Part shown: piece by piece, positions 1-64,000 of the stretch
Layout of the letters: the number at the start of each line of letters is the position of its first letter
How positions within the stretch are numbered: the stretch's first letter is position 1
NCBI GenBank assembly: GCA_023954415.1
Contig: JAMLIB010000001.1
Span: 266,001 to 330,000 of the forward strand
Direction of reading: 5' to 3'
Source of the DNA: Trueperaceae bacterium
GTDB taxonomy: Bacteria > Deinococcota > Deinococci > Deinococcales > Trueperaceae
DNA length: 64,000 bases
The notes under the pieces: model-generated
Databases searched by the model: none
Seen by the model: only the letters and a program-made list of their open reading frames with translations
Told to the model about the DNA's origin: nothing
Program-made: the position numbers and the translations under genes

Positions 1-800
1 GCCACCTCGCTGCCCGCCATGTCGAGGAACGTGGCGCCGGACTCGCCAGTGATTATCCGCGCGTTCTCGTACCAGGCGCCGGAGCCGGGGGCGTCGACCG
101 ACAGGTCGACGGCGAAGACCTGGGCGTCCCAGGTCGCGCGGACGAGGAAGTACGCCGACTCGCCGCCCTGCGACTGGTCCGTGTACGGGCTCGTGGCCAG
201 GACCTCGGTGTCGCCGCCGAGCGGCGTGGCCGTCCGCTCCCGCGTGTCTACGAGCCACTGGACGGGGAAGCCCGCCAGACCGCACACCGCCGGGTCGTCC
301 AGCACCACCGCCCACCGCCCTAGGCGCGACACCTGGAGCGCCGTCGGGCACGCCTGCCTGGCGATGCTCGGGTTCACGAGCAGGCCCCCGCCCGGCTCGC
401 TCAACGTTAGGGCCGCGGCGGCGTCCTCGGCGAACGCGGTCGGGGAGGCCACGTCGATCCCCTCGACGTCGAAGCGCTGCAGGTACGCGCTCACCTGCGG
501 CGTTCCGCCGGCGGACGCCACGCTGCGCGACAGCACCCAGGCGGCCGCCCGCGCGCCCGCGCGGTCCTCGAAGTCGATGGCCACGGCGTTGGCCGAGAGC
601 ACCCTCTCGCTCCCCGCCACGTAGCGGAGCCGCGGGCTGGCCTGTGGGCCGGCGTCCTCGAGGAGCACCAGCTCCGGACCGCCGGCGCCGGTGATGCCGA
701 CGATCAGCATGGTCGGCGGGCGCGGTTCCGAGGTTCCCGTGCACGCGCCGAGGAACAGGACGGCGGCGCAGGCCAGCAGCCGGATGCGGTGAGCGTTCAT
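1..800 (-). CDS. Secreted lipoprotein of unknown function, 3' end cut off by the window
   Basis: The gene starts at ATG 800 and reads leftward off the window edge, so about 266 residues are visible and the C-terminus is missing. The N-terminus is a signal peptide ending in a lipobox (LFLGAC, Cys about residue 20), so the protein should be lipid-anchored. The rest has beta-strand-like segments and a few cysteines and matches no family I recognise; a beta-propeller is possible but unproven. The start overlaps the lptD stop by 4 bases (ATGA), so it is translationally coupled as the last visible gene of an lptG-lptF-lptD operon. That position suggests a role in outer-membrane assembly, by inference only. 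Confidence 0.75.
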   Translation of the reverse strand, partial: MNAHRIRLLACAAVLFLGACTGTSEPRPPTMLIVGITGAGGPELVLLEDAGPQASPRLRYVAGSERVLSANAVAIDFEDRAGARAAAWVLSRSVASAGGTPQVSAYLQRFDVEGIDVASPTAFAEDAAAALTLSEPGGGLLVNPSIARQACPTALQVSRLGRWAVVLDDPAVCGLAGFPVQWLVDTRERTATPLGGDTEVLATSPYTDQSQGGESAYFLVRATWDAQVFAVDLSVDAPGSGAWYENARIITGESGATFLDMAGSEV

Positions 801-3778
801 GGTCGCCTTTCCGGTATCACCCAGCCAGTGTCGAACACGTGGCCGAGGCCCTGGGTCGTGCCGGGGGTCGTCAGCGTGATGGCCAGGGCGCCGGTCCTGG
901 AGTCCCAGGAGCCGTACAACGCCCAGCAGCAACGGTTCCAGACCGCGACGAAGCGCGGCCTGAGGTCGATGCCGGTCGCCGAGCCGCCGGTCAGGTTCCA
1001 GACGTCGTCTATGACCATCCCGACGTAGAGGGTGTCCAGCGGCCGCGCCATGAGCGCCACTTCCTGCAACGTCAGGCGCCCGGTCGCGACCGCCTCGGCC
1101 GCGTAGTCGTACGTCCCCGTGTAGCCGACCGTGCCCTGGAGCCCGACCCTGTCCCAGAGGTCGACGCCGAACGTCAGGTTCGCGCGCCGCAGGTACGTCG
1201 TGGGCTGCTGCTCGTCGTGCCATAGGAGCTCGACGAAGCCGTCGACGCCGAAGCGCACTGGTCCGGCGACGCGGTCGACGACGAGCGCCCTCCCCGTCAA
1301 CGTCGAGGACCGGTAGCCCAGCGCCCGTCCCGCAGGGGCGAGCGCCGGGTCGGCGATCGTCGTGTAGCGCACTTGCCAGTCGGGGCTACCGGAGGCGGGG
1401 GCGCCTTCCAGCGTGAACGCGAGCTGGCGCGCGTACGGCTCCGGCTGCGGCAGGCCGAGCCAAGCGGTGTCGAGCCAGAGGAGGCCCTCGGCCTGCGCGG
1501 CGGCGACCCCGGGCCACACCAGGCGCAGCTTGCTGGCGGACAACCGGCCGCTCGGCAGCGCGATGCGCTCGCTCGCGTCGAACTGCAGACCGCCGAGGGT
1601 GGCGGCGGCCTCGACCCCGAAGGCGCTCACCTGCCCCAGATCGAGGTCGCGCGCGTAGGTGACGGCGAGGCCCGGCACGGCGTCCGTATGCGCCAGCGTG
1701 CCGAGCGTCAGCTTGACCTCGAGGTCGTCGAAGTGATCGGCGGGCTGGCCGGCGGCCGGGGTCAGTGGCGAGTACCGGTAGGCCGTGGTGGCGCTGAGCT
1801 CCACGACGCCTTGCACCCCGATGCTCGCCGTCGCCGAGGTCTCCGTCGTGTCGTGCGGCTCGCCCGTGAGCCGGTCGGGCGTGCGCATGAGGTCCTGCGA
1901 GTGCTCGACGGTGAGGCTCGCCCGCACCGTCCCCCGGCTCGTCAGCGTGAGCGTCGTATCCAGCGTGCCCGGATCGCCGGCCTTCAAGTCGTACGCGTTC
2001 TTGACGGTGAGGCTGATCCAGTCGAGGTTGCCGAGGAGCGTGAGGGTGGACTCCAGGGGCGCCCAGCCGACCTGCGTCGGATCGCGGTCGTCGACGATCA
2101 CGTAGCCGGCCCTCTGCTCGAAGCGCAGCCAGGCGACCGGGTCGAGGCGCAGCCTGGCGCGCACGTCGCTGCGGTTGCGGTAGGGGAGGACGTCGAAGCG
2201 GTACGGCGTCTCGCCCTCGCGCACGTTGCGGGTGTAGGTGACGCCGAGCGCGCCGAAGCCGCCGAGCGCCTGCTGCAGGGTCAGGCTGCTCGCCCAGTCC
2301 ACCTGCCTCTCGCCCGTGTCGTAGTAGTAGCCCGTGAAGTCGGTACTACCCTCCAGGCGCGCGCCGGACCAGAGGTCGAGCGGGGTGAGCGACAGGGCGT
2401 GCGACTCGACGGCCCGACCGCCAGTGCTGATGGGGGACACGGCCGCTGAACGGTTCAGGGGGTTGCTGCGGTCCTGGAAGGCGCCCACGTCCACGAAGAG
2501 CCGCTCGAGCTTGAGCACACCGGCCACGGGGTCGGGCAGGGCCTCGGGCTCCAGTCGCAGCCTAGCCAGCGTCTGGAGGGGAACGGTGCTGCCCGCGTAG
2601 CTCGGCGTCGTGACCGTGTCCGTCGGGTCGGAGTCCACGTAGACCTGGCTCGTGAAGCGGCCGACGACGCCGTTCCTGACGTCGCTCGCGCTCACCTCCG
2701 CCTCCCAGATGCCGGGGCGGCGCGAGTCGTCGCGCCGCACGGCGAAGCTCGTCTGCGGCGGGCCGAGCACTTCTTCGTCCGCGTAGTCGAGCCGCACGGT
2801 GAAGATCGGCTCCGTCCTGCCGGTGACCGGTCCGGCCGTTCCGCCGACGCCGTAGGTGAGGAAGCCCGGGGTGTAGTCGACGGCGAACGCCCCCTTGCCG
2901 CGCTCCGTGTAGTAGCGGTGGTACAGGGAGCCGCCGAGGTAGCTCTCGACGACGCCCCCGCCGAGGAGCGCATCGCCGAACCAGCCGCCGCCCGGCAGCA
3001 CGTCGGCGTAGTAGCGGATCCCGACGTCGCCGTAGGCGTCCGCCCCGGAGGCGTACGGCCAGTCGATGGCGAGGAGCGCCCGGTGCGTCGCGTCGCCGGT
3101 GGCGTACTCGAGGCGCGGCTGGCGGTCCTGTGGCCCGATCGGTAGGACCATCACGGGCAGGTACATGACGGCGACGCCGCGCACGAGCACGGTGGCGCCG
3201 AACGCGACGAGTCGGTCGCCCGGGTAGATCTCCACCTGGTCGGCGGTGAAGGCGTAGTCTTCCAGCTCCTGGCCGCACCGCGTGCAGGGGCTGAAGAAGC
3301 CCATAGCGACCCTGATCAGCCCCGGCACGCGGCTGGCGCGGTCGCCCTTCACGTCGATGGCCTCGGTCACGATGAGAACGTCGTCGCCGATGAACGTCTC
3401 GTCGCGCAGGTCGATGACGAGGTCGTCGCCGGTCACGGTCTGGCCGCCCGACGTGAACGTGCCCGGACCGATGACGCGCACGATGCGGTTCGTGAGGTCG
3501 ACCTCGACGTGGTTCGCCCGCAGCTCGTCGGAGTCGATGCGCACGATCAGGTCGTCTCCCGTCAGCACGTAGAGGGCCACCTCGGTGCCGTCCGGCAGGG
3601 TGACGGTGCGGATCTCGAGGCGGCTGTCGGGGTCCGAGGCCGCGTCGATGCTGATGCGCGCCGCGCCCGCCCACGCGGCGAGGAGCGCGAGGCCTAGAGC
3701 GCAGAGGACCGAGCGCGCCCGGCGGCCGGCGCTCGAGGCCGGTGCTCGCACCGACGGTAGCCGGGAGCACGGTGGCAT
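797..3778 (-). CDS. lptD: LptD/OstA-like outer-membrane assembly protein
   Basis: 993 residues with an N-terminal hydrophobic signal segment (about 21-38). An OstA-like periplasmic domain follows (about 40-180) with repeated strands of the LptA/LptD jellyroll type. A short Cys pair (SPCTRCGQE) follows, and then a long beta-strand-rich region as expected for a C-terminal outer-membrane barrel. In proteobacteria LptD inserts lipopolysaccharide into the outer leaflet; in Deinococcota the cargo is not known to be classical LPS. The two upstream genes encode LptF/LptG permeases, and the gap to the preceding stop is only 3 bases, which supports the assignment. The ATG at 3778 directly precedes the signal peptide. 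Substrate and partner identity are inferred. Confidence 0.8.
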   Translation of the reverse strand: MPPCSRLPSVRAPASSAGRRARSVLCALGLALLAAWAGAARISIDAASDPDSRLEIRTVTLPDGTEVALYVLTGDDLIVRIDSDELRANHVEVDLTNRIVRVIGPGTFTSGGQTVTGDDLVIDLRDETFIGDDVLIVTEAIDVKGDRASRVPGLIRVAMGFFSPCTRCGQELEDYAFTADQVEIYPGDRLVAFGATVLVRGVAVMYLPVMVLPIGPQDRQPRLEYATGDATHRALLAIDWPYASGADAYGDVGIRYYADVLPGGGWFGDALLGGGVVESYLGGSLYHRYYTERGKGAFAVDYTPGFLTYGVGGTAGPVTGRTEPIFTVRLDYADEEVLGPPQTSFAVRRDDSRRPGIWEAEVSASDVRNGVVGRFTSQVYVDSDPTDTVTTPSYAGSTVPLQTLARLRLEPEALPDPVAGVLKLERLFVDVGAFQDRSNPLNRSAAVSPISTGGRAVESHALSLTPLDLWSGARLEGSTDFTGYYYDTGERQVDWASSLTLQQALGGFGALGVTYTRNVREGETPYRFDVLPYRNRSDVRARLRLDPVAWLRFEQRAGYVIVDDRDPTQVGWAPLESTLTLLGNLDWISLTVKNAYDLKAGDPGTLDTTLTLTSRGTVRASLTVEHSQDLMRTPDRLTGEPHDTTETSATASIGVQGVVELSATTAYRYSPLTPAAGQPADHFDDLEVKLTLGTLAHTDAVPGLAVTYARDLDLGQVSAFGVEAAATLGGLQFDASERIALPSGRLSASKLRLVWPGVAAAQAEGLLWLDTAWLGLPQPEPYARQLAFTLEGAPASGSPDWQVRYTTIADPALAPAGRALGYRSSTLTGRALVVDRVAGPVRFGVDGFVELLWHDEQQPTTYLRRANLTFGVDLWDRVGLQGTVGYTGTYDYAAEAVATGRLTLQEVALMARPLDTLYVGMVIDDVWNLTGGSATGIDLRPRFVAVWNRCCWALYGSWDSRTGALAITLTTPGTTQGLGHVFDTGWVIPERRP

Positions 3779-3781
3779 GGC

Positions 3782-4849
3782 TCAGCGCCGCCTGGCGGCC
3801 ACGAGCAGTAGGGCGCCGGCCAGCAGGTACAGGGACACGGGCGCCCAGCCGGCCACCCAGGCCGGCACCGTGCCCTGGGCGCCGAGGAGCTTGGCCACGC
3901 TCCACGTAGCGTAGTAGGCGAACGTGAGGAGGAGCACCGCCAGGAAGCCGAGGCCGGCGCCACGCCTGAACGTGAAGAGGCCGACGGCCGCGGCGAAGAG
4001 CGCGAAGGCGGCGGCCGCGAGCGGCTCGGCCAGCTTGCGGTGGAGCGCCGTCCACTCCGCCGCCAGGTCGGTGCCGCCGGTGCGGAGCCGCTCGACGAGC
4101 TGCCCGAGCGGCAGGTAGACGAGGTCCGGGTTGGAGGTAGAGGCCGCCGCCAGGCCGCGCACCGGCAGGGTGGCGGCGTCGGCGGACGTGTCGAGCGTGA
4201 GCCGCGCGTCGCGCAGCACGCGCATCCTGATCCCCTCGAGCCGCCAGACGCCGGCTTCGGGGTCGGGGACGCCGCGCTCGGCCGTTATCACCTCGCGCGG
4301 TCCGCTGCTGCCGCCGGGGGTGATGACGGTGACGTCCTCGAAGACGCCGCCCTGGCCGACCGCGCCGACGAAGATGCTCCGCCCCAGCGAGTCCGTGAAG
4401 AACGTCCCGGCCCTCACGAGCGTCTCGGGGCTGACGAGCATGATGTCCTTCTCGATCTCGGCCGCGCGCCGCTCGCTCCAGGGCACGACGAGTTCGCTGT
4501 TGACGATGGCCACCGCGCTCACCGCCAGACCGAGGCCGACGAGCGGGAGGATGAACGCTCGCGGCGAGAGCCCGAGGAGGAGGGCCGCCTTCACCTCGCC
4601 GTCCTCGCCCAACCGGGTCATCGCCAGGAGGGCCGCGAACAGGAGCGCGAGCGGCAGGCCGGGGGCGGCGGCCGCGGGGAGCTTGTAGAGGAGGTAGCGC
4701 GCGAGCAACGAGACGCCGACGCCCCGCGCCAGCACGTCGGCCAGCACGTCGAGGAAGAAGTAGAGGAGCAGGAGGAGCACGAGCGCCACGACGCCCACCG
4801 CGAAGAGCGGCAGCGTCTCGGCTACGAGGTAGCGCCCCCAGCGCCTCAT
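3782..4849 (-). CDS. lptF: LptF/LptG (YjgP/YjgQ) family permease
   Basis: 355 residues starting MRRWGRYLV. Membrane segments near residues 10-35, 55-75 and 95-120 are followed by a roughly 150-residue periplasmic beta-rich domain and three C-terminal membrane segments. This is the YjgP/YjgQ layout. In the Lpt system two such permeases pair with an LptB ATPase to extract lipid from the inner membrane; no ATPase gene is next to them here. The start overlaps the stop of the upstream paralogue by 4 bases (ATGA), which fixes the start at 4849. Calling this copy F and the other G is arbitrary from sequence alone. Confidence 0.85.
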   Translation of the reverse strand: MRRWGRYLVAETLPLFAVGVVALVLLLLLYFFLDVLADVLARGVGVSLLARYLLYKLPAAAAPGLPLALLFAALLAMTRLGEDGEVKAALLLGLSPRAFILPLVGLGLAVSAVAIVNSELVVPWSERRAAEIEKDIMLVSPETLVRAGTFFTDSLGRSIFVGAVGQGGVFEDVTVITPGGSSGPREVITAERGVPDPEAGVWRLEGIRMRVLRDARLTLDTSADAATLPVRGLAAASTSNPDLVYLPLGQLVERLRTGGTDLAAEWTALHRKLAEPLAAAAFALFAAAVGLFTFRRGAGLGFLAVLLLTFAYYATWSVAKLLGAQGTVPAWVAGWAPVSLYLLAGALLLVAARRR

Positions 4850-5907
4850 GAGCGCAACGTCCGCGTGGCGAGGAGCCCGGCCCCGACGCTCGCGAGGGTC
4901 GGGGTCAGCCACGCGGCGACCAGTGGGCCGACCGCGCCGGCCTGGAAGAGGTTCCCGGCGAGTATCCAGGTCGCCCAGAAGGCGACGAGCAGGACGATCG
5001 TCCAGGCCAACCCGGCCGCCCGGCCCCGGACGCGCAGGGCCAGGGCGGCCGCGAAGGCGGCGAAGATGGCCGAGCTGAGGGCGTCGGCCAGGCGCCGGTG
5101 CAGGTCGTGCGTGAGCTCGCGCGTGTCGCCGCCGGCGCGCTGCACGGACCTCAGGGTGCGCCACACCTGGTCGAGGCTCAGGTTGGTCGAGCGCACGAGC
5201 GTCTCGCCCGGGCTCGACTCGAGCGCGAACGGCAGGCTGACGTCGCCCGAGCGCACGGGCGCGGACCCAGCACGCGTCACCTGGGCGTCCGTCAACCGCC
5301 ACGTCTTCGCGCCGGCGTCCCACTGGCCGTTCCTCGCGCTGTACAACGTGCCGTCCGCCAACTGCACGACCACGCCCTCGAGGTTGGCGAGCGTGTGATC
5401 GCCGGTCAGGGAGCGGACGCGCGCGGCGTAGTAGACGGCGTCGTCGATCCGGTAGGCGGAGTCGATCTGCACCTCGGCCGGAGGGCGCGCGTAGACGAAC
5501 GCGTCGATCCGGCGCTGGTAGGCGGCCTCGCCGCGCGGCTCGAGGAAGCCGTTGTTGACGAGCGAGAGCACCCCGACCGCTACCCCGAAGAGGACGAGCG
5601 GTCGGAAGAGGCTCATGGGCGGCACGCCCATCGCGTAGGCGGCCTTGAGCTCGCTGTCCTTGGCCAGTCGGCCGCCCGTCAGGAGCACCGCGAAGACGAC
5701 GCCGACGGGCAGCGCCAGGTGCAAGAACCAGGGCGTGCGGTAGAGCAGGAGCGCGCCGATATCGGCCGCGGAGGCGCTCTGCTCGACGAGGAAGCGCGCG
5801 AGGACGCTCAGGAAGTCGATGGAGAGGAGCAGGCAGATGGCCGCCACGCCGAGCGGGTAGAGACCGGCCGTCTCTCGCAGGAGCGCTCTCTGCAGGCGTC
5901 TCGGCAC
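4846..5907 (-). CDS. lptG: LptF/LptG (YjgP/YjgQ) family permease, first gene of the operon
   Basis: 353 residues with the same membrane-periplasmic domain-membrane plan as its downstream neighbour, including the family-typical VVFAVLLTGGRLAKDSELKA stretch after the second membrane segment. It heads the operon lptG-lptF-lptD-lipoprotein. The start is GTG at 5907, chosen because a TATACT -10 box ends 6 bases before it and there is no Shine-Dalgarno sequence, so the mRNA should be leaderless. It should form the inner-membrane permease heterodimer of the export machine. Confidence 0.85.
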   Translation of the reverse strand: MPRRLQRALLRETAGLYPLGVAAICLLLSIDFLSVLARFLVEQSASAADIGALLLYRTPWFLHLALPVGVVFAVLLTGGRLAKDSELKAAYAMGVPPMSLFRPLVLFGVAVGVLSLVNNGFLEPRGEAAYQRRIDAFVYARPPAEVQIDSAYRIDDAVYYAARVRSLTGDHTLANLEGVVVQLADGTLYSARNGQWDAGAKTWRLTDAQVTRAGSAPVRSGDVSLPFALESSPGETLVRSTNLSLDQVWRTLRSVQRAGGDTRELTHDLHRRLADALSSAIFAAFAAALALRVRGRAAGLAWTIVLLVAFWATWILAGNLFQAGAVGPLVAAWLTPTLASVGAGLLATRTLRS

Positions 5908-5913
5908 CCGCCG

Positions 5914-5919
5914 AGTATA
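5914..5919 (-). promoter_or_regulatory. Leaderless-type -10 box (TATACT) of the lpt operon
   Basis: TATACT ends 6 bases before the GTG start at 5907, so transcription should begin at or next to the start codon. No convincing -35 hexamer is visible. Confidence 0.6.
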
Positions 5920-6017
5920 CCGAGGCCGGATGTGACACCGATATGCGCGTGCTGCGCGAGCGATTCCCCTCTCCAGGGCATGAGAGGGGCTTTACTGAAG
6001 GCGTCGCGCGCCCGCGA

Positions 6018-6023
6018 TAGGAT
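6018..6023 (+). promoter_or_regulatory. Leaderless-type -10 box (TAGGAT) of the DUF4388-trmB operon
   Basis: TAGGAT ends 7 bases before GTG 6031. It overlaps the in-frame ATG at 6022, which argues for GTG 6031 as the real start. Confidence 0.45.
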
Positions 6024-6030
6024 GGCGGCC

Positions 6031-6858
6031 GTGACTGGTACGCTCGGCCTCTTCTCGCTCGTGGACCTGTTCCAGCTCCTGGCGGCGGCGAAGCGCACGG
6101 GGCGGCTCACGGTGGACCACCCGTCGGGGCTCGCGCGCGTGTACTTCGACCGCGGCAAGGTCGTCCACGCCGAGTTCTGCGAGTTGACGGGCGAGCGGGC
6201 CGTCTACGCCCTCTTCGCCGACGAGCGTGGCACGTTCGAGTTCCGCATCGGCCTCACGGCCCCCAGCGACTCCATCACCGTCGGCACGGAGAACCTGATC
6301 CTCGAGGCCGTGCGGTTGCTCGACGAGGAGCGGCGCTCGACGGGCCGGGAGGAGATGCCGACCCTCTCGCGCGACGCCGTGCCGGCGCTGCCCGTCGTCG
6401 GTCCTTACGGGCCGCGCGCGGTCACGCTCACGGCCGACGAGCAGCGCGTGCTGGCCCACGTCGACGGTCACCGGACCGTCACGCGCATCGCCGTCGACCT
6501 CGGGATCGAGCCCGAGGAGGCCCTCGTGATCTGCGACAGGCTCATCCGCACGGGCGTCCTCAAGCTGCAGAACCGGCGCGCGCGCACCGCGCGGCTCGTG
6601 ACCCGGCTCGCCGGACAGCGCCAGGCGCCCGGCAGCGTCGGCCTCGACCCGTCCATCGTCGAGGCCTGGGAGAAGGTCCTAGGCCACACGGTGAACAAGG
6701 TCGTCTGTCGGCGCGACGACGGCAGCGTGCAGCTCTTCTCCGCCTTCACGGTGAAGGGTGCGGGCCCCTACCTGGAGATCGGTCGCGATACCCTCGTGAG
6801 GGCCGACCTGCGCGTCAACGAGGCGCTGCTCGTGAGGCCGTACGTAGAGGAAGCCTGA
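6031..6858 (+). CDS. DUF4388 (PATAN-like) domain protein
   Basis: 275 residues. The first ~100 form a DUF4388 domain (TGTLGLFSLVDLFQLLAAAK, then GRLTVDHPSG and FDRGKVVHAEF), a fold common in Deinococcota and myxobacteria and linked to signalling or gliding regulators. A winged-helix-like middle (about 140-180) and a small C-terminal domain with an IVEAWEKVLG segment follow. The molecular role is unknown. Start GTG 6031 is chosen because a TAGGAT -10 box lies 7 bases upstream; ATG 6022 is the alternative. The stop overlaps the trmB start (ATGA), so it is the first gene of an operon running to 11525. Confidence 0.8.
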   Translation: MTGTLGLFSLVDLFQLLAAAKRTGRLTVDHPSGLARVYFDRGKVVHAEFCELTGERAVYALFADERGTFEFRIGLTAPSDSITVGTENLILEAVRLLDEERRSTGREEMPTLSRDAVPALPVVGPYGPRAVTLTADEQRVLAHVDGHRTVTRIAVDLGIEPEEALVICDRLIRTGVLKLQNRRARTARLVTRLAGQRQAPGSVGLDPSIVEAWEKVLGHTVNKVVCRRDDGSVQLFSAFTVKGAGPYLEIGRDTLVRADLRVNEALLVRPYVEEA

Positions 6859-7886
6859 TGATCACCGAGACGACGCACGAGCGAGGTCAGCGGGGGTCGG
6901 GCGATCGGCCCCACGTGCTCCTCCGCTGGCGCGCGCTGAGCTTCCCGGCCGACTGGGACGCCGTGTTCCGAGCCCCGGCACCGGTCGCCCGTGGCTTGAC
7001 CGTCGAGGTCGGCTTCGGCGACGGTCGCTTCACGGTGGCGCGCGCCCTCGCCGAGCCGGACATGCGCTTCGTCGGCCTCGAGGTCTCCTCGGGGAGCCTG
7101 CAGCGCGCCCTCAAGCGCATCGAGCGCTCCGGCGCGCGGAACGTGCGCCTCGCGAAGGCCGGCGCGCACGTCGCCCTCGAGCAGCTCTTCGCGCCCGCCT
7201 CGCTCGACGCGATCGTCGTCAACTTCCCATGCCCGTGGCCGAAGGAGAGGCACGCCAAGCACCGCCTGCTCAGCCGCCGCTTCCTGAGCTTGGCCGGCTC
7301 GCGTCTGAGGCCCGGCGGCGACGTGCGGCTCGCCACCGACCACCCCGAGTACCTCGGTTACGCCCTCGAGGAGGCCGCCGCCACCGGGCTGTACGACGTG
7401 CTGCGGCCGGAGGCCCCCGCGGGGGTCTTCGAGACGAAGTACGCCCTCAAGTGGCGAGACCAGGGCAAGCCCCTTCACTACGTCGTGTTCAGGCGCAACG
7501 CGTCTGAAGCGCCGGAGCACCCGCACCTAGAGAGGCCGGACCCCATGCCGCACGCGCTCCTGCGGGGCGAGCTCCCGCTCGACCCCCCGTTCACCAAGGT
7601 CGTCCTCCCTTACGCCGATGGGCACGTCATCCTGCACGAGGCGCTGCGCTCGCTCGGCGGCGAGGATGGCCGCGGCCGCATCCTCGTCCGCGCCACCGTG
7701 GAGGAGGAGACCCTGCGGCAGCAGCTCATGGTCGTCGCCCAGGAACGTGGCGCCGGCGAGGTCATCGTGCGCCTGGAGACGTTCGGCGACCCGCTCGTCA
7801 CCCAGGCGGCGCGCGGTTGCGTCCACGCCGTCACCGAGTGGCTGCTCGCGGCGGGCGGCCTGAGCGTGAAGGCGAGGAACTACTGA
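6858..7886 (+). CDS. trmB: tRNA (guanine-N7)-methyltransferase TrmB with C-terminal extension
   Basis: 342 residues, against roughly 210-240 for most TrmB. It should methylate G46 of tRNAs using SAM. The SAM-binding motif is EVGFGDGRF (50-58). The family motif usually written P-D-P-W-P-K-x-R-H reads FPCPWPKERH (123-132), so the Asp that is important in studied TrmB enzymes is Cys125 here. The TrmB core ends near residue 215 and an unassigned ~120-residue domain follows. The gene overlaps the DUF4388 gene by 1 base at its start codon, and the next gene starts 1 base after its stop. The family call is solid; activity with Cys125 is uncertain. Confidence 0.88.
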   Translation: MITETTHERGQRGSGDRPHVLLRWRALSFPADWDAVFRAPAPVARGLTVEVGFGDGRFTVARALAEPDMRFVGLEVSSGSLQRALKRIERSGARNVRLAKAGAHVALEQLFAPASLDAIVVNFPCPWPKERHAKHRLLSRRFLSLAGSRLRPGGDVRLATDHPEYLGYALEEAAATGLYDVLRPEAPAGVFETKYALKWRDQGKPLHYVVFRRNASEAPEHPHLERPDPMPHALLRGELPLDPPFTKVVLPYADGHVILHEALRSLGGEDGRGRILVRATVEEETLRQQLMVVAQERGAGEVIVRLETFGDPLVTQAARGCVHAVTEWLLAAGGLSVKARNY

Positions 7887-7887
7887 G

Positions 7888-8436
7888 ATGGCGGGTCGGG
7901 AAGCGCTCACGGCGGTGGAGCGCTGGCGGGCGGAGAAGGACGCCTTCCTGCGCGATCACCCGCGCTCGCCGCTGCGGGGGGACGCCGGCTTCGACGGCCT
8001 CGCCTACTACCCCTACGACCCCGCGGCCAGCGTGGTCGCCACCCTGGAACGAGCGCGCTCGCCGGAGCGGGTCCGGTTGGCGACGAGCAGCGGCGACGAG
8101 CGCGCCTACCTCGAGTTCGGCCGCGCGCGCTTCGTCCTGGCCGGCACCGACGTCACGCTGACGCTGTTCGCCTCCGTCGACGAGCCGGACGGCCCGCGAC
8201 TGTTCCTGCCCTTCGCCGATGCCACCTCCGGCGGCGAGACCTACGGGGCCGGCCGCTACCTCGACCTGTCGCTGGCCGCCGATGCGCAAGGCGAGATCGT
8301 GCTCGACTTCAACTACGCCTACCACCCGTACTGCGCGTACGCCGAGGGTTACTCCTGCGCCCTGCCCCCTGCGGGGAACCGCTTGAGCGTCGCCGTCCGT
8401 GCCGGCGAGCGCCTCCCGGCGGAGGCCGCGACGTGA
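7888..8436 (+). CDS. DUF1684 domain protein
   Basis: 182 residues with the DUF1684 signature: an early WRAEKDAFLRDHPRSPL segment, a middle beta region with FLPFADATSGGETYGAGRY, and the terminal DFNYAYHPYCAY motif with conserved Asp, Asn, His and Cys. The family is widespread and no biochemical function is established. It starts 1 base after the trmB stop and its own stop overlaps the next start (GTGA), so it is translated as part of the operon. Confidence 0.85.
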   Translation: MAGREALTAVERWRAEKDAFLRDHPRSPLRGDAGFDGLAYYPYDPAASVVATLERARSPERVRLATSSGDERAYLEFGRARFVLAGTDVTLTLFASVDEPDGPRLFLPFADATSGGETYGAGRYLDLSLAADAQGEIVLDFNYAYHPYCAYAEGYSCALPPAGNRLSVAVRAGERLPAEAAT

Positions 8437-9305
8437 CGCCCGGTCCCGGCGTGCTCACGGCCGCGGGCTTCGGAGCGCTTCACGGCTTCACCGCGCGCTC
8501 CGGTGGCCACGCCATCGGCGGGAGCGTCGGCCCCTACGCGCGACTGAACCTGGGCCTCAGCTCGGGCGACGAGCGCGCGGTGGTCGAGGGCAACCGCGAT
8601 GCCCTCCTCGGCCACCTCGGCTTCGCGCGGAGCGACGTCTGCTGCTTCGACCAGGTCCACGGCGACCGCGTCAGCGCCGGCGACCCCGGCTGGTTCGTCG
8701 AGGAGGCGGACGCCGCGGTCACCGCGCGTGACGACGTCCTCCTCGTGGTGAGCAGCGCGGACTGCGTGCCGCTCCTCTTCCACGACCCGGTAGCCGGCGT
8801 GGTTGGCGCCGCCCATTGCGGCTGGAAGGGCACCGCCGCCAGGCTGGCGGCCAAGGTCGTGCTGACCATGGCCGAGCGCCACGGCTCCCACCCCGCCGAC
8901 GTGCGCGTCGCCCTCGGCCCGTGCATCCGCGGCGGCTGTTACCAGGTCGGGGAAGACGTCACCTCCCGCTTCGCCGCCGCCGGTCACCCCGCTACCGTGT
9001 GGCGCCCCGACCCGAGCGCGCCCGGCCGCTTCCTCCTCGACCTGCCCGCCGCGAACGCGCTCGCGCTGGCCGAGGCCGGCGTCCTGCCGGGGAACGTCAG
9101 CGACCTGGGCCGATGCACGCACTGCGAGCCGGCCGAGTTCTACAGCCACCGGCGCGACAGGGGGCTAACGGGGAGGCACTGGGCCTACGTCTCGCTCAGG
9201 GGCCCCGGTGGCCTCGACCCGGAGGACGCGCCCGGCGGAGCCGCCGCGCCCGGCGGGGCGGACGGGCTCCATAGCACCGGCGCGCACCGAGGGGGGCGAG
9301 GTTAG
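8433..9305 (+). CDS. pgeF: PgeF/YfiH-family multicopper-oxidase-like protein (peptidoglycan editing or purine nucleoside phosphorylase)
   Basis: 290 residues with the DUF152 motifs: FDQVHGDRV, SADCVPLLFHDPVAGVVGAA followed by HCGWKGT, ALGPCIRGGCYQVG and CTHCEPAEFYSHRRD. The His/Cys residues that bind the catalytic zinc are all present. Relatives act as purine nucleoside phosphorylases/adenosine deaminases, and E. coli PgeF also limits mis-incorporation into peptidoglycan. The GTG start at 8433 overlaps the upstream stop by 4 bases. The last ~30 residues are Gly/Ala-rich and probably disordered. Confidence 0.9.
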   Translation: MTPGPGVLTAAGFGALHGFTARSGGHAIGGSVGPYARLNLGLSSGDERAVVEGNRDALLGHLGFARSDVCCFDQVHGDRVSAGDPGWFVEEADAAVTARDDVLLVVSSADCVPLLFHDPVAGVVGAAHCGWKGTAARLAAKVVLTMAERHGSHPADVRVALGPCIRGGCYQVGEDVTSRFAAAGHPATVWRPDPSAPGRFLLDLPAANALALAEAGVLPGNVSDLGRCTHCEPAEFYSHRRDRGLTGRHWAYVSLRGPGGLDPEDAPGGAAAPGGADGLHSTGAHRGGRG

Positions 9306-9306
9306 C

Positions 9307-9945
9307 GTGGCGCCCACCTCCCGGTCGTCGGTCGCCGCGGCCGGCGCCGCCCGCGGGGTCTCGGGCGCCGAGTTGGTCGCGCGCCTGGCCCTCGGCGCGC
9401 CGCGGCGCATGGAGATCGCGGGCTTCAGGCGTGCCGCCGTGCTCGTGCCCGTCTTGGAGGGAAAGGCCGGCCTCGAGCTGCTCCTCACCGTGCGCGCCGG
9501 CCATCTGCGCACTCACGCCGGCCAGATCGCGTTCCCGGGCGGCCGCCTGGAGGAGGGCGAGGACGACGTGACGGCGGCCCTGCGCGAGACGCGCGAGGAG
9601 ATAGGCCTCGACGTGCTCCCCGGGCAGGTGATCGGTCGGCTCTCCGACCACCCGTCGCCGGCCGGCTACGTCGCGACGCCCCTCGTGGCGCTCCTGCCGT
9701 GGCCCCAACGCATCGTCGCGGACCCGTCCGAGGTGGCCGAGACGTTCACCGTGCCCGTCGCCGACCTGCTCGCCAGCGTCCCGACCCACCGCCTTGGCGA
9801 GCTGCGCAGCTACCGGCGCCGCATCTACACCTACCGGTGGCGCGAGCGCGAGATCTGGGGGTTCACGGGCAACGTCGTTCACGATCTGCTGCTCGCCCTG
9901 GGCGGGGCGACGGACGTGGGGCCGGGCGACCCCTTCGAGCCATGA
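9307..9945 (+). CDS. Nudix hydrolase, CoA pyrophosphatase type
   Basis: 212 residues from GTG 9307. The UPF0035 signature LLTVRAGHLRTHAGQIAFPG comes just before a complete Nudix box (79-101), whose RETREEIGL ending supplies the metal-binding glutamates. This pairing marks enzymes that split CoA or CoA derivatives into phosphopantetheine and 3',5'-ADP. The GTG at 9307 follows a GAGG-rich ribosome-binding sequence and sits 1 base after the pgeF stop; an earlier in-frame ATG at 9208 would overlap pgeF heavily. The stop overlaps the next gene's ATG. Confidence 0.88.
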   Translation: MAPTSRSSVAAAGAARGVSGAELVARLALGAPRRMEIAGFRRAAVLVPVLEGKAGLELLLTVRAGHLRTHAGQIAFPGGRLEEGEDDVTAALRETREEIGLDVLPGQVIGRLSDHPSPAGYVATPLVALLPWPQRIVADPSEVAETFTVPVADLLASVPTHRLGELRSYRRRIYTYRWREREIWGFTGNVVHDLLLALGGATDVGPGDPFEP

Positions 9946-11525
9946 AGACGCGCGAGCTCCGGGTCGTCAGGGGCGAGGAGCGCTACTCGTTCTCCACGGG
10001 CGTGCTCGTCGAGGCCCTCCAGAGCGCCGGCGTGCCGACGGAGGAGGCCATCGTGCTCGCCCTAGACGTCGAGGCGCAGCTGCGCGACAGCCCATCGCGG
10101 CGCGTCGAGCTCAACCAGCTCATGCGCCTCTTGGCGGACGGCGTCAGGCGTCGCGTCTCCGGTGTGGCCGCCGCGCGGTTCCTGCGCCAGACCCCGCCGT
10201 TCGTGCCCATCGTCGTGGTCGACGGCGCCACCGGCGCCCCGGGCGCCAAGCCGGTCGGCGAGCGCTTCTCCCGTCGTCGGCTGACGTCCGCCATCGAGAA
10301 GGTCGGGTTGGGCTTCAAGGAGGCCAACTTCGTCGCCTCCCAGGTCGAGCAGGGCATCAGGAGCGACGGGCTGGAGCAGCTGGAGAGCGACGACCTGACG
10401 AGGCGCGTGGCCGTCGTCATCGAGGGGCGTTACGGCCGCGACCTGCGGCTGCGCTACGAGGCGGCCACCTCGAGCAGCTTCGAGGTGCGCGTCATGGGCC
10501 CGGCCGGCACGTCGCTGCCCTTCTCGCGCGGCATCCTCGCGCAGTCGCTCACGGCCGTCGGTCTGAGCCCCGACATGTCCCACAACCTGGCCAAGCGCGT
10601 CGAGGTGGCGCTCTACGCCCTGCACCAGAGCGTGGTCAGGCGGGACCAGGTGCGCGCCGAGGTGGTCAAGCTCCTCGCCATGGAGGCCGGCGACGAGTAC
10701 GCGCGGCGCTACGCGGTGATGCGCGAGGCGCGCAACCGCGAGCGGCCCATCCTCGTGCTGTTCGGGGGCGCACCGGGCGTCGGCAAGTCCGCCATCGCCT
10801 CCGAGGTCGGGTACCGGCTCGGCATCCCGCGCATCGTCTCGACCGACTCCGTCAGGCAGGCCCTGCGCTCGCTCATAGGGCCGGAGCTCAGCCCCATCCT
10901 GCACTCCAGCACGTACGACGCCTGGCGCTCCGAGCTCCTCCCCAGCGAGCTCGAGACGGCGCAGCCGGAGCGGATGCGCGTCCTACGCGGCTTCCTGGCC
11001 CAGGTGCACCAACTGAACCCAGCCAACACGGCCATCCTCGAGCGCAACGTCTACGAGTCGACGTCGATCGTCATGGAAGGGGTGCAGCTCGTGCCCGGCA
11101 TCGCGCCCGCGCGCGAGCTCCGCGACGCGACGCTCATCCAGCTCGTGCTCTCCGTCGCTGACGAGGACGACCACCTCAGGCACTTCACCGCCCGCGAGGG
11201 CCAGACGCAGTCGCGCCGCGCCAAGCAGTCGTACCTCGACCACTTCGTGGAGATCCGCGTGATCCAGGACTACATCACGCAGCAGGCCGAGCTGCGTGGC
11301 ATCCCGGTCATCGAGGCCGCCGACTTCGACGTGGCGGTCGACCGCTGCATCGACCACGTGCTCGACGTCATGCTCATGGAGCAGGTCGGCGGCACGCCCG
11401 CCGCTTCTACGGTCGGCGGCGCTACCGCAGGCGGACCGGACGTCGACCCGGCGGCCGGCGCTGCCGCCGGCGAGCCCTCGGCTAGCGCTTCAGGCGCGCG
11501 CGCCGGCGAGGGTTCATCCCCTTGA
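9942..11525 (+). CDS. 2-phosphoglycerate kinase-like protein with repeated ATP-cone-like segments
   Basis: 527 residues. The C-terminal half is a P-loop kinase (GGAPGVGKSAIASEVGYRLG near residue 275, then STDSVRQALR) like the archaeal 2-phosphoglycerate kinase family. That family feeds cyclic 2,3-diphosphoglycerate synthesis and usually has one N-terminal ATP-cone. Here about 270 residues precede the kinase and appear to contain three ATP-cone-like units: about 5-90, 105-180 and 185-265, each with an FS-R/T-G..L...L...G pattern. The tail (about 480-527) is Ala/Gly-rich and low complexity. The ATG overlaps the Nudix stop by 4 bases. Substrate is inferred from family only. Confidence 0.75.
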   Translation: MKTRELRVVRGEERYSFSTGVLVEALQSAGVPTEEAIVLALDVEAQLRDSPSRRVELNQLMRLLADGVRRRVSGVAAARFLRQTPPFVPIVVVDGATGAPGAKPVGERFSRRRLTSAIEKVGLGFKEANFVASQVEQGIRSDGLEQLESDDLTRRVAVVIEGRYGRDLRLRYEAATSSSFEVRVMGPAGTSLPFSRGILAQSLTAVGLSPDMSHNLAKRVEVALYALHQSVVRRDQVRAEVVKLLAMEAGDEYARRYAVMREARNRERPILVLFGGAPGVGKSAIASEVGYRLGIPRIVSTDSVRQALRSLIGPELSPILHSSTYDAWRSELLPSELETAQPERMRVLRGFLAQVHQLNPANTAILERNVYESTSIVMEGVQLVPGIAPARELRDATLIQLVLSVADEDDHLRHFTAREGQTQSRRAKQSYLDHFVEIRVIQDYITQQAELRGIPVIEAADFDVAVDRCIDHVLDVMLMEQVGGTPAASTVGGATAGGPDVDPAAGAAAGEPSASASGARAGEGSSP

Positions 11526-11551
11526 GCATGAATAATGTTATCGCTGTGATC

Positions 11552-11563
11552 GGGGCGCGCCCC
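11552..11563. repeat. Perfect 12-bp GC palindrome in the ABC operon promoter
   Basis: GGGGCGCGCCCC directly abuts the TAGACT -10 box at 11564-11569. It lies in the spacer between -10 and any -35 element, a usual operator position. No T-run follows, so it is not a normal terminator. Confidence 0.5.
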
Positions 11564-11569
11564 TAGACT
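11564..11569 (+). promoter_or_regulatory. -10 box (TAGACT) of the ABC transporter operon
   Basis: TAGACT is followed by a very short leader carrying GAGGAG at 11574-11579, 4 bases before ATG 11584. Confidence 0.45.
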
Positions 11570-11583
11570 TCCCGAGGAGACCC

Positions 11584-12546
11584 ATGCCGTCGACACCCGC
11601 CATCGCCAGCGACCGTCTCACCAAGGCATACGGCAAGAAGCAGGTGGTCAACGACCTCACCTTCCGCGTGAACGCCGGCGAGGTGTACGCGCTCGTGGGG
11701 CCCAACGGCGCGGGCAAGACGACGGTCATCCGGCTCGTCACCGGCCTCGCGTTCCCCACGTCCGGCTCGGTCAGCATCCTGGGGGAGGACCCGCACAAGC
11801 GTCCGGCCGTCAGGCGCCGGCTCGGCGCGGTCGTGGAGGCTCCGGCCGCGTTCTACCCGTACCTGACGGGCCGCGCCAACCTCCGGCTTCACGCCGCCCT
11901 GGCCGGGGGCGTGAAGGACGCCCGGATCGAGGAGGTGCTGGCCCTCATGGAGCTGAAGCACGCCGCCGACCGCAGGGTCGGGGTCTACAGCCTCGGCATG
12001 CGCCAACGCCTCGGCGTGGCCGCCGCCGTCCTCACCCACCCCGAGGTCCTCATCCTCGACGAGCCCGCCAGCGGCATGGACCCGCTCAGCCTGCACCTGG
12101 TCCACGGGGTGTTGCGCAAGGCGGCGGAGGAAGGCACGGCGGTGCTCCTCTCCACCCACCACCTCGACGAGGTGGTCGCGTACTGCACCCGCGTGGCGAT
12201 CCTCGAGGAGGGCACACTCATCGACGAGGTGAACCTCTACGACCGCCGCGACCGCTACCGCCTACGACCGACCTCCGTCGCCGACGCCGTGAGCCTGCTC
12301 GAAGGCCAACCGTTCGTGCGGCACGTGGCGGCGCGTGGGTCGGAGATCGTCTTCATCCCGCGGGCGGCCTCCGACCTCGCGGAGGTGACGCGGCATCTGG
12401 GTGAGGGCGGTGTCGGCGTCCTGGAGCTGCAGCGCGACGTTTTCGACCTCCGCGGCTACTACCGCGAGCGCGTGCATAGCGAACGCGTCAGGCGCACGGG
12501 AGCCGGTACGAACGGCGGGCTGCCGCGCTTCCCCGGGGAGGCGTGA
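11584..12546 (+). CDS. ABC transporter ATP-binding protein
   Basis: 320 residues. Walker A is GPNGAGKTT (39-47), the signature is the YSLGMRQRLG variant (135-144) and Walker B is LILDEP (156-161), with a switch His in STHHLDE. The ~90-residue C-terminal domain after the NBD is typical of ABC-2 export ATPases of the CcmA/NatA type. It should power the membrane partner encoded next. A GAGGAG Shine-Dalgarno lies 4 bases before the ATG, and the stop overlaps the permease start. The substrate cannot be told from sequence. Confidence 0.92.
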   Translation: MPSTPAIASDRLTKAYGKKQVVNDLTFRVNAGEVYALVGPNGAGKTTVIRLVTGLAFPTSGSVSILGEDPHKRPAVRRRLGAVVEAPAAFYPYLTGRANLRLHAALAGGVKDARIEEVLALMELKHAADRRVGVYSLGMRQRLGVAAAVLTHPEVLILDEPASGMDPLSLHLVHGVLRKAAEEGTAVLLSTHHLDEVVAYCTRVAILEEGTLIDEVNLYDRRDRYRLRPTSVADAVSLLEGQPFVRHVAARGSEIVFIPRAASDLAEVTRHLGEGGVGVLELQRDVFDLRGYYRERVHSERVRRTGAGTNGGLPRFPGEA

Positions 12547-13319
12547 TGAGCGTCCTGCTGCGCATGGAGTTCGCCAAGCTCTGGCGCCTGAGCAGCGTGC
12601 GCTTCGGCCTGCTCGTGCTCCTTGTCTTCCCGCTCCTATGGGCGTACGCCCCCGGGATCTTCGACGTGTACGGCTTCTTCCTCGTGTCCGCCTACCAGGT
12701 GCCCGCGCTCGGCCTGCTCTCTTCCATGCAGTTCCTCCTGCCGCTCCTCACGGCCATCACGGCGGCGGAGCTCCTCGGCGTCGAGATCGCCAACGGCACG
12801 CTGCCGACCGTGCTGCTCAGGCCCGTCACGCGGCCCAACTGGCTGGCGGCCAAGCTCGTGGCCGCCGCTGTCTACCCGTTCATCATGCTGACGGTCTTCC
12901 TGCTCGCCTCGCTCCTCGCTGGCGCCCAGTTCGGCTTCGGTCAGTTCGTGGGCGGTACGGGGCTCGGCGAGGCCGGGCTGCTCGGCTCCGGGGTCCTCGG
13001 CGCCGGCGCCGCCATGGGGGAGCTCGTGCGGGGCTACCTCCTCGCCGCCGTCGCGCTCGTGCCCATCGCCATGCTCGCGGTGTTCCTGACGGTCGCCTTC
13101 ATGAACGCGGCCGGCGGCGCGCTCGCCACCCTCTCCGCGCTCATCGTCATGCAGCTCTTCATCGTCTTCCCTGGGCTGGAGCCCTTCCTGTTGACCACCC
13201 AGTTGCAGACGTACTCGGCCCCAGCGGCGGACCTCGCGTGGGCCATCGCCCTCATCGTCTTGTACTCCGCGCTCTTCGCGGCCGCGGCCGTCGTGCTGTT
13301 CGAGCGGAAGGACTTCTAG
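12546..13319 (+). CDS. ABC-2 type transporter permease
   Basis: 257 residues with about six hydrophobic segments (near 20-40, 55-75, 100-125, 150-185, 190-210 and 230-250) and the conserved early EIANGTLPTVLLRPVTRPNW stretch seen in ABC-2 permeases. The ATG at 12546 shares its first base with the stop of the ATPase gene (TGATG); a GTG 3 bases earlier is possible but less likely. It forms the membrane half of the exporter with the gene before it. Substrate unknown. Confidence 0.88.
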   Translation: MSVLLRMEFAKLWRLSSVRFGLLVLLVFPLLWAYAPGIFDVYGFFLVSAYQVPALGLLSSMQFLLPLLTAITAAELLGVEIANGTLPTVLLRPVTRPNWLAAKLVAAAVYPFIMLTVFLLASLLAGAQFGFGQFVGGTGLGEAGLLGSGVLGAGAAMGELVRGYLLAAVALVPIAMLAVFLTVAFMNAAGGALATLSALIVMQLFIVFPGLEPFLLTTQLQTYSAPAADLAWAIALIVLYSALFAAAAVVLFERKDF

Positions 13320-14629
13320 TGCGGGAGGGCCACGCTCGGCGCCTCGTGCCGCGCCAGGCCGGCATCATCGCCCCCCTCGTAGTGGTGTGCGCCGCGCTCA
13401 TCGGCCTCGCCTCGGCCCAGTCCATCGCGTACACCGTGCAGGTGTTGGCCCTCTCGGACCGCGACGCCGCCTTGGGCGTGATGGGCGACCTGCAACGCCA
13501 GGGCTACCCCGCATACGTCACCCGCTCAACGTCCGCGCAAGGCGACGTGTTCCGCGTGCGCGTCGGCGCGTTCGTCAACCGGCCCGCCGCGGTCAACTAC
13601 GCTGAGGCGATGCCGTCGGTCAGCGGGGGCAGGCCCGTGCCGGCGCTGGCTGAGTCCATCCCGGCCGGCATCACCCCGCTGGCGCCGCGCCTGCTCCTCG
13701 AGGAGGACGTGAGCGGCATGGAGGCGCGCCTCCTCGCGTTCCCGGACGGCTCCCTCGTGCTCAGGCTGCAGTGGCGCGTGCCCCTCGCGCAGGCCGAGTA
13801 CGTCGTCATCCAGGGCGGCGAGGTCGAACGCGTGCGCGCCTGGCGGTTGGCGGAAGGCCCTGGTGGCGAGCGGTTGCGGGTGCGCGAGTTGCCCCTGTGG
13901 CCGGACACGTGGCAGCAGGACAGCCCCGAGGTGCGGCAGGCGTTCGCCGCCAACCTCGTCGCGCTCGTCGCCGAGCGCATCGGCGTGCGCGCTTCCGAGG
14001 TGGACGCCGCGCGCTACCGTCCTCAGGGCGACGAGGTGCCCCGGCTCTTCGTGGTCGAGCGGGTGCCGGCCGGCGGCGACGCCCCGGAGCTCCTTGGGGT
14101 CGGCCTGCCCGCCAGCGGCGTCACGGCGGCCGGCCCGATCGCCTACCTCGGGATCGACCCGACCCGGCTGCCGGGGCTGCCGGAGGGCGCGCGCGTCGAC
14201 CTGGCCAGCGGGAGCGTCATCGGCGACCTCGCCGTCGTGCCTTGGCCACTGGGCGAGCCCGGTGCCGAGCCGGGGGCGGAGGCTGCCGATGACGCCGCCG
14301 AGCAAGCGACGCTAGAGACCGTCGAGGGCGCGACCGCCGAGTCGGAGGGGTCAGCCGTCGGCGCCGAGGGCACGGGTGCCGGGGCGGACGGCGATGGCGC
14401 AGCCGGCGACGAGTCGGCCGCGGCCGGCACGGCGGCGGGAGCCGTGGTCGGCGACGGTTGGGTCGCCTCGCCGGACGGCGAGTTCGTGCGCCTCACCGCC
14501 GTCGACGCCTCCACGGGGGCGACGGTGAGCTGGCGCGCGGGCGTGGGGACGCCGGTCTGGTCGGACGGCCGTCGCCTGCTCGCCCTGCGCTCCGGCAAGC
14601 TGCTCGTCTACGACTTCCTGCTCCGCTGA
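13319..14629 (+). CDS. Secreted SPOR-domain protein
   Basis: 436 residues from GTG 13319, which overlaps the permease TAG by 1 base. A signal peptide (IIAPLVVVCAALIGLASA, about 16-33) is followed by a SPOR domain (about 36-95; YTVQVLALSDRDAALGVMGD then YVTRS, FRVRVGAF). SPOR domains bind denuded septal glycan. The middle region (100-300) is unassigned. A low-complexity Ala/Glu/Gly stretch (about 305-380) and a short C-terminal beta domain (GEFVRLTAVD, then GRRLLALRSGKLLVYDF) close the protein. Co-transcription with an ABC exporter suggests a cell-envelope role. Confidence 0.8.
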   Translation: MREGHARRLVPRQAGIIAPLVVVCAALIGLASAQSIAYTVQVLALSDRDAALGVMGDLQRQGYPAYVTRSTSAQGDVFRVRVGAFVNRPAAVNYAEAMPSVSGGRPVPALAESIPAGITPLAPRLLLEEDVSGMEARLLAFPDGSLVLRLQWRVPLAQAEYVVIQGGEVERVRAWRLAEGPGGERLRVRELPLWPDTWQQDSPEVRQAFAANLVALVAERIGVRASEVDAARYRPQGDEVPRLFVVERVPAGGDAPELLGVGLPASGVTAAGPIAYLGIDPTRLPGLPEGARVDLASGSVIGDLAVVPWPLGEPGAEPGAEAADDAAEQATLETVEGATAESEGSAVGAEGTGAGADGDGAAGDESAAAGTAAGAVVGDGWVASPDGEFVRLTAVDASTGATVSWRAGVGTPVWSDGRRLLALRSGKLLVYDFLLR

Positions 14630-14666
14630 CGGCAAGGGCCCAGGCCGTGCTCGGGACGCCCCCGGC

Positions 14667-15677
14667 TCAGGCGGGGGTCATGCCGGCGGCGGCCGTTCCG
14701 GCTCGTTCCGCTTGCGCGACGGGCTCGACGCCGTGCTCCACCAGCCACTTCTCCACCGCCATGGCGGCGCGCGTGCCGGCGCCGACCGAGGTGCCGAGCT
14801 GACGGTAGATCTCGTCGGCCACGTCACCGGCCGCGAAGACGCCGGGTACGTTCGTGTAGACCTCGTCCCGCACGTCGACGTAGCCGCTCGCTCTGAGGCC
14901 GACCGTGCCACGCAGGAAGCCGGTGTTCGGCTCGTGGCCGATGTACACGAACACGCCGTCCGTCGCGATCCTGCCGGTGGCGCCCGTGACGGCGTCCTCG
15001 GTCAGCACGCCCGTCACCTGGCCGTCGGCGCCCTCCACCTCCGTGACGAGCGTGTTCCAGACGAAAGTCATCTTGGGGTTGGCGAACGCGCGCTCCTGGG
15101 CGGCCTTGTTGGCCCGCAGCTCGTCGCGGCGATGGACGACCGTGACCTTCGAGGCGAACTTCGTGAGGAAGTAGCCCTCCTCGACGGCGGCGTCGCCGCC
15201 CCCGACCACGACGACCTCCTTGCCGCGGTAGAAGAAGCCGTCGCAGGTCGCGCAGGTCGAGACGCCGCGCCCGTAGAGCTCGTCCTCGCCAGGCACGCCG
15301 AGACGGCGCGGGTTGGCGCCGGTGGCGATGATCACCGCGTTCGCGCGGTAGTCGGCGGCGAAGCCGCGCACGAGGAAGCCGCCCCCCGACTGGCGCTCGA
15401 GGGCGGTGACCTCGTCCATCGCGATGCCGGCACCGAACTTGGCCGCCTGGGCGACCATCCGTTCGCTGAGCTCCGGACCGCTGATGCCGTCGGGGAAGCC
15501 CGGGTAGTTCTCGACCTCGTCGGTCTGTGCGATCTGACCGCCCGGCAGGCCCTTCTCCAGGATCACGGTGGAGAGTTGGGCGCGACCGGCGTAGACGCCG
15601 GCGGTCAGGCCGGCCGGCCCTCCGCCGATGATGACGACGTCGTGACGGAACGTTTGCCTAGGTGCGTGCCTATCCAT
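14667..15677 (-). CDS. trxB: Thioredoxin reductase
   Basis: 336 residues. FAD-binding GGGPAG (18-23), the redox-active CATC (142-145) with its following Asp, and NADPH-binding GGGDAA (159-164) are all present, as is the C-terminal FAD motif with [10 protein letters not shown]. It reduces thioredoxin with NADPH. ATG 15677 is preferred because a TAGATT -10 box ends 8 bases upstream; a GTG at 15695 would add six residues. It converges on the SPOR gene with only 37 bases between stops. Confidence 0.95.
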
Positions 15678-15685
15678 GCTTGTCG

Positions 15686-15691
15686 AATCTA
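15686..15691 (-). promoter_or_regulatory. Leaderless-type -10 box (TAGATT) of trxB
   Basis: TAGATT ends 8 bases before ATG 15677 on the minus strand. Confidence 0.5.
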
Positions 15692-15812
15692 GCACCGGTC
15701 GACGTCCCCCCGCTCGCGCCGCGCTACCCTGGCAGGGCGCCCGGATCGGCGCCCTGCCGCCCTCGTGGTCTCCCTCACATCCGCGTTCGCCGTCGGTGGC
15801 GGGGGAGATTTG

Positions 15813-15829
15813 TCATACACGGTGTGTGA
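15813..15829. promoter_or_regulatory. 17-bp imperfect inverted repeat, possible operator
   Basis: TCATACAC-G-GTGTGTGA matches its own reverse complement at 7 of 8 arm positions. It lies about 150 bases upstream of the GGDEF/EAL gene and 136 bases upstream of trxB. The regulator is unknown. Confidence 0.4.
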
Positions 15830-15974
15830 AGCCGGTGATAGCGTTCTCATCGGAAGAGGACGGGAGAGTCGCCCGAGCTGTTACCGTAGGTGGGGCAGGG
15901 AACCCCAACTGGTACTCAGCGCAAGCGCAGGTGGCTTTCTGGTCTTGAACGACTAAGGAGGCGCCTGACACGCC

Positions 15975-18116
15975 ATGTCCAAGAACAGCACGAGCCCGGA
16001 TCCTGGGAGGGAACGCGCCTCGCCGCAGGACCCTCGGGTAGCCGACGCGCGAGCCGGTGGAGCAGAACCCGCCATGCTCGAGGCGATCAGGCGCCTGTTC
16101 GAGGGGGAGAGCTACTGCATCTCCGACCTCGCGACCGTCGGTCACCCCGTGGTGCACGCCTCCGACAAGCTGGTCGAGCTGACGGGTTACTCCTTCGAGG
16201 AGTTCCAAGGCCGCAGCCTCGGGTTCCTCATGCGCAACGATACTGACCAGGACGGTGGGCGCATGCCGGACGCCGCCACCGCCGAGGAGCCCTTCACGTC
16301 GGTCGTGCGCATCTACCGGGCGGACGGCAGCCTGCTCTGGACCGAGCAGCGCCACTACCCCGTCCACGGCGACGACGGCGCCGCCCACGTCCTGACGCTA
16401 TTCCGCGACGTCACGTCGGAAGCACACGCCGGCGGCGCGCAGGCGATGCAGCTGGAGCTCTCCGGCTCGCTCGAGGGCGACGGTCGCTTCTTCACCTACG
16501 CGCTCCTGCTGCACGACGACGGCCGCAACGAGGTCGTATGGGCGTCTGACGCTTGGCACCAGCTGACCGGCTACGCCGTCGAGCACCTCAGGTCGCAGGG
16601 CCTCAGGCGCTTCATCCATGCCGAGGACAGGGCGCAGCTCGACGAGCGCCTGCAGGGCCTGCGCGAGCAGGAGCGGCGCTCTGACCAGTACCGCCTCGTC
16701 ACTTACGGCGGGAAGGTCATGTGGGTCGAGGACTTCGCCTCCCGCCGCTGGCGCAGCGACGAGGCCGGCATCACCGCCGTCTACGGCATGGTGAAGGACA
16801 TCACCAACGCGCGGCGCGAGACGGCCAACCTGTGGCGCCTCGCGCACATCGACCCGCTCACCGGGCTGCCGAACGCCCACCTCCTCGAGGACCGCGTCCA
16901 GCAGGCGCAGTTGCACGCTCGCCGCAACGGCACCGGGATCGCCCTCGCCATCCTCGACCTCGACAACTTCCGCTTCGTGAACCAGACGTTCAGCCAGCGG
17001 CATGGCGACCGGCTCATCATGGAGGTGAGCAGGCGCCTGAGGCGCACCTTGCGGCGGACCGACACGCTCGCCCGACTGGGCGGCGACTCCTTCGCCCTCC
17101 TGCTCGGCGACCTGCCGACGCAGCGCTCCGTGCTGCCCGCGCTCGAGAAGGTCCTGGCCGCCGTGCGCGAGCCGTACGCCGACGGGAGCCTCGTGCTGCA
17201 ACTGGCGGCTAGCGTCGGCGTCGACGTCCTGCACGACGGCGCCCGCGCCGCCAGCCACATGCTCGAGCGCGCCACGGCCGCGCTCGTGCGGGCCAAGGAG
17301 ACGAACCGCGGCGGCTTCCGCTTCTACGACGACGAGGTCGACCTCGCCATGCGCTCACGCATCGCCACCGAGCGTGAGCTCAAGCGCGCCATCGCCGAGG
17401 ACCAGCTCGTCTTGCACTACCAACCGCGCGTGCAGCTCGACGACGGCAGCATCAACTCGGTCGAGGCGCTCGTGCGCTGGGTGCACCCCGTGCGCGGCCT
17501 GCTCAAGCCGGCGGATTTCGTGCCGCTCGTCGAGGAGTCGCAGTTGGGGCCGCGGCTCTTCGAGTGGGTGGTCGAGCGCGCCTGCCGCCAGGCGAAACGG
17601 TGGCAGAGCCAACGCACGCCGCGGCGCGTAGCCGTCAACGTGAGCCCGTCCGCCCTCGCGCACTGCAACCTCGCGGGCGTCGTCCAGTCCGTGCTCTCGC
17701 GCTACGACCTGCACCCCGGCCTGCTCGAGCTGGAGATCAGCGAGCGGACGGCCCACGACACCCTGGCCACGGGCTCCCCGAAGCTGGAGGAGGTGCGCGC
17801 CATGGGCGTGCAGGTGGCGCTCGACGACTTCGGCGTCGCCCACTCCTCGCTGACGCAGCTCCGTTCGCTCCCGCTCGACGGGCTCAAGATCGACCGCTCG
17901 TTCGTCGCCAAGATCGACTCGCGCACGACGAACCAGGACGTGGACCTGCTGCGCGCCATCATCGCCCTCGGCAAGAGCCTGCGCCTGCGGGTGACCGCGG
18001 AGGGGATCGAGACGAAGGAGCAGAACACGCTCCTACGCTCGTTGCACTGCGACGACGGTCAGGGCTTCCTCTTCAGCCAGCCCGTGCCGCCCGAGTACGT
18101 GATCGCGACGGCGTGA
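15975..18116 (+). CDS. PAS-PAS-GGDEF-EAL protein, probable c-di-GMP phosphodiesterase
   Basis: 713 residues. Two PAS domains (about 40-150 and 165-275, the second with a PAC-like ending before TNARRETANL) are followed by a GGDEF domain (about 290-450) and an EAL domain (about 460-710). The GGDEF signature is RLGGDSF (367-373), with Ser for Glu, so cyclase activity is doubtful. The EAL motif is intact (497-499), as are the downstream LEIS, DDFG, KIDRSF and AEGIE motifs, so c-di-GMP hydrolysis is likely. No transmembrane segment was seen, so it is a cytosolic sensor. GGAGG lies 13 bases before the ATG, a longer spacing than usual. Confidence 0.9.
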   Translation: MSKNSTSPDPGRERASPQDPRVADARAGGAEPAMLEAIRRLFEGESYCISDLATVGHPVVHASDKLVELTGYSFEEFQGRSLGFLMRNDTDQDGGRMPDAATAEEPFTSVVRIYRADGSLLWTEQRHYPVHGDDGAAHVLTLFRDVTSEAHAGGAQAMQLELSGSLEGDGRFFTYALLLHDDGRNEVVWASDAWHQLTGYAVEHLRSQGLRRFIHAEDRAQLDERLQGLREQERRSDQYRLVTYGGKVMWVEDFASRRWRSDEAGITAVYGMVKDITNARRETANLWRLAHIDPLTGLPNAHLLEDRVQQAQLHARRNGTGIALAILDLDNFRFVNQTFSQRHGDRLIMEVSRRLRRTLRRTDTLARLGGDSFALLLGDLPTQRSVLPALEKVLAAVREPYADGSLVLQLAASVGVDVLHDGARAASHMLERATAALVRAKETNRGGFRFYDDEVDLAMRSRIATERELKRAIAEDQLVLHYQPRVQLDDGSINSVEALVRWVHPVRGLLKPADFVPLVEESQLGPRLFEWVVERACRQAKRWQSQRTPRRVAVNVSPSALAHCNLAGVVQSVLSRYDLHPGLLELEISERTAHDTLATGSPKLEEVRAMGVQVALDDFGVAHSSLTQLRSLPLDGLKIDRSFVAKIDSRTTNQDVDLLRAIIALGKSLRLRVTAEGIETKEQNTLLRSLHCDDGQGFLFSQPVPPEYVIATA

Positions 18117-18134
18117 AGGTACGTCTCACCGCCT

Positions 18135-18167
18135 GTTACCGCGTGTAACCCGGGCGCCGGTTACAAT
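18135..18167 (+). promoter_or_regulatory. Promoter of the M3 peptidase gene with three GTTAC elements
   Basis: GTTAC (18135-18139), its inverted copy GTAAC (18145-18149) and a third GTTAC (18160-18164) overlap a TACAAT -10 box (18162-18167). The inverted pair lies where -35 contacts would be expected, so a repressor or activator site is plausible. Confidence 0.45.
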
Positions 18168-18231
18168 CTGTCGCTTTCGATCCTTCGGCGTGGGGGCTTT
18201 GGGCCGCGGCGCCGTCCCATAGGAGCCGCAG

Positions 18232-20268
18232 ATGACGGACAACCCTCTTCTCTCGAACGCTTTCGAGATCCCCTTCCCGGACATCCAGCCGGAGCACGTC
18301 GGGCCCGGCCTCCGCGCGGCGCTGGCCGAGGCCGAGGCCGGCCTCGCTCGGCTGCGCGCGAGCACGGCCGAGCCGACGTACGCGAACACGGTCCAGGCCC
18401 TCGACGACATCGTCGAGGGCGTCGTCAGGCCGTACGTGCTCGCGCGCCACCTCATCGGCGTGGCCACGACGCCGGAACTGCGCCAGGCGTTCAACGAGGT
18501 GCTTCCCGAGGTCAGCGGCTTCCTCGCGCGCCTCGGCACCGACCCCGAGCTCTGGCAGGCCGTGGCGCGCTACGCGGACACGCCCGAGGCCCGGCAGCTC
18601 GACGGAGTGCGGCGCAGGAACCTCCAGAAGGTCCTGGCGGAGTTCAAGCAGTCCGGCGCGAGCCTGCCCGAGGCCGAGCGCAAGCGCGCCGAGGCCTTGC
18701 GCGTCGAGCTGTCGCAGCTCACGACGAAGTTCGCAGAGAACGTGCTCGACGCCACCAACGCCTTCGAGTTGGTCGTGGCCGACGAGCGCGAGATCGCCGG
18801 CCTCCCGGAAGGTCCCAGGCGCAGGGCGCGGGCCGACGCGGAGGCGCGCGGCCGGAGCGGCTACCGCTTCACCCTCCAGGCGCCGTCCTACACGTCGTTC
18901 ATCAAGTACGTGGACGACCGGGAGCTGCGCCAGCGGATGTACGAGGCCTACAACTCCGTCGGCACCGCGGAGCCGTACGACAACCGCGGCGTCATGCGCG
19001 AGATCCTCGCCAAGCGCCGCGAGCTCGCCGTGCTGCTCGGCTACGCCGACTACGCCGACCTCCAGACCGAGGACCGCATGATCAAGAGCGGCCTGCGGGC
19101 CGCCCAGTTCGAGGAGGAGCTCGTCGCCAGGACGCGGCCGTACTTCGAGGCCGAGATGGCGGAGCTGGAGGGCTTCGCGGCGAGCGAGCTCGGCATCCCC
19201 CACCTCGAGCCGTGGGACCTGGCCTACGCGTCCGAGAAACTGCGGCTGGCGCGTTTCGACGTCGACGACGAGGCGCTCAGGCCGTACTTCTCGTTGCCGC
19301 GCGTCCTGGCCGGCCTCTTCGACCTCACGGAGAAGCTCTTCGGCGTGAAGGTGTCGCCGGTGGCCGGCGTGCCGACCTGGCACCCGGCGGTCGACGTTTA
19401 CCACCTCCACCACGAGGACGGCACGTTCCTCGGCTCGTTCTACGCCGACTGGTTCCCGCGCGAGTCGAAGCGCGACGGCGCATGGATGAACGGCCTGAAG
19501 ACGGGCGGACCGACGGCGAACGGCTTCGAGCCGCACGTCGGGATCGTGGCCGCGAACTTCACGCCCGCAGAGGATGACAAGCCGGCGCTCCTCACCCACG
19601 CCGAGGTCGAGACCGTCTTCCACGAGTTCGGCCACCTACTCCACCACGTTATGTGCCGCGTGGAGGTCAGGGCCAGGGCCAGCGCCGGAGTGCCGTGGGA
19701 CTTCATCGAGCTGCCGAGCCAGATCATGGAGAACTGGACGTGGGAGAGGGCCGCCGTCGACCTCTTCGCCGGCCACTTCGAGACGGGAGCGCCGCTGCAT
19801 GCAGAGCTGTTCGACCGGTTGGCGCGGAGCCGCAACTTCATGGGGGCCGTCGCCCAGATGCGCCAGCTCGAGTACGGCACCGTCGACCTGGCGCTGCACC
19901 GCGACTACGACCCGACCGGCGTCGAGGAGGCGCCCGATTTCGGCGAGAAGGTGATGCGGGCCTTCCACATGCGGCCCGACTTCGCTCGCGGCGGGCGCCT
20001 GGCGCGCTTCACGCACATCTTCGCCGGCGGTTACGCGGCCGGCTACTACTCGTACAAGTGGAGCGAGGTGCTCGACGCCGACGCCTTCAGCCGCTTCGCC
20101 GCCGAGGGGATCTTCAACGGGGAGACGGGCCGGCGGTTCGCCGCGACCGTCTTGGAGCGGGGCGACGCAGACGATGCCGACCAGCTCTTCCGCGACTTCA
20201 TGGGCCGCGACCCCGACCTCGACGCCCTCATCCGCCGCAGCCTCGGCGCGAACGCCGTCGGCGGTTAG
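18232..20268 (+). CDS. M3 family oligopeptidase (oligopeptidase A-like)
   Basis: 678 residues, the usual length for the M3A group. The zinc motif HEFGH (464-468) is preceded by EVETVF and followed by the ENWTW segment that supplies the third ligand region; the C-terminal substrate loop with GGYAAGYYSYKWSEV is present. The enzyme cleaves short cytosolic peptides, including signal-peptide fragments in E. coli. AGGAG at 18221-18225 sits 6 bases before the ATG. It is transcribed alone from its own promoter and converges on the DUF3810 gene. Confidence 0.93.
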   Translation: MTDNPLLSNAFEIPFPDIQPEHVGPGLRAALAEAEAGLARLRASTAEPTYANTVQALDDIVEGVVRPYVLARHLIGVATTPELRQAFNEVLPEVSGFLARLGTDPELWQAVARYADTPEARQLDGVRRRNLQKVLAEFKQSGASLPEAERKRAEALRVELSQLTTKFAENVLDATNAFELVVADEREIAGLPEGPRRRARADAEARGRSGYRFTLQAPSYTSFIKYVDDRELRQRMYEAYNSVGTAEPYDNRGVMREILAKRRELAVLLGYADYADLQTEDRMIKSGLRAAQFEEELVARTRPYFEAEMAELEGFAASELGIPHLEPWDLAYASEKLRLARFDVDDEALRPYFSLPRVLAGLFDLTEKLFGVKVSPVAGVPTWHPAVDVYHLHHEDGTFLGSFYADWFPRESKRDGAWMNGLKTGGPTANGFEPHVGIVAANFTPAEDDKPALLTHAEVETVFHEFGHLLHHVMCRVEVRARASAGVPWDFIELPSQIMENWTWERAAVDLFAGHFETGAPLHAELFDRLARSRNFMGAVAQMRQLEYGTVDLALHRDYDPTGVEEAPDFGEKVMRAFHMRPDFARGGRLARFTHIFAGGYAAGYYSYKWSEVLDADAFSRFAAEGIFNGETGRRFAATVLERGDADDADQLFRDFMGRDPDLDALIRRSLGANAVGG

Positions 20269-20315
20269 CGGCGCTGGGGCGGGCAGCGCGGCGGCGCGGG
20301 GGACGCGGTCGCGGG

Positions 20316-21581
20316 TCAGGGAGGGGCCAGGCCGCCACCGATGAGCGCCAGCGCCAGTGCCGTGCCGCCTGCGTACTCGCCAAGACCCTCGGAGCCGCCC
20401 TGGCTGCGCAGGTAGGTGGCGTAGACGGCGTCGGTGGCGCGCTGCAACGCCGGGGTGCGGTAGCGCCGCGCCGCCGCTTCCGCCGCACGCGCGTCCTGCC
20501 GGGCGCGCTCCGGCCAGGCGGCAAGGTACTCCCGCTCCTCGTCGGCGCTCGCGGCGGCGAGCAGCGAGCGGGCCAGGCTGAGCGCGGCCGCGTAGCGTAC
20601 GTCCGGGTCGTCGCACGTCAGGCCGGCCACCAGTCCGACGGCCTCCGCCTCCGCCTCCCGGGCGAAGCCCGCCGTGTGTGCGAACTCGTGCAGCGCGACG
20701 GCCAGGCCTGCGGCCGCCGGCAGGCCGGCGTCCACGTGGGGCTCGAGCAGCCAGGGCGAGACGATGCCCGCGTAGCCGCCGCGTAGGAGCGTGCCCGCCG
20801 GCAAGGTCTTGAAGCGGTCCGGCACCGCGGGCAAACCCGCGTCCGCTGCGGCGGTCGCCCGGCGCGCGCCGGGCGCCAGCGTCGCGGGTAGGAACTCGCG
20901 GCGTAGCGCGCCGGCGGTGCGCGCCACGCACCGGGCGGCGGCGGCCCCGAGCGCGGGCGGCAGGTCGGCCGCCGAGCCCGTCACCGAGCTCGCGGTGGCG
21001 CTCGTCGCCGGCTCCGACGCCGCGCCGGCCACCGGGTGGTCTTCCGCGGCGCCCGGCGCCGTGGCCGTCAGGACCGCGACCAAGCGGTACGCGAGGCTCT
21101 CGCCGCCGGCGTGCGCCACCCACGGGTCGACGGACCGACCGGCCTGGCGCTCGGCGACGGCGCTCTTCAGGTCGCTGACGCGGTAGGCGAGCCCGAACGT
21201 GAGCGGGAACGCGGTCACGAGGAGCGCCGCAGGCCACGCGAGCGCGAGCCGGAAGGGGCGCCACGGGCCATGCCGGCCCCGTCGGACGTCGCCCGTCCCT
21301 ACGCCGCTCCGCCGGCGCGAACCTCCCCCTAGACCGACCCGCCGGCGGCCGACGAGCGCTGCGAGCGCGCAGAGCGCCAGCCCCAGGAGCCAGGCCGCCA
21401 GCAGCGCTGCGGAGAGGCTCCAACCAACGCCGGCGGCGAGCCGCGCCGTGACGCGCGTTAGCCGCGGGAACCACCAGCCCATGAAGCCGGCGTCGAGCCA
21501 CGGTTGCGGCCACGGGGCGTACTGGAGCACTAGGCCGGCGGCCGCGACAGCCGCCGCGGCGACGAACGGGCGCCGGGTCAC
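20316..21581 (-). CDS. DUF3810 membrane protein, putative zinc peptidase
   Basis: 421 residues. Three hydrophobic segments lie in the first ~130 residues (about 8-28, 60-85 and 105-125). A soluble domain with ALHEFAHTAGFAREAEAEAV near residue 296 follows. HExxH plus the later Glu matches the zinc site predicted for DUF3810, a family without known function. The GTG start at 21581 overlaps the ABC-F stop by 4 bases (GTGA), so the two are translationally coupled. Longer upstream reading frames lie entirely inside the ABC-F gene and were not used. Confidence 0.75.
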   Translation of the reverse strand: MTRRPFVAAAAVAAAGLVLQYAPWPQPWLDAGFMGWWFPRLTRVTARLAAGVGWSLSAALLAAWLLGLALCALAALVGRRRVGLGGGSRRRSGVGTGDVRRGRHGPWRPFRLALAWPAALLVTAFPLTFGLAYRVSDLKSAVAERQAGRSVDPWVAHAGGESLAYRLVAVLTATAPGAAEDHPVAGAASEPATSATASSVTGSAADLPPALGAAAARCVARTAGALRREFLPATLAPGARRATAAADAGLPAVPDRFKTLPAGTLLRGGYAGIVSPWLLEPHVDAGLPAAAGLAVALHEFAHTAGFAREAEAEAVGLVAGLTCDDPDVRYAAALSLARSLLAAASADEEREYLAAWPERARQDARAAEAAARRYRTPALQRATDAVYATYLRSQGGSEGLGEYAGGTALALALIGGGLAPP

Positions 21582-24112
21582 CGCCCGCCCCCGCCGCCGG
21601 GCCGCCTTCCGCGACGGCCGGCCCGCGGCCCGCGCCGAGGGCCGGCGCGGCGTCCGGTCCGGTGTTCGTCGTGTCCGTTGCCTCGGCTGCCTCGGCGCGC
21701 GTTCCCGTGCTCCTCGCGCCACCCCTCGGCGTGGAGGAAGGCCTCCAGCCGGGCGGTATGCCAACCCTCGCCGGCGGGCCGGAGCCAGCGCGAGGCGAGG
21801 GGGAGCCGGGAGTGCGTCTGGACGGCCGAGACGCCGAGGAGCGTGAAGGCGAGACGCGCGCCGGCGTCCACCACGGCGTTCCGCGCATGCGGCACGAGGC
21901 AGGTGCCGGCCCGCTCGATCAGCTTGAGGTGCGCCACCCCGTCAGACGCGTGCGCCTCCATCCCGGCCAGGACACCGAGCGCGGTCATGGCCGCAGGCGC
22001 GAGCGGCCACGCGGCCAGCGCCGCCCCGGCAGCCTCGTCGCCGATCGTCGAACCCGCCCCGCCTCCCGTCGGGCGCTCCTCCATGAGTACGAGCGCGAGC
22101 TTGCCGTCGACCACGTCCCCGAACACGCTCAGCCCGCCCTCACGAACGCGGTGGCGTGGTGCGGGCCGCGGCGACGCGGCCTCGTAGCGGGCCACCAGCT
22201 CCTCCTCGAGGTGCCGCAGCCTGCGCCTGACGCGCTCGGCTTCCCGCTCCGTGAGGTCGACGGGGTCGGCGAGGCGTGCGAGCAGAGCGGCGCGCTCCTC
22301 CTCGAGGGGGGCCAGGTCGTCGTTCTCGCTGCGTGCGGAGCTCGTCGCGCCGCCGGTCGCTGCCGGGGCGGACGCGACCGCCCCGGCCTTGGGCGGCTCC
22401 TCGGGCGGCTCCTCGCCGGCGACCGCCGGCGCCGGCTCGCCGCGCAGGTACGCGCGCACGTCGCGGTAGCGCACGACGCGGCCGCCCTCGAGCGCCCAGG
22501 CCTCGTCCGTGAGGCGTTCGGCGAGCCGGCGATCGTGGGTCACGAGGATCAGGGCCGACCCGCCGGTTTCGAGCGCCTCGCTCAGCTGCGCCTCGAGCGC
22601 CTCTACGGCTTGCAGGTCGAGGTCGTTGCTCGGCTCGTCGAGCAGCCACAGGTCCGTGCCGTGCGCGAGCGCGAGGGCGAGCCCGGCTCGGGCGCGCTCC
22701 CCGCCCGAGAGCCGCTCCGGGGCGTGGCGCCATACGCTCGCCGTGACGCCGACGCCGGCGAGCAGCCGCGCGGCGCGCGCGGCGCCGACCGCCGCCGCGA
22801 CCTGGCCGAGGACGTCCTCCCCTTCCGCCAGACCGCGCGCCTCCTGGTCGACGAGCCGCAGTCGCAGGCCGGGGAGGTACTCGAGCTCGGCGGCGGGGCC
22901 GGCGTGCGAGAGGTCGCCCGCCAGGCAGCGCAGGAGCGTGGTCTTCCCGCTCCCGTTCGGTCCGAGGACCGCCACGCGTTGGCCCCGCCGCACCTCGAGG
23001 GTGGTGTCCTCGAGCAGCCCGGGCACGCTCAGTTGGCGCGCCGTCAGCAGCGCGGCGTTCCCGGCGCCGCGGGGGCGGCCGCCCCGTGCAGCTACCGGGC
23101 TCGTCCAGCCTCCCCGCCCCTCGTTGCCTCGAGCGGTCACGAAGCGCGCGTCCTCCCGGCTGGCCTCGGTCTGCGCGGCGGCGCGCCCACGTAGCGACGC
23201 GCCCTCCCGCTGCGCCGCCCGCCTGCGCGCCGCCGCCTTGCGGCCGAACGTGGCGAGCTCTGCCGCCATCGTCTCCAGCCGCTCGGCCTCCTTCTCCAGT
23301 TCGCGCCTGCGCTTGGCGCCCGCGCGCTCGGCCGCGTCGAGGCGCTTGCGGGCCGTCGAGTACGCGCCCTTCTCCAGCCGCAGCGTGGTCGCGCCGCCTG
23401 CCGGCACCAGGAACGCCGTGCGGTTGGTCGCGTCGTCGAGGAGCGCCCGGTCGTGGCTGATCACGACGACGGCGCCGTCGTAGGCGGCCAGGCGGCGCGT
23501 CAGCCACTCCCGCGCGGCTAGGTCGAGGTGGTTCGTCGGCTCGTCGAGCAGCAGCGTGTCGGCGGCCACGGCGAGCGCGGCCGCCAGGGCGAGCCTGCGG
23601 CGTTCGCCGGACGAGAGCTCTGCGACCGCGCGGTCCCACGTCGGCGGCGGGAAACCCAGGGCGGCGAAGAGCTCGCGCGCCCGCGCTTGCGCGGCGTAAC
23701 CGCCCCGCCGCTCGAACTCGCCGAGCAGCGCCCGGTGCCGGGCGAAGGGGTCGGCGTGCGGCTCGGCGCGCGCGCCCACCTCGGTCGCGAGGCTCGCCTC
23801 CTCGGCGCGCAGCAGCGCTTCCAGCTCCTTCACGCGTCGGACGGCCGCCGCCGCGACGGCCCCGATCGTCGCGTCGGGCGCCGTCGCCATGGCCTGCGGC
23901 AGGTAGGCGATCTCGGTGCCTGGCGCGCGCCTCACGCGGCCGGTCGTGGGCTGCAACGCGCCTGCGAGGAGGCCGAGCAGGGTGCTCTTGCCGCTCCCGT
24001 TGGGGCCGACGAGCCCGACCCGGTCGCCCGCATCGAGGCGCAGGCCGATGCCCGTGAGCAACTCGGCGCCGCCCAGATCGTAGGCGACGCCTTCCGCTCG
24101 CAGCAGCTCCAC
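21578..24112 (-). CDS. ABC-F ATPase with an unusual C-terminal extension
   Basis: 844 residues against about 520-650 for typical ABC-F proteins. Two ABC cassettes are complete: GPNGSGKST, LSSGERRR and LLLDEPTNHLD in the first; GPNGSGKTT, LSGGERAR and LLDEPSNDLD in the second; a charged linker lies between them. There are no membrane segments, as expected for a ribosome-acting translation factor or resistance protein. After a short coiled coil (about 620-660) comes an unrecognised domain (about 670-800) and a basic Gly/Arg-rich tail. The GTG start at 24112 directly abuts the TAG of an 18-codon leader reading frame. Confidence 0.88.
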   Translation of the reverse strand: MELLRAEGVAYDLGGAELLTGIGLRLDAGDRVGLVGPNGSGKSTLLGLLAGALQPTTGRVRRAPGTEIAYLPQAMATAPDATIGAVAAAAVRRVKELEALLRAEEASLATEVGARAEPHADPFARHRALLGEFERRGGYAAQARARELFAALGFPPPTWDRAVAELSSGERRRLALAAALAVAADTLLLDEPTNHLDLAAREWLTRRLAAYDGAVVVISHDRALLDDATNRTAFLVPAGGATTLRLEKGAYSTARKRLDAAERAGAKRRRELEKEAERLETMAAELATFGRKAAARRRAAQREGASLRGRAAAQTEASREDARFVTARGNEGRGGWTSPVAARGGRPRGAGNAALLTARQLSVPGLLEDTTLEVRRGQRVAVLGPNGSGKTTLLRCLAGDLSHAGPAAELEYLPGLRLRLVDQEARGLAEGEDVLGQVAAAVGAARAARLLAGVGVTASVWRHAPERLSGGERARAGLALALAHGTDLWLLDEPSNDLDLQAVEALEAQLSEALETGGSALILVTHDRRLAERLTDEAWALEGGRVVRYRDVRAYLRGEPAPAVAGEEPPEEPPKAGAVASAPAATGGATSSARSENDDLAPLEEERAALLARLADPVDLTEREAERVRRRLRHLEEELVARYEAASPRPAPRHRVREGGLSVFGDVVDGKLALVLMEERPTGGGAGSTIGDEAAGAALAAWPLAPAAMTALGVLAGMEAHASDGVAHLKLIERAGTCLVPHARNAVVDAGARLAFTLLGVSAVQTHSRLPLASRWLRPAGEGWHTARLEAFLHAEGWREEHGNARRGSRGNGHDEHRTGRRAGPRRGPRAGRRGRRPGGGGGR

Positions 24113-24169
24113 CTAGGCCCCGGCGGGCGCCGGGGGGCGCCGCGCTGAGCTGGTCACGGCAAGCTCCAT
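24113..24169 (-). CDS. Predicted 18-residue leader peptide upstream of the ABC-F gene
   Basis: ATG at 24169-24167 opens an 18-codon frame reading MELAVTSSARRPPAPAGA that ends in TAG (24115-24113), directly followed by the ABC-F GTG in the same frame. A TAAGAT -10 box ends 6 bases before the ATG, so the leader should be translated from a leaderless mRNA. The Arg-Arg-Pro-Pro stretch could slow ribosomes. Regulation of ABC-F genes by leader-peptide attenuation is well known in Firmicutes and actinobacteria. Alternative: the TAG is a sequence error and this is an N-terminal extension. Confidence 0.5.
   Translation of the reverse strand: MELAVTSSARRPPAPAGA
24118..24141 (-). promoter_or_regulatory. 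Two mutually exclusive hairpins in the ABC-F leader
   Basis: On the minus-strand transcript, GGCGCC-CCCC-GGCGCC (24141 to 24126) can form a 6-bp stem. CCCCGGC-GCCC-GCCGGGG (24135 to 24118) can form a 7-bp stem. They share bases 24126-24135, so only one can exist at a time, and the second ends 5 bases before the ABC-F start codon. This resembles attenuator geometry; no T-run is present. Confidence 0.45.
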
Positions 24170-24175
24170 CCGGCA

Positions 24176-24181
24176 ATCTTA
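24176..24181 (-). promoter_or_regulatory. Leaderless-type -10 box (TAAGAT) of the ABC-F leader
   Basis: TAAGAT is followed by TGCCGG and then the ATG of the leader peptide at 24169. Confidence 0.5.
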
Positions 24182-24209
24182 GCCGCCGCCCCACCGCGCT
24201 GAGCGAGGC

Positions 24210-24215
24210 TATGCT
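24210..24215 (+). promoter_or_regulatory. Leaderless-type -10 box (TATGCT) of the RNHCP gene
   Basis: TATGCT ends 6 bases before ATG 24222. Confidence 0.5.
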
Positions 24216-24221
24216 GCGCGC

Positions 24222-24560
24222 ATGAAGCGCTTCACGGGCGCGGGAGCCAACCAACCGTTCGTATGCCTGGAGTGCGGCGCCAGCGTGCCCCCCTTGGCGG
24301 CGGGCGGTTACCGCAACCACTGCCCGTACTGCCTACACTCCTTGCACGTCGACATCGACCCTGGCGACAGGGCCAACCCCTGTCGTGGGGTCCTCGAACC
24401 CGTCGCGGTCGAGCACAGCCAGAAGAAGGGCTGGGTGATCGTCCACCGCTGCCGCGCGTGCGGCGCCACCTCGCGCAACCGCGCGGCCCTTGACGACCCG
24501 GAGTGCCCCGACGACTTCGACCTCATCATCGCCTTGGCCAGCGGGGCCGTGCCGCTCTAG
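24222..24560 (+). CDS. RNHCP domain protein
   Basis: 112 residues, about the size of the whole domain. Cys pairs CLEC (15-18) and CPYC (34-37) and a later CRAC suggest two zinc-binding knuckles; the name-giving RNHCPYC motif is at 31-37, followed by the conserved CRGVLEPVAV and HRCRACG segments. The family has no established function; a nucleic-acid-binding role is often guessed. No Shine-Dalgarno is present and a -10 box sits 6 bases upstream, so the mRNA is predicted leaderless. It diverges from the ABC-F operon. Confidence 0.85.
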   Translation: MKRFTGAGANQPFVCLECGASVPPLAAGGYRNHCPYCLHSLHVDIDPGDRANPCRGVLEPVAVEHSQKKGWVIVHRCRACGATSRNRAALDDPECPDDFDLIIALASGAVPL

Positions 24561-24610
24561 GGCGGAGCCCGCGCGCTGGTATCCTGACCCCCGGAGGCCT
24601 CAAGCACCCC

Positions 24611-25387
24611 ATGACGTACCGACATCTGACGCTCACGGAGCGCGACGGCGCCCTGCGGGTCGCGCTCGACCGCCCGGAAGTCCTCAACGCGCTCGACCTC
24701 GAGTTGCTCGCGGAGCTTGCCGATGCCCTCACGGGCCCCGCCGCCGAACCGCGCGTGCGTGCCGTGCTCCTCACGGGGACGGGACGGGCGTTCTGCGCCG
24801 GAGCCGACCTGGGCTCCACGGCGATGGACGCCGACATCGGCATGGTCCTCGAGGAGTACTACCACCCGGTGGTCAGGGCCGTCGCGGCCCTCGAGAAGCC
24901 CGTCGTCGCGGGGGTGAACGGGGTCGCCGCCGGTGCCGGGCTCAGCCTCGCGGCGGCGTGCGACGTGCGCATCGCGGCCAACTCGGCCACGTTCGCGCTC
25001 GGCTTCACCGGGATCGGCCTGGCGCTCGACGCCGGCTCCAGCTACTTCCTCTCGCGGCTCATCGGTCCGGGCAGGACCCTCGAGCTGGCCTTCGGCAACC
25101 GCAGGGTGGACGCCGCCGAGGCGCTGCGCATCGGGCTGGTCGAGCGCGTCCTTGACGGCCCGGACTTCGCGGAGGAGGTCATGGGGATCGCGCGGGCGCT
25201 GGCCGGCGGGCCGACCCTCGCCTACGCCCTCGTCAAGGCCGAGGTGCGCGCGGCGCTCGACAACACGTTGAGCGAACAGCTCGCCTTCGAGGCGGAGGCG
25301 CAAGCGCGCGCCGGCGCCTCGGACGACGCGCGCGAGGGGATCCGAGCTTTCGCCGAGAAGCGCGCCCCGCGCTACGGAGGTCGTTGA
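24611..25387 (+). CDS. Enoyl-CoA hydratase/isomerase family protein (PaaG-like)
   Basis: 258 residues of crotonase fold. The oxyanion-hole segments AFCAGADL (60-67) and GVAAGAGLSL (104-113) are present, and the catalytic loop reads GLALDAGSS with Asp140, as in PaaG-type isomerases rather than hydratases with two Glu. It probably acts on an unsaturated acyl-CoA; the substrate is unknown and no phenylacetate pathway genes are nearby. A GGAGG sits upstream of ATG 24611, and a TATCCT box near 24579 may be the promoter. The stop directly abuts the next start. Confidence 0.88.
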   Translation: MTYRHLTLTERDGALRVALDRPEVLNALDLELLAELADALTGPAAEPRVRAVLLTGTGRAFCAGADLGSTAMDADIGMVLEEYYHPVVRAVAALEKPVVAGVNGVAAGAGLSLAAACDVRIAANSATFALGFTGIGLALDAGSSYFLSRLIGPGRTLELAFGNRRVDAAEALRIGLVERVLDGPDFAEEVMGIARALAGGPTLAYALVKAEVRAALDNTLSEQLAFEAEAQARAGASDDAREGIRAFAEKRAPRYGGR

Positions 25388-26962
25388 ATGCCCGTCGCCG
25401 ACACTATCCTCTACGGCTCCGTCCTGACCATGGACCGGCACCGCCCGCGGGCGGCCGGGCTCGCCCTCGCAGGCGGCAAGGTCCTCGCGGTGGGCGACGC
25501 GAGCGACCTCCACGCGGTGGCCGGGCCGGACACGCGGGTCATCGACTTCGGCTCGGCATGCCTGATGCCTGCCTTCCACGACGCGCACGTCCACCTGACG
25601 CGCCACGGCATCGAGCTCGACTACCTCGACCTCTCGTCCGTGACGAGCTTGAGCGCCGGCTGTGCGCTCATCCGTGAGCGCGCGGCCCGGAGCGCGCCGG
25701 GCGGCTGGGTCATCGCCACCGGCTTCGCGCTGCAACGCTGGAACCTCGCGACCGTCGCCAGGGAAGAGTCGGACGCGCTCGAGGCCGCCGCGCTCGGCCG
25801 CAAGGTACTGATGCATAGCCAGGACCATCACTCGGCCTGGGCGAGCCGCGCGGCGCTCGCGGCCGCCGGCCTCACGGTGGCGACCGACCTCGGACCGGGC
25901 GGCAGGATCGTACTCGACGAGCGCGGCGAGCCGACGGGTCTGCTCCTGGAGGAGGCGGTCGACCCCGTCTCCGACGTCGCCTCGCGGCCGACCCGCCAGG
26001 ACCTCCGCGCCGCGCTGGCCAGGGCGGGGAAGCACCTGGCCTCCCTCGGCATCGCGACCGTGCACCACATGGCCGCCGAAGGCCCCGACCTGTGGCGCGA
26101 GCTCGCCCTGACGGCCAGCGACGACGCGTACGAGCTGCGCGTCTGGGCGTGCATCCCGCACCAACAGATCGAGGCGGCGGCGGCCATCGGCCTTGCCACC
26201 AACCAGGGGGGCGACAACTTCCGGGTCGGCGGCGCCAAGTTCTTCGCCGACGGCGCGCTCGGCAGCCGCACGGCATGGATGCTCGAGCCGTACGCCGGCA
26301 CGAGCGAGGTCGGCATGGTGATGGACGGCCCCGACGTGCTGCTGCGCCGCATGCCGCTCGCGCTCGCCGCCGGCCTGGTGCCCGTCGTGCACGCCATCGG
26401 CGATGCCGCCACCCGTGCCACCCTCGATGCTTTCGAGGCCACGGCCGAGCAGTGGCGCGCCCTCGGGCTGCGGCCACGGCTCGAGCACGCGCAGCACATG
26501 CACCCGGACGACGTCAAGCGGGCCGGGCGGCTCGGGGTCGTCGCCTCCATGCAGCCCATCCATCTGACGTTCGACCTGCCGTCGATCGCCGCGTTGCTGC
26601 CCGACAGGTCGACCAGGGCGTACGCGATGCGCTCGCTCGCGGCGGCTGGCGCGCCGCTCGCCTTCGGCTCGGACACGCCGGTGGCCAGCCCCGACGTGTT
26701 CGTCGGGCTACGCGCGGCCTGCCGCAGGGCGGACGCGACGGGCGAACGCCTGAACCCGGCCGAGGCGCTGTCGCCCGACGCCGCCCTGGCGGCCTACACG
26801 ACGGGCGCGGCCTACGCCATCCAGGCCGAGCACCGCTCGGGGATGCTCAGGCCCGGCTTCGACGCCGACATCGTCGCGCTCTCGCACGACCCGCTCGTGT
26901 CGCTCGACGGCCTCGAGGTGCTCGCTACCATTAAGGGCGGCGCCTTCACCTACACCGCCTAG
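25388..26962 (+). CDS. Amidohydrolase family protein (YtcJ-like)
   Basis: 524 residues with the metal-dependent hydrolase layout: N-terminal beta domain, HDAHVHL (64-70) metal pair, a middle GGAKFFADGALGSRTAWM segment whose Lys may be the bridging ligand, HAIGDAA and LEHAQHM His ligands, and FGSDTP with the catalytic Asp. YtcJ relatives hydrolyse N-substituted amides or formamides; the substrate here is unknown. GGAGG lies 7 bases before the ATG, which immediately follows the upstream TGA, so the pair is one operon. Confidence 0.9.
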   Translation: MPVADTILYGSVLTMDRHRPRAAGLALAGGKVLAVGDASDLHAVAGPDTRVIDFGSACLMPAFHDAHVHLTRHGIELDYLDLSSVTSLSAGCALIRERAARSAPGGWVIATGFALQRWNLATVAREESDALEAAALGRKVLMHSQDHHSAWASRAALAAAGLTVATDLGPGGRIVLDERGEPTGLLLEEAVDPVSDVASRPTRQDLRAALARAGKHLASLGIATVHHMAAEGPDLWRELALTASDDAYELRVWACIPHQQIEAAAAIGLATNQGGDNFRVGGAKFFADGALGSRTAWMLEPYAGTSEVGMVMDGPDVLLRRMPLALAAGLVPVVHAIGDAATRATLDAFEATAEQWRALGLRPRLEHAQHMHPDDVKRAGRLGVVASMQPIHLTFDLPSIAALLPDRSTRAYAMRSLAAAGAPLAFGSDTPVASPDVFVGLRAACRRADATGERLNPAEALSPDAALAAYTTGAAYAIQAEHRSGMLRPGFDADIVALSHDPLVSLDGLEVLATIKGGAFTYTA

Positions 26963-27027
26963 GCCCGGAAGGCCTCCGCCTGCGGACGCGGGCGGTCACT
27001 CGCCGTGGCTCGCTGCGTGGTGGGCGC

Positions 27028-27756
27028 TCAGCCCACGCTGAGCGGCAGCTCGTGCACCAGGCCGCGGGGCGGGCGGTCCAGGAGGAAGAGCACGGCGTCG
27101 GTCAGGGCGTCGGGCGCGATCCAGGCGGTCGGGTCGGCGCCCGGCATGGCGCGCCGGTTGCCCGGCGTATCGAACGCCCCCTTGGGCACGAGCAGCGCGA
27201 CGTTGACGCCGCGCTTCGCCACCTGGGCCGCCAGCGAGCGGAAGTAGGCGGCGAGGGCCCCCTTGGCGGCCGCGTAGGCCACCGAGCCCGGCGCCGGGGA
27301 GGCCCCGGCCGCCGCCCCGACGGCGACGAGCGCACCCCGGCCGGCTGCGAGCATGCCGGGCAGCACCGCTGCACAGGCGTTGACAGCGCCACGCAGGTTG
27401 CCGTCAAGGGCGCGCTCCAAGACTGCGGACGCGCCCAAGGCGCCGTCGGCGGGCCCCGGTCCGGGCTCGAACCTGCCCGCCAGGTGGACGAGCGCCTCGG
27501 GCGCGCCGTAAGCGCCATCCAGCCGCGCCACGGCCTCGGCGACCGCCGCCGGCTCAACCAGGTCGACCCCCGCCACGGTGACCGCCTCGCCCAGCCCCGC
27601 GAACCGTTCCGTGGCCCGCTCCTCGCTCCCCGGCCTGACCGTGGCGACGACCCGCCAACCCGCGGCCACCAGCCGCGGGACGACGGTCGCTGCGAGGTCG
27701 CCGCCCGCGCCGGTCACGAGAGCCGTGCGCGGCCTGTCTGAAGTCGTCTCGAGCAT
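27028..27756 (-). CDS. Short-chain dehydrogenase/reductase family protein
   Basis: 242 residues. The cofactor loop is TGAGGDL (15-21), HLAG matches the NAG structural motif, and the catalytic Tyr/Lys appear as YAAAK (161-165). The usual catalytic Ser, expected 13 residues before the Tyr, is Ala148, so activity may be weak or altered. ATG 27756 is chosen because a TACACT -10 box ends 5 bases before it. It diverges from proA, with both promoters inside 53 bases. Substrate unknown. Confidence 0.8.
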   Translation of the reverse strand: MLETTSDRPRTALVTGAGGDLAATVVPRLVAAGWRVVATVRPGSEERATERFAGLGEAVTVAGVDLVEPAAVAEAVARLDGAYGAPEALVHLAGRFEPGPGPADGALGASAVLERALDGNLRGAVNACAAVLPGMLAAGRGALVAVGAAAGASPAPGSVAYAAAKGALAAYFRSLAAQVAKRGVNVALLVPKGAFDTPGNRRAMPGADPTAWIAPDALTDAVLFLLDRPPRGLVHELPLSVG

Positions 27757-27761
27757 GCCGA

Positions 27762-27767
27762 AGTGTA
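27762..27767 (-). promoter_or_regulatory. Leaderless-type -10 box (TACACT) of the SDR gene
   Basis: TACACT ends 5 bases before ATG 27756 on the minus strand. Confidence 0.5.
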
Positions 27768-27798
27768 AGTCGGGCGGGGAAGGCACGGGCGCGTTGGC

Positions 27799-27804
27799 TA
27801 TACT
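27799..27804 (+). promoter_or_regulatory. Leaderless-type -10 box (TATACT) of proA
   Basis: TATACT ends 5 bases before ATG 27810; no Shine-Dalgarno is present. Confidence 0.6.
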
Positions 27805-27809
27805 CGCCC

Positions 27810-29090
27810 ATGCCCGCGACTCGCTCAGCGCCGGTGCCCGCTCACCGCCCCAAGGGTTACCTCGATACCCTCCTGGCCAAGGCCAGGGTCGCCTCCCGTG
27901 CCCTGGCCGCCGCGGACCGCCCGGCCGCCCTGACGGCCATCGCGGAGGGGCTCTCGATTGGTGCGCCGACGGTCCTGGAGGCCAACGCCGCGGATGTGGC
28001 GGCCGAGCAGGCGCGGGGCACGAGCGCCGCGCTCGTCGACCGCCTCCGCCTCTCGCCCGAGCGCCTTGCCGCCATCGCACGGGCCGTCCTGCAGGTCGCG
28101 GACCTGCCCGACCCGCTCGGCGCGGCGCCGACGGCGTGGACGTTGCCCAACGGGCTGAGCGTGCGGCGGGTGAGCGTGCCGTTCGGGGTCATCGGGATGG
28201 TCTACGAGTCGCGGCCCAACGTCACGGTGGACGCCGCCGCCCTCGCCCTGAAGGCCGGGAGCGCCGCCGTGCTGCGCGGCTCCTCCAACGCTCTAGCCAG
28301 CAACCGGGCGCTCGTGGCAAGCATGCGCGCCGCTCTCGGTCGCATCGGGCTGCCTGAGGACGCCGTGCAGCTGATCGACTCGCCCGACCGCGAGCTCGTC
28401 ACGGAGCTCCTGCGCGCACGGGGGCGCGTCGACCTCGTCATCCCGCGTGGTGGCGCCGGTCTGATCCGGCACGTGGTCGACACCGCCAGCGTGCCGGTCA
28501 TCGAGACGGGGGTGGGCAACTGCCACCTCTACGTCGACGCGGCCGCGGACCTCGCCATGGCGGGGCGCCTCGTCATGAACGCCAAGGTGCAGCGGCCGGG
28601 CGTATGCAACGCGATCGAGACGCTGCTGGTGCACGAGCGGGTCGCCGACGAGTTCCTGCCGCGCGCCGCCGCCGACCTCCGGGCGGCCGGCGTCAGGCTC
28701 TACGGCTGCCCCAGGGCGCGCGCCATCGTTACCGGCATGGACGCTGCCGGTGACGCCGAATGGGGTAAGGAGTTCCTCGACCTGGAGCTTGCGGTGCGCG
28801 TGGTCGCGGACCTGGACGAGGCGTTGGAGCACATCGCCCGCTTCGGTACGCAGCACACCGAGGCGATCGCCACGCGCGACGCCGACGCCGCCGAGCGTTT
28901 CAGGCGCGAGGTGGACGCCGCCGTCGTCATGGTGAACGCTTCCACGCGCTTCACGGACGGCTTCGAGTTCGGTTTCGGCGCCGAGATCGGCATAAGCACG
29001 CAGAAGCTGCACGCGCGCGGGCCCCTCGGGCTCGAGCAGATCGTCACCTACAAGTACCTGGTCGACGGCGACGGGCAGGTGCGTGGCTGA
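27810..29090 (+). CDS. proA: Glutamate-5-semialdehyde dehydrogenase (gamma-glutamyl phosphate reductase)
   Basis: 426 residues, full family length. It reduces gamma-glutamyl phosphate with NADPH in proline synthesis. The FGVIGMVYESRPNVTVDAAA segment, the catalytic Cys266 within QRPGVCNAIE, and the C-terminal FGFGAEIGISTQKLHARGP motif are diagnostic. The usual partner proB is not adjacent. Start ATG 27810 is fixed by the TATACT box 5 bases upstream. Confidence 0.96.
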   Translation: MPATRSAPVPAHRPKGYLDTLLAKARVASRALAAADRPAALTAIAEGLSIGAPTVLEANAADVAAEQARGTSAALVDRLRLSPERLAAIARAVLQVADLPDPLGAAPTAWTLPNGLSVRRVSVPFGVIGMVYESRPNVTVDAAALALKAGSAAVLRGSSNALASNRALVASMRAALGRIGLPEDAVQLIDSPDRELVTELLRARGRVDLVIPRGGAGLIRHVVDTASVPVIETGVGNCHLYVDAAADLAMAGRLVMNAKVQRPGVCNAIETLLVHERVADEFLPRAAADLRAAGVRLYGCPRARAIVTGMDAAGDAEWGKEFLDLELAVRVVADLDEALEHIARFGTQHTEAIATRDADAAERFRREVDAAVVMVNASTRFTDGFEFGFGAEIGISTQKLHARGPLGLEQIVTYKYLVDGDGQVRG

Positions 29091-29180
29091 CGGCCGGCGG
29101 TGACCCGCGGTCGTCCGCGCTACACGGCGAACACCCTGGATGGACTAGGCAGAAATCCTGTCCAGGACGACGCATAACGT

Positions 29181-29210
29181 TTGACCCACCCACATGTTTG
29201 CGGGTAGAAT
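29181..29210 (+). promoter_or_regulatory. gyrB promoter
   Basis: TTGACC (29181-29186) and TAGAAT (29205-29210) are separated by 18 bases, the clearest sigma-70-type -35/-10 pair in the window. GGAGG at 29230-29234 then sits 5 bases before the TTG start. Confidence 0.65.
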
Positions 29211-29239
29211 GGGGCCGTTAGTGGGCCACGGAGGTCTAG

Positions 29240-31222
<1,983 letters not shown>

Positions 31223-31254
31223 GCTTGCGCGCACGGCCGGGCGCTACCAAGAGA

Positions 31255-31287
31255 GGGCCCGCGCGGCGATCCGCGCGGGCCCTTCCT
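31255..31287. terminator. Strong terminator after gyrB
   Basis: GGGCCCGCGCGG (31255-31266), loop CGAT and CCGCGCGGGCCC (31271-31282) form a perfect 12-bp stem, followed by TTCCT on the plus strand. It lies between the convergent gyrB and cytochrome genes and may serve both. Confidence 0.8.
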
Positions 31288-31309
31288 GTAGGCGCTATCG
31301 ACTGCGGGG

Positions 31310-32116
31310 TCAGTCCAGGCCGGCAGCCACGCGGTTGGCGTGGACCTCCGTCGCCATGAGCATCATGCCCCGCACCGCCTCGACGTCGGCGGCCGTGTAC
31401 GGCTCGAAGCCGGCCGGCAGGTCGGCCTCGTTGCCCCAGGCCGTCATGACGTAGTTGAGGATGGCGGCGATATCGGCGTCCTGCAGGTGCAAGTGCGACG
31501 GCATGACGCCGTTGTAGGTCGTGTTGTGGACGCTGATGCTGCCTTGGAGGCCGAAGGCGATGGCCTCGACCGGGTAGTCGCGGTCCGCGGCGTACAGCTC
31601 GGGGGCGTGCCCGGCGAGGGGCGGGAAGGCCATGGGGATGCCCATGCCCGTAGCCTGATGGCAGGCCGAGCACGTGCTCATGTACAGGGGCTCACCGTCG
31701 GGCAGGGCCGGAGCGCTCGTTTGCACCGCCGCACCGCCGCCGGCCTCCCCGGAGGCATCCGGCGTGGCGGGGGTGGGGGGCGCCGCGGCTGCCGGCGCTG
31801 CCGGTGCGACCATCGGGGCGGCGGAGTAGAAGCCCGGGTTGACCACGCCGCGCTCGGCGACGAGCTCCATGGCGCGGTTGATGTCGATGCGGGCCCTGCC
31901 GCCGCCCAAGTCCTCGTAGCCGGTGATGCTCGCGACGGCCGCCTGGAGGTCGGCCTGATGCGCGGAGCCGTCGAGGATCTGGTACTTTCCCTGCGGTCGG
32001 GAGGTGGCGAGGAAGAGCAGCGCGAGCAGGATGACGCCCATGCCGGCCGACCCGAGGGCGACGGCGGAGCGGACCTGCTTCTCGCTGAACAAGTAGCCGC
32101 GGCTGTTGTCAGGCAT
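31310..32116 (-). CDS. Membrane-anchored mono-heme cytochrome c, last gene of the complex III operon
   Basis: 268 residues. One N-terminal membrane segment (about 18-38), a soluble spacer, an Ala/Pro-rich linker (about 100-140) and a cytochrome c domain with CSACH (149-153), then MAFPPLAGH and a Met-bearing TTYNGVMPSH segment as likely sixth ligand. It is additional to the six act genes and probably passes electrons from alternative complex III to an oxidase or soluble carrier. Its start lies 8 bases inside the end of actF. The specific role is inferred from position. Confidence 0.85.
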   Translation of the reverse strand: MPDNSRGYLFSEKQVRSAVALGSAGMGVILLALLFLATSRPQGKYQILDGSAHQADLQAAVASITGYEDLGGGRARIDINRAMELVAERGVVNPGFYSAAPMVAPAAPAAAAPPTPATPDASGEAGGGAAVQTSAPALPDGEPLYMSTCSACHQATGMGIPMAFPPLAGHAPELYAADRDYPVEAIAFGLQGSISVHNTTYNGVMPSHLHLQDADIAAILNYVMTAWGNEADLPAGFEPYTAADVEAVRGMMLMATEVHANRVAAGLD

Positions 32117-33296
32117 GGTGTTCGACCACCTTCAGGAGCCGCGGGTCGTTGGCGGGCACCACGTTGCGTGCGGCCAGCGCGCGCGCGTAGACGGCTACCC
32201 AGATGCCGCCGAGGCCCACGAGCAGGAGCACGTCGAGCAGCCTGACTTGGAAGCCCGCCCGACCGAACGCGGGGACGAGGAACCAGTAGTAGTTGAGGAA
32301 CTGCACGACGAGCGCCCATACGGCGACGATGGAGAGCGCCCGCCGCGTGCGCTTCACCCAGCGCGAGAAGAGGATCATGAACGGGGCGAAGAAGCCGAAG
32401 AACAGGAGGAACGCGCTCAGGCCCACCCACTCGGGGCCCAGGCGGAGCGTGTACCACGTCGCCGTCTCGACGACGTTGTTCGACCACTGGATGATCAGCT
32501 GCGAGATCTGCGTGTACGCCCAGAACATCGTGACGGCCATGAGGAGGTTGCCGAGGTCCTGCAGACGCTTCGGGGTGAGGAGCTTGTCGATCGTCGGGTT
32601 GACGCGCGCCAGGTTGACCATCACGAGGATGACCACGGCGAGCGCGGAGATGACCTGGCTGGCCATGATGATGCCGGGGTAGATGCCGGAGAACCAGGTC
32701 GGGGTCACGGACATCGCCCAGTCGAAGGCGGCGAAGGTCATCGTCAGGATGTAGACGACCACCCATAGACCGCTCAGGTTCTTCATGCGGTAGCCCGTGC
32801 GGGCCGACGTAGCGGAGTCGTCGTCCTGGCGCTTACCGAGGCGGCGGTACAGGAAGGCGCCGAGCGTGAACACGGCGAAGATGACCACGGCGCGGACGAT
32901 GAAGAACGTGGTGTTGAGGTAGGCCGTCTTGGCCGCGACCGTCGGCTCGGCTGCGACGTAGGCGGCGTCCGTCCACGGGTAGAGGTCCCGCATGCCGAAG
33001 AGGATCGGCAGGAAGAGCAGGGCGAAGAGCGGCACGGCGCCGGCGGCCGCCTCGAGCGGCCGGCTGATGAGGGCGCCCCACGACCCGCCCGCCAGGTGCA
33101 CGACGAACAGGAGCATGAGCGAGCCGAGCGAGATGCCGAGCCAGAAGAGGTAGGTGAACAGGTAGGACTGGAAGAAGCCCTCCGCGTGGCCCGCGAAGCC
33201 GAGGATGACGGCGACGAGCAGCGCCACCGCCCCGACCACCAAGCCGCCGATCTGGGCCTTGCCCGTGTTGATGGGTGGGAGCTTGAGCGAGCTCAT
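32109..33296 (-). CDS. actF: Alternative complex III membrane subunit ActF
   Basis: 395 residues with about ten hydrophobic segments, related to the NrfD-like ActC but shorter; contains FWLGISLGSLMLLFVVHLAG, the WALVVQFLNYYWFLVP segment and a charged cytosolic loop. It forms part of the membrane domain of the quinol:cytochrome c oxidoreductase. The ATG at 33296 overlaps the actE stop by 4 bases. Its place after actE matches the known actABCDEF order. Confidence 0.88.
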   Translation of the reverse strand: MSSLKLPPINTGKAQIGGLVVGAVALLVAVILGFAGHAEGFFQSYLFTYLFWLGISLGSLMLLFVVHLAGGSWGALISRPLEAAAGAVPLFALLFLPILFGMRDLYPWTDAAYVAAEPTVAAKTAYLNTTFFIVRAVVIFAVFTLGAFLYRRLGKRQDDDSATSARTGYRMKNLSGLWVVVYILTMTFAAFDWAMSVTPTWFSGIYPGIIMASQVISALAVVILVMVNLARVNPTIDKLLTPKRLQDLGNLLMAVTMFWAYTQISQLIIQWSNNVVETATWYTLRLGPEWVGLSAFLLFFGFFAPFMILFSRWVKRTRRALSIVAVWALVVQFLNYYWFLVPAFGRAGFQVRLLDVLLLVGLGGIWVAVYARALAARNVVPANDPRLLKVVEHHA

Positions 33297-33931
33297 CGGT
33301 TGGCCTCCGGTGCGCTTGGCGCGAGCGTCGCGTCGGTCGGGACGTCGGCCAGGCTCGCGTTCTGGCTGAGCTGCAGCGCCTTGACGTACGCGGCGATGGC
33401 CCAGCGGTCCGCCACCGGGATGCGCGAGGCGTAGCTGTACATGCGCCCGAAGCCGTTCGTCATGGCGTTGTAGAAGTAGCCGACGGGGGCGTCGAGCAAG
33501 CGCTGGGTCGTCGTGAAGTTGGCCGGCTGGGGGAAGCCCTTTAGGACCGTCGCCCCGAGGCCGTCGGCGTTGAAGTTGTGGCACGGCGAGCAGTAGATGT
33601 TGAACCGCTCCTGGCCGCGCTGGAGGAGGTCGGCGGTCAGCTCGACGGGCAGCTCGGAGAGGAACCCCGTCGGCCCCATGCCCGTCAGGTAGGCGGGGTC
33701 GAGAGCGCCGAACTCGCGCGAGACGGTGCCCGTTGGCAGCGGGCGCATGGCCGAGCCGTCCGCGAAGAACGGGGAGGACTCGAAGGCCTTCGCCTTGGGC
33801 TGGTCGTACATGTTGCGCCCGCAGCCCGTGAGGAGCAGCGTGCCGAGGAGGCAGGCGGCCAAGAGACCGCGCCTCACGCGCTCGGCCCGGGAGCGGGCTC
33901 GTGGCGCGGCCGGTGCGAGTGCCTGCGTCAC
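33293..33931 (-). CDS. actE: Alternative complex III mono-heme cytochrome c lipoprotein ActE
   Basis: 212 residues. A signal peptide ends in the lipobox LLTGC (Cys37), so the protein is lipid-anchored outside the inner membrane. One heme motif, CSPCH (114-118), is followed by a Met-containing AMTNGFGRMYSYA segment likely to give the axial ligand. It is the mono-heme subunit that takes electrons from the pentaheme ActA. GTG 33931 overlaps the actD stop by 4 bases and fixes the start. Confidence 0.9.
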   Translation of the reverse strand: MTQALAPAAPRARSRAERVRRGLLAACLLGTLLLTGCGRNMYDQPKAKAFESSPFFADGSAMRPLPTGTVSREFGALDPAYLTGMGPTGFLSELPVELTADLLQRGQERFNIYCSPCHNFNADGLGATVLKGFPQPANFTTTQRLLDAPVGYFYNAMTNGFGRMYSYASRIPVADRWAIAAYVKALQLSQNASLADVPTDATLAPSAPEANR

Positions 33932-34491
33932 TTCTCCACCTCCGAGATGACGAGAGGAGAGAGCCCCTCGAGGAACGCGCGGGTGGAGCCCAGGTCGAAC
34001 TTGGGGTCGCGCGCCTCGATGCAGAGGAAGAAGCGGTCGCGCATGGCGTTGTCGAACCCCGGGGTGTTGAATATCGGGTGGTACGGCCGGGGCAGCCCGT
34101 TGCGCACGAGCATGGTGATGGCGGCCGTGAGGCCCGCGAAGAGGATCGTGCACTCGTACATGATGACGATCCAGTTCGGCCAGCTGTTGAGGGGCTTGCC
34201 GCCCGAGACGAGCGGGTAGTGGGTCGTGTTCGCGTACCACTGCATGAAGAACCCGCCGAGCCCGCCCGTGATGCCCATGATGAGCACCACCCAGCCCAGC
34301 CGGGTCGGCTTCATGCCGAGGTCGAAGTCGAGCCCCTCGACCGGGAAGGGCGTGTAGGCGTCGATCCTCGTGTAACCGGCGTCGCGGACACGCGTCGAGG
34401 CCTCCCTGATGGCCTCGACGCTGTCGAACTGGGCCACGAGCCCGTAGAGGTCCGACGTCGAGGCGGTGTGGGCGAGGGTGGCGCTGCTCAT
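33928..34491 (-). CDS. actD: Alternative complex III subunit ActD (DUF3341)
   Basis: 187 residues of the DUF3341 family: an N-terminal soluble ACT-like stretch (YGLVAQFDSVEAIREA), then two membrane helices (about 63-85 and 105-130) with FFMQWYANTTHYPLVSGGKP between them, and a conserved C-terminal DRFFLCIEARDPKFD. It is a structural membrane subunit without cofactors. Start and stop both overlap neighbours by 4 bases. Confidence 0.92.
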   Translation of the reverse strand: MSSATLAHTASTSDLYGLVAQFDSVEAIREASTRVRDAGYTRIDAYTPFPVEGLDFDLGMKPTRLGWVVLIMGITGGLGGFFMQWYANTTHYPLVSGGKPLNSWPNWIVIMYECTILFAGLTAAITMLVRNGLPRPYHPIFNTPGFDNAMRDRFFLCIEARDPKFDLGSTRAFLEGLSPLVISEVEK

Positions 34492-35926
34492 GCCGGCTCC
34501 TCAGCGTGGAAGTACTCCATGCGGGCGCGCTCGAAGGCGTCGCTGCCGTGATGGTGGTCGTGGTAGGCCGTCTCCTTCGTCTCGGCCGTGGCGATCGACG
34601 GCAGCAGGCGGATGAAGAGGAAGAAGAGGGTGGAGAAGAGGCCGAGGCTGCCGATGAACAAGGACCAGTCCCAGAAGGTCGAGACGTAGTCGGCCCAGGA
34701 GGAGATGAGGAAGTCCTTCGTGAGCGAGACGACGAAGATCACGAAACGCTCGAGCCACATGCCGACGCTGACGATGATGGCGATGAAGAACAGGGCCCAC
34801 GGGCTCTGCCTGACCTTGCGGAACCAGAGCGGCTGGATGGCCACGAAGTTGCAGAAGATCAGCGCCCAGAAGAAGACGGCGTGGTCCCCGAACATGCGGT
34901 TCCAGATCATGTAGCGCTCGAACTCGACACCCGAGTACCAGGCGGTGAAGATCTCGATGAAGTAGCCGTACACGACGATCATGCCCGTGGCGAGCATGAG
35001 CTTCGAGGCGTTGTCCAGGTGCCGCAACGTGACGAGGTGCTCGAGGTGGAACGCCTTGCGTAGGGGCACCGCGAGGATGAGCACCATCGCGAAGCCGGCG
35101 AACACGGCGCCGGCCACGAAGTAGGGCGGCATGATCGTGTTGTTCCAGCCCGGCAGCTGCGCCGCGGCGAAGTCCATGGCGATCGTGCTGTGCACGCTGA
35201 GCACCAGCGGGAAGCTGACGGCCGCCAGGAGCAGGTACGCCCGCTGGTAGCGCTGCCACGCCTTGGTCGAGCCGTTCCAGCCCAGCGCGAGTACGCCGTA
35301 CAGGAGCTGTTGGAACTGCGTCTTGGAGCGGTCGCGCAGCGTCGCGAGGTCGGGGATGAGGCCGATGAACCAGAACACGAGCGAGATCGTGAAGTAGGTG
35401 CCGATCGCGAAGAAGTCCCAGTCGAGCGGGCTACGGAACTGCGGCCAGAGCCCGAAGGTGTTGGGGTACGGGACGAGCCAGTAGAAGACCCACGGACGGC
35501 CGAGGTGGAGGATGGGGTAGAGGCCGGCGCAGACCACGGCGAAGATGGTCATCGCCTCGGCGAAGCGGTTGACGGTGGTGCGCCACGGCTGCCTGAAGAG
35601 GAGCAGCGCGGCGGAGATGAGCGTTCCGGCGTGACCGATGCCGATCCACCACACGAAGTTGATGATGGGCATCCCCCAGGCGACGGGGATGTTGTTGCCG
35701 AAGATGCCGATGCCCGTCGTGATCAGCTTGACCACGGACACCAGGTACACGAGGAGCACGCTTGCCGAGATGACGAAACCGATCCACCACCACAGCGGCG
35801 TCTTGCCTAGAGGCGCCAGGACGGGCGTGAGCACGGCGTCGTCGATGCCGCCGTAGGTCTCGCCGGGCCTGATGACGCGGTTCGTCTCCTTGAAGGGGGT
35901 CTTGCGCTTGCCGGCAGCGACCGCCA

Positions 35927-35927
<1 letters not shown>
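34488..35927 (-). CDS. actC: Alternative complex III membrane subunit ActC (NrfD family)
   Basis: 479 residues with about ten membrane helices. NrfD-family features include WGMPIINFVWWIGIGHAGTL and the PWRTTVNRFAEAMT segment. In the characterised complex this subunit binds the quinol and forms a putative proton half-channel. It shares one base with the actB stop (TGATG). Confidence 0.92.
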
Positions 35928-39570
<3,643 letters not shown>

Positions 39571-39965
39571 CAGCCGGTGGCCCAGCAGCGCGCCTCAGGT
39601 TGACCTGCCGCCTGCACGACTATGAGTGGCCGGGTCGCTCTGGCTGGCGCTGGCCGTTGTGAAACGCAGTTCATGATGCTCCGATCGACCTCCCTACAAG
39701 ACACCGGACCGCCGAACCCGTGCTGAACGCTCGCCGGGCCGGTCGGGACGGCTTGAAACTGTCACAAATCTATCACAGAGGCGTTTCCCGACATTTCGGG
39801 ACTATTGTCCCGGGTCCGGCGCGGCCTGTCAGGATGAAAGTTCCCACGACGGAAGGCTGCCCGAAGCCGCCCCGGATGCGTTCCGAGGAGCGCGCTCACG
39901 ACCCGATCTTCGGCCGTGAACCGCATCCGTGCGCCTAGACGGCGTGAGAGGCCCCGGCGTTGCTG
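39571..39965. other. 395-base gap between the act operon and the TetR gene
   Basis: No gene was seen. It must hold the actA promoter (no clear hexamers found). At 39786-39812 two inverted repeats share an arm: TCCCGA-catt-TCGGGA and CGGGAC-tatt-GTCCCG, followed by GG. An AT-richer stretch with TGTCACAAATCTATCACAG lies just before, at about 39764. The left edge of the foreign-looking segment probably falls in or near this gap. Confidence 0.5.
39786..39812. repeat. Two overlapping perfect inverted repeats upstream of actA
   Basis: TCCCGA (39786-39791) pairs with TCGGGA (39796-39801). CGGGAC (39797-39802) pairs with GTCCCG (39807-39812). The middle arm is shared, so only one hairpin or one operator half can be used at a time. 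Confidence 0.55.
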
Positions 39966-40598
39966 TCAGGCGGTTTCCTCGTCGCTGGTGATCAGGTTCC
40001 AGAAGATGCCGATGGCGGTGGTTGCCGTTGCGCTGCGGGTGGTGGTGTCGTTCTTGCTGTTGAGTGCCCACTGGTCGATGGTTGTGAGGGTGGTGATCGC
40101 CAACGCGGTCAGGAGGTCGGGGGGGAGGTCGGTGCGGACCGTGCCGAGTGCCTGCCCGGTCTCGAGCACACCGCCGATCCAGTCGTTCACCGCTCGTCGC
40201 ACCGTCGTGATCGCCCGCTCGGGCGGGGCGTCGGCGGAGTTGTGGAACATGCGGCCGAGGTCCATCAACTCCGGTCGGGTGAGCGCCACGTGCCCGAGGC
40301 GTGCCAGGAGGCCGACCAGTTCGTCCCGGAAGCTCTGCCTGGTGAGGGTAGGCGGTTGCGGTGGACGGATCTCGCGGAGTAACGCAGTGGACAGACGTTC
40401 GGTCACCCAGTCGTGCAAGGCCGCCTTGTCAGCGAAGCGGTGGTAGAAGGAGCCCTTGCCCATCCGGGCGCGGCTCAGGATGCCGTTGAGGGACGCCCCC
40501 TCCAGGCCGCGGGCGGCGAACGCCTCCGCCGCGACCGCGCAGAGGCGGTCCGCCGCGGCCGTGTCGAGTGGGCGGGCTGGACGAGGCATCGCCTTCAT
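39966..40598 (-). CDS. TetR/AcrR family repressor of the divergent oxidoreductase
   Basis: 210 residues. An N-terminal helix-turn-helix (LNGILSRARMGKGSFYHRFA, about 39-58) is followed by an all-helical ligand domain. ATG 40598 is taken; ATG 40589 is an alternative. A 24-base inverted repeat lies between it and the divergent SDR gene, 11 bases from both starts, so it probably represses both. The ligand is unknown. The codon and base composition look less GC-extreme than the flanking core genes. Confidence 0.88.
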   Translation of the reverse strand: MKAMPRPARPLDTAAADRLCAVAAEAFAARGLEGASLNGILSRARMGKGSFYHRFADKAALHDWVTERLSTALLREIRPPQPPTLTRQSFRDELVGLLARLGHVALTRPELMDLGRMFHNSADAPPERAITTVRRAVNDWIGGVLETGQALGTVRTDLPPDLLTALAITTLTTIDQWALNSKNDTTTRSATATTAIGIFWNLITSDEETA

Positions 40599-40609
40599 CG
40601 TAAACTGAG

Positions 40610-40633
40610 TTCGTGTACCAGGCGGTACACGAA
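40610..40633. promoter_or_regulatory. Probable TetR operator: perfect 10+4+10 inverted repeat
   Basis: TTCGTGTACC (40610-40619), AGGC and GGTACACGAA (40624-40633) form a perfect palindrome between divergent genes, 11 bases from each start codon. Size and position fit a TetR dimer site controlling both directions. Confidence 0.75.
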
Positions 40634-40644
40634 TGGAGCCGAGG

Positions 40645-41505
40645 ATGAGTGAGACGATCGTCGTGGCGGGAGCGACCGGGTACCTCGGTCGGCACGTGGT
40701 CACTGCGCTGGACGCGCGCGGATACGGCGTACGCGCGCTGGTCCGCTCGCGAGAGCGGGCGGAGGCGCCGGGTGCGTTCGGTGCGCCCAGCCTCGCCGGG
40801 CATGTCGCGCAGTGGCGCGTCGTCGACTACCGGGACCCCACCACGCTCCGGGACGCCTGCGAAGGAGCGACGCGCGTGGTGTCGGCGCTTGGCGTCACCC
40901 GGCAGAAGGCGAGCCCATGGGACATCGACTTCCTAGGCAACCTTCGGCTCCTCGAGGATGCCGAGCGGCACGGGGTGGTGTCGTTCCTTTATGTCAACGT
41001 GCTGCACTCGGACAGCGGCACGTCGCTGACGATGCGGGCCAAGCACGCGTTCTCCGAGGTGCTGCGCCGCAGCGGCGTGGCTGGGCAGATCGTCAACCCC
41101 TCTGGGTACTTCTCCGACATCACGGACTTCCTGCTCATGGCCAGGAAAGGGGTGGGTTTCACGGTCGGCTCCGGCGAAGCGCGCGTCAACCCGATCCACG
41201 GTGCCGACCTCGCGGAGTTCATCGTGGAGCGCCTGGCGGGGCCGGCGGGAAGCTGGGACGTCGGCGGCCCCGACGTCTTCACTTACCGTGAGTTGGAGGA
41301 GCTCGCGTTCCGCGTCGCCGGCCGCCGGCCCCGCGTGCTGCGCCTCGGGTCCGGCGCCACGCGCCCGTTGCTGTGGGCGGCGGACCGCAGCTCGCCCCGC
41401 ATCGGCAACCTCGCCCGCTTCTTCCTGGAATCCCTCGCTGTCGACGCCTTAGGAACACCGACCGGCGCGCGCCGGCTCGAACCGTACCTGAGGTCGTTGC
41501 CGTAG
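40645..41505 (+). CDS. NAD(P)-binding atypical SDR/NmrA-like protein
   Basis: 286 residues. GATGYLG (9-15) is the atypical-SDR cofactor loop; the rest follows the NmrA/UDP-epimerase-like pattern (VSALGVTRQKASPWDID, then LYVNVLH). A short hydrophobic C-terminal section has LLWAADRSS. Function unknown; NAD(P)H-dependent reduction is likely. ATG 40645 has GGAG 6 bases upstream; ATG 40633 overlaps the operator and is less likely. It is probably derepressed when the adjacent TetR protein binds its ligand. Confidence 0.82.
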   Translation: MSETIVVAGATGYLGRHVVTALDARGYGVRALVRSRERAEAPGAFGAPSLAGHVAQWRVVDYRDPTTLRDACEGATRVVSALGVTRQKASPWDIDFLGNLRLLEDAERHGVVSFLYVNVLHSDSGTSLTMRAKHAFSEVLRRSGVAGQIVNPSGYFSDITDFLLMARKGVGFTVGSGEARVNPIHGADLAEFIVERLAGPAGSWDVGGPDVFTYRELEELAFRVAGRRPRVLRLGSGATRPLLWAADRSSPRIGNLARFFLESLAVDALGTPTGARRLEPYLRSLP

Positions 41506-41689
41506 GGGTGAGGCGACCCGGCTCGGCACTTCGGACCGCTGAGTGCAAACGAGTCCCGTTATGTGAACGTGCTCGTCATCGCCGTCGAGCGCCTTGATTT
41601 CGCGTGGATTCAGGCGAAGCGCGGCATCACCGGGTCGGCGCGGAGCACCCATGCAGACGACCTCAAGGCCGTGTCGAAGCCAAGCGGAC

Positions 41690-41820
41690 GAACTAGAACA
41701 CCCCTGACAGACAGCGACGTGGACGCTACTAGAACAACCCGCGCACAAGGGGTGAGCATGATCACGCTCGCGCGCCGATTCGGTGTGCATCGTGGCACGG
41801 TGTGGGTGAAGACGCGGTGA
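41690..41820 (+). pseudogene. C-terminal remnant of a resolvase/recombinase-type helix-turn-helix
   Basis: The last ~40 codons of a frame ending at 41820 read LTDSDVDATRTTRAQG then ITLARRFGVHRGTVW. This resembles the DNA-binding tail of serine recombinases or transposases (a Hin-like L..RFG..R.TV pattern). No catalytic domain lies upstream, so it is a fragment, probably left by a mobile element. Confidence 0.4.
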
Positions 41821-41869
41821 TCGCCCCGCAACGGCGCAATAGTTGAACTGACCCCGACTACCCCCTCGC

Positions 41870-42253
41870 GCCGCGAAGCCGCCAGCGTGCAGGCCAACGA
41901 CCTCTGGCGCCACCGGAACGAGGAGATCCGTGGGCAGCCCGCCGAACGTGTGCGGCAGCACGGTGGGCGGCGCGCGGAAGCACAACGTCACCCGGTTAGT
42001 GCCGCCTCGGGCCGACTCGTACGCGATCGCCATCCCTGTGGTGCCCGCCCCGACGACCACGACCTCCTTGCCTCGGCAGGGACCGGGCTCGTGATACTTG
42101 ACCGAGTGCCTCACACGCGGCGCACAATCTGTAGCGGCCCACCCACGCGGCTGCCGTAGCCCTGCCCTGCTCGAGGACAGTGGTATCGAGGCCGCACAAC
42201 CGCAACTCCGCGGCAACCGCTAGCCCACTCGGTCTACTGCCGATGATCATCAC
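41870..42253 (-). pseudogene. Broken FMO-type flavin-containing monooxygenase
   Basis: The start (42253) encodes IIGSRPSGLAVAAEL and TTVLEQG, the FAD-binding Rossmann start with a damaged glycine motif. A different frame then encodes [20 protein letters not shown] and PPTVLPHTFGGLPTDLL, the second (NADPH) Rossmann fold and following segment of FMO proteins. Roughly 100 or more residues expected between them are missing, and the C-terminal half is absent. An internal deletion, frameshift and truncation explain this. Confidence 0.6.
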
Positions 42254-42547
42254 CTGCTCGTCCTTGCCACTGCCTGACTCGGTGGCTCACGATCAAGCGT
42301 GCAACCACCCGAGCAGCCGGTGCCACACCCCAGGAGGGGGTCTTGGTGTAGCGGCAGCGGCTCGATGCCCCCACGGCCCCGGTCCACATGTCAGCGGGCA
42401 GCTGGCACCCACGATGACTGGACCGGGTTCCGCGCGGGCGAGCGGACTGCACTGGATCAACCCCGACAACCGCTGACAGCGGCTCCTGCCAGCACGCGGT
42501 GCGGTTACGCGCGTCTTTAGCCATGCAGGCGTCCTGAAAGGTCGCTC

Positions 42548-43165
42548 TCACGGTTGGATTGCGCGTCGGAGGATGGCGAGGACAGTGTGGACAGCGGCTG
42601 CCTGGTCGTGAGGATCGGTTGCTTTGGCGATGACCCTTGAGTCGAGCACGCGGCCGATCGCCGTGCTGATGTCCAGCAGCAGGTCGTCGGAGACGTCGGT
42701 ACGGATGGCGCCGATCGCTTGTCCTGCGGCAAGAGCCTCGGCCAGCCAAGGCAGGACGGCCTGTTCAGCGTCTCCGGATGCGTGCTGCGTGGCCCGTGAG
42801 CCCGTGCCCGACATCCAGTCGCGTAGAAGGCTCTTCAGCTGGGGCGACGTGTCGAGCGCGGCCACCAGTCGTAGGCAGTGGTTCTCGATCGTGGACCAGT
42901 AGGCGTCTGGCTCGGTGGCCGCGGGCACGGGGAAGGGCCCGGCCTGGGCGATCATCTGTCCCACCTGGACGCGAAGCAGGTGGGCGTAGAGGTCTTCCTT
43001 ACTGTCGAAGTAGTAGTACATCGAACCCTTGGAGACCCCCGCCTGGGCAATGATCCGGTTCAGCGACGCCCCGGCGAAGCCGTGCGCGGAGAACTCCTGA
43101 AGAGCGACATCGAGGATGGCCTCCTGTCGTTCGTGGGCAAGCGTGTCGAAGCGCGGCCGTGGCAT
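42548..43165 (-). CDS. TetR/AcrR family repressor, co-transcribed with a monooxygenase
   Basis: 205 residues. The helix-turn-helix is NRIIAQAGVSKGSMYYYFDS (about 37-56), a close match to the TetR consensus, followed by a ligand-binding helical domain. It starts 5 bases after the monooxygenase stop, so both come from one promoter. An inverted repeat overlapping that promoter (44367-44391) is the likely operator, giving autoregulation. Confidence 0.9.
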   Translation of the reverse strand: MPRPRFDTLAHERQEAILDVALQEFSAHGFAGASLNRIIAQAGVSKGSMYYYFDSKEDLYAHLLRVQVGQMIAQAGPFPVPAATEPDAYWSTIENHCLRLVAALDTSPQLKSLLRDWMSGTGSRATQHASGDAEQAVLPWLAEALAAGQAIGAIRTDVSDDLLLDISTAIGRVLDSRVIAKATDPHDQAAAVHTVLAILRRAIQP

Positions 43166-43170
43166 GCGCG

Positions 43171-44352
43171 TCAGCTGGCGGGGACGGGCGGGAGACGGAT
43201 GGCGTCGATCAGACTGCGCCCGATCGCCAGCTTCGCGATGGGCGGGATGGTCATGAGTCCGAACACGGCGTTGCGTAGGAGAAGCAGCGGGCGGTTGCGA
43301 GGTACGAAGGCGCCGGTCATGCCGGTCGCGCCGTCCTGCTTGTCCCGCACGAGCTTCGCGAGCCGCTGCTGGTATCCGGCGAACGCCGCGACGTGGTCGC
43401 CGCGCGCCTCGTGCAGCTCGTAGGCGAGGACGTAGGCCTCGATCATCGCCAGAGCAGATCCCTGTCCTGCCAGCAGCGAAGGCGCCGCCCCGGCGTCACC
43501 GATCAGCGCGACACGACCGCGCGACCATGACGGCATCAGAATCTGGCTCGCCCGGTCCATGTAGAACGTCCGAGCCCGCGGCATCTGCTCCAGGATCGCC
43601 GGGACCTCCCAGGCGACATCGCCTAGACACCGCCGCAAGATGTCCTGCTGCGCGCCGGCGTCATCCTGCGGCATCTCCCCGTCGTAGCGGAACATGATGC
43701 AGAACATCGTCACGTTCTCGCGTAGGGCGAGGCGAAGCACTTGACGGCCCACCTCGGTATGCATCACTGCGACCAGTTCATCGCGCGGATGGTATCCGGG
43801 CACGTCGAAGGCGGCGACGGCGACGCCGAGGGACCGCTCGAACTGCTCCTCCGGACCGAACGCCAGTTGGCGCACCCGCGAGTGCAGCCCATCGGCCCCG
43901 ATGACGATGTCGAACTCGCGCAGCGCGGCGTGCTCGAACTCGACGCAGACCCGCTCGCCGTTGTCGTCCAGCGAGACCACGGTGTCTCCGAAGACCGTCT
44001 CCACGTTTCCGCCGGCAGCTTCGTAGATGGCGCGGGAGAGATCGGAGCGCCCGATGGTGACGTAGCGGCCCCCGCTGAGGCCGACCACCTGGCGGGGGTC
44101 GAAGTGAGCGAGGCGGCGGCCGCTGCGCGAGACCTCACGAGCCTCGCGGATGTGGTAGCCCTCGTCCATCAGCCGTGGAATGATCCCCATCCGCTCCGCG
44201 ACATCGTAACCAGCGCCCCAGAAGTCGACGACGTAGCCGCCCTCCCGCAACCGCGAAGCACGCTCTACGAGCGTGACCTCGTGCCCGAACCGCTGCAGCC
44301 AGTACGCCAGCGTGGGACCCGCGATCCCGGCACCCACGATCAGAACACGCAC
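43171..44352 (-). CDS. FAD-dependent aromatic hydroxylase-type monooxygenase
   Basis: 393 residues of the PHBH fold: FAD loop GAGIAG (7-12), a mid-protein DIVIGADGLHSRVR (DG motif), and ALIGDAGAAPSLLAGQG (GD motif). Relatives hydroxylate phenols, polyketides or tetracyclines (TetX). Substrate unknown; the paired TetR suggests a detoxification module. GTG 44352 is preferred because GAGGAGG lies 7 bases upstream. The GD motif has GAAPSLLAGQG where many relatives have more polar loops, as in TetX-like proteins. Confidence 0.88.
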   Translation of the reverse strand: MRVLIVGAGIAGPTLAYWLQRFGHEVTLVERASRLREGGYVVDFWGAGYDVAERMGIIPRLMDEGYHIREAREVSRSGRRLAHFDPRQVVGLSGGRYVTIGRSDLSRAIYEAAGGNVETVFGDTVVSLDDNGERVCVEFEHAALREFDIVIGADGLHSRVRQLAFGPEEQFERSLGVAVAAFDVPGYHPRDELVAVMHTEVGRQVLRLALRENVTMFCIMFRYDGEMPQDDAGAQQDILRRCLGDVAWEVPAILEQMPRARTFYMDRASQILMPSWSRGRVALIGDAGAAPSLLAGQGSALAMIEAYVLAYELHEARGDHVAAFAGYQQRLAKLVRDKQDGATGMTGAFVPRNRPLLLLRNAVFGLMTIPPIAKLAIGRSLIDAIRLPPVPAS

Positions 44353-44366
44353 CAGCAAACCTCCTC

Positions 44367-44395
44367 AGACCGCCAGTATGACCAGCGGTCTAATA
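44367..44395 (-). promoter_or_regulatory. Promoter and probable TetR operator of the monooxygenase operon
   Basis: On the minus strand a -10-like TATTAG (44395-44390) overlaps the inverted repeat AGACCGC (44391-44385), 11 bases, GCGGTCT (44373-44367). GAGGAGG and the GTG start follow. A repressor bound here would block RNA polymerase. Confidence 0.65.
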
Positions 44396-44603
44396 CTTCC
44401 ACATCGACGCTGCGCGCACAACCACGCGGTTGCCGGCTTCACCACAGCTGAGCCCGATGGCTTGCCGCAAAGGTGCAGGAGGCCAGGCGACGCACCGAGG
44501 TGCCGTGTTCCAACTGACCGTTCTGGGTCCGTCGGAGCAGTCCGGCCGACCGGAGATTTCCGATAGGCGTCTGGGCTGCCGCGTCCGGTCGAAGGAGCAC
44601 CGC

Positions 44604-44790
44604 ATGAGCACCGCCACTGCTCCCACCGTCGCCCCGGCAGGCGTCACCGCCGATTGGACAGGCGACAAGCTGCCGGCCGCACACTTCGCCGACGCCATCG
44701 ACCTACCCACACCGAAACGACACGAAGACCGCATCCGTGCCGGACTCGCCGACGTGAACCGGAAGCTCGCTACAACGCAAGACAAACGAA
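44604..44790 (+). pseudogene. Possible truncated small gene next to tRNA-Ala
   Basis: ATG 44604 has AAGGAG 7 bases upstream and opens with MSTATAPTVAPAGVTADW. The frame runs on through the terminator and the antisense strand of tRNA-Ala until 44897, so its last part cannot be native coding sequence. About 60 codons could be the start of a gene cut off when DNA was inserted at or lost from the tRNA flank. No family recognised. Confidence 0.25.
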
Positions 44791-44791
44791 G

Positions 44792-44823
44792 GCGTCTGGG
44801 ACTAGATCAACCGTCCCAGACGC
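44792..44823. terminator. Terminator of tRNA-Ala, possibly bidirectional
   Basis: GCGTCTGGGAC (44792-44802), a 10-base loop and GTCCCAGACGC (44813-44823) form a perfect 11-bp stem. Read on the minus strand it is 9 bases after the tRNA 3' end and is followed by CTTCGTTTG; on the plus strand ACTTTCTC follows. Confidence 0.7.
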
Positions 44824-44832
44824 ACTTTCTCG

Positions 44833-44908
44833 TGGTGGAGCCTGCCGGACTCGAACCGGCGACATCTCGCTTGCAAAGCGAGTGCTCTCCCAGCTGAGCT
44901 AAGGCCCC
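44833..44908 (-). tRNA. tRNA-Ala (anticodon TGC)
   Basis: A 76-base cloverleaf on the minus strand. The acceptor stem pairs GGGGCCT with AGGCTCC. The D arm is GCTC/GAGC, the anticodon loop TTTGCAA has TGC in the centre between CTCGC/GCGAG, and the T arm is GCCGG-TTCGAGT-CCGGC. The CCA end is encoded. Its 3' end faces the foreign-looking segment, a usual side for integration. Confidence 0.95.
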
Positions 44909-44972
44909 CCGCGGCCACGCGAGTAGATGTTAGCAGAGCGCGAGCGGCAGCGTGCGCGCCGTGCCGGCCGCG

Positions 44973-46097
44973 CTACTCGTGCCCGGTCGGCCGCGCGAAG
45001 ATCATGCGGCCCATGTTCGTCTGCAGGCTGGACGTGACGACGACGTCGATGGTGGTCCCGACGCGGTCGCCGGCCCCCTCGACGACGACCATCGTGCCGT
45101 CCTCGAGGTAGGCGAGCCCCTGCCCCGACTCGCGGCCCTGCCTGACGATGCTGAGGGCCAGCCGCTCGCCGGGCAGGTAGGACGCCTTGACGGCGCTGGC
45201 CAGTTGGTGGACGTTCAGGACCCTGACCCCTTGCAGCGCTGCGACGCGCGTGAGGTTGTAGTCGGTGGTGATCAGGTCGGCCCCCAGGTGCTGGCACAGG
45301 CGCACGAGCCGGTCGTCGACCGGCCCCTTGCCGACGTCTTCCTGGGTGACCTCCATGGTGATGCCGTCGGTGGCGGCGATGAGGTCGAGCGTCTCGAGCC
45401 CGCGCCTGCCGCGCTGGCGCTTGAGCTCGTCGTCCGAGTCGGCGATGCGCTGCAGCTCCGTCAGCACGAAGTGGGGGAGGACCAGCCTCCCCTCGAGGAA
45501 GTTGGCGTGGATGACCGCCAGGAGGCGGCCGTCTATGACCGCCGAGGAGTCCAGGACCTTGCCGTTGGCTGCACCACCGTGCGCCGGCGCCGTGCGCCCG
45601 TCCACGCTCGGCAGGAAGGGCAGGAGCTTGCGGTTGGCGACGAAGAAGCCGCCGAGCCCGACGACCAGCACCACGGCGACGAGCAGAGACCAGTACCAGG
45701 TGAAGCCGGGCACGCTGGCGAGGATGTTGTTGATGAGCACCGTGACGAGCAGGCCGAGGGTAGCGCCGGCGAGCGCGGCGAGCGCGGCGTCGGGCCGGAT
45801 GTGCGAGGCGCGCTCCACCACGTACTCCCAGGCCCTACCGGCGCGCGCGGCGGGCCCCCCGCCGAAGAGGTACGCCGTTAGCGCCCCGAGGATGGTTAAG
45901 AAGAGGAGGTTGTTGGGGCCGAGGAGGATGCCGCGGCCGACGAGCCAGTTCCCCACGAGGTAGCCGACCACCCCGCCGAGCAGGGTCAGCGCGCCCCTGG
46001 CGATCGCCTTGCCGAGCGCGGCGCTGCCCGCGTCGCCGTTGGCGCCCTCGCCATCCGCCTGTAGGCGTAACCTGTCGCTCTTGTCGGCGGTCGTCAT
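44973..46097 (-). CDS. PIN-TRAM domain membrane protein (YacL-like)
   Basis: 374 residues. Four hydrophobic segments (about 33-53, 62-80, 103-130 and 137-155) precede a PIN nuclease-like domain with KVLDSSAVIDGR, ELQRIADSDDE and TTDYNL acidic residues, and a C-terminal TRAM domain (GQGLAYLEDGTMVVVEG) likely to bind RNA. The family is widely conserved, with no firm function. It overlaps the radA stop by 4 bases, continuing the clpC-radA-yacL order found in Bacillus. Confidence 0.9.
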   Translation of the reverse strand: MTTADKSDRLRLQADGEGANGDAGSAALGKAIARGALTLLGGVVGYLVGNWLVGRGILLGPNNLLFLTILGALTAYLFGGGPAARAGRAWEYVVERASHIRPDAALAALAGATLGLLVTVLINNILASVPGFTWYWSLLVAVVLVVGLGGFFVANRKLLPFLPSVDGRTAPAHGGAANGKVLDSSAVIDGRLLAVIHANFLEGRLVLPHFVLTELQRIADSDDELKRQRGRRGLETLDLIAATDGITMEVTQEDVGKGPVDDRLVRLCQHLGADLITTDYNLTRVAALQGVRVLNVHQLASAVKASYLPGERLALSIVRQGRESGQGLAYLEDGTMVVVEGAGDRVGTTIDVVVTSSLQTNMGRMIFARPTGHE

Positions 46098-47422
46098 CGT
46101 GGACCCCAGAGTAGCAACAGGGCCTCTTGCAGCGTCCTTACACCGTCGGTGAGGTCGGCCGACAGGGGCCCGACGAGGCGGGGGTGACCGGCGCGGCGCG
46201 CCTCTTCGAGGCGCCTGCCGAGCTGGCTGACGGAACGCAGTTCGCCCGCTAGGCCGATCTCGCCCACGAAGGCGACGTCCTCGGGCGCGGCCCGGTTCGT
46301 GACGGCGGAGTAGACGGCGACGGCGACGGCCAGGTCGGCCCCCGGGTCGGTGATGCGCAGGCCGCCGGCGACGTTGACGAAGACGTCGAGCGCCTCGAGC
46401 GGCAGGTCGATGCGGCGCTCGAGCACGGCGAGCACGACGTCGACCCTGCGCGCGTCCAAACCCTGGACGACGCGCCGCGGCGCCGCGTACGGGCTCTTGG
46501 ACGCGAGCGCCTGCACTTCGAGCAGCAGGGGGCGCTGGCCCTCGAGGGCGGCCACGACGACGGAGCCGGGCGCGCCCTTGGGGCGCTCGGCGAGGAACGC
46601 CTCCGACGGGTTGGCCACGGCGAGCATGCCGGAGCGGGTCATCTCGAAGACGCTCACCTCGCCCGCGGGTCCGAAGCGGTTCTTGATGGCGCGCACGACG
46701 CGCAGGCCGGCGGCGGACTCGAGGGCGAAGGTGGCGTCCACCACGTGTTCGATCACCTTCGGGCCCGCGATGGAGCCCTGCTTGGTCACGTGGCCGATGA
46801 GGACTAGCACGCAACCGGCGGACTTGGCGGCCTCGACCAGGAGCGCCGTCGAGTCGCGCAGGCTCGTCAGCGTGCCTGGCACGCCGCCGGGCTCGGCGGT
46901 GAGCGTCTGGATCGAGTCGACGATGACGAGGTCGGGGGCCGCGGCGCTCAGGTGGGCGGCGATGACGGCGGCGTCGTTCTCACGCGTCAACTGCATGGCC
47001 GAGGCGACGCCGATGCGATCGGCCCGCATGCGGATCTGCGCGGGCGACTCCTCGCCGGCCACGTACAAGACGGTGCGGCCGGCGCTCACCGCGTGCTCGG
47101 CCAGCTGGAGGAGGAGCGTCGACTTGCCTATGCCCGGCTCGCCAGCGAGCAGGGCGGCGGAGCCGACGACCCAGCCGCCCCCGAGGACCCTGTCCATCTC
47201 GGCGTCGCCGCTCGAGAACCGCACCAGCGCGGCGTCGGCCACGTCGCCGAGCCGCGTGGTGGCAAGCGCGCGGTGCGAGCCCCCGCGCCCGCTCTTCGCC
47301 GGCTGCGCCGGCGGCTCCTCCAGCACCAGACTGCCCCAGGCGCCGCACGTCGGGCACCTGCCCATGCTCACGGGGCTGCGCGCGCCGCACTCCTGACACA
47401 CGTAGCCGAGCGAGCGCGCCAT
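46094..47422 (-). CDS. radA: DNA repair protein RadA
   Basis: 442 residues. An N-terminal zinc finger (CQECGARSP, then CPTCGAWG) is followed by a RecA-like domain with Walker A GEPGIGKST, the RadA-specific KNRFGP motif and a C-terminal Lon-protease-like domain (LDVFVNVAGGLRI). RadA drives branch migration in recombination. It sits 40 bases after clpC and overlaps the next gene by 4. Confidence 0.96.
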   Translation of the reverse strand: MARSLGYVCQECGARSPVSMGRCPTCGAWGSLVLEEPPAQPAKSGRGGSHRALATTRLGDVADAALVRFSSGDAEMDRVLGGGWVVGSAALLAGEPGIGKSTLLLQLAEHAVSAGRTVLYVAGEESPAQIRMRADRIGVASAMQLTRENDAAVIAAHLSAAAPDLVIVDSIQTLTAEPGGVPGTLTSLRDSTALLVEAAKSAGCVLVLIGHVTKQGSIAGPKVIEHVVDATFALESAAGLRVVRAIKNRFGPAGEVSVFEMTRSGMLAVANPSEAFLAERPKGAPGSVVVAALEGQRPLLLEVQALASKSPYAAPRRVVQGLDARRVDVVLAVLERRIDLPLEALDVFVNVAGGLRITDPGADLAVAVAVYSAVTNRAAPEDVAFVGEIGLAGELRSVSQLGRRLEEARRAGHPRLVGPLSADLTDGVRTLQEALLLLWGPR

Positions 47423-47462
47423 CAGGCGAGGCGTCCGGCCTGCGGCGGCACGTTACGAACGC

Positions 47463-49667
47463 CTAGACGAGCGAGACCGGCCGCGCGAACACGGCGGCGC
47501 CGTCCTCGATCGTCACGATCAGCGGCTCCTCGCCGCCGTGCTCGAGGAGCTCGAGCGAGAGGGGGTCCTCGATGAACTCGCGGATGACGCCGCGCAGGGG
47601 CCGCACGCTCTCCCCCTTGGGGAGGCGTTCCACGAGGAAGGAGGCGACCTCGGGTCCGAACGTCACGTGGACGTCGCGGCCCTGGAGCTCGTGGCGGATG
47701 TCGTCGAGCATCTGGTTCGTGATGATGACGATGTCTTCCTTCGTGAACGAGTCGAAGGCGATGACCTCGTCGAGCCGGTCGAGGAACTCGGGGGAGAAGA
47801 TGCCCTTGAGCGGCTCCGTGCTCTGCTGTGCGCCGTCCTGGAAGCCGATGAGGCTCCCGGAGCGGTTGAAGCCCGTGTTGCTCGTCATGATCAGGATGAC
47901 GCGGCGGAGGTCCACGGTGCGGCCGAGGCCGTCCGTCAGGCGGCCGTCGTCGAGGACCTGCAGGAACGTGTTGTAGATGTCCGGGTGCGCCTTCTCGATC
48001 TCGTCGAGGAGCACGACGCTGAAGGGCTGGCGCCTGACTGCCTCCGTGAGCCTGCCGCCCTGCTCGTGGCCGACGTAGCCCGGAGGGGCGCCGATGAGCT
48101 TGCTTATCGAGTGCGGCTCCTGGTACTCGCTCATGTCGAGGCGCACTAGCGAGCGCTCGCTGCCGAAGAGGAGCGTGGCGAGTTGCTTCGCGAGGTAGGT
48201 CTTGCCGACGCCGGACGGACCGACGAACAGGAAGGAGGCCGCGACGCGGGTGCGCCCGCCGAGGCCGACGCGCGCGCGCCTGAGCGCCGCGCCGAGGGCG
48301 CGGATGGCGTTGCGCTGCCCGACGACGTGCCGCTTGAGGTGCTCCTCGATGTGGGCGAGCTTCTCGTTGTCCTGGTCGTCGACGTAGATGCCGCCCCAGG
48401 AGTCGACTACGGCCTCGAGGTCCTCGCGGCTCACGATGGGCGTGCCGTCCGGCTCCTCCAGGACGGGGAAGCCGAGCGACTTGTTGAGGCGCGTCCGGGC
48501 GGCAGCCTCGTCGATGAGGTCGATGGCCTTGTCGGGGAAGTTGCGGCCAGGCAGGCTGCGCTCGCCGAAGCGGACGGCCAGCTCCAGCATCTCCTTCGGG
48601 ATGACGACGCCGTGGTGGGCCTCGTACTTGTTGCGCAGGCCGACGAGGATCTCGAGCGACTCCTCGGGGGAGGGCTCGAGGACGATGACGGGTTGGAAGC
48701 GCCGCTCGAGAGCGGCGTCCTTCTCGATGTAGCGGTGGTACTCGCCCGTCGTGGTGGCGCCGATGACCTGCACCTCGCCGCGGGAGAGGGGTGGCTTGAG
48801 GATGTTGGCGGCGTCGAGCGTGCCCTCGGCCCCGCCCGCCCCGACGAGTGTGTGCAGCTCGTCGATGAAGGCCACGACGCGGGCGTTCTTGAGCTCCTCG
48901 ATGATCTGCCTGAGCCGCTCCTCGAACTCGCCCCGGTACTTCGTGCCGGCAACGACGTTGCTGAGGTCGATGGAGAGGACCCTGACGTTGAGCAGCGTTG
49001 GTGGGACGCGGCCCTCGACGATGGCCTGGGCCAGCCCCTCGACGATGGCCGTCTTGCCGACGCCCGGCTCGCCGATGAGCACCGGGTTGTTCTTCGTGCG
49101 GCGTGAGAGGATCTGGATGACCCTGCGGATCTCCTCCGTGCGCCCGATGACCGGGTCGAGCTTGCCGTCGTGCGCCTCGCGCGTGAGGTCGCGCGCGTAC
49201 TCGTCGAGGAACGGCGTGTTGACGGCGCCCGCCTGGTTCTTCGGGTCGGCGGCGGCGAGGATGCGCCAGCGCACCGCGTCGACGTCGCGCGTGAGGTTCT
49301 GCAGTATCCGGTAGGCGACGCCGTCGCCCTCGCGGATGATGCCGAGCAGGATGTGCTCCGTGGCGATGACGTTCGAGCCGAGGCTGCGCGCTTCCGAGCC
49401 GGCGAGCTCCATGACCCGCCTGGCGCGCGGCGTGATGGCCGCCTCGTTCTTGGGCAGGCCGTCGCCGCGGCCGACCATCTCCTCGACGAGGAGCCGGAAG
49501 TTGTCGAGGGTGGCGTCGAACTCTTCGAGGATCTTGCTGGCCGTGCCCCCCTCGCGCATCAGGCCGAGGAGGAGGTGCTCGGGGCCGATCATGCCGTGCC
49601 CGAGCCGCGTGCCTTCCTCGCGCGCGTAGTGGAAGACGAGCTTCGAACGGTCGTCGTACCTGTTCAT
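47463..49667 (-). CDS. clpC: Clp protease ATP-binding subunit, ClpC-type
   Basis: 734 residues from ATG 49667 (MNRYDDRSKLVF). A Clp N-domain with two repeats (about 1-145) is followed by AAA domain 1 (GEPGVGKTA, FIDELHT) and AAA domain 2 (GPSGVGKTYLAK, VLLDEIEKAHPD), then a C-terminal D2-small domain. It unfolds proteins for the ClpP protease. The coiled middle domain typical of ClpC/ClpB seems absent: only a short linker joins the two AAA modules, so ClpA-like naming is also defensible. First gene of clpC-radA-PIN. Confidence 0.9.
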   Translation of the reverse strand: MNRYDDRSKLVFHYAREEGTRLGHGMIGPEHLLLGLMREGGTASKILEEFDATLDNFRLLVEEMVGRGDGLPKNEAAITPRARRVMELAGSEARSLGSNVIATEHILLGIIREGDGVAYRILQNLTRDVDAVRWRILAAADPKNQAGAVNTPFLDEYARDLTREAHDGKLDPVIGRTEEIRRVIQILSRRTKNNPVLIGEPGVGKTAIVEGLAQAIVEGRVPPTLLNVRVLSIDLSNVVAGTKYRGEFEERLRQIIEELKNARVVAFIDELHTLVGAGGAEGTLDAANILKPPLSRGEVQVIGATTTGEYHRYIEKDAALERRFQPVIVLEPSPEESLEILVGLRNKYEAHHGVVIPKEMLELAVRFGERSLPGRNFPDKAIDLIDEAAARTRLNKSLGFPVLEEPDGTPIVSREDLEAVVDSWGGIYVDDQDNEKLAHIEEHLKRHVVGQRNAIRALGAALRRARVGLGGRTRVAASFLFVGPSGVGKTYLAKQLATLLFGSERSLVRLDMSEYQEPHSISKLIGAPPGYVGHEQGGRLTEAVRRQPFSVVLLDEIEKAHPDIYNTFLQVLDDGRLTDGLGRTVDLRRVILIMTSNTGFNRSGSLIGFQDGAQQSTEPLKGIFSPEFLDRLDEVIAFDSFTKEDIVIITNQMLDDIRHELQGRDVHVTFGPEVASFLVERLPKGESVRPLRGVIREFIEDPLSLELLEHGGEEPLIVTIEDGAAVFARPVSLV

Positions 49668-49973
49668 GCACCCACCGGGTAAGCGGTCGAGGGGGAGCCC
49701 GCGTGGCGCGGGGTCGCTGGAAGCGGGATCGTCGGAAGCGGACTGCGCCGCGTGTACATGCCGCAATAGTACCCGCACGGGCCACAGGGCGGCTGCGACT
49801 TCGTTACCTTTTCCTTCACGGAGCCGTCAGGATTCGCGCGCGCGCGGCTCTCTACTCGCCGGCGGCCAGGCGAACACCGGCCCCGTTCGCGGCTTCGTGC
49901 CCCGGCCTGCGTTTAGAATCCGAAGGTCGGCACGGCGCTTGCGAACGGTCGCCGTGCGGCCATTAGGAGTCGC
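49668..49973. other. 306-base divergent region between clpC and glyQ
   Basis: No gene. It holds a candidate clpC -10 box on the minus strand (TACTAT, 49771-49766) and the glyQ -10 box TAGAAT (49914-49919). About 54 bases of glyQ leader end in AGGAG; no T-box features were found. Confidence 0.5.
49914..49919 (+). promoter_or_regulatory. -10 box (TAGAAT) of glyQS
   Basis: TAGAAT is followed by a 54-base leader ending in AGGAG just before ATG 49974. A -35 hexamer is not clear. Confidence 0.45.
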
Positions 49974-50858
49974 ATGCTGTTCCAAGAGATCCTCTCGCGT
50001 CTCGACCGCTTCTGGGCCGACCGCGGCTGTGTGGTCGCCCCGCCGCAGGACACCGAAGTCGGCGCCGGCACCTTCTACCCGACGACCTTCCTCCGGGCGC
50101 TCGGTCCGGAGCCGTGGCGGGTGGCCGGCATCGCGCCGAGCCGTCGGCCCGCCGACGGCCGTTACGGCGACAACCCGTACCGCTTCCAGTACTTCTACCA
50201 GTACCAGGTCCTCCTCAAGCCGTCGCCCGACGACGTCCAGACCCTGTACCTCGACTCGCTCTACGCGCTCGGGATCGACCCCAACGCCCACGACATCCGC
50301 TTCGTGGAGGACAACTGGGAGTCGCCCACCCTCGGCGCCTGGGGGCTCGGGTGGGAAGTCTGGATGGACGGCATGGAGATCACGCAGTTCACGTACTTCC
50401 AGCAGGTGGCCGGCTTCGACTGCAGGCCCGTCTCCGTGGAGTTGACCTACGGGCTAGAGCGCCTCGCCATGTACTTGCAGGGCAAGCGCCACGCGTTCGA
50501 CGTCGAGTTCGCGCCCGGCGTGACGCTCGGCGACCTGAGGCGCGACATGGAGGTCCAGCACTCCCGCTACAACTTCGAGGAGTCCGACCCCGAGCTCCAA
50601 CGCCTGCTCTTCGACAAGTTCGAGGTGGAGGCCTACCGGCTGCTAGGCAAGGGGCTCGTCTACCCGGGTTACGAGTTCGTGCTGCGCTCCTCGCACGCCT
50701 TCAACCTCCTTGACGCGCGCGGCGTGCTGTCGCAGACGGAGCGCCAGGGCTACGTCCAGCGCGTCAGGCGCATGGCCGAGACGACGGCCAGGACGTACTT
50801 GCAGCCGGCCGACGACGGCGAGGCCGGCCAGACGACCGCGCCCGGGAAGGGGGCGTAG
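49974..50858 (+). CDS. glyQ: Glycyl-tRNA synthetase alpha subunit
   Basis: 294 residues, full length. Class II catalytic motifs typical of GlyQ are present ([51 protein letters not shown]). With GlyS it forms the bacterial alpha2beta2 enzyme charging tRNA-Gly. The ATG has AGGAG upstream. The glyS start is 3 bases downstream, so the two are one operon. Confidence 0.97.
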
Positions 50859-50861
50859 GCC

Positions 50862-53027
50862 GTGGCCGAGCTGCTGTTCGAGATAGGTACGGAAGAGCTA
50901 CCGAGCTGGTACGTGGCGCGCGGCGAGGCCGGGCTTAACGACCTGCTGAGCTCGCGGCTCGCCGCCGCCCAGCTCGCGCCCGAGAGCGTCCGCGTCTACG
51001 CGACGCCCCGCCGCCTCGCGGCCTGGGTGCTGGGCTTGCCCGAGTCGACCCCGCGGCGGGTCGAGGAGCGGCGCGGGCCGCCGGCGAACGTGGCGTTCAC
51101 GAGCGCGGGCGAGCTCACCAAGGCCGCCTTGGCGTTCGCCGCCAAGAACGGCGTCGTGGCCTCCGACCTGGTGCGGCTGGACGACGACAGGGGGAGCTAC
51201 GTCTACGCCAACGTGCCCGTCGGGGGCGAGCCGGCCGCCGAACTCCTGCCCGAGCTGCTCGCCGGTGTGGTCCGCGACCTGCCCGCCCCCCGCAAGATGC
51301 GCTGGGGCGACGAGCCGACGCCCTTCATCAGGCCGATCGCGTGGTTGGTCGCGCTCCTCGACGGGCGGGTCCTGAACGTCGAGGTCGCCGGCGTGCGGGC
51401 CGGGAGCCGTTCGCGCGGCCATCGTTTCCTCGCCCCCGGCGAGTTCGAGGTGGGCGGCGGGGCGGAGTACGCGGCGGAGCTGGCGCGGCGGTTCGTCGTC
51501 GCCGACAGGGCCGAGCGGCGGGCCGCGACATGGCAGGCCGTGAGGACCGTGGCGGGGGAGGCGGGCTTCACGGCGGACGAGGCGCCCGCGCTACTCGACG
51601 AGGTCACCGACCTGGTGGAGAGCCCGTTCGCCATCCTCGGCAGGTTCGGCGACGAGTTCCTCGAGCTGCCGGAGGAGGTCCTCGCCACGGTGATGATCAA
51701 GCACCAGCGGTTCTTCCCGACCAGGGCTGCGGGCGGCGCCTTCGCGCCGGCGTTCGTCGGCGTGGCCAACACCCGCGTCGCAGACGAGGGCGTCGTGCGC
51801 TCCGGTTACGAGCAGGTGCTGGCCGGCCGGCTCTACGACGCGCGCTTCTTCTGGCGCTCGGATAGGCGCAAGAGCCTGTCGCAGCACGCCTGGGGCCTCT
51901 CCGGCATCGCCTTCCAGAAGGAGCTCGGCAGCATGGCGGACAAGGCCGCGCGCGTCGGCGTGGCCGCCAGGCTCCTCATGGACGCGCTCGGGATCGCCGG
52001 CGCCGAGGCGGAGGCCGCCAAGCAGGCGCTGCCCGTCTTCCGCTCCGACCTGGCCACGGAGATGGTGTTCGAGTTCCCGGAGCTGGAAGGCGTCATGGCG
52101 CGCGCCTACGCCCTCGCCGAGGGGCTGCCCGCCGCCACCGCCGAGGCGCTGTACGGCGGCGTGAGGCCGAAGACGCACGAGGACGGCGTGCCGACGACTC
52201 CGGCGGGCGCGGTCCTCTCGGTGGCGGACAAGGTCGACAAGCTCGTCGGCTTCTTCGCCCTCGGCAAGCGCCCGAGCGGCTCCGCCGACCCCTTCGCCCT
52301 CCGCCGGGACGGCCTCGCCGTCGTGCGCGTGCTGGCCGAGCGCGGCTGGCCGCTGCCCGTCACCACCGTGGTCGAGGCCGCCGCAGCCGCTTACGCCGAC
52401 GGCCCCGTGAGCGTGACGACCGAGGTGCAGGACGCGGTCGTCGAGTTCCTGTGGGACCGCGTCGCCTCGCTGCTCACGGACCGCGGCGCGAGCGTACCGG
52501 TCGTCCGCGCCGCCATCCTCGGCTCCGTGACCGTCGTGGGCGCAGCCAGGCGGGCCCTCCTCCTCGAGGCCCTGCTTCAGCGCGAGGAGATGCCCGACCT
52601 GCTCGCCCTCTACAAGCGCGCCGCCAACCTCTCGCGTTCCGAGGCCATTCCGGAGCCCGCGGGCACCCCGGTACAGCCGGCCGCGCCGGGGCAGGGCGTG
52701 AAGCTGGAGCTCTTCCAGGAGGAGGCGGAGCCGCGCCTGCTCGAGGCGCTGCCCGGCGCCCTCGCCGGAGTGCAGGCGCTCCTAGGCGCCGCCAAGGCGC
52801 AGCTGCCGGGCTGGGACATCCGCGACGCCGCGCCGGTCGCACTGAGCGGCCTCGAGGGCGCCATGCAGGAGGTCGTGAGCCTCAAGGCGCCGCTCTACGA
52901 GTTCCTCGACTCGGTGCACGTGCTCTCGGACGACCTGGACGTGCGCCGCAACCGCTTGACCCTGCTCGGCGAGGTCGTGCGGATCCTGCGTCAGCTCGGG
53001 AGCCTGGAGCAGCTCGCGGTCGGCTGA
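50862..53027 (+). CDS. glyS: Glycyl-tRNA synthetase beta subunit
   Basis: 721 residues starting from GTG (AELLFEIGTEELPSWYV). The family HD-like motif region, MIKHQRFFPTR and the KRPSGSADPFALRRDGLAVV signature are present, with a C-terminal anticodon-binding domain. It recognises tRNA-Gly and supports the GlyQ active site. Confidence 0.97.
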   Translation: MAELLFEIGTEELPSWYVARGEAGLNDLLSSRLAAAQLAPESVRVYATPRRLAAWVLGLPESTPRRVEERRGPPANVAFTSAGELTKAALAFAAKNGVVASDLVRLDDDRGSYVYANVPVGGEPAAELLPELLAGVVRDLPAPRKMRWGDEPTPFIRPIAWLVALLDGRVLNVEVAGVRAGSRSRGHRFLAPGEFEVGGGAEYAAELARRFVVADRAERRAATWQAVRTVAGEAGFTADEAPALLDEVTDLVESPFAILGRFGDEFLELPEEVLATVMIKHQRFFPTRAAGGAFAPAFVGVANTRVADEGVVRSGYEQVLAGRLYDARFFWRSDRRKSLSQHAWGLSGIAFQKELGSMADKAARVGVAARLLMDALGIAGAEAEAAKQALPVFRSDLATEMVFEFPELEGVMARAYALAEGLPAATAEALYGGVRPKTHEDGVPTTPAGAVLSVADKVDKLVGFFALGKRPSGSADPFALRRDGLAVVRVLAERGWPLPVTTVVEAAAAAYADGPVSVTTEVQDAVVEFLWDRVASLLTDRGASVPVVRAAILGSVTVVGAARRALLLEALLQREEMPDLLALYKRAANLSRSEAIPEPAGTPVQPAAPGQGVKLELFQEEAEPRLLEALPGALAGVQALLGAAKAQLPGWDIRDAAPVALSGLEGAMQEVVSLKAPLYEFLDSVHVLSDDLDVRRNRLTLLGEVVRILRQLGSLEQLAVG

Positions 53028-53051
53028 GCCGCGCGGCGTCCAAGCGCATGC

Positions 53052-53081
53052 GCAGGCCCCGGGCGCGAACCCGGGGCCTGC
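53052..53081. terminator. Hairpin terminator between glyS and tRNA-Leu
   Basis: GCAGGCCCCGGG (53052-53063), loop CGCGAA and CCCGGGGCCTGC (53070-53081) form a perfect 12-bp stem. No T-run follows on either strand, so termination strength is uncertain. Confidence 0.6.
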
Positions 53082-53113
53082 CATATGGCGTTCGAGGTGC
53101 TGGGCGCAGCGGT

Positions 53114-53200
53114 TGGTGCCGAAGGTGGGACTTGAACCCACACGTCCTTGCGGACACATGACCCTGAATCATGCGCGTCTACCGATTCCGCCACTTCGGC
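53114..53200 (-). tRNA. tRNA-Leu (anticodon CAG)
   Basis: 87 bases with the long variable arm of a class II tRNA (TGTCCGCAAGGACG). The acceptor stem pairs GCCGAAG with CTTCGGC. The anticodon loop TTCAGGG between CATGA and TCATG gives CAG. The T arm is GTGGG-TTCAAGT-CCCAC. The CCA end is encoded. Confidence 0.95.
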
Positions 53201-53308
53201 TCGCGCCCAGCGCGCGGCCCTTCGAGGCCGCGGCTGCTGATAGTAACACGCACGAGACGGCGCGCAAGGGGTGGCGTCGCGCGCCTGGAGGGGCGCGAAG
53301 GTGGAAGC

Positions 53309-54397
53309 TCAGCCGACGAGCTCGCCGTCTCGCAGGAAGGGCTCGCCGTCGAGCGTGACGCCGCCTCCGCCCCGCAGGTCGCAGATGAGGTCCCAGTGGA
53401 TGCTGCTCTCGTTCTTGCCACCCGTCTCCGGGTAGGAGGAGCCGAGCGCGAGGTGGACGGTCCCGAGGATCTTCTCGTCGAACAACGTCTGCAGCGTGGG
53501 CACCGTGATGTGCGGGTTCGTGCCGATGCCGAGCTCGCCCAGGTAGCGCGCGCCGGCGTCCGCTGCCAGGCGCGCGTCGAGCAGCTCCTGGCCGCGCCGC
53601 GCGCTCGCGGAGACGACCTTGCCGCCCGCGAAGCGCAGGGTGACGCCCTCGACGATCGTGCCGGACACGCTCGACGGGATCTCGAACGTTATGACGCCCT
53701 CGGCCGACGACTCGATCGGGCCCGTGAAGACCTCGCCGGAGGGCATGTTGCGCTTCCCGTCCGAGTTGGCCCATGTGCGGCCCGTCACGTCCAGGCGTAG
53801 GTCGGTGCCCGGGCCCGTGATGTGCACCTCGCGGCCGAGCGCCAGGCGGTCGGCCAAGCGCTGCTGCGCCGCCCCGAGCTCGCGCCAGCGCGCGGCCGGG
53901 TCCGGGTCGTCCAAGAACATGGACCCGAACACGAAGCGCTCGTAGGCCTCGCTGCTCATGCCGGCGGCCTGGGCCGCCGCCGGCGTCGGGTACAAGGTGC
54001 CGACCCAGCGCGTGTGACGCGTCCTACGGTTGGTCACCGTCCGCAGCCGCTTCCCGAGCGCCGCCTGCCTCGACGGGTCGACCCCCTCGAGCTCGAACGC
54101 GTTCGTTGGGGCGTTCACGCGGATGTAGGCGTCCATGCGCTCCATCTCCGCCAGGAGGGTGGCCGGCTCGGAGGCGAGGAGCTCGTCGTCGGCCAACTCG
54201 AGCAGGTCGGCGGTCTGCTCCGGGTAGACGAGGCGCAAGTGCGGCTCGCCGCCGGCGCTCAGGACGCGGCGCGTGACGGCGCGCGCGAGGTCGAGCGCTG
54301 CGACATCGACCTGCACGAACACCTGATCACCCGGGACGATGCTCGTGCAGTAGGTCACGAGCAGGTCTGCGTGGCGTTCCAGGATGGCATGGATCAT
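53309..54397 (-). CDS. M29 family aminopeptidase
   Basis: 362 residues, slightly shorter than the ~410 of AmpS/AmpT. The C-terminal half keeps the metal-ligand segments: GVITFEIPSS, ELGIGTNPHI, EKILGTVHLALG and SIHWDLICDL. These thermophile-type enzymes remove N-terminal residues in the cytosol using cobalt or zinc. ATG 54397 is supported by a TACGGT box 7 bases upstream. The gene diverges from the rlu gene. Confidence 0.93.
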   Translation of the reverse strand: MIHAILERHADLLVTYCTSIVPGDQVFVQVDVAALDLARAVTRRVLSAGGEPHLRLVYPEQTADLLELADDELLASEPATLLAEMERMDAYIRVNAPTNAFELEGVDPSRQAALGKRLRTVTNRRTRHTRWVGTLYPTPAAAQAAGMSSEAYERFVFGSMFLDDPDPAARWRELGAAQQRLADRLALGREVHITGPGTDLRLDVTGRTWANSDGKRNMPSGEVFTGPIESSAEGVITFEIPSSVSGTIVEGVTLRFAGGKVVSASARRGQELLDARLAADAGARYLGELGIGTNPHITVPTLQTLFDEKILGTVHLALGSSYPETGGKNESSIHWDLICDLRGGGGVTLDGEPFLRDGELVG

Positions 54398-54404
54398 GGG
54401 GCGA

Positions 54405-54410
54405 ACCGTA
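54405..54410 (-). promoter_or_regulatory. Leaderless-type -10 box (TACGGT) of the M29 aminopeptidase gene
   Basis: TACGGT ends 7 bases before ATG 54397 on the minus strand. Confidence 0.4.
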
Positions 54411-54538
54411 ACACCGCGGCCCACGCGTCGCGGCGTCCTGGCGCCGCCACGGCATGCGGGTCGCCACGGCCGCGGGCGTGGCCGCGGCGCCCACCGTGCC
54501 CACGCCGGTGGGCGCTCGCACGCTGCGTCCGGCGCCGC

Positions 54539-54544
54539 TATCAT
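54539..54544 (+). promoter_or_regulatory. Leaderless-type -10 box (TATCAT) of the pseudouridine synthase gene
   Basis: TATCAT ends 8 bases before ATG 54553. Confidence 0.45.
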
Positions 54545-54552
54545 GCGGGCGG

Positions 54553-55371
54553 ATGAGCGACGACAGACAGCGTAGGAAGCAACCGAGCGCGGACGCGCGC
54601 AAGCGCCGACCGCCTCAGCGGAAGCGGCCGCAGGCGCCTCGAGAGCCCGAGGAGAGCCTGGCAGGAGAGCGCGTGCAGCGCCTGATCGCCAGGACCGGCA
54701 TCGCCAGCCGACGCGGGGCCGAGGACCTGATCAGGCGGGGGCGCGTGCGCATCAACGGGCGCGTGGCCCAACTCGGCGACCGCGCCGAGCGCGGCGACGA
54801 CGTGCGCGTGGACGGCAAGCAGGTCGGCGAGCCTCAGGAGCACGTCACGTACGTTCTCAACAAGCCGGCCGGTTACGTCACGACCGCGCGTGACGAGCGG
54901 GGCCGCGCCACGGTCTTCGACCTCCTCCCCCCGACCCCAGGGCTGCACTCCGTCGGCCGCCTCGACCGCGACTCCGAGGGGCTGCTGCTCCTGACGACGG
55001 ACGGCGACCTCACGCTCCGCCTAACCCACCCGCGCTACGAGCTGGAGAAGGAGTACCGGGTGTGGACCAAGGAGGGCCGCCTCGACGGCGTCACGCTCAA
55101 GAAGCTCCTGGTCGGCATCGAGCTGGAGGACGGCGTCGCGGCTGCCCGCAGCGTACGCCCCGCGCCGGGCGGGGCCGTCGTGGTCCTCACGGAGGGGCGC
55201 AAGCGCGAGGTGCGGCGCCTCTTCAAGGCCCTCGGCTACCCGGTCGAGCGGCTCGTCAGGGTGCGCGTCGGGACCGTGAAGCTCGGCGACCTCGCCTCCG
55301 GGGCGTTCCGCGAGCTCGGCGAGAAGGAGCTGCGCTCCCTCGGCTACGTGCCGGCCGAGCGCGACGCCTGA
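54553..55371 (+). CDS. Pseudouridine synthase, RluB/RsuA family
   Basis: 272 residues. A basic, disordered N-terminus (about 1-35) is followed by an S4 RNA-binding domain (RVQRLIARTGIASRRGAEDL, about 40-100) and the synthase domain. The catalytic motif is GRLDRDSEGLLLLTTDGDLT, where the Asp of LDRDSEG is catalytic; KREVRRLFKALGYPV is the conserved C-terminal part. It modifies an rRNA uridine; RluB-like 23S specificity is likely but not proven. The start is supported by a -10 box 8 bases upstream. Confidence 0.92.
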   Translation: MSDDRQRRKQPSADARKRRPPQRKRPQAPREPEESLAGERVQRLIARTGIASRRGAEDLIRRGRVRINGRVAQLGDRAERGDDVRVDGKQVGEPQEHVTYVLNKPAGYVTTARDERGRATVFDLLPPTPGLHSVGRLDRDSEGLLLLTTDGDLTLRLTHPRYELEKEYRVWTKEGRLDGVTLKKLLVGIELEDGVAAARSVRPAPGGAVVVLTEGRKREVRRLFKALGYPVERLVRVRVGTVKLGDLASGAFRELGEKELRSLGYVPAERDA

Positions 55372-55553
55372 GGACGCGCCGGCGGGTCGCGGCCGTGGCC
55401 AGGCCCGCCCAGGCGGACGTGTGGGGCCGCCCGAGGTCGCGCGACGCCTCGATCCCGTACCGCTGCGAGCGGCAGGGCGGTACCCTGTGGGGTCCCGCGC
55501 GGCGCCGGCCGCGCGCGCAAGGCGGCCGTCGCCTTGAGGAACTGGAGTTCTAG

Positions 55554-56093
55554 GTGAGCGAGAGCATCTTCCATCTGGGGACGGGTCCCGTGCACGTGAG
55601 CGCCGAGCAGATCGCCGAGCGCGTCAAGGAGCTCGGCGCGCAGATCGCCGCGGACCATCCGACCGGCGAGCTGCACCTCATCTGCGTCCTGAACGGCGCT
55701 TTCATGTTCATGGCCGACCTGGTGCGCGCCATCGACCGGCCCCTGACCGTCGACTTCCTGAGCGTGTCCTCCTACGGCTCGCGCACGGAGTCGAGCGGCG
55801 AGGTGCGCCTCGTGAAGGACCTCGACCAGAGCCTCAAGGACCGCCAGGTCGTGCTGGTCGAGGACATCGTCGACACGGGGCTGACCATGCAGTACCTCCT
55901 CGCGTACCTCAAGGGCCGGTCGCCGAGGTCGGTGAAGGTCGCCACCCTGCTCAGCAAGCCTTCGAGGCGCAAGGTCGAGGTGCCCGTCGACTACGTCGGC
56001 TTCACGATCCCCGACGCCTACGTGTACGGTTACGGCCTCGACGTCGACCACCGCCTGCGCAACCTCCCGTTCGTCACGAGTCAGGCGACCTGA
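55554..56093 (+). CDS. hpt: Hypoxanthine phosphoribosyltransferase
   Basis: 179 residues, normal length. The PRPP loop VVLVEDIVDTGLTMQYL and early LICVLNGAFMFMADL motif, plus SYGSRTESSGEV, identify the purine salvage enzyme converting hypoxanthine or guanine to IMP or GMP. GTG 55554 has TGGAG 6 bases upstream. It shares one base with the M23 peptidase start (TGATG). Confidence 0.95.
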   Translation: MSESIFHLGTGPVHVSAEQIAERVKELGAQIAADHPTGELHLICVLNGAFMFMADLVRAIDRPLTVDFLSVSSYGSRTESSGEVRLVKDLDQSLKDRQVVLVEDIVDTGLTMQYLLAYLKGRSPRSVKVATLLSKPSRRKVEVPVDYVGFTIPDAYVYGYGLDVDHRLRNLPFVTSQAT

Positions 56094-57271
56094 TGCTGCG
56101 GTACCGCCGCAGGGCGGTCGTGCTGCTCGTCGTCCTCACGGCCGTGCTCCTGAGCCTCACCGTCTACGCCGCCCTGCGCGACACCACGCCGCCGCAGCTC
56201 TACGTCGAGGCGCCGGCGCGCCTCCCCGTCGGCGCCTCGCTCGCGCTCTTCGCCAGCGCCGACGAGCCCGTCACACTGACCCTCGAGTACGCGGGGGGCA
56301 CCCTCCAGGTCGTCGAGCAGGAGACGACGTTCGACGTCCCCGCGGCCGCCGGCGCCAACGTGGCCCACCTGGTCGCCGTTGACGGCGCCGGGAACGAGAC
56401 GACGTACGACGCCCTCGTGATAGGCGTGCCGGCCCTCGCGCCGGTGCTCTCCGTGGCAAAGGGGGCGGTGTCCGGCGACCCGCTCGGGATATGGGTCCGC
56501 GGACTGCCTGGCGCCGCCGCCGACCCGCTCTCGAGCGCCACCGTCACAGACGTGAGCCTCACCGTGGCGGGTGAGTCCGTGCCCTTGCGCCGGCTGGAAG
56601 CGGAGGACGGCACGGCCGGGTACCGCGGCGCGGTAGCGACCGTCATGACCGTCGACCCGACGACGCTGGACGTCGACATGAGCGTCGTCGACGAGTTCGG
56701 GCGCGTGGTCACGGCCCGGCGCCAAGTCGTGCTCGAGCCCCTGCCCGTCACGGTCGAGCAGCTCCAGATCGCCCCCTCCGTGCTCGCGGTCGTCACCCCC
56801 GAGGGCCGTGACCTCGAGGCCCAGACCATCGCCGCGGCCTGGGAGAACGCCAGGCCCGACCCCTTGTGGACCGAGCCGTTCGTCCAGCCCATCGAAGGCG
56901 TGACGTCGAGCGGCTTCGGCGACGCCAGGCGCTACGCGCAGGGCGGCCCCGTGTCGTTCCACTACGGGCTCGACCTGGCCGCGCCCCAGGGCACGCCCAT
57001 CCACGCCACGAACGACGGCGTCGTGGTCGTGGCCGGCCCGTACCCCATCAAGGGCGGCTGGACGGCCATCGACCACGGCGACGGCGTGTTCAGCTACTAC
57101 TTCCACCAGTCGAAGATCCTCGTCGCCGTCGGCGACGTCGTGAAGCGCGGCGACGTCATCGGCGAGGTCGGCACGACCGGCCTCTCCACCGGCCCGCACC
57201 TCCACTGGGAGATGCGGGTGCGCCAGGCCGCCAGCAACCCGCTCGCCTGGGTAGGCAAGACCTTCCCATGA
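56093..57271 (+). CDS. M23 family metallopeptidase (LytM-type), membrane-anchored
   Basis: 392 residues. A single N-terminal membrane segment (about 8-28) is followed by Ig-like beta domains (about 30-230) and a C-terminal M23 domain with HYGLDLA and HLHWE zinc ligands and the middle GWTAIDHGDGVFSYYFHQS. It should cut or bind peptidoglycan cross-links on the outside of the inner membrane. It lies between hpt and a GH13 gene, overlapping both. Confidence 0.92.
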   Translation: MLRYRRRAVVLLVVLTAVLLSLTVYAALRDTTPPQLYVEAPARLPVGASLALFASADEPVTLTLEYAGGTLQVVEQETTFDVPAAAGANVAHLVAVDGAGNETTYDALVIGVPALAPVLSVAKGAVSGDPLGIWVRGLPGAAADPLSSATVTDVSLTVAGESVPLRRLEAEDGTAGYRGAVATVMTVDPTTLDVDMSVVDEFGRVVTARRQVVLEPLPVTVEQLQIAPSVLAVVTPEGRDLEAQTIAAAWENARPDPLWTEPFVQPIEGVTSSGFGDARRYAQGGPVSFHYGLDLAAPQGTPIHATNDGVVVVAGPYPIKGGWTAIDHGDGVFSYYFHQSKILVAVGDVVKRGDVIGEVGTTGLSTGPHLHWEMRVRQAASNPLAWVGKTFP

Positions 57272-58836
57272 GCCTGCGCGCGCCCGCCGCCTTGCTGGGC
57301 GCGCTCCTCGGCTTCGCCACGGCGTCCGCCCCCATGCGCCCACAAGCGCCGGCCGGTCGGCTGGGCTGGGACGAGGTCGTGTGGTACGAGGTCTTCGTCC
57401 GCTCGTTCCAGGACTCCGACGGCGACGGGATCGGCGACCTGCGCGGCCTCGTCGCCAGGCTGCCTTACCTGAGCGAGCTCGGTGTCGGCGGGCTGTGGCT
57501 CATGCCCACCTACCCGAGCCCGAGCTACCACGGTTACGACGTCACCGACTACGAGGCTGTCGCCCCCGAGTACGGCACGCTGGACGACATGCGCGAGCTG
57601 GTGGCCGAGGCGCACGCCAGGGGGCTACGCGTGATCCTCGACTTCGTGCCCAACCACACCTCGCGGCTGCACCCCTGGTTCCTCGCCGCCATGGGCGGCG
57701 ACGAGCACTACCGCGCCTACTACCGCTTCGAGCCCGACCCGCCGCCCATCCGGGGCACGCGCGGCGGCAGCGCCTGGCACGCCACGCCGGCAGGCGACTA
57801 CTACCTCGGCCTCTTCGGGCCGGGCATGCCGGACCTGGACCTCACGAACCCGGAGGCGACGGCGGCGTTGTACCGCGCGGCGGACTTCTGGCTCGAGCTC
57901 GGCGTCGACGGCTTCCGCATTGACGCCATCCAGCACCTCGTCGAGGGCGAGGACGGGCAGATCTCGAACACGGCTGCGACCTACGCCTGGGTGAGGGGGT
58001 TCGAGGAGCACCTGCACGCGGTGGCGCCGCACGCGTTCCTCGTGGGCGAGACGTGGACGGAGATGCCGGCCATCGCGCGCTACCACCGCGACGCCGACCT
58101 GGACATGTCGTTAGACTACCCGCTCTGGAAGGCCGTGCTCGCCGCTCTGCAGTCGCGCAGCGCGGCCGACCTCGCCGCCACGCTCGCGCAGGAGGGCGAC
58201 CTCTACCCGGCCGGCGCCGTGCGCGGCACGTTCCTCACGAACCACGACCAGACGCGCCACTCCACGCGCCTCTCCGTGCCCCGGCGCGACGAGCCCCGGC
58301 TGGCGTTGGCGGCCGGGCTCCTCCTCACGCTGCCTGGCACGCCGTTCGTCTACTACGGCGAGGAGCTCGGCATGCCCGACGGCCCGGGCTCGGGCGACGT
58401 CGAGAAGCGCACGCCCATGCGCTGGGCGCCGGTGGGCGCCGACGGCGCCTTCGGGTTCACCACGGGGAGCCCTTGGACGGACCCTGGGCCGGGCCTGCCG
58501 GGGGTGAGCGTCGCGGAGCAGGTCGACGAGCCGGGCTCGCTCCTGAACCGCTACCGGCGCCTCATCGCCGTGCGCAACGAGCGCGACGCCCTGCGCTCCG
58601 GCGTGTGGAACGTGTTGAGGACCTCGTCGCGCGCCGTGCTCGCGGTCGAGAGGGTCGGGTCGGCCGAGACCCTCCTGGTCCTGGCGAACCTCTCGGCGCG
58701 CGCCGTCGAGCTGGAACCGGGTGAGCTGGGAGGCTACCTCGGGACGGACCTCGTCACCGGCGCGGAACTCGAGGCTGGGGTCGCCGGTGGACCGTCGCTG
58801 CCCGCGCTGAGCCTATACGTCCTGCGTACCCGCTGA
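57268..58836 (+). CDS. GH13 family alpha-amylase-type glycosidase
   Basis: 522 residues. A short hydrophobic N-terminus (about 4-21) may be a signal peptide. The four GH13 regions are present: DFVPNH (125-130), GFRIDAIQH (215-223, nucleophile Asp219), the Glu261 acid/base in VGETW, and TNHDQ (324-328). A C-terminal beta domain follows. It cleaves alpha-glucosidic bonds; exact substrate unknown. ATG 57268 overlaps the M23 stop by 4 bases. Confidence 0.93.
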   Translation: MSLRAPAALLGALLGFATASAPMRPQAPAGRLGWDEVVWYEVFVRSFQDSDGDGIGDLRGLVARLPYLSELGVGGLWLMPTYPSPSYHGYDVTDYEAVAPEYGTLDDMRELVAEAHARGLRVILDFVPNHTSRLHPWFLAAMGGDEHYRAYYRFEPDPPPIRGTRGGSAWHATPAGDYYLGLFGPGMPDLDLTNPEATAALYRAADFWLELGVDGFRIDAIQHLVEGEDGQISNTAATYAWVRGFEEHLHAVAPHAFLVGETWTEMPAIARYHRDADLDMSLDYPLWKAVLAALQSRSAADLAATLAQEGDLYPAGAVRGTFLTNHDQTRHSTRLSVPRRDEPRLALAAGLLLTLPGTPFVYYGEELGMPDGPGSGDVEKRTPMRWAPVGADGAFGFTTGSPWTDPGPGLPGVSVAEQVDEPGSLLNRYRRLIAVRNERDALRSGVWNVLRTSSRAVLAVERVGSAETLLVLANLSARAVELEPGELGGYLGTDLVTGAELEAGVAGGPSLPALSLYVLRTR

Positions 58837-58944
58837 CGTTTGCGGTCGCCTGGCCCTACCCCGGCCCGACCGCGTCGATGCGCCGGCTCGGCACGTGCCG
58901 TCGGCGGCGTTCCACGCCACCGGCCTCGCCGCGCGACGCTCTCG

Positions 58945-58950
58945 TATACT
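58945..58950 (+). promoter_or_regulatory. Leaderless-type -10 box (TATACT) of trpS
   Basis: TATACT ends 8 bases before ATG 58959; no Shine-Dalgarno is present. Confidence 0.6.
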
Positions 58951-58958
58951 TGTTCCTC

Positions 58959-59972
58959 ATGAACGCAACGACCGGCGCGGCCAAGCCGCGTGTCTTCTCA
59001 GGCATCCAGCCCACCAGCATCCTCCACCTAGGCAACTACGTGGGGGCCCTGCAGCAGTGGGTCGCACAGCAGCACGAGCGTGACAGCGTCTTCTGCGTCG
59101 TCGACCTGCACGCCCTCACCGTGCCTGAGGACGTCGACCCGGCGCGGCTGCGCGAGCAGACGCGCAGCGTCGCCGCGCTCTACCTCGCCGTCGGCATCGA
59201 GCCGGAGCGCAACGTCATCTTCGTGCAATCGGCCGTCCGGGAGCACACGGAGCTAACGTGGCTCCTCAACTGCGTCACGCCCCTGGGCTGGCTCTACCGC
59301 ATGACGCAGTTCAAGTCGAAGTCGGAGGGGCGCGAGAGCGTCGGCGCGGGCCTGCTCGATTACCCCGTGCTCATGGCGTCCGACATCCTGCTCTACGACA
59401 CGGAGTTCGTCCCCGTCGGCGACGACCAGGTGCAGCACATCGAGCTGACCCGCGACATCGCCCAGCGCTTCAACGCCCTCTTCGGGGAGGTCTTCAAGCT
59501 CCCAAAGGCCCAGGTCCCTACCCTCGGGGCCCGCATCATGGGGCTGGACGAGCCGACCGTCAAGATGTCCAAGAGCATCGCTTCCCACCGCCCGGGGCAC
59601 GCCATCAACCTCCTCGACGACGCCAAGACGGTCAAGAAGACCGTCATGGCCGCCGTGACCGACTCGGGCAGGGAGCTGCGCTTCGAGCACGCCTCGCCCG
59701 GCGTGCGCAACCTCCTCGCCGTCTACCAGGTCCTCACGGGGAAGGGCATGCAGGAGATCGAGGGGGAGTTCGACGGAGCGGGTTACGGGCACCTCAAGAA
59801 GGCGCTCGTCGAGGCCGTGATGGCCACCCTCGAGCCCATCCAGGCCCGGTACCAGGAGTACATGGACGATCGCGCCGGGCTGGACGCGCTCTTGGCCTCG
59901 GGCGCCGACCGGGCGCGGGAGATCGCGGCCGGCACCATGCGGCGCGTGCGGGCCGCGATGGGGGTCGGCTGA
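58959..59972 (+). CDS. trpS: Tryptophanyl-tRNA synthetase
   Basis: 337 residues, normal length. The HIGH-type motif is HLGN (23-26) and the KMSKS motif is intact (202-206). SGIQPTSILHLGNYVGAL, DYPVLMASDILLYDTEFVPV and GDDQVQHIELTRDIA are diagnostic. It charges tRNA-Trp. A second, upstream in-frame start at 58878 is rejected because the -10 box lies 8 bases before ATG 58959. Confidence 0.96.
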   Translation: MNATTGAAKPRVFSGIQPTSILHLGNYVGALQQWVAQQHERDSVFCVVDLHALTVPEDVDPARLREQTRSVAALYLAVGIEPERNVIFVQSAVREHTELTWLLNCVTPLGWLYRMTQFKSKSEGRESVGAGLLDYPVLMASDILLYDTEFVPVGDDQVQHIELTRDIAQRFNALFGEVFKLPKAQVPTLGARIMGLDEPTVKMSKSIASHRPGHAINLLDDAKTVKKTVMAAVTDSGRELRFEHASPGVRNLLAVYQVLTGKGMQEIEGEFDGAGYGHLKKALVEAVMATLEPIQARYQEYMDDRAGLDALLASGADRAREIAAGTMRRVRAAMGVG

Positions 59973-60003
59973 CGGAAGGGGCCAGCCCGGCGGGACCGGC
60001 GGC

Positions 60004-60921
60004 ATGACAGCCGCGAGGGTCCTGTTCGTGTTCCTGGACGGAGTCGGCCTAGGGTCGGACGACCCCGCCACGAACCCGGTCGCGGCCGCGGCCACCCCCT
60101 TCATCGAGGGTCTGCTCGGCGCCAAGTTGACGGCCGCCGCCGAGCCCGTTACAGGGCGTGAGCTCGTCTACCGACGCTTGGACGCGACGCTCGGCGTGGA
60201 GGGCCTGCCGCAGTCCGCCACCGGCCAGACGACGCTCCTGACGGGCGTGAACGCCGCCGCCGTCATGGGCCGGCACTACGGGCCGTGGCCCGGCCCGACG
60301 CTGCGGCGTCTGATGGAGGAGCGGGGCACCCTGTTCACGGAGGCCGCGCGCCTCGGTGGGGCCGTGCTTGCCAACGCCTACCCGCCGGGGTACCTCGCCG
60401 CCGTGAGCGGCGCGGCGGGCGGCCGACGCCAGCGTCCGAACGCCCCGACGTTCGCCGCCATGGCGGCCGGCCTCGGCCTTCGCGACCTGAACGACTATAG
60501 GGCGGGCGGCGCCGCGGCCGCCGACCTCAGCGGTGAGCGCTTCGCGGAGATGGACCCGGGCCTCGCACCGCACGGCGCCGCGGGCACGGCGGCGGCGCTC
60601 CTGGGGCTGGCGAGGGGCGCCGCCCTCACCTTCTTCGACGTCTGGCCGACCGACGCGCTGGGCCACGCCAAGGACTTCGCCGGCGCCACGCGCCTGCTGG
60701 CGCTGCTCGACGAGGTGCTCGCCAGGCTCGTCGGGCAGGGCGTGACGCTCGTGGTCACGTCCGACCACGGCAACCTCGAGGACGCCGGCTCCGGCCAGCA
60801 CACTCACGCCGAGGTCCCGCTCCTGGTCTCCGGTCCGCGGGCGGAAGCGTTCGCGGGCGCGGCCTCGCTCCTCGACGTGGCCCCCGCGATCCGCGCCGTG
60901 TGGAGCGGCAGGACGGCCTGA
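60004..60921 (+). CDS. Alkaline-phosphatase-superfamily metalloenzyme, phosphoglycerate-mutase-like
   Basis: 305 residues. FVFLDGVGLGSDDPATNP holds the first metal ligand and the GQTTLLTGVNAA loop the likely nucleophile region; TSDHGNLEDAGSGQHTHAEV gives the C-terminal metal ligands. It resembles the metalloenzyme domain of cofactor-independent phosphoglycerate mutase or phosphopentomutase without the large insertion. The substrate is unknown. It follows trpS by 31 bases, probably in the same transcript. Confidence 0.82.
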   Translation: MTAARVLFVFLDGVGLGSDDPATNPVAAAATPFIEGLLGAKLTAAAEPVTGRELVYRRLDATLGVEGLPQSATGQTTLLTGVNAAAVMGRHYGPWPGPTLRRLMEERGTLFTEAARLGGAVLANAYPPGYLAAVSGAAGGRRQRPNAPTFAAMAAGLGLRDLNDYRAGGAAAADLSGERFAEMDPGLAPHGAAGTAAALLGLARGAALTFFDVWPTDALGHAKDFAGATRLLALLDEVLARLVGQGVTLVVTSDHGNLEDAGSGQHTHAEVPLLVSGPRAEAFAGAASLLDVAPAIRAVWSGRTA

Positions 60922-60956
60922 GGCGCCGCAGGTCCGGCGCCCCCCTGGCGACCGGG

Positions 60957-62267
60957 CTACGCCAGCCCGAGGATGATGATCAGGGCCTCGTACCAGGCTC
61001 CCGCCAGGAGCAGGAGGCCGGCGAGCGGCAACATGAGGAGCAGCTTGCGGAAGCCGCGGGCGAAGGGCCCGGCCGGCGGCGGCGTCCGCCCGGCTGAGGG
61101 ACCGGGTGGGGCGCTCGCGGTGGTTGCGCGGTCGGTCGCTCTCTGGCCCGCGCTCGCTGGTTCGCCGGACGCTTGGCGCCGCCTCGGGTCGGCGGCCCCG
61201 CGCGCGTTGCGGCCTCTGAGCAGGGTGGTGAGGAACATGCCGCCGCCGGCCACGACCAGGAAGTAGGCCGTCAGCTCGAGGACGAGCAGCAGCACGAGCA
61301 GGACGGTGTAGCCGAGGCCGCCGCTCGCGAGGAGCCCGAACGGGATGCCTTGCGCGAAGAACGACAGGCCGGCGAAGAGGTAGGCGGGCAGCGCGAAGAG
61401 CGCCGCCAACGGCAAGAGCACGGACGTCGAGACGACGACGAAGTTCTGGAAGTAGGTCGTGGCCGCGGCGCGCACGACGTTGCCGCTGCCGTAGGCCTGC
61501 GTGGCTCCGACGCTGCCGATGGCGGCGTTCAGCACGTCCAGCACGGCCTGCTCGCACTCCTGCGGCAGGGTCGTCCCGACGTAGGCGCCCAACCCGAAGA
61601 GGGCGTAGAGCGCGACCAGGGTGCCGACGACCAGGCGCCTGTGCTCGCGGATGGCCGCCAGGCCCGCGGCGAGCCACCGGCGCAACGTGGAGCCGCGGCG
61701 CGTCAGCGCGAACAGCACGAGGAGCGAGAACGCCGCGAACACCCAGGCGGCCGTCGACGTCTGCAACCAGGCGCGGACCCCGACGGGCTGGTTCTGCTGC
61801 AGGAAGCCGACGTGCTCGGCGCTCCACAGGCCCCGGCTCTCCGCCATGACGACCTCGACCACGTCGAGCTGGCCCCCCGTGCGTACCGCGGCGTAGGTGA
61901 AGCGCCGCTCGCCCTCCACGTCGGACGGGCGCTCGATCCGGTCCTCCACGCGCACCTGCGTGCCTGGCGGCGGCGCCGGGTTCGTCACGAGCTCCGGGAG
62001 CATGCGGCATAGGGCGGAGGGCTCCAGCGTAGCCAGGCTCTCGAGGGCCACCGGCTCCCGCTGCAGCCACGCCTGCACGGCGGCGTCCGCCATGGCGGGC
62101 ACAGGGTCGGGTGCGGTCGAAGCTCCGGCGGACTGGGAAGCCGACCGCTCGGTAGGTTGGGGCGGCTGGGCATCCTGCACGGCCTGCGCGAGCGCCGGAA
62201 CGGCCAGCCAGAGCGTCAGGGCGATGGCGATGGCGACTCGAGCTGTCTGGTGTGGGCGAATGGGCAC
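60957..62267 (-). CDS. Multi-pass membrane protein, possibly SpoIIM-like
   Basis: 436 residues from GTG 62267 (GGAG upstream). A signal peptide (about 8-28), a soluble domain (about 60-165), then four to six membrane helices (starting near 172, 208, 268, 305 and 335), a Pro/Arg-rich loop (about 350-395) and a final helix. The helix region with TYFQNFVVVSTSVLLPLAAL and YVGTTLPQ weakly recalls the SpoIIM/DUF95 family. Function unknown. Confidence 0.65.
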   Translation of the reverse strand: MPIRPHQTARVAIAIALTLWLAVPALAQAVQDAQPPQPTERSASQSAGASTAPDPVPAMADAAVQAWLQREPVALESLATLEPSALCRMLPELVTNPAPPPGTQVRVEDRIERPSDVEGERRFTYAAVRTGGQLDVVEVVMAESRGLWSAEHVGFLQQNQPVGVRAWLQTSTAAWVFAAFSLLVLFALTRRGSTLRRWLAAGLAAIREHRRLVVGTLVALYALFGLGAYVGTTLPQECEQAVLDVLNAAIGSVGATQAYGSGNVVRAAATTYFQNFVVVSTSVLLPLAALFALPAYLFAGLSFFAQGIPFGLLASGGLGYTVLLVLLLVLELTAYFLVVAGGGMFLTTLLRGRNARGAADPRRRQASGEPASAGQRATDRATTASAPPGPSAGRTPPPAGPFARGFRKLLLMLPLAGLLLLAGAWYEALIIILGLA

Positions 62268-62339
62268 TTGAGCGACTCCTGGGCCGCCACTGCGGGCGGG
62301 AACCGCGCCAGCATACCGTCTCCGGCCGCGCGCCCGGAC

Positions 62340-62345
62340 TAGACT
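62340..62345 (+). promoter_or_regulatory. -10 box (TAGACT) close to the HD protein start
   Basis: TAGACT ends 10 bases before ATG 62356, giving a leaderless or very short-leader mRNA. Confidence 0.4.
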
Positions 62346-62355
62346 TGCGAAGCGT

Positions 62356-62943
62356 ATGGCTAGGAAGCCCGCCATCTGGTTCCTCAACGCCGCGCGGCGC
62401 GCCCTGCTGGCCGCGGCGCCGTCGCTCGCCGACCCGGACGACGCCTGGGCGCGGCGGCGCCTGGCGCCGGCCGAGTACGCCCTCTTCGAGCGGTTGCCGC
62501 CCGAGGAGCGGGCGCATGGGGTTGAGGTCGCGAAGTGCCTGGCCAAGGCGCGCCCGGACGACCACGAGCTGTTGGCCGCCGCGCTCCTCCACGACGTGGG
62601 CAAGCTCGGCACGCCCCGAGGCGCCGTCGTGCGCGCCCTCACGCACGTGCTTCCGCCGAGCGACGCGGCGCCGGAGCCGCGCCTCGCCGGACTCGCGGGC
62701 GCTCGGCAAGCGCGCGTCCACCATGCCGACTACGGCGCCGAGCTCTTGCGCCGCGCCGGCTCATCGGCGCGGGTGGTCGAGCTCGTGGCGCGCCACCACG
62801 CCGCCGCCGGCCCGGGTCGTCATGCGGGGCGGGCGCCGGCTCGCGGCGTCGCGCCAGGCGCCGGTCGCGCTGCGGGACCGGACCCCGACGGCCGTCTCGC
62901 GTCCGACCTGGCCGCTCTCGAGGAGTGCGATGCCAGGACCTGA
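62356..62943 (+). CDS. HD domain phosphohydrolase
   Basis: 195 residues. The HD motif HDVGK (about 79-83) is preceded by LAAALL, with an upstream HGVEVAK His and a later LVARHHAA His pair, matching metal-dependent HD phosphohydrolases. The substrate is unknown. The last ~45 residues are Gly/Ala/Arg-rich and probably unstructured. Its 3' end overlaps folC by 14 bases. Confidence 0.8.
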   Translation: MARKPAIWFLNAARRALLAAAPSLADPDDAWARRRLAPAEYALFERLPPEERAHGVEVAKCLAKARPDDHELLAAALLHDVGKLGTPRGAVVRALTHVLPPSDAAPEPRLAGLAGARQARVHHADYGAELLRRAGSSARVVELVARHHAAAGPGRHAGRAPARGVAPGAGRAAGPDPDGRLASDLAALEECDART

Positions 62944-64000
62944 GGCCTCGGTCGCCACGCCCAACCTGGACTGGCTCTTCGCCTTGCAACGCTTCGGCAT
63001 GCACCCCGGCCTAGGGCGGATGCGGCGTCTACTCGAGCTCGTCGGTTCGCCCGACGCCGCGCTGCGCTGTGTGCTCGTGGCCGGCACCAACGGCAAAGGG
63101 AGCGTGGCGCGCGCGTTGGCGGCCTGTCTCCGCGAGTCGGGGGAGCGCACGGCCCTGTACACGAGCCCCCACTTGCAGCACGTCGGCGAGCGCGTCCGGG
63201 TCGATGAGCTGCCGAGCACCGATGCGCAACTCGAGGCCGCCGTGGCGCGCGTGAGGGCCCCGGCGGAGGAGGTCGGGGCGACGTTCTTCGAGGTCCTGAC
63301 CGCCGCCGCGCTCGTCCGCTTCGCCGAGGCCGGCGTGCGCTGGGCCGTGCTCGAGGTCGGCCTGGGCGGGCGGCTCGACGCCACCAACGCGGTGGAGCCG
63401 GAGCTCGCGTGCGTGACGACCGTGGCGCTCGACCACACGGTCGTCCTGGGCGATACCGTCGAGGCGATCGCCGCCGAGAAGGCCGGGGTGCTGCGAGCGG
63501 GCGTACCGGCCGTCTCCGGCGTCCTCGGCGCCGCCGGCGACGTGATCGCGGAGCGGGCCGCCCTGCTCGGAGCGCCGCTGGCCGTCTACGGCAGGGATTT
63601 CTGGGGGGAGGCCGCCGCGCTCACCTGGGAAGGCACCGCGTTCACGTGGCGCCGCGCCGCCGGGGGCGACGGCGACGGCATGCGCGTCGTCTCGCCGCTC
63701 GTCGGCCGGCACCAGGTCGCCAACCTCGCCCTGGCCCTCGAGGCCGCGCGCGCCGTCGGCGTGGCGGCGGCAGCGGCGGTGCGGGCCGTGGCGGGCGCCG
63801 GCTGGCCCGGCCGGTTGGAGCCGCGCGAGCGCGAGGGTCGCCGGGTCGTGCTCGACGGGGCGCACAACCCAGCGGCCGCGGCGGCGCTCGCGGCGGCCGT
63901 CAGGGAGCTCGAGGGCGAGGTCGCGGTGCTGGTGTTCGGCGCGTCGGCGGACAAGGACGTGCGCGGCGTCCTCGCCGAACTCGCGCCCCTGGCCAGGACC
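62930..64000 (+). CDS. folC: Folylpolyglutamate synthase/dihydrofolate synthase, cut off by the window
   Basis: At least 357 codons; the C-terminus lies beyond the window. The P-loop AGTNGKGSVARALAACL, the TSPHLQHVGERVRVD loop, VLEVGLGGRLDATNAV and the DGAHNP motif near the end are all diagnostic of FolC. It adds glutamate to folates and may also make dihydrofolate. ATG 62930 has AGGAG 4 bases upstream, inside the HD gene, with a 14-base overlap. Confidence 0.95.
   Translation, partial: MPGPEASVATPNLDWLFALQRFGMHPGLGRMRRLLELVGSPDAALRCVLVAGTNGKGSVARALAACLRESGERTALYTSPHLQHVGERVRVDELPSTDAQLEAAVARVRAPAEEVGATFFEVLTAAALVRFAEAGVRWAVLEVGLGGRLDATNAVEPELACVTTVALDHTVVLGDTVEAIAAEKAGVLRAGVPAVSGVLGAAGDVIAERAALLGAPLAVYGRDFWGEAAALTWEGTAFTWRRAAGGDGDGMRVVSPLVGRHQVANLALALEAARAVGVAAAAAVRAVAGAGWPGRLEPREREGRRVVLDGAHNPAAAAALAAAVRELEGEVAVLVFGASADKDVRGVLAELAPLART

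Follow-up and report, generated by a model that had tools for sequence, protein, structure and literature searches.

The ABC-F ATPase gene in the window (the whole 64,000-nucleotide stretch of a Trueperaceae genome analyzed here) is probably fed with ribosomes by a leaderless, translationally coupled micro-ORF, as judged from the sequence of the locus and its relatives. Transcription would start at or beside the A of position 24169, with the mRNA opening on an AUG. A ribosome would bind this 5′-terminal start codon without a Shine-Dalgarno site, translate 18 codons, terminate at a UAG that touches the GUG of the ABC-F gene, and reinitiate there. The peptide would be a by-product, and the conserved function would lie in supplying the ABC-F start with ribosomes. 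Conservation falls on the layout rather than on the peptide.

The organization of the locus is that described by a first-pass annotation of this DNA, and every element of it was confirmed in the sequence (Table 1): a TAAGAT box, six bases, an ATG, 18 codons, and a TAG abutting the GTG of an ABC-F gene with zero gap and in frame. The bare TANNNT-N6-RTG pattern is common by chance (8 occurrences in the window vs. 4.9 expected), but the case in front of the ABC-F gene is intergenic, and each of the six genus genomes retains it. No match to a −35/−10 sigma-70 promoter was found at the micro-ORF locus, and a search by eye for a second promoter found no TANNNT directly 5′ of the ABC-F GTG.

Table 1. 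Coordinates of the micro-ORF, the ABC-F gene and the divergent neighbor in the window.
Feature	Position	Strand	Remarks
−10 box TAAGAT of the ABC-F transcript	24181-24176	minus	Same in 6/6 genus members; TANNNT at spacing 5-8 is the leaderless signal in the window genome
6-base spacer TGCCGG; predicted transcription start 24169	24175-24170	minus	Letters vary among relatives; length 6 in 6/6
Putative leaderless 18-codon micro-ORF MELAVTSSARRPPAPAGA	24113..24169; ATG 24169-24167, TAG 24115-24113	minus	RTG kept in 6/6 genomes; peptide not conserved
ABC-F ATPase, 844 aa, GTG start 24112-24110	21578..24112	minus	Pfam ABC_tran x2; NF000355 285 bits; PDB YheS/EttA best
−10 box TATGCT of the divergent RNHCP gene, 6 bases 5′ of its ATG	24210..24215	plus	Read from the sequence
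RNHCP-domain protein, 112 aa, divergent neighbor of ABC-F	24222..24560	plus	Pfam RNHCP E 7.9e-34

The product of the downstream gene has the features of an ABC-F ATPase, namely two tandem ABC domains (~ residues 5-540, Pfam ABC_tran twice), an inter-domain linker, no membrane domain, and Walker and signature motifs that read as intact in both halves (GPNGSGKST, LSSGERRRL and LLLDEPTNHLD in the first; GPNGSGKTT, LSGGERARA and LLDEPSNDLD in the second). Its best NCBIfam matches are ABC-F models, all under their curated cut-offs. None of the NCBIfam resistance ABC-F families scored above cut-off (the best, NF000355, reached 284.8 vs. 380 bits), the Msr, Vga, Lsa, Sal and CarA models fell far under theirs, and YheS and EttA were the best solved relatives in a PDB sequence search. 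A C-terminal extension of ~290 aa (21578-22435, minus strand) had no sequence match in Pfam or PDB, and long open frames of ~740-840 aa are likewise found in many of the best-matching relatives within the family. A contig search with the ABC-F protein as query returned only distant relatives (25-36% identity). By eye, the N-terminal coding sequence of the RNHCP protein can be made out, in divergent orientation to ABC-F, in the members of the genus as well as in G009 and G010.

Across the genus, for which six genomes were compared (the window genome, or G000, and G001 to G005), an ABC-F ortholog with TAAGAT-N6-RTG in front was present in every one. In the alignment, the second and third bases of the start codon (T and G) do not vary, whereas spacer and leader diverge, and in several relatives GUG replaces AUG as the micro-ORF start. 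The leaders read MELAVTSSARRPPAPAGA in the window genome, VELAVTSSPQRQPAPAGV in G003, MELALTGSPLRPAASAEA in G005, VTAPSRAAGNRRRR in G004, VDHKRLAATRPVTWSC in G001 and VPAPSPTPEGAWSSWSLAA in G002. From the micro-ORF stop to the ABC-F start, the distance is 0 in the window genome, G003 and G005, +2 in G004, −13 in G001 and −28 in G002 (values for G003 and G004 were taken by reading the sequence, where the script had picked a later TTG). The short frame accordingly ends between 2 bases before and 13 bases inside the ABC-F start in five of the six genomes, and 28 bases inside it in the sixth, G002, where a GGAAGG lies upstream of the gene and coupling may be weak. The frame relative to ABC-F is shared in the window genome, G003 and G005, and is another one in G004, G002 and G001. 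The first-pass annotation had set a sense codon in place of the TAG in related genomes against its own reading; the TAG is kept in the two closest relatives, and the short frames of the other three end elsewhere near the start. Beyond the genus, the RNHCP/ABC-F arrangement recurs in G009, a member of another genus, with TACGGT-N7-GTG opening a 15-codon frame that ends 10 nt into ABC-F, as measured to the VELIALRG start of its protein; in more distant members of the family, e.g., G044, G015 and G010, the micro-ORF is absent before ABC-F.

This conservation, together with a box spacing that equals the genome's own leaderless spacing, argues for the leaderless start and tight coupling that the first-pass annotation had put forward. 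When distances from TANNNT to called gene starts were tallied (200-400 kb samples, genes called with a simple home-made hexamer-based caller), a sharp peak at 5-8, most often 6, was obtained for the window genome and two congeners, and likewise for Truepera radiovictrix and two further families; it is this peak that identifies the spacing before the ABC-F micro-ORF as the leaderless one.

The same annotation had further proposed regulation by ribosome stalling with alternative hairpins, i.e., a leader peptide that would sense a drug or stress by stalling on Arg-Arg-Pro-Pro and induce ABC-F through a hairpin switch, as for msrD or erm. ABC-F resistance genes can indeed be so controlled (MsrDL, PMC10314930), and a leader ORF is present here and adjoins an ABC-F gene. 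However, RRPP occurs only in the window genome among the genus leaders, with QRQP and LRPA in its nearest relatives and nothing comparable elsewhere, which leaves neither motif nor peptide conserved even inside the genus. Compared to G003, the window genome has 9 differences in the 57 leader bases vs. 28 in 600 bases of ABC-F (p-value 0.003), the leader thus diverging faster than the gene; the leader differences fall 2:3:4 over the codon positions, and they amount to 5 amino-acid changes and 2 silent ones; this comparison revealed no codon-position bias and no peptide-level constraint. As for the two mutually exclusive hairpins placed at 24118-24141, GC-rich foldbacks can be drawn, but their energies are those of dinucleotide shuffles (z-scores of +0.39 for the leader, +0.30 for the junction and +0.30 for the hairpin segment), and the relatives fold differently (z-scores from −1.15 to +0.73), with no common fold seen by inspection. 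No intrinsic terminator was found at the micro-ORF/ABC-F locus, which has no intergenic space between leader and gene, and the window ABC-F scores under the cut-off of every resistance family. The MsrDL-msrD system, alike in having a short leader ORF before an ABC-F gene, is thus unlike this locus in both its drug-sensing stalling peptide and its Rho-independent terminator. Because peptide and RRPP are unconserved, the hairpins are at shuffle level and not common to the relatives, and a terminator is lacking, none of the hallmarks of a stall attenuator (a conserved stall peptide; conserved alternative hairpins or a terminator) is seen, the stalling half of the proposal is unsupported, and we regard a sensing leader as quite improbable.

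A plainer alternative is an idle RTG within a short 5′ UTR, tolerated as an accident of a leaderless-style promoter, with ABC-F initiated independently. The chance frequency of the bare box-RTG pattern is in keeping with this, as are the GGAAGG in G002 and the middling Shine-Dalgarno energy of the ABC-F start (−4.9 kcal/mol, compared to medians of −5.6 for non-leaderless and −2.4 for leaderless genes). The latter value, since it lies near −5.6, makes it possible that ABC-F is initiated independently to some extent. An idle RTG nevertheless seems unlikely, as the codon stands at the exact spacing in six of six genomes while its flanks diverge, and the enrichment of short ORFs at leaderless spacing concerns mainly those that terminate at a gene start (see below). 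Still another reading makes the leader the true N-terminus of ABC-F, interrupted by a read-through stop or an assembly error. Leader and gene do share a frame in the window genome, G003 and G005, and the distant G037 has an in-frame leaderless-type extension, without a stop, before the same domain start. Against this, the TAG is found in three genomes and the frame is changed in the three others (G004, G002 and G001), on which grounds sequencing error or readthrough was rejected; the identity of the TAG-GTG junction in G003 and G005 in particular indicates that the TAG is not a sequencing error. Moreover, ABC-F proteins normally start at the VELLRAEGV segment, and family matches of the window ABC-F begin at residues 1-20. 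We therefore find a split N-terminus barely credible.

To place the putative ribosome-delivering micro-ORF in its genomic context, ORFs of <40 codons were counted whose RTG start lies at each distance after an intergenic TANNNT, over 1.6 Mb from three genomes of the genus (genes again called with the home-made caller), an ORF being considered as “coupled” if it ended −30 to +12 of the next gene start, and with expectations taken from distances 10-30. At distances 5-7, 36 coupled short ORFs were observed vs. 8.6 expected (~4x), and 18 vs. 11.3 for those ending elsewhere (Fisher p-value for the contrast 0.003, which is optimistic, as orthologous genes common to G000 and G005 are not independent counts). 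Taken singly, the window genome gave 16 vs. 3.3 coupled, with a contrast to those ending elsewhere that was not significant (p-value 0.19), and only G001 reached significance (10 vs. 2.4 coupled, 1 vs. 4.6 elsewhere, p-value 0.0009). Part of the −4 (RTGA) signal in this class is inherent in any start codon followed by A. Outside the genus, coupled short ORFs were also in excess, though more weakly, in two other families as well as in T. radiovictrix. The limit of <40 codons was set because a 41-codon frame before an L20-like gene, tried as a family-wide micro-ORF candidate and rejected, is presumably the end of rpmI.

Several other coupled micro-ORFs were noted individually. In the window, TACTAT-N6-ATG opens a 31-codon frame (49664-49771, minus strand) that runs by an RTGA overlap into the gene of a ClpC-like ATPase. 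G005 keeps the box, the spacing, the overlap and, in part, the peptide; in G001, box and spacing are unchanged and the overlap is 8 nt. An 11-codon frame, VYQAVHEWSRG (40601-40648, plus strand), follows TAAACT-N6-GTG and overlaps by RTGA an NAD(P)-binding epimerase-like gene. Two more, shared by G000 (C1, L126-L145) and G005 (C12, L146-L165), have conserved peptides, VKAPVIAFGQRPRRPRQVEEK being identical in both and the other reading VTRPNYLGVDRTLAH..GGGFSLPEA; a peptide-dependent leader is more plausible for these two than for the ABC-F micro-ORF. A sample from another Deinococcota family (G020, L226-L235) includes a 14-codon micro-ORF, TATAAT-N7-GTG, with an RTGA overlap before a GyrB-like gene.

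The closest known parallel comes from mycobacteria, in which leaderless small ORFs are coupled to downstream genes, including a case where only the leaderless start and the coupling are conserved (Shell et al., 2015, PMC4633059). The two share a 5′-terminal RTG (a predicted one at the ABC-F locus, placed at leaderless spacing from the box), an ORF ending at the next gene start, and a conserved linkage with an unconserved peptide (PMC4633059, Fig 6B): at the ABC-F locus, too, the linkage is better conserved than the peptide, and the 18-codon ORF stops right at the next gene (distance 0). They differ in that the mycobacterial ORFs overlap by RTGA where TAG abuts GTG here, and in that the present case belongs to another phylum (Trueperaceae, Deinococcota) and is predicted from sequence. 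The novelty that the first-pass annotation had seen in such coupling thus holds only in part: the class has been described in mycobacteria, and not in Deinococcota within the literature searched. For Deinococcus-Thermus, a TANNNT −10 motif located ~6-7 bp upstream of the ORF is described as driving leaderless genes (PMC12340547), i.e., the same box and spacing in the same phylum, although the box there belongs to the annotated gene. Where a start after the box was out of frame, that paper considered a sequencing error possible, and the passages found do not bring up micro-ORFs. A paper on small peptides of D. radiodurans (PMC9650054) does not mention uORFs or leaders. In E. coli, mRNAs with a 5′-terminal uAUG similarly show that such a start codon recruits ribosomes and can influence the gene that follows (ptrB falls to <8% without the uAUG; PMC4965119), whereas the genes following those uAUGs come with Shine-Dalgarno sites and untranslated leaders. 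More generally, a proposal made for many phyla, Deinococcus-Thermus among them, is that leader ORFs lying near genes increase expression through reinitiation (PMC4833913), and a review names the ribosome-delivery role of such leader ORFs (PMC12548453).

A variant that retains regulation but needs no stall peptide would have the leaderless micro-ORF sense the mode of initiation, with ABC-F kept or raised under inhibition of canonical initiation or a build-up of 70S particles. We consider this a long shot; if true, leaderless loading would persist under antibiotic or stress, and a ribosome-tending ABC-F factor would be selectively kept or raised.

With ribosome delivery as the preferred reading, what was suspected to be an antibiotic-sensing leader becomes an example of a simpler and broader rule, namely that disposable 5′-terminal micro-ORFs can feed genes in a leaderless-rich lineage. 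The modest surprise is the apparent abundance of coupled leaderless micro-ORFs in Deinococcota: the 36 cases in 1.6 Mb, ~27 over expectation, suggest that a genome of this Trueperaceae genus has ~50-70 such genes. Coupled micro-ORFs also offer an alternative to “sequencing error” for out-of-frame starts after −10 boxes in Deinococcota.
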